DNA from: a virus
Length of the DNA stretch: 21,773 nucleotides
IMG/VR virus record: IMGVR_UViG_3300028025_001879
Coordinates: 1 to 21,773 of that record
Reading direction: 5' to 3' (one strand)
The notes under the pieces were generated by a model. That model was not told the origin of the DNA. It saw only the letters and a program-made list of their open reading frames with translations, and made no database searches. Shown here one piece after another: positions 1-21,773 of this stretch (its first letter is position 1; every line of letters begins with the position of its first letter). The translations under genes were made by a program, and so were the position numbers.

Positions 1-2
1 AA

Positions 3-2489
3 ATTGTAGATGTATCGGCGGTATCAACCAACACACTTACTATTGTTCGTGGTAGAGATGGTTCTACTGGTGTAGCCCACTCTGCTGGTGCTGCAGTACG
101 ACATATGGCAATTGGTAGAGATTACCGAGAAGCCAACCTACACATTGAAGCAGCCTCTGGAGTACACGGTGTAACTGGTTCCGTAGTGGGAACTACAGAC
201 ACACAGACTCTTACTGGTAAGACAATTGATACTGCAAGTAACACAATTACTGGAGCAGTAACTCTTACTGGAACTCAAACATTAACTAACAAGACTTTAA
301 CTAGCCCAACCTTAACTACTCCAGCACTTGGAACTCCATCTGCTGCCGTGCTTACAAATGCAACTGGATTACCAGTGTCAACTGGTGTATCTGGATTAGG
401 AACAGGTGTAGCAACATTCCTTGCTACCCCTTCTAGTGCTAACCTTGCTGCTGCTCTTACAGATGAGACTGGTTCAGGTGCTGTCGTACTTGGAACTAGC
501 CCAACTATTGCTAGCCCTACCATTACTGGTACTGGTGCTATTGCAGGTACCTTTACAGGTAATCTAACAGGTAACGTAACTGGTAACGTAACAGGCAACG
601 TATCTGGTTCTTCAGGTAGCACAACTGGTTCTGCTGCAACATTAACTACTGCCCGTGACTTCCAATTAGTTGGAGATGTAGAAGCATCAGCCATATCCTT
701 TAATGGTTCTGGCAATGTAAGTTTAACTACCGTTATTGGTACTGGCGTAATTGTAAATGCTGACGTTAATGCATCTGCTGCTATTGCTAAGAGCAAGTTA
801 AACCTTGGTGGAACTATTACCTCTGCTGACTTAGTAGATGGAACTATCGTAGCAACAGATATTGCCGATGGAACTATTACTGCAGCCAAGATGGTTACTG
901 ACCCATATGCCCGTGCTAACCATACTGGTACACAATTAGCAGCAACTGTCTCAGACTTTGATACACAGGTAAGAACATCTCGCTTAGACCAGATGGCTGC
1001 ACCTACTGGCTCAGTATCTGTTAATAGCCAGAAGATTACTAATCTTGCTACTCCAACTGCTAACACAGATGCATCAACTAAACTTTACGTAGATACAAAG
1101 GTAGCCGACCTTGTTAACTCTGCACCATCTACACTTGATACTCTTGGTGAGATTGCAACAGCAATCCAAGCAGGTGGAACTGTCTATGATTCATTTGTAT
1201 TAAAATCAGGTAGCACAATGACTGGCAACTTAACCCTTGCTGGTGCTCCTTCATCTAACCTACACGCTGCTACTAAGTTGTATGTAGATGATGTTGCTGG
1301 TTCTGCTACATCTGCTGCAGCCTCTGCTGCTGCCGCTGCTGCTTCATATGATTCTTTTGATGACAGATACCTAGGCGCTAAAGCATCTGCTCCATCTGTA
1401 GACAATGATGGCAATGCATTAATTGAAGGCGCTCTATATTGGAACTCAACATCTGACGCTATGTTTGCTTGGACAGGTTCTGCTTGGGGTTCAATCTCCT
1501 CAACTGCAGACATCTTCCGTTATCGCTACACAGCATCAGGTGGAGAAACATCTAAGTCAGGTGTAGACGATAATGGTGTAACACTTTCTTATCTTCCAGG
1601 TAAAGAACAGGTATATCTAAACGGTGTACTTCTTGTTAGAAGCACAGATTATGTAGCAACTAACGGAACAAGTATTGCTTCTCTTGCTGCTTTGGCTGCT
1701 AGTGATATTCTTGAAATTATTACCTTCACGGCCTTTGATTTAGCAACTTCAATTTCTAATACACTCTTTGATGCTAAGGGAGATATTTTAGTAGCAACTG
1801 CTGCTGATACCCCTGGCAAACTAACAGTAGGAACTAATGGTCAGGTACTAACTGCAGACTCAACTACTGCTACTGGTCTTGCTTATACTACTCCTATAAG
1901 TGCTTCTTCTACAACTACCTTTACTAATAAGACTGTAAGCCTTACTAGCAATACAGTTTCAGGCACACTTGCTGAGTTTAATACTGCACTATCTGGTGAT
2001 GATTTTGTATCTCTTACTGGTACAGAAACCCTTACTAACAAGACTTTAACAAGTCCAACAATTAATACTGCAACTGTTGCTGGTGGAACTATTGCTGATG
2101 CTATTGTCAAAGGACTTAATGAAGATGTAAATGTTGTGGCCTCTGCTGCTACAGGTACAATTAACTTTGATGTATCTACTGCTTCAGTTTGGTACTACAC
2201 ATCAAATGCTACTGCTAACCACACATTAAACTTTAGATATTCAAGTGGAACTTCCTTGAATACTTTTATGGCAGTAGGAGATGCAATAACTTTAGTATGG
2301 TTAAATACTAATGGTTCAACAGCCTACTATCCAAATGCAATTACAATTGATGGCACATCAGTAACCCCAAAGGTTCCTGCTGCTATTACTTCTGGTAATG
2401 CTTCAGCAATTGATGCTTACTCATTTACTATAATTAAGACTGCATCTGCTACATTTACTGTATTGGAAACTCAAACTAAGTTCGCTTAA
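3..2489 (+). CDS. Tail fibre protein, 5' end outside window
   Basis: The reading frame is open from the left edge, and codons before the first ATG (position 105) already encode a fibre-like stretch ([20 protein letters not shown]), so the true start lies upstream and 105 is internal; no Shine-Dalgarno precedes 105. The protein is built of low-complexity Thr/Ser/Gly/Ala repeats typical of phage fibres: several [11 protein letters not shown] units, a [18 protein letters not shown] stretch, two (D/A)A(S/A)TKLYVD units, and an Ala-rich segment followed by a [17 protein letters not shown] element. Such proteins form trimeric beta-structured fibres that bind the host surface. It heads a run of host-recognition genes. 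The repeats recur in the fibre at 4102, which suggests exchange of modules. The structural role is confident; the receptor is unknown. Confidence 0.85.
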
Positions 2490-2498
2490 GGGGAAATA

Positions 2499-3362
2499 AT
2501 GCCGTTAATTACAACATTGGCTGGTAGTGCTGCCAGAGGTTTTGGTGGCTTAATGGGTCCATCTGGCTTCCCAGTTGAATACCTTGTTATCGCTGGTGGT
2601 GGCGGTGGTGGTCAAACTGGTGGTGGCGGAGGTGGTGCTGGTGGATATCGTACAAGCACTACTTTTCTTGCTGGTTTAGGAGTTTCATACTCTGTAACTG
2701 TTGGCGCTGGAGGTTCTGCAGGTGGCCCAGGTAGTAATGGAAGTGATTCTATATTTTCTACTATAACCTCAACAGGTGGTGGTGGTGGTGGTAGCGAAAA
2801 TACTACAATAAATGGTGGCAATGGTGGTTCAGGCGGTGGGTCTAATCGCGATAATGGTACCCGAGGTACTGGTACTAGTGGCCAAGGAAATAATGGCGGC
2901 ACTGGTGGTATTTTTGGAAATGGTAGCCAAGGCGGCGGTGGTGGTGGAGCAGGCGTGGCTGGCGCTAGCGCTTCTGGGTCTACTAATGGTGGAACTGGTG
3001 GTGATGGTTTAGCATCTTCAATTACTGGAACATCTACATACCGTGCTGGCGGAGGTGGCGGTGGCACTTCTAGCAGTGGTGCTTTTACTAGTGGCGGTTT
3101 AGGCGGCGGTGGCCGAGGTGGATTTTCTAAACAAACTGGAGATACACCAACTGCTGGTAGTGCTAATACAGGTAGTGGTGGTGGTGGTGGTGGAATTGGA
3201 ATGGCTCAGGGTAATGGTGGTTCAGGTATAGTAATTCTTAGATACTTAACTGCATCTGGCACAATTACAATTGGTGCTGGTTTAACTGGTTCTACTGCAA
3301 CTGATGGTAGTTATAAAGTAACCAGCATTACTGCTGGCACTGGAAATGTGAGTTGGGCATAA
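2499..3362 (+). CDS. Glycine-rich tail adhesin-like protein
   Basis: 287 aa with a good ribosome site (AGGGG before the ATG). After about 28 residues comes a YLVIAGGGGGG entry motif, then some 200 residues dominated by Gly runs separated by Ser, Asn and Thr, closing with GSGIVILRY, the usual exit of phage glycine-rich fibre domains. A C-terminal patch of about 35 residues follows. Known glycine-rich phage adhesins pack as polyglycine II helices at fibre tips, with the loops between glycine runs setting receptor specificity. Lying directly after one fibre and before another, a tip adhesin or fibre cap is the likely role, which is inference. The GGT/GGC-rich DNA is recombination-prone and could vary between relatives. 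Confidence 0.75.
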   Translation: MPLITTLAGSAARGFGGLMGPSGFPVEYLVIAGGGGGGQTGGGGGGAGGYRTSTTFLAGLGVSYSVTVGAGGSAGGPGSNGSDSIFSTITSTGGGGGGSENTTINGGNGGSGGGSNRDNGTRGTGTSGQGNNGGTGGIFGNGSQGGGGGGAGVAGASASGSTNGGTGGDGLASSITGTSTYRAGGGGGGTSSSGAFTSGGLGGGGRGGFSKQTGDTPTAGSANTGSGGGGGGIGMAQGNGGSGIVILRYLTASGTITIGAGLTGSTATDGSYKVTSITAGTGNVSWA

Positions 3363-3649
3363 TGGCACATTACGCATTCTTAGATGAAAACAACATTGTT
3401 ACTGAAGTTATAGTAGGTATTGATGAGACTGAAACTATCGAGGGATTAGACCCTGAAACTTGGTATGGTAATCTTAGAAACCAAGTATGTAAGAGAACGT
3501 CTTACAATGGAAATATTCGTAAGAATTATGCATCAGTTGGTTCTACCTATGATGCAGAAAAAGATGCGTTTATTCCGCCAATGCCTACTGGACCAGAAGG
3601 TCATACTTTTTGGTTTGACTTTAGCACTTATAGATGGGAAAGAGTTTAA
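3362..3649 (+). CDS. Small fibre-associated conserved phage protein
   Basis: 95 aa starting MAHYAFLDENN. The ATG at 3362 overlaps the TAA of the glycine-rich gene (TAATG), which supports translational coupling; a longer version from a TTG at 3353 is possible but less likely. A central SYNGNIRKNYASVGSTYD segment followed by DAFIPP and a C-terminal aromatic stretch resembles small proteins found near tail fibres of many environmental myo- and siphophages; their biochemical role is not established. Its position inside the fibre cluster suggests a fibre-associated or fibre-assembly function. Recognition of the family is by eye only. Confidence 0.7.
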   Translation: MAHYAFLDENNIVTEVIVGIDETETIEGLDPETWYGNLRNQVCKRTSYNGNIRKNYASVGSTYDAEKDAFIPPMPTGPEGHTFWFDFSTYRWERV

Positions 3650-4098
3650 TGATTACAAAAGTATATTTTACTCATACAACTGATGATGGGTATATCTTTG
3701 ATGCCCGTCCTATGCCAGAGCATCAATCAGACAGACACGGAGCACCAATTACTGGCACTCCCATAAGACTTTTTATTATTGATACAAATGAAGAAAGAAA
3801 ATTTGCAACTATCCCCCACGAGTATGGTTTATTTTTATCAGATGAGGGCGAAAAAGGATATGTTGGATTCTATGATTACCAAGTAGAAGATGATGGAAAC
3901 ATTACTTCTCAGGCTATGTATGTTCATCCATTCCATCGTAGTAAAGGCATAGCAAGAAAAGTTCTTTTCTATATTGAGAGTATCTGTGAAGAAGGAACAA
4001 TATCTAGAGACCATCTTGTCGTAAACCCTCACTTACATAAAATAGTAGATGAACTTATTGCTATGAATAAACATACAATACTTATGAGAAAAGGATAA
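3649..4098 (+). CDS. GNAT-like acetyltransferase
   Basis: 149 aa. The ATG overlaps the preceding TAA (TAATG). The N-terminal half is unassigned. Residues about 72-110 carry a strand followed by YVHPFHRSKGIARKVL, which fits GNAT motif A (R/Q-x-x-G-x-G/A) that binds acetyl-CoA pyrophosphate. The strands before it (GYVGFYDYQV, then TSQAMYV) fit the central GNAT sheet. GNAT proteins move an acetyl group from acetyl-CoA to an amine; the substrate here is unknown. The location between fibre genes hints at modification of a tail or surface component, but that is speculation. The motif is a single weak one, so the call is moderate. Confidence 0.5.
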   Translation: MITKVYFTHTTDDGYIFDARPMPEHQSDRHGAPITGTPIRLFIIDTNEERKFATIPHEYGLFLSDEGEKGYVGFYDYQVEDDGNITSQAMYVHPFHRSKGIARKVLFYIESICEEGTISRDHLVVNPHLHKIVDELIAMNKHTILMRKG

Positions 4099-4101
4099 CC
4101 A

Positions 4102-5370
4102 ATGTCTAAAGCAAGAGACCTAGCAAACGCAGGTACCGCACTAGGTGCTGTAACTGCAACCGAACTAGGATATGTAGATGGTGTTACCTCTGCTATCCAG
4201 ACACAGATTGATGCAAAGGCACCATCATCAACCGCAGTAACCCTTACTGATACACAGACTCTTACTAATAAGACTTTGACTAACCCAGTAATTGCTTCGG
4301 TTGTTAACAATACTTTAACTACAACTACTGGCGATATGATTTATGCCTCTGCTGCTAATACTCCTGCTAGACTTCCTATTGGTTCAACAGACCAAGTATT
4401 AAAAGTAACTGGTGGAGTTCCCGTTTGGGCTACTCCTGCTAGTGGTACAATTACTTGGACCCAAAGAGCAGCAATGGGTGGTAATGTTAATTCAATTCAA
4501 TATAATGGCAGCAATTTATATGTTGCTGTAGGTTCTGGTGGAAGAATATCAACATCACCCGATGGAATTACTTGGACTGCAAGAACATCTGGTACTGCAA
4601 ATACTCTTGTTAAAGTTGCATATGGTAATGGATTATGGGTTGCTGTTGGGTATAACGGAACATTGACAACATCAACCGATGGAACTACTTGGACTGTCCG
4701 TACATCTAATATGAGCACAAACGATATTTATAATGTTCAGTATGCTAATTCAATTTGGGTAGCAGTGGGCGCTGGCGGTGGTGCAAGTAACACTGGTGGT
4801 ATTATATATTCAACCGATGGAACTACTTGGACTAGAAAGTCTCAATCATTATCAGTTGGAAGTGCATATTATGGGCTGGCATATAATGGAACCAATTGGA
4901 TTGTTGGCTGTTCGCAAAACACCAATAATCTTATTTATGCATCAACACCAAGTGGAACTTGGACAACTGTCCAAACTGGAAGTTCCTTGCCCAATCACGA
5001 ATTATTTTATGATGGAACTAGGACATTAATGATAGACGAAAATGGCAATATTAGATTTAGCACATCAACAACAATTGCTTCATCTACTGTAATTACTGGT
5101 CTTGGTGTTAATTCCACAGCCGGGGAATCTCGCAATTTTTATTACAATGGAAAAATTTTTAGTATAGGAACATATTTTATGGGATTTTCAACCACACCAT
5201 TAAGTGGAAATTATGCAAATATTACTAATCCCAGTTCACTAGCACCAATAACTTATAACGCCGTATCAGGAGCAAGCAGTAATAATAACGGCACTATTTT
5301 TGCAAGTGCGGCTGGATACATTGTTGGTTCTACTGGAAATAATGGTGGTCAAATCTTCACCTCGTTTTAA
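4102..5370 (+). CDS. Tail fibre with BNR/propeller-like repeats
   Basis: 422 aa; AAAGGAT ribosome site before the ATG. Residues 1-60 form a fibre attachment-like module (MSKARDLANAGTALG, GYVDGVTSAIQTQIDAKAP, then [16 protein letters not shown]) that closely matches repeats in the fibre at the left edge. From about residue 112 onward come several units of the form YNG-x-L/W-V/A-AVG-x-G followed by STDGTTWT and a tryptophan, resembling BNR/Asp-box or Ycf48-like beta-propeller blades. Such blades often bind sugars or act as a receptor-binding head. It is probably the second receptor-binding fibre, coexpressed with the genes to its left. The exact fold and any enzymatic activity are unknown. Confidence 0.75.
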   Translation: MSKARDLANAGTALGAVTATELGYVDGVTSAIQTQIDAKAPSSTAVTLTDTQTLTNKTLTNPVIASVVNNTLTTTTGDMIYASAANTPARLPIGSTDQVLKVTGGVPVWATPASGTITWTQRAAMGGNVNSIQYNGSNLYVAVGSGGRISTSPDGITWTARTSGTANTLVKVAYGNGLWVAVGYNGTLTTSTDGTTWTVRTSNMSTNDIYNVQYANSIWVAVGAGGGASNTGGIIYSTDGTTWTRKSQSLSVGSAYYGLAYNGTNWIVGCSQNTNNLIYASTPSGTWTTVQTGSSLPNHELFYDGTRTLMIDENGNIRFSTSTTIASSTVITGLGVNSTAGESRNFYYNGKIFSIGTYFMGFSTTPLSGNYANITNPSSLAPITYNAVSGASSNNNGTIFASAAGYIVGSTGNNGGQIFTSF

Positions 5371-5386
5371 TTAATTTTTAATTAAT

Positions 5387-5506
5387 ATGATTAAATATTT
5401 TAGAACATACAAACAAAAATACTTTAATTGCCGTAGAGGCAAACATATTTATTATGGAGTATCTAATAGTACTGCTTGTCTTACTTGTAATTGGAAAGAT
5501 ATTTAA
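5387..5506 (+). CDS. 39-aa basic Cys-containing protein
   Basis: This short ORF starts at ATG 5387 and ends with TAA at 5504-5506, filling most of the 156-bp gap between two tail genes. The product MIKYFRTYKQKYFNCRRG... is basic and aromatic and has one Cys near residue 14 and a CLTC pair near the C-terminus, so a small metal-binding knuckle is possible. No clear ribosome site is visible upstream. I do not recognise a family. A composition unlike the surrounding fibre repeats and the CxxC pair favour a real gene. Confidence 0.5.
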   Translation: MIKYFRTYKQKYFNCRRGKHIYYGVSNSTACLTCNWKDI

Positions 5507-5526
5507 CAACTATTTAAAGGAGCACT

Positions 5527-7728
5527 GTGGCTGGTCGTGATATAACCGAAGGTCGTGCCAATCAAGCAATTGCTGTTGATGTTGGTATCGTATCTACATC
5601 TCAATACTGGCAGAATACATCTGACTCATACGATGTAGCAGTTGGTGGACAACCGTTCTTCTATGCCATAAATGATGCACGTCCATACATTAGACAGACT
5701 GCACCTTACAAGAAAGACCAGTTTGATAATGGTAAAGAGCCAGGTGAGCAATCACTTACTGGCTGGTGGTTACGTTCTCAGTCATCATTCCATTCAGGTT
5801 CAGGTATAAAGTTCTATGACCCATCTGCTGGTGAGACTGTTGACTATAGATTTACAGATAGCAAAGGTGTTAATGTTTGGACTAAGGGACAAGTAACCTT
5901 ACTTAAAGATACCGCTACTACACACTATACAACTGGTGCAATGCAGACTAATGGTAAACCATTCCAGATTGCTCGCTCTATTAAGTACGGTGGAACTAAT
6001 GGTGTCCTATTGTCGGATGAGTATGATGTAGATAAGATTGCAGAAGACGGAACAGTCACACACTTTATTGATTATGTATCAGGAACTGATTACGCAGTTA
6101 ATGCTATATGTGATGACGGCACCTATGCCTACTGGATTACCAATGTTTTAAATACTGGAACTCCAAGATTACGTGTATATAAAAAATTATTAACTGGTGT
6201 TTCTGGTGCTGGTGATACGCTTATGATTAGCGACAACGGTATTACTGTAAACACTGCTACTATGGAATACGTTAAAGACCGCATTGTTATGGGTATTAAT
6301 AATAAGATATATGAAATATCTTCATCTGCATCTAGCCTTCCAAGTCCTGTATATACACACAGTGATACTGATATTGTGTTCTCAAGCATTACTGCTTCTG
6401 GTCCAGCCATCTACATAGCAGGCTACAGTGGTACCCAGTCAAGCATATTTAAATTTACTCTTAATACCTCTGGTGTTATGCCAACTCTTACTACTGCTAT
6501 TACTGCAGCAGAGATGCCAGTTGGAGAGATTATCCATAAGATTTATTACTACCTAGGTTATATGATGATAGGTACTAACAAAGGAATCCGTGCAGCAGTT
6601 GTCTCAGACCAAGACGGCTCCATTAACTATGGTCCACTTATTGTGGAAACCACTCAGCCTTGCTATGACTTTGCTGCACGAGACAGATTCGTCTGGTGTG
6701 CAACTGGTGTAGATGGAGCAGCAGGAGTTATCCGCATTGACCTTGGTAATGAGATAGAGACTTTACGCTTTGCTTATGCTAATGACTTATATGTAAGCGG
6801 TACATCTGGATATAGCACAACAACCTGTGCATTTGCTGGCACAACAGACCGATTAGTATTTGCTACCACAGCAGTTAATGCTGGTTCAGTAAGTAATAAA
6901 GCACTCACATCTGACGTAGCAACCTTAACCACATCTGCAGCACACGGCCTAGCCGTTGGTGATGAGGTATGGGTAGAGGGTGTTGACGCTACATTTAATG
7001 GCAAGTACACAGTTACTGGAATACCAACTACTACTACATTTACCTACGCTAAAGTTAATACTAACGTAGCATCTACTGCTGTATCACCTGTGGGTAAAGT
7101 CAATAAAGTAGGTAGCATTAACATTGAAGCAAGTGCAACACTAGCATCCACTGGCTATATCACTAGCGGTTATATTCGCTATGGAACCCTAGAGCCTAAG
7201 AACTTCAAGCGTTTACTTGCTCGTGGAGACTTTACTAAAGGTTCATTAGTCCTTGAGACTGTTGATAAAGATGGTGTTGAGTATGACCATATCACCTACG
7301 AAGCAGGAGTAACTGCAGTTGAAGTAGGTACATCTAACCCTGATACAGCGCAAGAGTATGTAGCCTATAAGTTTATTCTTAACCGTGATGCTACAACTAC
7401 CAGTGCAGGTCCTATATTTAAGGGTTATCAAGCCAAGGCTACTATTGCTACACCTCGTCAGAGAGTTATGAGATTTCCTGTTTATTGTTTTGATATTGAA
7501 ACAGATAGATACAATGTGGTATCTGGCTATGAAGGTAAAGCACTATCAAGATTACAACTGTTAGAAAACGTAGAAGAAGGTGGCGATGTTGTTACCTGGC
7601 AAGACCTTACTACAGGCGAAAGTCGTCAAGTAGTTATTGAGCAAATCTCATTTACGCGTATGACTCCACCAGACAAAAGGTTTGATGGTTTCGGAGGCGT
7701 AATTGAAATTACGATTAGGACCGTATGA
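5527..7728 (+). CDS. Large tail-associated protein, minor tail candidate
   Basis: 733 aa from a GTG start with a strong ribosome site (AAAGGAG, 5 nt away). I see no enzyme motif. The N-terminal half is rich in short beta strands of the propeller type. Residues about 458-520 (VATLTTSAAHGLAVGDEVWV ... YTVTGIPTTTTFTYA) look like a small beta domain common in actinophage tail and baseplate proteins. The C-terminal region (about 540-733) has strands ending in RFDGFGGVIEITIRTV. Size and position, after the fibres and before lysis, suit a minor tail or baseplate-associated protein. Its stop overlaps the ATG of the following membrane gene. Structural role likely; precise part unknown. Confidence 0.65.
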   Translation: MAGRDITEGRANQAIAVDVGIVSTSQYWQNTSDSYDVAVGGQPFFYAINDARPYIRQTAPYKKDQFDNGKEPGEQSLTGWWLRSQSSFHSGSGIKFYDPSAGETVDYRFTDSKGVNVWTKGQVTLLKDTATTHYTTGAMQTNGKPFQIARSIKYGGTNGVLLSDEYDVDKIAEDGTVTHFIDYVSGTDYAVNAICDDGTYAYWITNVLNTGTPRLRVYKKLLTGVSGAGDTLMISDNGITVNTATMEYVKDRIVMGINNKIYEISSSASSLPSPVYTHSDTDIVFSSITASGPAIYIAGYSGTQSSIFKFTLNTSGVMPTLTTAITAAEMPVGEIIHKIYYYLGYMMIGTNKGIRAAVVSDQDGSINYGPLIVETTQPCYDFAARDRFVWCATGVDGAAGVIRIDLGNEIETLRFAYANDLYVSGTSGYSTTTCAFAGTTDRLVFATTAVNAGSVSNKALTSDVATLTTSAAHGLAVGDEVWVEGVDATFNGKYTVTGIPTTTTFTYAKVNTNVASTAVSPVGKVNKVGSINIEASATLASTGYITSGYIRYGTLEPKNFKRLLARGDFTKGSLVLETVDKDGVEYDHITYEAGVTAVEVGTSNPDTAQEYVAYKFILNRDATTTSAGPIFKGYQAKATIATPRQRVMRFPVYCFDIETDRYNVVSGYEGKALSRLQLLENVEEGGDVVTWQDLTTGESRQVVIEQISFTRMTPPDKRFDGFGGVIEITIRTV

Positions 7729-7931
7729 TGACACCAACTGATTGGGCTGGATTAGCCGTAGCATTAACCACACTTATTGGAGCACTTGCAGCAGGGGTAA
7801 GATGGATGGTTAAACATTATCTTGCTGAACTTAAACCCAATGGTGGCTCAAGCCTACGTGATAAAGTCAATCAGTTAGATGACAAAGTAGAGTTTTTAAC
7901 AGAGTTAATAATACAATCACTAAAGAAGTAG
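7725..7931 (+). CDS. DUF2746-like membrane protein, possible holin
   Basis: 68 aa. The ATG overlaps the stop of the tail gene (ATGATGA). One hydrophobic segment (about residues 7-27, WAGLAVALTTLIGALAAGVRW) is followed by a soluble part with a KPNGGSSLRDKV motif and a heptad-like helix to the end. This pattern matches DUF2746-type proteins encoded beside actinophage endolysins. A single membrane span with a coiled coil next to the lysin suggests a holin or a lysis regulator; which of the two membrane proteins here is the true holin cannot be told from sequence. Confidence 0.65.
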   Translation: MMTPTDWAGLAVALTTLIGALAAGVRWMVKHYLAELKPNGGSSLRDKVNQLDDKVEFLTELIIQSLKK

Positions 7932-7938
7932 GGACACG

Positions 7939-8394
7939 ATGAGCGTAGTAGACATAGCCAAATCTCAGGTAGGATACAAAGAGGTTGGCAAGAATAATGA
8001 CAGTATGTATGGCAAGTGGTATGGATTAAACAACAACCCTTGGTGTGCAATGTTTGTATCTTGGTGTTTTAACCAAGCAGGATTATCATCTAAGATAGCG
8101 GCTCAAACTGCTAAAGGATTTGCTTCCTGTCAAGCAGGACTTAAATGGTTTACAAGTAAAGGCAAGATAGTTCCAGTCGGCAAAGCGCAGGCTGGCGACA
8201 TAGTTTTCTTTCAATTCGATGCTGATGCAGAGGCTGACCACGTTGGTATCTGTGCTAGTAACGATGGAAAGAAATACCTTACAGTCTATGAGGGTAATAC
8301 CTCAGGGGATAATAAGGGCAGTCAATCAAACGGAGATGGTGTGTTTCTAAAGAAACGTGCTTACTCCCTAGTAATGGGCGTTGCTCGCCCTTAA
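7939..8394 (+). CDS. CHAP-domain endolysin
   Basis: 151 aa, a single CHAP (cysteine, histidine-dependent amidohydrolase/peptidase) domain. The nucleophile is Cys36 in NNNPWCAMFVSWCF, the base His101 in ADHVGIC, and a polar third residue (Glu118 or Asn120) lies in YEGNTS. GDIVFF before the His is the usual conserved strand. The protein cuts peptidoglycan (an amide in the stem peptide or cross-bridge) to release progeny. No cell-wall-binding domain follows, so it is a compact lysin. It has no signal peptide and would need a holin, consistent with membrane genes on both sides. Confidence 0.9.
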   Translation: MSVVDIAKSQVGYKEVGKNNDSMYGKWYGLNNNPWCAMFVSWCFNQAGLSSKIAAQTAKGFASCQAGLKWFTSKGKIVPVGKAQAGDIVFFQFDADAEADHVGICASNDGKKYLTVYEGNTSGDNKGSQSNGDGVFLKKRAYSLVMGVARP

Positions 8395-8402
8395 GGATGG
8401 TT

Positions 8403-8615
8403 ATGAATAATTTAATCGCTAAGTTAAAAGACCCAAAGACTAAGGCTGCTTTTAAGTCTTACCTTCGGGCAGTCCTAGCATCAGCAATAACAATGGGCCT
8501 AGCCCTTGCTGCTGACCTAGCACCTGAGCAAGCAATCTTAATTGGCGCATTGGCTGCACCTGCCGCTAAATGGGCTGATAAGACTGAAAAAGAATACGGT
8601 ATTGGCTCTAAATAA
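8403..8615 (+). CDS. Small membrane protein, putative holin
   Basis: 70 aa from ATG 8403, with AAGGA placed about 5 nt upstream; the ATG at 8397 lies within that ribosome site and is less likely. A charged N-terminus (MNNLIAKLKDPKTKAAFKSY) precedes an Ala/Leu-rich hydrophobic stretch (about residues 21-50) that can form one or two spans, then a charged tail ending KEYGIGSK. This is the layout of small phage holins. It is the last gene before the terminators, directly after the CHAP lysin. Holin is likely by context. Confidence 0.6.
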   Translation: MNNLIAKLKDPKTKAAFKSYLRAVLASAITMGLALAADLAPEQAILIGALAAPAAKWADKTEKEYGIGSK

Positions 8616-8627
8616 ATACCCCTAATC

Positions 8628-8645
8628 GGGCTTTAAACGCCCTTT
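8628..8645 (+). terminator. Weak hairpin after lysis genes
   Basis: GGGC (8628-8631) pairs with GCCC (8639-8642) around a 7-nt loop, followed by TTT. It sits 12 bp after the putative holin stop. It is short and may only assist the stronger terminator that follows. Confidence 0.3.
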
Positions 8646-8657
8646 AGAGACACTAAT

Positions 8658-8697
8658 GACCCCCAACCTAGTAGAGATACTGGGAAGGGGGTCTTTT
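8658..8697. terminator. Rho-independent terminator, probably bidirectional
   Basis: GACCCCC (8658-8664) pairs perfectly with GGGGGTC (8687-8693) and is followed by TTTT on the + strand. The 22-nt loop contains a smaller imperfect stem (TAGTA with TACT). It ends the late tail-lysis transcript and lies directly beside the stop of the - strand methyltransferase gene, so it probably serves both converging transcripts. Confidence 0.8.
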
Positions 8698-8698
8698 G

Positions 8699-9271
8699 TC
8701 ATTTCTTCATAATCCAAACTTGGTATTCTTTAGTCAAAATATCGTAGGTTCCAGCATACTTATCAAGGAAACTATCTATTGCTGGTCTAGGTGTTAAGTA
8801 TTCTGCTAAGTCTTGTCCCCACATATAGTCATCAAAAGCAAGGATACCACCAGGTTTAAGGATTTTCCAAGCACCCTCAGCGTCGTCAGTAACAGCCTTA
8901 GCGGTGTGGTCTCCATCTACATATATGAAATCATACATTTGATTAAGGTTAGATAGCACATACTCAGACTTAGATTGAATTGATAATAGGTTGTTATACT
9001 TCTCGGTTCGTTCTAGATAATAAGCGTGTACTTTATCAAACTGAATACTTTGATGTTTGGTTTCATCTGAGCCTTTCCAAGTATCTATATCTGTCAGAGT
9101 AGATGATGGATCAGTTAATATATTATCAAGTAACCATACCGAAGCATCACCTGTGTATGTTCCAATTTGGAGGAACTTTAGATTGGGTAATCCCTTAAAC
9201 TCAGATAGGTTATTCTCGAAGTTGTACTTCTGACCTTCAAACCAATTAGGATAGGTAGTTGTACTGTTCAT
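8699..9271 (-). CDS. Class I SAM-dependent methyltransferase
   Basis: 190 aa, starting [10 protein letters not shown] with AGGAG before the ATG. The Rossmann features are [12 protein letters not shown] (residues 33-44, motif I for SAM), an acidic residue in the following strand (LTDIDTW, 59-65), DFIYVDGDH (114-122) and LKPGG then FDDYMW (138-151). The YVDGDH and FDDY pattern places it nearest the Methyltransf_24-like group, whose members often act on sugars or small metabolites. The substrate is not readable. It is the only - strand gene between two + strand operons, a typical place for an acquired accessory gene, and could modify a surface glycan or phage component. Enzyme class confident, target unknown. 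Confidence 0.85.
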
Positions 9272-9297
9272 AGTTATACTCCTAGTATATATTATAT

Positions 9298-9314
9298 AGA
9301 CCCCTTCGGGGTCT
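9298..9314. other. Stable GC hairpin in methyltransferase leader
   Basis: AGACCCC (9298-9304), loop TTC, GGGGTCT (9308-9314) form a perfect 7-bp stem in otherwise A/T-rich DNA; with one bulged base the stem can extend through the flanking TATAT sequences. It lies 26 bp upstream of the methyltransferase ATG, so on the - strand it would be in the 5' leader. It lacks a U-tract, so an attenuator, mRNA stabiliser or protein site is possible. Confidence 0.5.
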
Positions 9315-9363
9315 TATATATAGTATTATATATCTAAGTATACACATAGGAATACCGATTGAT

Positions 9364-9387
9364 GGTAGGCGCAAGATCCTGCCTACC
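9364..9387. promoter_or_regulatory. Inverted repeat in divergent intergenic region
   Basis: GGTAGGC (9364-9370) and GCCTACC (9381-9387) form a perfect 7-bp inverted repeat with a 10-nt centre. It lies about 20 bp upstream of the -10 box of the replication operon and between divergent genes, the usual place for a regulator site. The binding protein is unknown, and a transcribed hairpin remains possible. Confidence 0.4.
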
Positions 9388-9406
9388 TACAATGCCTATC
9401 CACTAT

Positions 9407-9414
9407 GATATACT
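9407..9414 (+). promoter_or_regulatory. Extended -10 promoter, leaderless start
   Basis: TATACT (9409-9414) is preceded by TG (9406-9407), the extended -10 form. The spacing puts the transcription start at about 9421, the A of the ATG of the first replication gene, and no ribosome site is present. This implies a leaderless mRNA, which is common in actinobacteria. No good -35 hexamer is visible at 17 bp. It would drive the whole 9421-15268 operon. Confidence 0.55.
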
Positions 9415-9420
9415 ACTGCT

Positions 9421-9612
9421 ATGACTATTGAATTGGGTGAATACACCTTACCAGAACATATATCTTACTCCGCATTTACTACCTTTATCGACTGTGGCTA
9501 CCAGTATTACCTAGGTCGACTGCTACAATTACCTGAGGCACCATCTGTATGGTCAGTAGGTGGCTCATCATTTCATACCGCTACCGAGATGTGGGATTTG
9601 GAGAACCTATGA
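9421..9612 (+). CDS. Cas4/RecB-like exonuclease, N-terminal piece
   Basis: 63 aa. It contains ISYSAFTTFIDCGYQYYLGRL, where Cys25 is the usual first iron-sulfur ligand of Cas4/AddB-type nucleases, and GGSSFHTATE, where His52 is the RecB motif I histidine. It then stops at TGA (9610-9612), far short of the roughly 250-300 residues of the family. The rest of the enzyme lies in the same frame from 9817. It appears to be translated from a leaderless start and is followed, with ATGA overlap, by the 78-aa ORF. It could pair with the C-terminal piece as a two-subunit nuclease or be a remnant of a broken gene; the intact motifs favour the first. Confidence 0.75.
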   Translation: MTIELGEYTLPEHISYSAFTTFIDCGYQYYLGRLLQLPEAPSVWSVGGSSFHTATEMWDLENL

Positions 9613-9845
9613 TTAGTATTGTTAATGAAGAGGGTGGCATCACTACTATAAAGTGGGAAACCTATAATCAAATTATGCGTGAACGTTATGAAGATGGATT
9701 GAAAGAAACTTGGAACGTTGCTATTGGTTCTATCAATTCACTCATTGATAAGACTGTAGATGAAACCGAACTCATTGGATTACAACACGCTAAACTAGCC
9801 CTTAGGGAGGCAATAAGTGCTCACCGCTCAAAGTCTCTGGGATAA
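9609..9845 (+). CDS. 78-aa ORF splitting the exonuclease gene
   Basis: MISIVNEEGGITTIKW...; the ATG overlaps the TGA of the exonuclease N-terminal piece, with GGAG 6 nt upstream. The product is mostly helical and charged (ETYNQIMRERYEDGLKETW, then ETELIGLQHAKLALREA). It has no homing-nuclease, intein or transposase motif and I do not recognise it. It ends 28 bp inside the C-terminal exonuclease ORF and supplies that ORF's ribosome site (AGGGAGG). It may be a small gene that inserted into a formerly continuous nuclease gene, or a linker subunit joining the two pieces. Confidence 0.6.
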   Translation: MISIVNEEGGITTIKWETYNQIMRERYEDGLKETWNVAIGSINSLIDKTVDETELIGLQHAKLALREAISAHRSKSLG

Positions 9846-10422
9846 GGCTTGGATTAAAGAATCACAAGATGTTGACTTAACCTTTGCACGTGTAGGTGGT
9901 AGAACATCTAAAGCATTTCCTAATAGAGAGAACGTAGATTTCTGGCAACAGACAGGACCTGAGTGGGTTCAGTCTTATATTGATTGGCGTAAGGCTAATC
10001 ATAACTGGAAGATTTGGTTCACTCCCGAAGGCGCACCCGCCATAGAGTTGGGGTTGACTCCTATTTTTGCTGGCGTGCCAGTGAAGATGGTTCTCGATAG
10101 AGTGTTTGAAGTCGATGGTGAGTTGGTCGTGGTTGACCTCAAGACTTCGCAACAGACCCCAACTTCTACCTTACAACTTGGCTTCTATAAACTAGGACTT
10201 AAGCAAGTCTTAGGTATAGATGTAAAGTATGGTGCATACTGGATGGCTAGACAAGAAGGTACTTCTGCTATGGTTGATCTAAGTAATTACACTGAGGAGA
10301 AACTTGAGTATTTAGTTAGCAACTTTGATAAAGCACGCAAGGCTGGTATATTTATTCCTAATACAAACAACTGCAATCGTTGTGGACTTACAGAACACTG
10401 TCAGTTCACTTCGAAGAAATGA
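9817..10422 (+). CDS. Cas4/RecB-like exonuclease, C-terminal piece
   Basis: 201 aa from a GTG with a near-ideal ribosome site (AGGGAGG, 6 nt). It holds the PD-(D/E)XK core: Glu77 in PAIELGL, Asp94 in MVLDRV, Asp107-Leu-Lys109 in VVDLKT, and a LQLGFYKLGL helix of the QxxxY type. It ends with CNRCGLTEHC (Cys186, 189, 195), the last three ligands of the 4Fe-4S cluster. The first ligand and motif I His are on the separate N-terminal piece. Enzymes of this type resect DNA ends for recombination and replication. In the operon it precedes a Cys-containing protein and the RecA-like ATPase. Confidence 0.85.
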   Translation: MLTAQSLWDKAWIKESQDVDLTFARVGGRTSKAFPNRENVDFWQQTGPEWVQSYIDWRKANHNWKIWFTPEGAPAIELGLTPIFAGVPVKMVLDRVFEVDGELVVVDLKTSQQTPTSTLQLGFYKLGLKQVLGIDVKYGAYWMARQEGTSAMVDLSNYTEEKLEYLVSNFDKARKAGIFIPNTNNCNRCGLTEHCQFTSKK

Positions 10423-10820
10423 GAGAAACAATGGCAAATGAAGACTGGAAACTACAAGTTTCCTACAAGACACCATCAGGTGATATGATAAACGTACGCG
10501 CTAATACTGCTGATGAACTATCAGTATTGTTAGAAGGCGTAGGAGATTACTCTCCACAAATTGCTGCTACTCAGCAAAAGATCGTAGGTTCATACGCTCT
10601 AAACCCGTCCTCGACATCGAGTTCCACTACAAGCACAAGGCCCTCGAGTTACTCCGCTCCAACCCCAGTCTCAGCAGCGTCAGGTACAGCGTCACCCGTA
10701 TGCAAACACGGAGCCCGTATATGGCGAGAGGGAATCAGTAAAGCAAGCGGTAAACCATATGCATTCTGGTCTTGTCCTTCACCACAAGGAACACCTGACC
10801 AATGCAAACCAGTAAACTAA
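10419..10820 (+). CDS. Conserved protein with C-terminal Cys motif
   Basis: 133 aa from ATG 10419, which overlaps the exonuclease stop (ATGA); ATG 10431 (MANEDWK) is an equally reasonable start. The N-terminal ~50 residues form a small domain (WKLQVSYKTPSGDMINVRAN), then a Ser/Thr/Pro-rich linker (about residues 68-95), then VCKHGARIWREG...GKPYAFWSCPSPQGTPDQC, a compact Cys/His unit that could bind zinc. Proteins with this tail occur in actinophage replication clusters, and its place between nuclease and ATPase suggests DNA binding or an accessory role in recombination. Function unproven. Confidence 0.6.
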   Translation: MRETMANEDWKLQVSYKTPSGDMINVRANTADELSVLLEGVGDYSPQIAATQQKIVGSYALNPSSTSSSTTSTRPSSYSAPTPVSAASGTASPVCKHGARIWREGISKASGKPYAFWSCPSPQGTPDQCKPVN

Positions 10821-10863
10821 AAGACTGGCACAAATCTTTTTTCGGAACTAGAAAGGAACTAGG

Positions 10864-11646
10864 ATGCGTACACTTGTCAGATCAGTTGGTCGTGCCAGTA
10901 TTGGTGGGGAACCATTACCATCTTGCTTTAAGGCATTCGAATCAAACAAGATCATCATACGTCGGTCTGAAGTTTCTATGTTCGCAGCAGCACCAGGAGT
11001 GGGAAAGTCTACACTAGCACTAGCGTTAGCGTTGAAGATGAAAGTGCCAACACTTTATATCTCAGCCGATACTAATGCACACACTATGGCTATGCGATTA
11101 GCGTCTATGATTTCGGGAAAAAACCAAACAGATGTAGAGGGGATGCTACATACTGATGTTGGTTGGACTAAGGCTACTCTATCTAAGAGTAGCCATATAG
11201 TCTGGTCATTTGAATCAGCACCAACACTACAAGATATTGATGAGGAAGTTCAAGCCTTTGAAGAACTATGGGGTTGTTCACCTACACTTATCATAGTAGA
11301 TAACTTAATGGATGTAGCCACAGATGGTGGCGAAGAGTTCGCTTCAATGCGTGCTATTATGAAGGAGTTAAAGTATCTTGCTCGTGCTACTAATTCGGCT
11401 GTTGTCGTTCTTCATCACACTAGTGAGGCTGTGCTTGGGTCACCGTGTCAGCCACGCTCTGCTATCCAAGGTAAAGTGGCACAACTTCCAGCGCTTATAT
11501 GTACACTTGGTGTTGTCGGAACTTCAATGGGTGTTGCTCCAGTCAAGAATAGATATGGCAGAGCAGACGCAGGTGGAGGACTAATGACTTGGATTGCATT
11601 TAATCCTGAGTATATGTTTGTCGATGATATTCCAGAGAACCACTAA
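10864..11646 (+). CDS. RecA/DnaB-fold ATPase, replicative helicase-like
   Basis: 260 aa; AAGGA lies 7 nt before the ATG. Walker A is APGVGKST (43-50), Walker B LIIVDN (142-147), a sensor-like strand VVVLHHT (180-186), and a late basic element PVKNRYGR (226-233) that may supply an arginine finger. This is the single-domain RecA/DnaB-type (AAA_25/RepA-like) ATPase typical of phage replication modules. It lacks the N-terminal domain of full DnaB. It probably forms a ring that moves on DNA as helicase or loads primase; the primase genes follow 660 bp downstream. A pure recombinase role is less likely. Confidence 0.8.
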   Translation: MRTLVRSVGRASIGGEPLPSCFKAFESNKIIIRRSEVSMFAAAPGVGKSTLALALALKMKVPTLYISADTNAHTMAMRLASMISGKNQTDVEGMLHTDVGWTKATLSKSSHIVWSFESAPTLQDIDEEVQAFEELWGCSPTLIIVDNLMDVATDGGEEFASMRAIMKELKYLARATNSAVVVLHHTSEAVLGSPCQPRSAIQGKVAQLPALICTLGVVGTSMGVAPVKNRYGRADAGGGLMTWIAFNPEYMFVDDIPENH

Positions 11647-11846
11647 TGCAAAAAGATATTAATAATTATACTATAACTACAAGTAAGAATTCTCTGGACT
11701 GTTGGGGAATTGGAATGGAGTACTATGCACTATTTGAATTTACTAATGATAATGTTCCACGAGTTGACGCTAGGGTTATTAGGTTTGATCTCATATTTTT
11801 CTCTGTTAACATAACTAAATATCCTAAGGTGGCGTGGCGTGAGTAA
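11646..11846 (+). CDS. Hypothetical 66-aa protein
   Basis: The ATG overlaps the ATPase stop (TAATG), indicating coupling. The product (MQKDINNYTITTSKNSLDCW...) has alternating hydrophobic residues in its second half (ALFEFTND, VRIDFDLIFFSV-like strands) and probably folds as a small beta protein. No family is recognised. The end overlaps the following zinc-ribbon gene by 8 bp. Being tightly packed in the operon supports expression; the job is unknown. Confidence 0.6.
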   Translation: MQKDINNYTITTSKNSLDCWGIGMEYYALFEFTNDNVPRVDARVIRFDLIFFSVNITKYPKVAWRE

Positions 11847-11988
11847 GAAACTAAGGATTAGGAATCCATTTTATTTTGTTGACAACACAACTGATTGGAC
11901 ATCTATTAATTGTTTTCATTGTGGTAGAAATTTTGTAATGTATATACCACATATTCGGACATCAAATTACTGTACGGAATGCGAATGA
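11839..11988 (+). CDS. 49-aa zinc-ribbon protein
   Basis: Starts at GTG 11839 with AAGGTGG 8 nt upstream and ends with TGA at 11986-11988. The product VSKKLRIRNPFYFVDN... contains NCFHCGR and, 18 residues later, NYCTECE, two CxxC knuckles that make a classical zinc ribbon. Its stop overlaps the ATG of the resolvase-like gene (ATGA). Such tiny ribbons are frequent in phage operons and usually bind nucleic acid or a partner protein. The partner is unknown. Confidence 0.7.
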   Translation: MSKKLRIRNPFYFVDNTTDWTSINCFHCGRNFVMYIPHIRTSNYCTECE

Positions 11989-12338
11989 GTTCATATGGCA
12001 AGCGTAAAGGCGCTACCTTTGAGACTAGTGTAGTTAAGTGGCTACGCTCCAAGGATATACTAGCCGAGAGATTAACCAAGGCTGGTGCTAAAGATGAGGG
12101 TGATGTCGTTGCTTTCTTAGATGGAGCAGCAAATATATTAGAGTTAAAGGCAACAAAGAAGTTAGACTTACCACAGTTCTGGCGTGAGGCTGAGGTTGAG
12201 GCAGAGAATTATGCTAAGGCTAGAGGATTAAAAGAAGTACCATATAAGTTCGTAATAGTTAAACGTAGACAGGCAGGCATAGACAAGGCTTGGGTGGTGG
12301 AAGATTTTGAACAATGGACTAAGAGGGCAGGCAAATGA
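11985..12338 (+). CDS. Holliday-junction-resolvase-like PD-(D/E)XK nuclease
   Basis: 117 aa from ATG 11985, which overlaps the stop of the zinc-ribbon gene; an in-frame ATG at 11979 adds two residues. An N-terminal KRKGATFETSVVKWLRSKD helix carries the conserved Glu (13), then EGDVVAF (Asp40) and ILELKAT (Glu53-x-Lys55), the catalytic D...ExK pattern of archaeal-type resolvases and related phage nucleases. It would bind magnesium and resolve branched DNA or nick DNA during recombination and packaging. It sits between recombination and primase genes, as in many actinophages. Fold confident, substrate inferred. Confidence 0.75.
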   Translation: MSSYGKRKGATFETSVVKWLRSKDILAERLTKAGAKDEGDVVAFLDGAANILELKATKKLDLPQFWREAEVEAENYAKARGLKEVPYKFVIVKRRQAGIDKAWVVEDFEQWTKRAGK

Positions 12339-12696
12339 CTTACCAAGTATCAGAGAAATACTTATACACTACGGAGCACAAGTCCGACAAGGACACGGGC
12401 AGGTTAATCTCAAATGCCCTTTCCACTCCGACACTCACCAATCAGGGAGTGCTAATCTCGACGATAACATATACATATGCTTCGCCTGCGGAGTCCAAGG
12501 TAATAGTTTACAAATTGTCGCACAGCAAGAAAGGGTAAATATACGTGAAGCAAAGTCAATCGCAGAAAGAATTACTGGGACAGGCAGTTCAGAAGTACGC
12601 GGCAAACATTTATCAGGCAGAAGATTACCTGCGAAGCAGGGGTATAACAATGGAAGCAGCACGTCTGGCGCGATTCGGCGTAGTCGTGGAACCTGA
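12307..12696 (+). CDS. Primase zinc-finger (CHC2) ORF
   Basis: 129 aa with a clear DnaG-type zinc finger: Cys37 and His40 in KCPFH, Cys58 and Cys61 in ICFACG, followed by NSLQIVAQQERVNIREAKSIAE. This domain recognises template DNA for primer synthesis. The only usable start in this frame is TTG 12307, which overlaps the resolvase by 32 bp. The residues after about 90 become low-complexity and basic and overlap the TOPRIM ORF by 152 bp in another frame. An ATG with a good ribosome site at 12335 points into the other frame, so expression may involve frameshifting or this may be a split primase. Confidence 0.75.
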   Translation: MNNGLRGQANDLPSIREILIHYGAQVRQGHGQVNLKCPFHSDTHQSGSANLDDNIYICFACGVQGNSLQIVAQQERVNIREAKSIAERITGTGSSEVRGKHLSGRRLPAKQGYNNGSSTSGAIRRSRGT

Positions 12697-13168
12697 GATA
12701 GGACACGAGTCATTTACTGGCAGACTATCTATCCCCTATATTACAAAGAGTGGCGTAGTTGATTTAAGATTTAGATCTCTTAACCCAGCAGTTGAACCTA
12801 AGTATATGGGTATGACTGGGGCTGAGACCAAGATGTATAATGTATTAGATATAGAACGAGCAGGCGATTTTATAGGAGTGTGTGAAGGTGAATTGGATAC
12901 AGTTACTTTGTCTAGTTGCGTTGGTATTCCTTGCGTCGGCGTACCTGGTGCTAACAGTTGGAAGAAACATTATACAAGATTACTCGCAGACTTTGAAAGA
13001 GTATATGTATTTGCAGATGGAGATCAACCAGGCAAAGAGTTTGCCAATAGTCTCGCAAGGGAGTTGCCCGTCACAGTCGTGCAATTGCCAGACGGAGAAG
13101 ATGTGAACAGTGCATATGTAAAGTATGGTTCTGATTACATTAGAGAGAGGGCTGGATTAAATGGATAG
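12545..13168 (+). CDS. Primase TOPRIM ORF
   Basis: 207 aa from GTG 12545 with a modest AGGG site upstream. After a DnaG-like region (ANIYQAEDYLRSRGITMEAARLARFGVV; SIPYITKSGVVDLRFRSL) comes the TOPRIM domain: Glu114 in CEGELD and Asp158/Asp160 in FADGDQPG, which bind the metals for primer synthesis. It lacks a zinc finger and the helicase-binding tail. The zinc finger is supplied by the overlapping upstream ORF in the -1 frame. Together they would make a complete small primase working with the RecA/DnaB-like ATPase. The start is uncertain because the first ~20 residues may be out of the ancestral frame. Confidence 0.85.
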   Translation: MKQSQSQKELLGQAVQKYAANIYQAEDYLRSRGITMEAARLARFGVVVEPEIGHESFTGRLSIPYITKSGVVDLRFRSLNPAVEPKYMGMTGAETKMYNVLDIERAGDFIGVCEGELDTVTLSSCVGIPCVGVPGANSWKKHYTRLLADFERVYVFADGDQPGKEFANSLARELPVTVVQLPDGEDVNSAYVKYGSDYIRERAGLNG

Positions 13169-13499
13169 AAGTATACCGCCTTGCCCTGAATGCGGTGAGC
13201 GATTTGCTAACGTGTTTGAAGCAACAGATCATTTGCTAGAAGATGATGATGAGTTCGATCCTGCATTAGTACTACCTAATGGGGCTAGGTTAATGATAGG
13301 TTCATTGCTTAGGTGCCTGTATAAATATGCAGACAAGCCAGATCAGATAAAGACTATAACCCAGTCTACATATATGACATTGTTTACGGCAGAGACACAG
13401 CCCGAAGCAATCAAAGATATAGTAGAGGAAATGATAATCGAATCGCAGATGATGGAAATAGATAATGAACTCAAGCAATTACTGGAAGAGGGGAAGTGA
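13161..13499 (+). CDS. Small protein with N-terminal C2H2-like finger
   Basis: 112 aa; the ATG overlaps the end of the primase ORF by 8 bp. CPECGERFANVFEATDH near the N-terminus resembles a C2H2/C2HC zinc finger. The remainder is acidic and helical (LLEDDDEFDPALVL; YKYADKPDQIKTI; EMIIESQMMEIDNELKQLL). It might bind DNA or a replication protein. No named family recognised. Its location directly after primase suggests a replication accessory role, an inference from position only. Confidence 0.65.
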   Translation: MDRSIPPCPECGERFANVFEATDHLLEDDDEFDPALVLPNGARLMIGSLLRCLYKYADKPDQIKTITQSTYMTLFTAETQPEAIKDIVEEMIIESQMMEIDNELKQLLEEGK

Positions 13500-13502
13500 A
13501 GA

Positions 13503-13883
13503 ATGGCAGATTATAATCCACTTGGAGGAACAAGGTTTCCATATAAGTCAAGTACAGAAGATGGATGGGAGACTCGTAGTTACCCTGACAGTACCTCTTT
13601 TGAGTCAGCAGTTGGAGCAACATACCAAGAACTATTAGATCTATTGTTAACTAAACATAAGGATTACGGCCCAAAAAATATTGCTGATGCACCTGGTGGT
13701 GCCATCAATGGACTGCGTGTGCGTATGCACGATAAGTTAGCACGGATAAATAATCTGTATGAATATATGGAAGACACTAAGGGGTTTCAACCCCAGCACG
13801 AATCCATTGAAGATTCCTTCAAGGATATGGCAAACTATGCAATCATAGGGTTGCTAGTACTTAGAGGAAAGTGGGACAAATGA
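13503..13883 (+). CDS. DUF1599/Nmad1-like protein
   Basis: 126 aa. The core KHKDYGPKNIADAPGGAINGL (51-71) followed by RVRMHDKLARINNL and ESIEDSFKDMANYAIIGLLVLRGKW matches DUF1599, called nucleotide modification associated domain 1. The family has been linked by gene neighbourhoods to phage DNA base modification, and its all-helical, acidic pattern resembles MazG-type nucleotide pyrophosphohydrolases. A role in handling a nucleotide pool is plausible. No obvious base-modifying partner such as a thymidylate synthase-like enzyme is visible in this window. The end overlaps the phosphoesterase ATG (ATGA). Confidence 0.75.
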   Translation: MADYNPLGGTRFPYKSSTEDGWETRSYPDSTSFESAVGATYQELLDLLLTKHKDYGPKNIADAPGGAINGLRVRMHDKLARINNLYEYMEDTKGFQPQHESIEDSFKDMANYAIIGLLVLRGKWDK

Positions 13884-14620
13884 AGGTTATAGTCTGCGTA
13901 TCTGACTTGCAGGTACCGTACCACGATAGGAAGGCAGTCTCAGCGCTGTCTAATTTCATAAAGAAATATAAACCTGATGAGGTGGTATCTGTTGGGGATG
14001 AGATGGATATGCAGACTATCTCAAAGTGGAGTAAGGGTACCGATCTTGAACACGAGAAGTCTATTGCTAGAGATAGAGATGAGACTCATCGTGTGCTTGA
14101 ATCATTAAAGATTAAGCATATGATTAGAAGTAATCATACTGATAGATTATTTAATACAATTAGAATGAGAGCGCCAGGACTTGCTGGCTTACCTGAGTTA
14201 GAGTTAAAGAACTTCTTAAGACTTGATGACTTAGGTATTACATACCACGAAAAGCCATATGAATTAGCACCTAACTGGTTGCTATTGCACGGCGACGAGG
14301 GTAATGTGCAACCTACTGCTGGTGCTACCGCACTTGGACTAGCCAAACGTGCTGGTATGTCTGTTGTGTGTGGTCATACGCACCGTGCTGGCTTGACACA
14401 TTACACTCAGTCATACTTTGGTGGCACACCTAAGACTGTATGGGGACTAGAGACTGGTTGCTTAATGGACTTTAAGTTTGCTAAGTATATCAAGGGTGGA
14501 TTGTTTACGTGGCACAAGGGTTTCGGTGTCTTATATGTTGATGGGAATAAGGTTACACCACAGTTGGTTCCAGTTAATATGGATGGTTCATTCGTATTTG
14601 ATGGGAAGGTGTGGAAGTAA
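13880..14620 (+). CDS. Calcineurin-like metallophosphoesterase
   Basis: 246 aa from ATG 13880, overlapping the upstream stop; an in-frame GTG at 13871 is less likely. Metal-binding motifs appear in order: VSDLQVPYHD, VSVGDEMD, RSNHTD (an SNHTD variant of the usual GNHE), LLHGDEG and VCGHTHR. These enzymes hydrolyse phosphomono- or diesters with a two-metal centre. The first motif is DLQ rather than the usual DxH, seen also in other phage members. The substrate could be nucleotides, cyclic nucleotides or DNA ends; position beside the Nmad1 gene suggests nucleotide metabolism. Confidence 0.85.
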   Translation: MKVIVCVSDLQVPYHDRKAVSALSNFIKKYKPDEVVSVGDEMDMQTISKWSKGTDLEHEKSIARDRDETHRVLESLKIKHMIRSNHTDRLFNTIRMRAPGLAGLPELELKNFLRLDDLGITYHEKPYELAPNWLLLHGDEGNVQPTAGATALGLAKRAGMSVVCGHTHRAGLTHYTQSYFGGTPKTVWGLETGCLMDFKFAKYIKGGLFTWHKGFGVLYVDGNKVTPQLVPVNMDGSFVFDGKVWK

Positions 14621-15268
14621 TTGGACTGGGATAGTATTGAGAAGTGGGACTACATTGTAACAGCGGTTGCTTCTGAGTACCATAGAAAGTTTCCTATGGT
14701 GGAGTTAGAGGACATAAGGCAATCGCTGTATCAATGGTTTACCGAGCACCCAAACAAACTTAAAGACTGGGAAGCAATAGGTGAGAAGGACGCTAAGAAT
14801 TTAATCTATCGTTCTCTTCGCAATGATGCATTAGATTATTGCCAACGATGGAAAGCAAAGTCTGTTGGCTATGATGTTACTGATATTCATTACTATGAAT
14901 CTGAAATAGTTGAAGCATTGCTACCACCTGTGTTACGTGGTGAATATGGTGTTACACATAAATTAAATCTTGGTAGACCTGGCAGGCCGTCTGCTCCCGC
15001 CGAAGGTGGCAACCTAACTATAATGATGTTAGAAGTTGACTCAGGTTATTGGAAGTTAAACAAAGATGATAGAAGAATTATCTTCCTACGCTTTGCTGAA
15101 CATCTAGACTTCGGCGAGATAGCAAACTATTTGGAACTTGGTACTGATAGTGCTGCACGAATGAGACTTAAGCGTGCCATTAGTAGACTTATCAATAAGA
15201 TAGGTGGGTACAAACCTTACAATGATATCGATACTGTTAGTTCTGAAGATCAAGAACCTGAAGAATAG
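14621..15268 (+). CDS. Sigma-factor-like protein
   Basis: 215 aa from a TTG directly after the phosphoesterase TAA, with GGAAGG upstream. The N-terminal half (VELEDIRQSLYQWF ... AKNLIYRSLRNDALDYCQRWKA) resembles sigma region 2, and the C-terminal part (LNKDDRRIIFLRFAEHLDFGEIANYLELGTDSAARMRLKRAISRLINKIGG) fits a region 4 helix-turn-helix for a -35 element. A linker with GRPGRPSAP lies between. It probably redirects host RNA polymerase to middle or late phage genes. It is the last gene of its operon and its 3' end overlaps the opposing gene by 19 bp. Confidence in region 4 is higher than in region 2. Confidence 0.7.
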   Translation: MDWDSIEKWDYIVTAVASEYHRKFPMVELEDIRQSLYQWFTEHPNKLKDWEAIGEKDAKNLIYRSLRNDALDYCQRWKAKSVGYDVTDIHYYESEIVEALLPPVLRGEYGVTHKLNLGRPGRPSAPAEGGNLTIMMLEVDSGYWKLNKDDRRIIFLRFAEHLDFGEIANYLELGTDSAARMRLKRAISRLINKIGGYKPYNDIDTVSSEDQEPEE

Positions 15269-15750
15269 TATCCGTCATCAGGGTCGAACTCAATTTCCCC
15301 ATCAGACCATAGATCACTATCGTTCATAGCAAAATCTTCTATCTCTTCGTCGTCATAGAACTCAGGAAATAATTTCTTACCCTTGGAAATGGGCAGGAAA
15401 CCTACGGTTTTAACTACTTTTTCGATGTCTTCGAACTCGGTAGTCTTAGGTAGATTATCTTTATCTTCCCAAATAACTTTGATAGTATCAAGGTTGAACT
15501 CCCATACACCATCAGGTGTTGAGCAAATATATACTGGTGTCTTGCCAGTTATGTTTGCTTGCTCTATTACTTTATCATACTTATATTTTTCTATAAGCAG
15601 ATCATCATAGTGTGTATGTCTACACTTAAGTTCTATATATAAATCTTCACGCTCTGATACGCAATCAAAGTTAGAATACTCATCGCTAACCATAGTTAGA
15701 TCAGGATAGTATTCATCTTTAAGCATACTAAAGAGTTGTTCCTCGTTCAT
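15250..15750 (-). CDS. PD-(D/E)XK-like nuclease candidate
   Basis: 166 aa. The segment SNFDCVSEREDLYIELKCR gives a D-x(10)-E-x-K pattern (Asp29, Glu40, Lys42) typical of the PD-(D/E)XK fold; YKYDKVIEQANITGKTPVYIC then resembles the helix and strand after the core. The C-terminal third is very acidic (DDEEIEDFAMNDSDLWSDGE), possibly a DNA-mimic or autoinhibitory tail. Its stop end overlaps the sigma-like gene in a tail-to-tail arrangement. No close subfamily is recognised, and it could be a non-catalytic relative. Confidence 0.55.
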   Translation of the reverse strand: MNEEQLFSMLKDEYYPDLTMVSDEYSNFDCVSEREDLYIELKCRHTHYDDLLIEKYKYDKVIEQANITGKTPVYICSTPDGVWEFNLDTIKVIWEDKDNLPKTTEFEDIEKVVKTVGFLPISKGKKLFPEFYDDEEIEDFAMNDSDLWSDGEIEFDPDDGYYSSGS

Positions 15751-15926
15751 TATCCTCCTGTTGAATAGAACCCTGTCCCTTTGAAATGAACTGGGTTGGC
15801 TTGGTATTCTCTTGTCATTTCTCTCTTACATTGCGGACACTCAACCAAGTCATCTCGTTCATCAACGCTACGACTTAGTTCTGTTAGTGTCTTATCGTCA
15901 AGACATCTGTATGAATAGGTTGGCAT
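15750..15926 (-). CDS. FmdB-like zinc-ribbon protein
   Basis: 58 aa beginning MPTYSYRC, the hallmark start of the FmdB/CxxC_CxxC_SSSS family, and containing VECPQCKREM in the second half. The first knuckle, normally CxxC, reads CLDDKT here, so one zinc ligand is missing or replaced by an acidic residue. The start at 15926 is chosen over the longer ORF because the ATG overlaps the upstream stop (TAATG) and GGAAC lies ahead. Function in phages is unknown; the family is usually thought to be regulatory. It ends at the ATG of the nuclease-like gene. Confidence 0.75.
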   Translation of the reverse strand: MPTYSYRCLDDKTLTELSRSVDERDDLVECPQCKREMTREYQANPVHFKGTGFYSTGG

Positions 15927-16102
15927 TATAGTTCCTCGCTGTCTTCGGGTGTTGGTGCTGTTGCAAGAGTGCCACATAAAGCACACTCCATATCTAAGAA
16001 GTACATATCTATATCACCAGTCTCATCATCGAACACAGTCTTTAAGTTCCATATATTACAACCACAAGGACAGACAGTAGTGGCTCTACCTCTGATATCC
16101 AT
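15926..16102 (-). CDS. 58-aa zinc-ribbon protein
   Basis: The ORF runs from ATG 16102 to TAA 15926-15928 and overlaps the FmdB-like start by one base. The product MDIRGRATTVCPCGCNIWNL... carries CPCGC and later ECALCG about 25 residues apart, a two-knuckle zinc ribbon with short acidic ends. No good ribosome site precedes the ATG and the frame is open upstream for about 18 codons without another ATG, GTG or TTG, so the start is a little uncertain. It sits in a run of zinc-ribbon genes, and no function is assigned. Confidence 0.65.
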   Translation of the reverse strand: MDIRGRATTVCPCGCNIWNLKTVFDDETGDIDMYFLDMECALCGTLATAPTPEDSEEL

Positions 16103-16152
16103 AGCGGATTTGTAATCAGGTTTAAGTTCTGTTATATGTTTGCGATCTTTGA

Positions 16153-16557
16153 TTAGTAGTATCCCTTCTTAGTAAAGAACTTCCACGCCTCGCAAGGTGT
16201 GTGATATCTGTTGTATATATAAGATAACCCACGATCTATTTGCTTTGGTGCTGGTGTTCTAGGGTCGAGCCCTAATAATTGTGGAATACCTCCAGCATTT
16301 TTGCCCATAACTTTTACTTTGTTGTAAGCATTGGGTCTCCAATTACTTTCTTTAGTCCACAATTTATTAAGGCACGACCATTGTTTATATTCCCACTCAT
16401 ATAACTTATCCTGAGCGTATGCTTTGCTATCCATTACTGTCCAACCTTCCTCAACAACTTCTCCTGTTGGATTAGGTTGGCTAGTAGGCGTAGCAAATCT
16501 TATACCTAGCATAAGCAGTAAGCCTATGATAAGTATGAATACAAATATTTTTCTCAT
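16153..16557 (-). CDS. Secreted lysozyme-like (transglycosylase) protein
   Basis: 134 aa with a hydrophobic signal or anchor (residues 3-20) and a short linker. The globular part, CLNKLWTKESNWRPNAYN ... AGGIPQLLG ... GLSYIYNRYHTPCEAWKFF, matches lysozyme-like domains of actinobacterial secreted proteins (transglycosylase/Rpf type). Glu70 in WTKESNW is the predicted catalytic acid and Cys62 and Cys122 may form a disulfide. It would cleave peptidoglycan glycan strands from outside the membrane. Lying in the - strand accessory region, away from the lysis cassette, it may act in entry, release or cell-wall remodelling. It overlaps a small membrane ORF at its start. Confidence 0.8.
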   Translation of the reverse strand: MRKIFVFILIIGLLLMLGIRFATPTSQPNPTGEVVEEGWTVMDSKAYAQDKLYEWEYKQWSCLNKLWTKESNWRPNAYNKVKVMGKNAGGIPQLLGLDPRTPAPKQIDRGLSYIYNRYHTPCEAWKFFTKKGYY

Positions 16558-16637
16558 ATAAATAATCCAATCAATAACAATAGAAAGAATACAAACTTAT
16601 AGTCACTATCCTGTAGTCCACCAAACATTAGAACCAA
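16554..16637 (-). CDS. Short hydrophobic ORF, start uncertain
   Basis: An open frame ends with TGA overlapping the ATG of the lysozyme-like gene. It encodes two hydrophobic segments: a first stretch (IKFVLLSLLVLMFGG) and, after GLQDSDY, KFVFFLLLLIGLFI. The listed start is a TTG; an ATG at 16628 would leave only the second segment, and no clear ribosome site is seen. A tiny two-span membrane protein beside a secreted lysozyme could be holin-like, but expression is unproven. Confidence 0.35.
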   Translation of the reverse strand: MVLMFGGLQDSDYKFVFFLLLLIGLFI

Positions 16638-16674
16638 TAAAGACAGTAATACAAATTTAATATACCTATGTATA

Positions 16675-16854
16675 TTATATCTCCTCTGCTTCTACATCAG
16701 TTCCGAGTGGCATATCAAAGTCATATACTTCCCACTCCTTAAATGGTGCTTCTATTGCTTGGTTAATTGCCGCCTCGATATCATACTCTGATATATAATA
16801 TACCAGTGTAGCACGAACCGCATTAACTTTAACTCTATACTGTTTCGCTTCCAC
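16675..16854 (-). CDS. Hypothetical 59-aa acidic protein
   Basis: Starts at GTG 16854 with a strong AGAGGGG site 5 nt upstream and overlaps the end of the WhiB gene by 20 bp. The product begins VEAKQYRVKVNAVRATLVYY and continues EYDIEAAINQAIEAPFKEWEVYDFD, suggesting a small beta-alpha-beta domain with an acidic tail (GTDVEAEEI). No family is recognised. The ribosome site and overlap support coupled expression with WhiB. Confidence 0.65.
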   Translation of the reverse strand: MEAKQYRVKVNAVRATLVYYISEYDIEAAINQAIEAPFKEWEVYDFDMPLGTDVEAEEI

Positions 16855-17248
16855 TTATTCCCCTCTCTTTCATAGCACGCCGAACCTTGCGAGCAAACCT
16901 TAACTTCTGTTTGTTAGCAGAGTTCTTCATTGACCTACCTGCCGTAAGCAATCGTTCTCCTGCCATAGTGCCACCATATATACCGAAGTATAACTGATGC
17001 CCACGCTTGCCTATCTCTAGGCAGTTATCTTTAGCAGGACAACCCTTACATACTGATAGAGCAACGATAGCCTTATCTACTTCTGCTTGTACTGCCGTTG
17101 AATTTGTATTGACGCTACTGTTAGGGTCACTTAAATCAACCTCGCCTGCGAACCATAAGTCAGGGTCGTCGTGCTTAACACATAGACCATTACTTATATC
17201 TAAATCTTTATCGTTAGATAAATATAAATCTATCATACCTTTAGCCAT
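16835..17248 (-). CDS. WhiB-family iron-sulfur transcription regulator
   Basis: 137 aa. The four cluster ligands are Cys23 and the CKGCPAKDNC group (Cys67, 70, 76), followed by the WhiB turn GIYGGTMAGER (89-99) and a basic C-terminal DNA-binding segment (KLRFARKVRRAMKERG). WhiB proteins bind a 4Fe-4S cluster, contact the host principal sigma factor and alter promoter choice; they occur only in actinobacteria and their phages. The spacing before the CxxC is longer than usual because of an inserted Ser/Asn-rich stretch. Phage copies can block host WhiB functions or affect superinfection. The ATG overlaps the upstream stop (TGATG). Confidence 0.9.
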   Translation of the reverse strand: MAKGMIDLYLSNDKDLDISNGLCVKHDDPDLWFAGEVDLSDPNSSVNTNSTAVQAEVDKAIVALSVCKGCPAKDNCLEIGKRGHQLYFGIYGGTMAGERLLTAGRSMKNSANKQKLRFARKVRRAMKERGISGSETV

Positions 17249-17388
17249 CAGTTGTGTATCCCATACTCAAAGCATATACGACTGACTGCTGAACTTAACT
17301 CTGTTGTCATCTGTTTAATCTCCTCATCTGATAGGTGTTCTGTATCTTGCTTCCTAATATATGAAGTCCAAGTATAATTCTCTAGCAT
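17248..17388 (-). CDS. Hypothetical 46-aa protein
   Basis: MLENYTWTSYIRKQDTEHLS...; the start at 17388 is chosen because AGAGAGG lies 5 nt upstream, while a longer in-frame ATG at 17436 runs through the intergenic hairpin. The product is helical and acidic (LSDEEIKQMTTELSSAVSRI). It overlaps the WhiB ATG, so the two are probably co-translated. No family is recognised. Confidence 0.6.
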   Translation of the reverse strand: MLENYTWTSYIRKQDTEHLSDEEIKQMTTELSSAVSRICFEYGIHN

Positions 17389-17411
17389 AGTGTCCTCTCT
17401 ATGTTGATGTA

Positions 17412-17431
17412 GGTGGGGCAATAACCCCACC
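17412..17431. terminator. Strong intergenic hairpin
   Basis: GGTGGGG (17412-17418) and CCCCACC (17425-17431) form a perfect 7-bp stem with a 6-nt loop, between two - strand genes. No T-run follows on the - strand, so it may stabilise or process the mRNA or only partly terminate transcription from the promoter at 17830. Confidence 0.55.
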
Positions 17432-17448
17432 CACAATTAACTAGTTTA

Positions 17449-17736
17449 TTATGGGCGGAATACTACTGAAGTATAACCTTCTAGGCGTGAGTGTTTGGCG
17501 ATTAAGCCCTTCTCACCAGTCAAGTGTTGATACTTGCCGTTACCTAGTGATACCCACATAGACTTAGGTTTGAACCTAGACTGTGTTGGTAGTGCTTTTA
17601 GGATAGTGCCTTTAGGTTCATACCCATTGACGCTATCTACATCAAACTGAACTGTAGCAAGTTCATCTGCTAAGTCAGCAAGTGTTAGTGATATGCTAGC
17701 CAAGTAGTCCTCTACTTGTATAGTCGTGGTTGTCAT
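17449..17736 (-). CDS. Hypothetical 95-aa protein
   Basis: Starts MTTTTIQVEDYLASI at ATG 17736, which has AAAGGT 6 nt upstream; an ATG five codons earlier lacks a good site. The N-terminal half is helical (SISLTLADLADELATV) and the C-terminal half beta-rich and basic (RFKPKSMWVSLGNGKYQHLTGEKGLIAKHS). No family is recognised. It is the first gene after a near-consensus promoter with a palindromic site, so it should be strongly and regulably expressed. Confidence 0.6.
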   Translation of the reverse strand: MTTTTIQVEDYLASISLTLADLADELATVQFDVDSVNGYEPKGTILKALPTQSRFKPKSMWVSLGNGKYQHLTGEKGLIAKHSRLEGYTSVVFRP

Positions 17737-17796
17737 TGTATTACCTTTCATTGTTATCCGCTTGGCAATTTACCAAGTGGTATCTGTTGGTATCGA

Positions 17797-17830
17797 TAGT
17801 GATTATATCACTACCAATTCTAGAAGTCAA
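17797..17830 (-). promoter_or_regulatory. Consensus promoter with palindromic operator
   Basis: On the - strand TTGACT (17830-17825), 17 bp, TATAAT (17807-17802). The -10 box is the centre of a perfect palindrome TAGTGATATAATCACTA (17797-17813), so a repressor there would block RNA polymerase. The -35 box overlaps the last codons of the amidotransferase gene. It drives the 17736 gene and probably the WhiB operon. Confidence 0.8.
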
Positions 17831-18668
17831 GTGGCTCTTTACTATACCACTTGTTGTCAATAAATCCATACTCATCTCTTATCATACCCTTAGCATTAGG
17901 GTTGTAGCATAGGCAGTCTAGGAACTGTGCGCTACAATCAAAGCAACACTCACACATCAAGCAGTAGAGTTCGCTATCCCATAAATCTATTAACGCATTA
18001 CAATTAGGACACTCAAACTTGTTTTCCTCATACGCAGTAGGTTCGAAGTGCTTGTCTGCTACTACTATATCATACACACTATCCTTGTGGTTATAGGTTG
18101 GGGCAGGTTTGTGAGAGTTATTACTCCACCATACGCCATTGTCGTCCCAACTACCAGCACTCTCGTTGATAATATACATCTTGTATTGTGCGCTAGGGTC
18201 ATTGGTCATAACTGCTACCTTGCTACCACTAGCCCACGAACTTATCATATCATACACATAGTCATCATCTAGCGCAGACGCACCGCCTAATCGTGGCAGT
18301 AATTCATCTGCTAAGATACGCGTATCGCTACGCTTATCACCTTTAGGTATTAAAATATCTAACACTCCATTGTGCGCCAAGTAAGTATCATACTCCTCTC
18401 CTGCTACCTTAAATGGGTGGCAGTTAAGTTCGTTCTTAACTCCGTGAGTAGCATACCTAGCGTGCCACATAGCATAGCCATTAGGATACTGCTCTCTAAG
18501 TTCTAAGAACCTAGCGATAGACTTCTTAGCAGACATACTGCGCTCAGATATAATACCCTCGCCAGTATCTATCGCAAAGCCAAAGCCGTGTGGGTTCTTA
18601 CACGCACCCTGCTTTAGTTCATCTTTAGTCGGTGTGGAATTAGGATTACACACTACCAATAAACACAT
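17820..18668 (-). CDS. Class II glutamine amidotransferase with Cys-rich tail
   Basis: 282 aa; very strong ribosome site (AGGAGAGGGGG). Met1-Cys2 gives the N-terminal nucleophile after Met removal. HARYATHG (69-76), LAHNGVL (97-103) and SDTRILADELL (114-124) match the glutaminase domain of the PurF/GlmS/GATase_6 type. It releases ammonia from glutamine for a partner enzyme. After about residue 215 the family domain ends and a Cys-rich tail begins: CPNC (220-223), CLMCECCFDC (236-245) and CLC (252-254), able to hold two or more metal ions. The amidoligase gene lies 14 bp upstream in the same transcript, making it the likely ammonia acceptor. Confidence 0.9.
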   Translation of the reverse strand: MCLLVVCNPNSTPTKDELKQGACKNPHGFGFAIDTGEGIISERSMSAKKSIARFLELREQYPNGYAMWHARYATHGVKNELNCHPFKVAGEEYDTYLAHNGVLDILIPKGDKRSDTRILADELLPRLGGASALDDDYVYDMISSWASGSKVAVMTNDPSAQYKMYIINESAGSWDDNGVWWSNNSHKPAPTYNHKDSVYDIVVADKHFEPTAYEENKFECPNCNALIDLWDSELYCLMCECCFDCSAQFLDCLCYNPNAKGMIRDEYGFIDNKWYSKEPLDF

Positions 18669-18682
18669 ACTTACCCCCTCTC

Positions 18683-19912
18683 CTAAGCGTTGATTAACTC
18701 AGGTCTATTTATATCTACCTTACTTAACTTAGGTAGTCTATCGTAGGCGTTAGGATATAATCCATTATTAACTTGGATATAATCAGCAAACCACTCCCAC
18801 TCTAGCATACCTAACTTAACATCAGATAGGGTTAGGTCGCGGGTATATTCTACCATAGCGTGTGCTAACTCTATCGTTGCCAATACTCCTTTAGGTTGTG
18901 TCGTTCCCCTAAAGAACCGCAACTCTATCGTATGCTCGTTAATAGTATTGACCGCACTCATACGCTCAGTCCTACTAACTCCATATCTATCTCTACTAAC
19001 CTTATCAGAGAAGGACATATAAGGTATATTGTCCTCATTAAACTTCCAGCAGTCAGTAAAGGAAGCATACTTATCGCAGTCCCTACCAGCAAACCGCTTC
19101 ATATGTTTAGCGTTCTTATACACTAACGATAAGAACCTATGCGTGTGTGCGCCACTCTTAAACCCTGCTCTACTTATATGGATATGAATACCGCAGTTAG
19201 ACTTAGCATTCCACGCCCTAGCCCTATGCCTAGTTCTTAATCCGTCTAAGGTATCCCATAGTCTTTGACTATGCTCACTCCAGTAGTTAAAGGAAGCGGG
19301 GTGAGATACTAACTCAAAGCCCTCGACTACTTGCTTATTATCCACAATACCTATACTGCTATCTTGCTTTAAGTAAATCCAATCTCTCTCTAAGTTATTG
19401 GCTACATAATCTACTGCCCTATTTAACTCTTGCCTATCGTTGCTTATCTCCATCTCTAACTCTAACCCGAAGTATAATCCATTTATATTATCTCCGTAGA
19501 ATATAGGGTCAGGCTTGTAAGAATAATTATTTATTCTAGCACCACCCTCGCAACCCTCGCACTCATTTTGGTTATACTGCTCACAATTACCGCACCAATT
19601 AGCATTATTTTGGCAACAGTCCTCGCACCAATAGACACCAATATCTGCGACTTCATAACTAGAGTGATTATCTGAGTAAGTATTCTCGCAACACTCACAC
19701 CAGTAAGTCCAGTTATCTGCGCATACTTCGCAATACATACCGATACCCTCAATATGCCTTGCGTTATCAGAATAATCATACTCCTCGCAACGCTCACAAT
19801 AAATCCGACAGTCCTCGCACAATAGTTCTCCTGCTCTATTGGCTACCATATCGTCAGACTTATAGTGTCCATTACAAGCGTGGCACTCTTGCCACTCTAT
19901 ACCAGTAGTCAT
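18683..19912 (-). CDS. Amidoligase with N-terminal Cys-rich zinc modules
   Basis: 409 aa; AAGGAG upstream. Residues 1-125 contain about ten CxxC or CxC units (for example CHAC, CEDC, CERC, CEVC, CECC, CGNC) with regularly placed Trp/Tyr, like a chain of small zinc ribbons. Residues 145-409 form the amidoligase domain (Amidoligase_2, glutamine-synthetase-like fold): YFGLELEME (147-155) with metal-binding Glu, NCGIHIHIS (239-247) and TIELRFFRGT (328-337). The family joins an amine or ammonia to a carboxylate using ATP. Prior genomic analyses noted phage pairs of this enzyme with GATase and predicted peptide or protein modification. The substrate is unknown. Confidence 0.9.
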   Translation of the reverse strand: MTTGIEWQECHACNGHYKSDDMVANRAGELLCEDCRIYCERCEEYDYSDNARHIEGIGMYCEVCADNWTYWCECCENTYSDNHSSYEVADIGVYWCEDCCQNNANWCGNCEQYNQNECEGCEGGARINNYSYKPDPIFYGDNINGLYFGLELEMEISNDRQELNRAVDYVANNLERDWIYLKQDSSIGIVDNKQVVEGFELVSHPASFNYWSEHSQRLWDTLDGLRTRHRARAWNAKSNCGIHIHISRAGFKSGAHTHRFLSLVYKNAKHMKRFAGRDCDKYASFTDCWKFNEDNIPYMSFSDKVSRDRYGVSRTERMSAVNTINEHTIELRFFRGTTQPKGVLATIELAHAMVEYTRDLTLSDVKLGMLEWEWFADYIQVNNGLYPNAYDRLPKLSKVDINRPELINA

Positions 19913-19913
19913 A

Positions 19914-20093
19914 TCAACTCCTTACTTTACCCGATACTTCTATGATTATATCACTTATCTTATTCTTTAGCAAGTCAGCAGATAAAGCCATACCCTTAAA
20001 GTCGCCTCTATCATACCAATTCGCTTGGGTTCTAAGAGATGTTCTAATAAGTTCTAGTTCATCTCTAGTTAATTCTATCACTATGTTATCCAC
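19914..20093 (-). CDS. Hypothetical 59-aa protein upstream of amidoligase
   Basis: Reads from GTG 20093 to TGA 19914-19916, leaving one base before the amidoligase ATG. The product, starting VDNIVIELTRDELELI, is helical throughout (RTSLRTQANWYDRGDFKGMAL, LLKNKISDIIIEV), like a short helix-turn-helix-sized bundle. Its start lies 2 bp after the stop of the preceding membrane gene. A second promoter for the amidoligase overlaps its 3' end. Function unknown; conserved spacing suggests co-translation with the amidoligase. Confidence 0.6.
   Translation of the reverse strand: MDNIVIELTRDELELIRTSLRTQANWYDRGDFKGMALSADLLKNKISDIIIEVSGKVRS
19945..19973 (-). promoter_or_regulatory. Internal promoter before amidoligase
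   Basis: On the - strand TTGCTA (19973-19968), exactly 17 bp, TATAAT (19950-19945), within the coding region of the 59-aa gene. The hexamers are identical to those of the promoter at 21113. TGATATAATCA around the -10 repeats part of the palindrome seen at 17797. It would give a leader of about 25 nt to the amidoligase ATG. Confidence 0.6.
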
Positions 20094-20095
20094 GA

Positions 20096-20248
20096 TTACT
20101 TACGCTCTCGGAATAACTTGATACTTCTTAGGGTGATAGCGATTACCGCCATTAGAATTAAAGTTCTATGGGGTAGCCATATCTCACCGAAGTAAGTGCT
20201 TAGGTAGGTAGCCACGCTATCCACGCTAAACTCTTGGATTATCTCCAT
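20096..20248 (-). CDS. 50-aa single-span membrane protein
   Basis: From ATG 20248 (MEIIQEFSVDSV...) to TAA 20096-20098. One membrane segment (RTLILMAVIAITLRS, about residues 28-42) follows an amphipathic start and ends with a basic tail (IKLFRERK). The ribosome site AGGAGAG is shared with an ATG 12 nt earlier that would encode only ten residues. It is the first gene of the amidoligase operon, directly after promoter 20293-20321. No family is recognised. Confidence 0.55.
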   Translation of the reverse strand: MEIIQEFSVDSVATYLSTYFGEIWLPHRTLILMAVIAITLRSIKLFRERK

Positions 20249-20292
20249 TAGTTCTCATCTCTCCTAACCATTAGTGATTAGGCTACCCTCTA

Positions 20293-20321
20293 AGGATACC
20301 ATACCCTTAAAGGATAGTCAA
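20293..20321 (-). promoter_or_regulatory. Promoter of the amidoligase operon
   Basis: On the - strand TTGACT (20321-20316), 17 bp, TATCCT (20298-20293). The predicted transcript starts near 20286 and has a leader of about 40 nt with AGGAGAG. It begins the run 50-aa protein, 59-aa protein, amidoligase, amidotransferase. Confidence 0.75.
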
Positions 20322-20325
20322 ACCA

Positions 20326-20424
20326 CTACTTAAAATCTTTAAGTATATCTGCCACCATATCTAACTCATCATCAGATAGGTGGTCAATACCTACTGCTTT
20401 ACTTAGCCCTAATATATCAGCCAT
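20326..20424 (-). CDS. 32-aa acidic protein
   Basis: From ATG 20424 with AAGGAGAA upstream to TAG 20326-20328. MADILGLSKAVGIDHLSDDE... is short, acidic and helical. The start overlaps the upstream stop (TAATG). The 12-base segment around its ATG (GAGAACTAATGG) is repeated exactly at the start of the 50-aa gene, a shared translation-initiation cassette. Function unknown. Confidence 0.5.
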   Translation of the reverse strand: MADILGLSKAVGIDHLSDDELDMVADILKDFK

Positions 20425-20552
20425 TAGTTCTCCTTACAATTTTCTAGCATATAGTTATTTACTATCTGCCACTCTTGCTCATTGGTAGGGGCTATCTTAG
20501 AGAGTTTTAATTCTCTAATGCTAAACCTTACCATATCCCTAACTAGGGGCAT
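20424..20552 (-). CDS. 42-aa hypothetical protein
   Basis: From ATG 20552 with GGGAG upstream to TAA 20424-20426, overlapping the next ATG by one base. MPLVRDMVRFSIRELKLSKI... is basic and helical with a Trp-containing C-terminal helix (EQEWQIVNNYMLENC). First gene after promoter 20579-20607. No family is recognised. Confidence 0.5.
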   Translation of the reverse strand: MPLVRDMVRFSIRELKLSKIAPTNEQEWQIVNNYMLENCKEN

Positions 20553-20578
20553 AATCTATACTCCCTTAATTATACCTA

Positions 20579-20607
20579 AGTATAGCATACTTAGGGCTAT
20601 AAGTCAA
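20579..20607 (-). promoter_or_regulatory. Promoter for the 42/32-aa genes
   Basis: On the - strand TTGACT (20607-20602), 17 bp, TATACT (20584-20579). A GACACGC word lies 14 bp upstream of the -35 box, at the 3' side of a three-way-junction element, as at the promoters at 21113 and 21418. Confidence 0.75.
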
Positions 20608-20624
20608 ACTCTGACTTATGGCGT

Positions 20625-20674
20625 GTCCTAGTAGGGTATCGAACCCTAAGCATACCGAACCTATCGGCTAGGAC
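20625..20674 (-). ncRNA. tRNA-like three-way-junction element 1
   Basis: On the - strand: GTCCTAG (20674-20668) pairs with CTAGGAC (20631-20625), 7 bp. Inside, CCGA/TCGG with a 5-nt loop abuts one side; then a 6-nt linker; then TAGGG-TTCGATA-CCCTA, a 5-bp stem with a 7-nt loop matching a tRNA T-loop (TTCRANN), abuts the other side. It is thus an acceptor stem plus T-arm with one short extra arm in place of the D and anticodon arms. It lies between a stop codon and a promoter. It could be an RNA, an attachment-site relic or a DNA structure. Confidence 0.5.
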
Positions 20675-20684
20675 TATCTTACAA

Positions 20685-20948
20685 TTATAGGTAGTTTTCA
20701 GCAGGTTTAGCGTGTTGCTTTAAGAACTCAGCACGCCTAGCCTCTAATGCTAACTCACGCTCTAATTGTAAATCGTGAGTCTTGATAATCTGAGCCACCA
20801 TACTAGGGGATAATCTAGGGGCGCGCTTACGCTTTACCCCTACTCTCACCGCTTTACCGCTAGCCGTGTCGGATAATCTCCAACTAGGTGAGCCTAAGCC
20901 GTGTTTAAGTATTCCCCTATTAGGTGATTTAGATAATTGGGTAATCAT
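20685..20948 (-). CDS. 87-aa basic protein
   Basis: From ATG 20948 with AGGAG upstream. The N-terminal half is rich in Ser, Gly, Arg and Lys (SPNRGILKHGLGSPSWRL, VGVKRKRAPR); the second half is a long charged helix (SMVAQIIKTHDLQLERELALEARRAEFLKQH). This is the profile of a small nucleic-acid-binding or RNA-polymerase-binding early protein, but no family is recognised. It is monocistronic: promoter 21085-21113 upstream and a structured element directly after the stop. Confidence 0.65.
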   Translation of the reverse strand: MITQLSKSPNRGILKHGLGSPSWRLSDTASGKAVRVGVKRKRAPRLSPSMVAQIIKTHDLQLERELALEARRAEFLKQHAKPAENYL

Positions 20949-21084
20949 CTTATCTCCTAATCTGATTAAGTAGATAGTGGGTAGTCTAGTTAGTATCCCG
21001 CCAGCGCACCCGCCAGCATAACTAGGGGCGTATCTCTCTAGGCTACCTACTACCTACTTAATCCTATATTTAGTTATTAGGTAG

Positions 21085-21113
21085 ATTATAGCACACTATC
21101 CTAAGAATAGCAA
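21085..21113 (-). promoter_or_regulatory. Promoter of the 87-aa gene
   Basis: On the - strand TTGCTA (21113-21108), 17 bp, TATAAT (21090-21085), giving a leader of about 130 nt before the ATG at 20948. GACACGC lies 16 bp upstream of the -35 box. Confidence 0.75.
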
Positions 21114-21130
21114 CTATTATCTAACCTAGC

Positions 21131-21177
21131 GTGTCGCTGAGTTATGAACTCAGATTACCCCCTACTAGGGGCGACAC
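21131..21177 (-). ncRNA. tRNA-like three-way-junction element 2
   Basis: On the - strand GTGTCG (21177-21172) pairs with CGACAC (21136-21131), 6 bp. Inside are CCCC-TAGTA-GGGG (4 bp, 5-nt loop), a 5-nt linker, and CTGAG-TTCATAA-CTCAG (5 bp, 7-nt loop), each arm abutting the closing stem. Arm order, stem lengths, loop sizes and linker match element 1 almost exactly although the sequences differ, which implies selection on shape. It also lies between a stop codon and a promoter. Confidence 0.5.
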
Positions 21178-21186
21178 TCTCCAACA

Positions 21187-21360
21187 CTATCTTAATATCT
21201 GACTAGGCTTACCACCAATTAGGCGGGTCTGCTTAGTGGCAGGTATCCAGTCCTTACGGGCTAATCCTAGTTTATCGCTAAACGCTAGAACTCTCTCTAA
21301 GCGGTCTAATCGCTTTAAGTCTAGTTCTGCCCTTAGTTCTATCTCTAGGGCTTTACTCAT
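21187..21360 (-). CDS. 57-aa hypothetical protein
   Basis: From ATG 21360 with a strong AGGGGGTG-like site (GGGGGTG) upstream to TAG 21187-21189. MSKALEIELRAELDLKRLDR... is a charged helix for about 35 residues, then a short basic tail (KDWIPATKQTRLIGG). No family is recognised. It is the first - strand gene after the divergent promoter region, so probably among the earliest expressed. Confidence 0.65.
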   Translation of the reverse strand: MSKALEIELRAELDLKRLDRLERVLAFSDKLGLARKDWIPATKQTRLIGGKPSQILR

Positions 21361-21389
21361 ATTCACCCCCTTATTTAGTTATGAAGCAA

Positions 21390-21418
21390 ACCCTAGTAGA
21401 TAACTCTCTAATAGTCAA
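21390..21418 (-). promoter_or_regulatory. Candidate promoter of the 57-aa gene
   Basis: On the - strand TTGACT (21418-21413), 17 bp, TAGGGT (21395-21390). The -10 box is weak but keeps the TANNNT form. GACACGC lies 11 bp upstream of the -35 box. Confidence 0.5.
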
Positions 21419-21428
21419 ACACCCTTCA

Positions 21429-21457
21429 GCGTGTCGGTGGTGTGAATTGTATCACAC
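21429..21457 (-). promoter_or_regulatory. Hairpin/palindrome plus GACACGC box
   Basis: GTGTGATACAATTCACAC (21457-21440 on the - strand) is a perfect 6-bp inverted repeat, followed by CACC and GACACGC (21435-21429). It resembles the palindrome at 17797 (shared TGATAYAAT centre) and lies between the left-arm promoter and the 57-aa gene promoter. A repressor operator or RNA hairpin are both possible. Confidence 0.5.
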
Positions 21458-21465
21458 TCTAATAG

Positions 21466-21536
21466 CCCCTAACTCTAAAGTATAGGGTGAGAGTTCTGCC
21501 TATGCTTATATCATACTCACCCCCATAAGTCAAGCG
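21466..21536. repeat. 71-bp inverted repeat, left arm
   Basis: Perfect reverse complement of 21703-21773, with no mismatch over 71 bp; the arms are 166 bp apart. On the - strand it holds a promoter and about 39 nt of transcribed leader with a small hairpin (AACTCT/AGAGTT). Confidence 0.95.
21505..21533 (-). promoter_or_regulatory. Leftward promoter in left repeat arm
   Basis: On the - strand TTGACT (21533-21528), 17 bp, TATAAG (21510-21505). It would start transcription near 21498, reading into the - strand accessory region; the identical promoter in the other arm points the opposite way. Confidence 0.7.
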
Positions 21537-21542
21537 TAAAGG

Positions 21543-21612
21543 TCAGGTAGATAGTCAGGTCAGGGATTTAGATTTTAATAGTTAAATATATCCTCTCAGG
21601 TAATACTCAGGT
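21543..21612. repeat. Clustered TCAGGT words between the arms
   Basis: TCAGGT occurs at 21543, 21555, 21596 and 21607, and TCAGGG at 21560. The copies form two pairs spaced 11-12 bp, one helical turn, inside the spacer between divergent promoters. This suits cooperative binding by a regulator or replication initiator. The rest of the spacer to 21702 is A/T-rich with no gene seen. Confidence 0.5.
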
Positions 21613-21702
21613 ATCTATCTCTAGTATAGGGTTAGAATAGTATATGGATAAGTAGGTAAATAGATTTATCGACAAATGTTTGACCCAGACTTCTTTAATT
21701 TT

Positions 21703-21773
21703 CGCTTGACTTATGGGGGTGAGTATGATATAAGCATAGGCAGAACTCTCACCCTATACTTTAGAGTTAGGGG
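21703..21773. repeat. 71-bp inverted repeat, right arm
   Basis: Exact reverse complement of 21466-21536. It runs to the last base of the window, so the match may extend beyond. Confidence 0.95.
21706..21734 (+). promoter_or_regulatory. Rightward promoter in right repeat arm
   Basis: TTGACT (21706-21711), 17 bp, TATAAG (21729-21734) on the + strand. It would drive genes beyond the right edge, divergently from the - strand region. Confidence 0.7.

Follow-up and report, generated by a model that had tools for sequence, protein, structure and literature searches.

Early genes of the window and two tRNA-like elements

The window, that is, the whole stretch of DNA analyzed here, is a 21.8-kb virus record with its early genes at the right end on the minus strand. 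Its genes include those for a WhiB-like protein, an amidoligase, a glutamine amidotransferase (GATase), and a Toprim protein, and its DnaB-like helicase matches actinobacteriophage helicases. A megablast search of the early region against GenBank phages returned no match. At the family level, the virus was grouped within the Caudoviricetes with two isolated Planktophila phages, E7 and F5 (OX376640, OX376641), with TerL identities mostly of 73–84% between the window's relatives and these two isolates. E7 and F5 were isolated on 'Ca. Planktophila' LanE-43 (PMC10202952), and this TerL similarity makes Nanopelagicales a reasonable inference for the host order of the window virus.

Two short elements, E1 and E2, were located on the minus strand, which is the coding strand of the early genes (Table 1). 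In this orientation, E1 reads GUCCUAG [CCGA UAGGU UCGG] UAUGCU [UAGGG UUCGAUA CCCUA] CUAGGAC and E2 reads GUGUCG [CCCC UAGUA GGGG] GUAAU [CUGAG UUCAUAA CUCAG] CGACAC, with the two arms in brackets. The minimum free energy structures obtained by RNAfold from the single sequences were three-way junctions, save for a few alternative pairs where stems end or loops close, and the folding z-scores were −2.4 for E1 and −2.7 for E2. When an architecture descriptor was run on the whole window, it matched only these two elements, both on the early sense strand, with no antisense match and none elsewhere. Markov shuffles of the early region gave a mean of 0.06 matches, and two or more occurred in 2 of 300 shuffles. 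The sequence, RNAfold, and the descriptor thus agree with the three-way junctions proposed in an earlier note on this DNA. The same note had placed the elements right after stop codons and ahead of the next gene's promoter, and both points held: E1 starts 10 nt after the stop codon of ORF B, E2 starts 9 nt after that of ORF A, and a sigma-70-like promoter of the next gene lies downstream of each. E1 is directly followed by a hairpin; no strong following hairpin was found for E2.

Table 1. Positions of the elements and neighboring features in the window.
Feature	Position	Strand	Remarks
Inverted repeat	21466–21540 / 21699–21773		75 nt, 99% complementary, at contig end
Third GACACGC	21425–21460	−	after a GTGTGA..TCACAC hairpin
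ORF A	21187–21366	−	59 aa; upstream of E2
E2, tRNA-like element	21131–21177	−	acceptor 6–7 bp; small-arm loop UAGUA; T-loop UUCAUAA; tail GCU
Promoter-like site after E2	21085–21113	−	TTGCTA-17-TATAAT
Leader hairpin	20964–21063	−	26-nt arms, 88% complementary; between E2 promoter and ORF B
ORF B	20685–20948	−	87 aa; between E2 and E1; no Pfam or PHROGs match
E1, tRNA-like element	20625–20674	−	acceptor 20674–20668/20631–20625; small arm 20667–20655; linker 20654–20649; T-arm 20648–20632
Hairpin directly 3′ of E1	20599–20619	−	AUAAGUC-AGAGUUU-GACUUAU; overlaps −35 of next promoter
Promoter-like site after E1	20579–20607	−	TTGACT-17-TATACT
ORF C	20424–20552	−	42 aa; downstream of E1

The earlier note also described a common end, GACACGC. 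These letters are present in both elements, but they do not form the same structural feature: in E1, GAC belongs to the stem and ACGC to the tail, whereas in E2, GACAC belongs to the stem and GC to the tail. The heptamer alone was not enriched in the window (three observed, 1.03 expected), and its role as a shared functional end is probably in part coincidental. A role as a common operator is doubtful on the same grounds of register and enrichment, yet the heptamer recurs in the early DNA of relatives. No tRNA-like fold was found at the third copy. The motif GACACGCC is recurrent in early intergenic DNA of many relatives.

The leader hairpin between the E2 promoter and ORF B is kept in L002–L004 with paired changes in its arms and is one more candidate for a structured RNA; it also has a let-7 match, which is below threshold and probably due to chance. 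As for the inverted repeat at the contig end, none was seen in L002, so that it may be an assembly artefact; it may also be a divergent promoter pair towards TerL.

Covariation and recurrence at early gene junctions

To collect relatives, viral contigs were searched with three queries: ORF B, GATase, and the terminase TerL. Among 12 distinct orthologues of E1, all 16 pairs were kept in every sequence and both sides had changed at seven pairs, and this covariation signal was destroyed by sliding or shuffling. In six orthologues of E2, the acceptor stem was invariant, and both sides had changed at three pairs of the small arm and T-stem. A set of 21 copies that are far more divergent kept 98% pairing in the acceptor and T-stem, where 9 of 12 pairs had double changes. 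Two copies in a single genome could not establish the covariation claimed in the earlier note, but these orthologues demonstrate it, and conservation of sequence without compensatory change, the outcome named there as a refutation, did not occur. The isolated phages provide a further case. The E7 element GCCCCCG..GAGG..CCUC.A.CGGGGGC and its F5 counterpart GCCACCG..GAGA..UCUC.A.CGGUGGC differ by compensatory change in the acceptor and T-stem alike. According to RNAalifold, the copies of L039, L050, L080, L092, and L099 form a miniature four-arm cloverleaf, and the 3-bp middle arm of the four-arm copies covaries as well (CGC/GUG, UGC/GCA, UAC/GUA, CAC/GUG).

A covariance model, R1, was built from 19 copies. 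In independent TerL loci, the search of related phages that the earlier note had suggested gave 22 matches at E values of 1 or less. All of them lay on the early sense strand, and the best eight had E values below 0.002. A general descriptor without base-identity rules, in which only 11 or 12 helix layers were allowed, was applied to early regions totalling 0.50 Mb. On the early sense strand it yielded 67 distinct copies, versus 11 on the antisense strand and one in shuffled sequence, and 83 of 164 early regions, many of them incomplete, had a match. E7 carries three elements and L107 four, each set at successive early-gene junctions. E1 and E2 are members of a family of tRNA-like intercistronic elements in early operons.

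Other observations from the relatives are as follows. No convincing element was found by model or descriptor in L034, L035, L052, L053, and L055–L057, some of whose loci end near the early region. A second tRNA-like set with covarying acceptor stems occurs at L058:2252–2310 and at the matching places in L061, L063, L065, L068, L092, and L177; because its 5′ half overlaps a promoter-like TTGACA..TATxxT site, these elements would need read-through transcription. L183, a 3.3-kb contig of the same phage family, carries an E1-type element at 937–995 and is found in a Rhodobacteraceae-labelled MAG (RFQY01000240.1), where it is probably misbinned.

The strand bias bears on whether the elements act as DNA, either as promoter cruciforms or as folded recombination sites at gene-cassette ends. 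E1 is in place even where the gene before it has been exchanged for another, and promoters are close by in the window phage, both of which would suit such a role. However, the tRNA traits described below are specific to the mRNA sense strand and are missing from the 11 antisense matches, the rare wobble pairs are G-U on the sense strand, and a promoter is often absent. E7 has no strong promoter-like match between its elements (best, 9/12), and inspection by eye showed no promoter downstream of the element in L079, L081, and L087, the third subgroup. The action of DNA structures at promoters, which the earlier note had offered as one possibility, was not sustained by these observations, and any DNA-level role is considered highly improbable. 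Two specific DNA identities were also rejected. Covariation of both acceptor strands, together with the repetition of copies from junction to junction, speaks against a host attachment site that originated from the 3′ end of a tRNA. An attC-like cassette site would contain GTT/AAC boxes, and none were apparent by eye.

In the window, each element stands between a stop codon and a promoter, which would likewise fit transcription terminators lacking a U-tract. In E7 and the L079/L081/L087 group, though, termination would silence the next gene, which has no strong promoter before it. U-tract terminators are almost absent near the elements, and no GC hairpin with a U-tract was found at the elements themselves. 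As a terminator role would also leave the tRNA traits unexplained, we regard it as quite unlikely. A hairpin of at least 4 bp starting within about 10 nt 3′ of the element was present in 53 of 61 copies in a filtered set, versus 8.6 expected from shuffles.

Likeness to tRNA

On the transcript strand, an acceptor-like stem of 7 bp stacks on a T-arm whose T-loop has 7 nt to form the body of the element, and R-C follows. Of the only two layer numbers allowed and with the register scored, 12 helix layers were found in 45 of the 67 sense copies and 11 in the other 22. Traits for which the descriptor does not ask were common in these copies: C56 in 63/67, R57 in 65/67, R73 in 65/67, and C74 in 61/67. 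In the filtered set, in which most of the filtering was on C56 and C74, G1-C72 was found in 60/61 copies and G53-C61 in 57/61. The nucleotide at −1 was able to pair with that at 73 in 0 of 61 copies, compared with 15.6 expected, so the stem ends sharply at 7 bp. The 7-bp acceptor stem on the T-arm, G53-C61, and C56 are all shared with tRNA. The agreement is incomplete at other positions. Only about half of the copies retain A58, and instead of C, position 75 has G or U (T) in 61/67. The elements thus encode no CCA and have only part of the RCC that base-pairs with RNase P RNA.

The earlier note had read the elements as an acceptor stem plus T-arm with one small arm replacing the D and anticodon arms, and this architecture was borne out, with two small arms in some relatives. 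Between acceptor and T-arm there are only these one or two small arms, and not the anticodon-arm cloverleaf of tRNA (RF00005). ARAGORN found no tRNA, and there was no RF00005 match at the gathering score. The small-arm loop of E1 (UAGGU) has a GG through which a D-loop/T-loop contact is possible, but this is not general, as other copies have the loops UAACG, GCAAG, and AAUU. In a small Rfam scan, the sole lead for E1 was mascRNA (RF01684), which matched over exactly E1's length, at 20.5 bits (E value, 0.024) and below the cut-off of 42.5. The L181 copy scored 23.0 bits against the same mascRNA cut-off, and the L088 copy scored 28.0 bits for tRNA, where the cut-off is 29. L101 and L145 matched the plastid ycf2 5′UTR family on the opposite strand below cut-off, and the L099 copy had no match in the small scan. 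Since no copy scanned reached any curated Rfam cut-off, including that of mascRNA/menRNA, none belongs to a known family. A phi29-type pRNA was ruled out by the DnaB-like helicase and Toprim protein, which do not suggest protein-primed replication, and by the elements being far too short.

With such likeness and several copies per phage, the elements could be precursors of trans-acting mini-tRNA RNAs, for example, decoys for a host tRNA enzyme or for a tRNA-targeting defence. The copies within one phage differ in sequence and occur at each gene junction, which suggests a cis role, and the absence of an anticodon means that they are not decoys for anticodon nucleases. A trans-acting role is accordingly given little probability.

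Candidate role in early transcripts and related systems

We consider it somewhat probable that E1 and E2 act in cis, as tRNA-like signals for processing of the early phage cistrons at their 3′ ends; judged from sequence, the elements are plausibly processed mRNA ends. Bacterial RNase P cleaves model substrates made of acceptor stem, T-stem, and T-loop and measures 12 bp (PMC11143913). If the early region is transcribed through the element, host RNase P may read the acceptor/T-arm body by this 12-bp ruler and cut 5′ of G1, and/or RNase Z may cut after R73. The cut would free the upstream mRNA, and the downstream mRNA would begin within a few nucleotides of the 3′ hairpin, which may shield it from 5′-end-dependent decay. 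An early multi-gene transcript would in this way be resolved into single-gene messages. This reading is weakened by the incomplete RCC and by the promoters downstream of E1 and E2. As each element in the window has its own downstream promoter, separation of cistrons is less needed there.

The adjoining of two structured parts, their repetition along the operon, and the scarcity of U-tract terminators nearby would also be expected if the bipartite element acted uncut on the polymerase or the message, as an antiterminator like HK022 put or as a stability block between cistrons, with the tRNA likeness reflecting a stable fold. This explanation does not account for the recurrence of G53-C61, C56, and R73-C74 or for the sharp end of the 7-bp stem. 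Moreover, put sites are known from near the start of operons rather than from every junction. We consider uncut action unlikely.

The fuller form of the processing model is that anticodon-less mini-tRNAs, usually paired with a hairpin, punctuate early operons, where host tRNA enzymes would produce single-gene, 5′-protected messages and early genes would possibly be exchangeable cassettes, and that they represent an undescribed class of phage RNA. The chances for and against this whole account appear evenly balanced. Because E7, F5, and their host are isolated, the punctuation it proposes is directly testable. If it is true, tRNA mimicry serves as general operon punctuation in phages that infect one of the most abundant bacterial orders in freshwater, RNase P and RNase Z are routine agents of viral mRNA maturation, and there is a possible reason for the free swapping of early genes. 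In any case, a covariance model is now at hand for a structured RNA family that was missed in the window by Rfam's curated cut-offs.

A literature search, largely of papers available without subscription, found no description of such elements at early gene junctions of DNA phages. The elements are apparently undescribed, and their sub-threshold likeness to mascRNA and tRNA may link them to tRNA-like processing elements. In mascRNA/menRNA, found at the ends of the MALAT1 and MEN-beta transcripts, the acceptor stem, T-arm, and small arms are the same, and a normal anticodon arm is likewise missing. These RNAs are products of RNase P and RNase Z, and the cleavage forms the 3′ end of the host transcript. 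They differ in being animal nuclear RNAs present once per transcript, whereas the phage elements occur several times between coding genes and with a hairpin. Compared with tRNA, the elements share the acceptor stem, T-stem, T-loop, and R73-C74; they lack an anticodon arm and an encoded CCA, and their D-arm is reduced. Phage and operon RNAs that RNase P cuts through tRNA-like features include the C4 antisense RNA of P1/P7, M3 RNA, and operon mRNAs such as that of his (PMC11143913). These known non-tRNA substrates are single cases, C4 being an antisense RNA, rather than a repeated and covarying junction family. Punctuation of the tRNA type is known from mitochondria, and none was found for DNA phages in the literature searched. 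Mitochondria use true tRNAs, whereas the phage elements are not tRNAs and their cleavage is proposed by inference; the proposed phage counterpart would have in common with the mitochondrial system that tRNA-shaped units stand between the genes of a polycistronic transcript and are read by RNase P and RNase Z.
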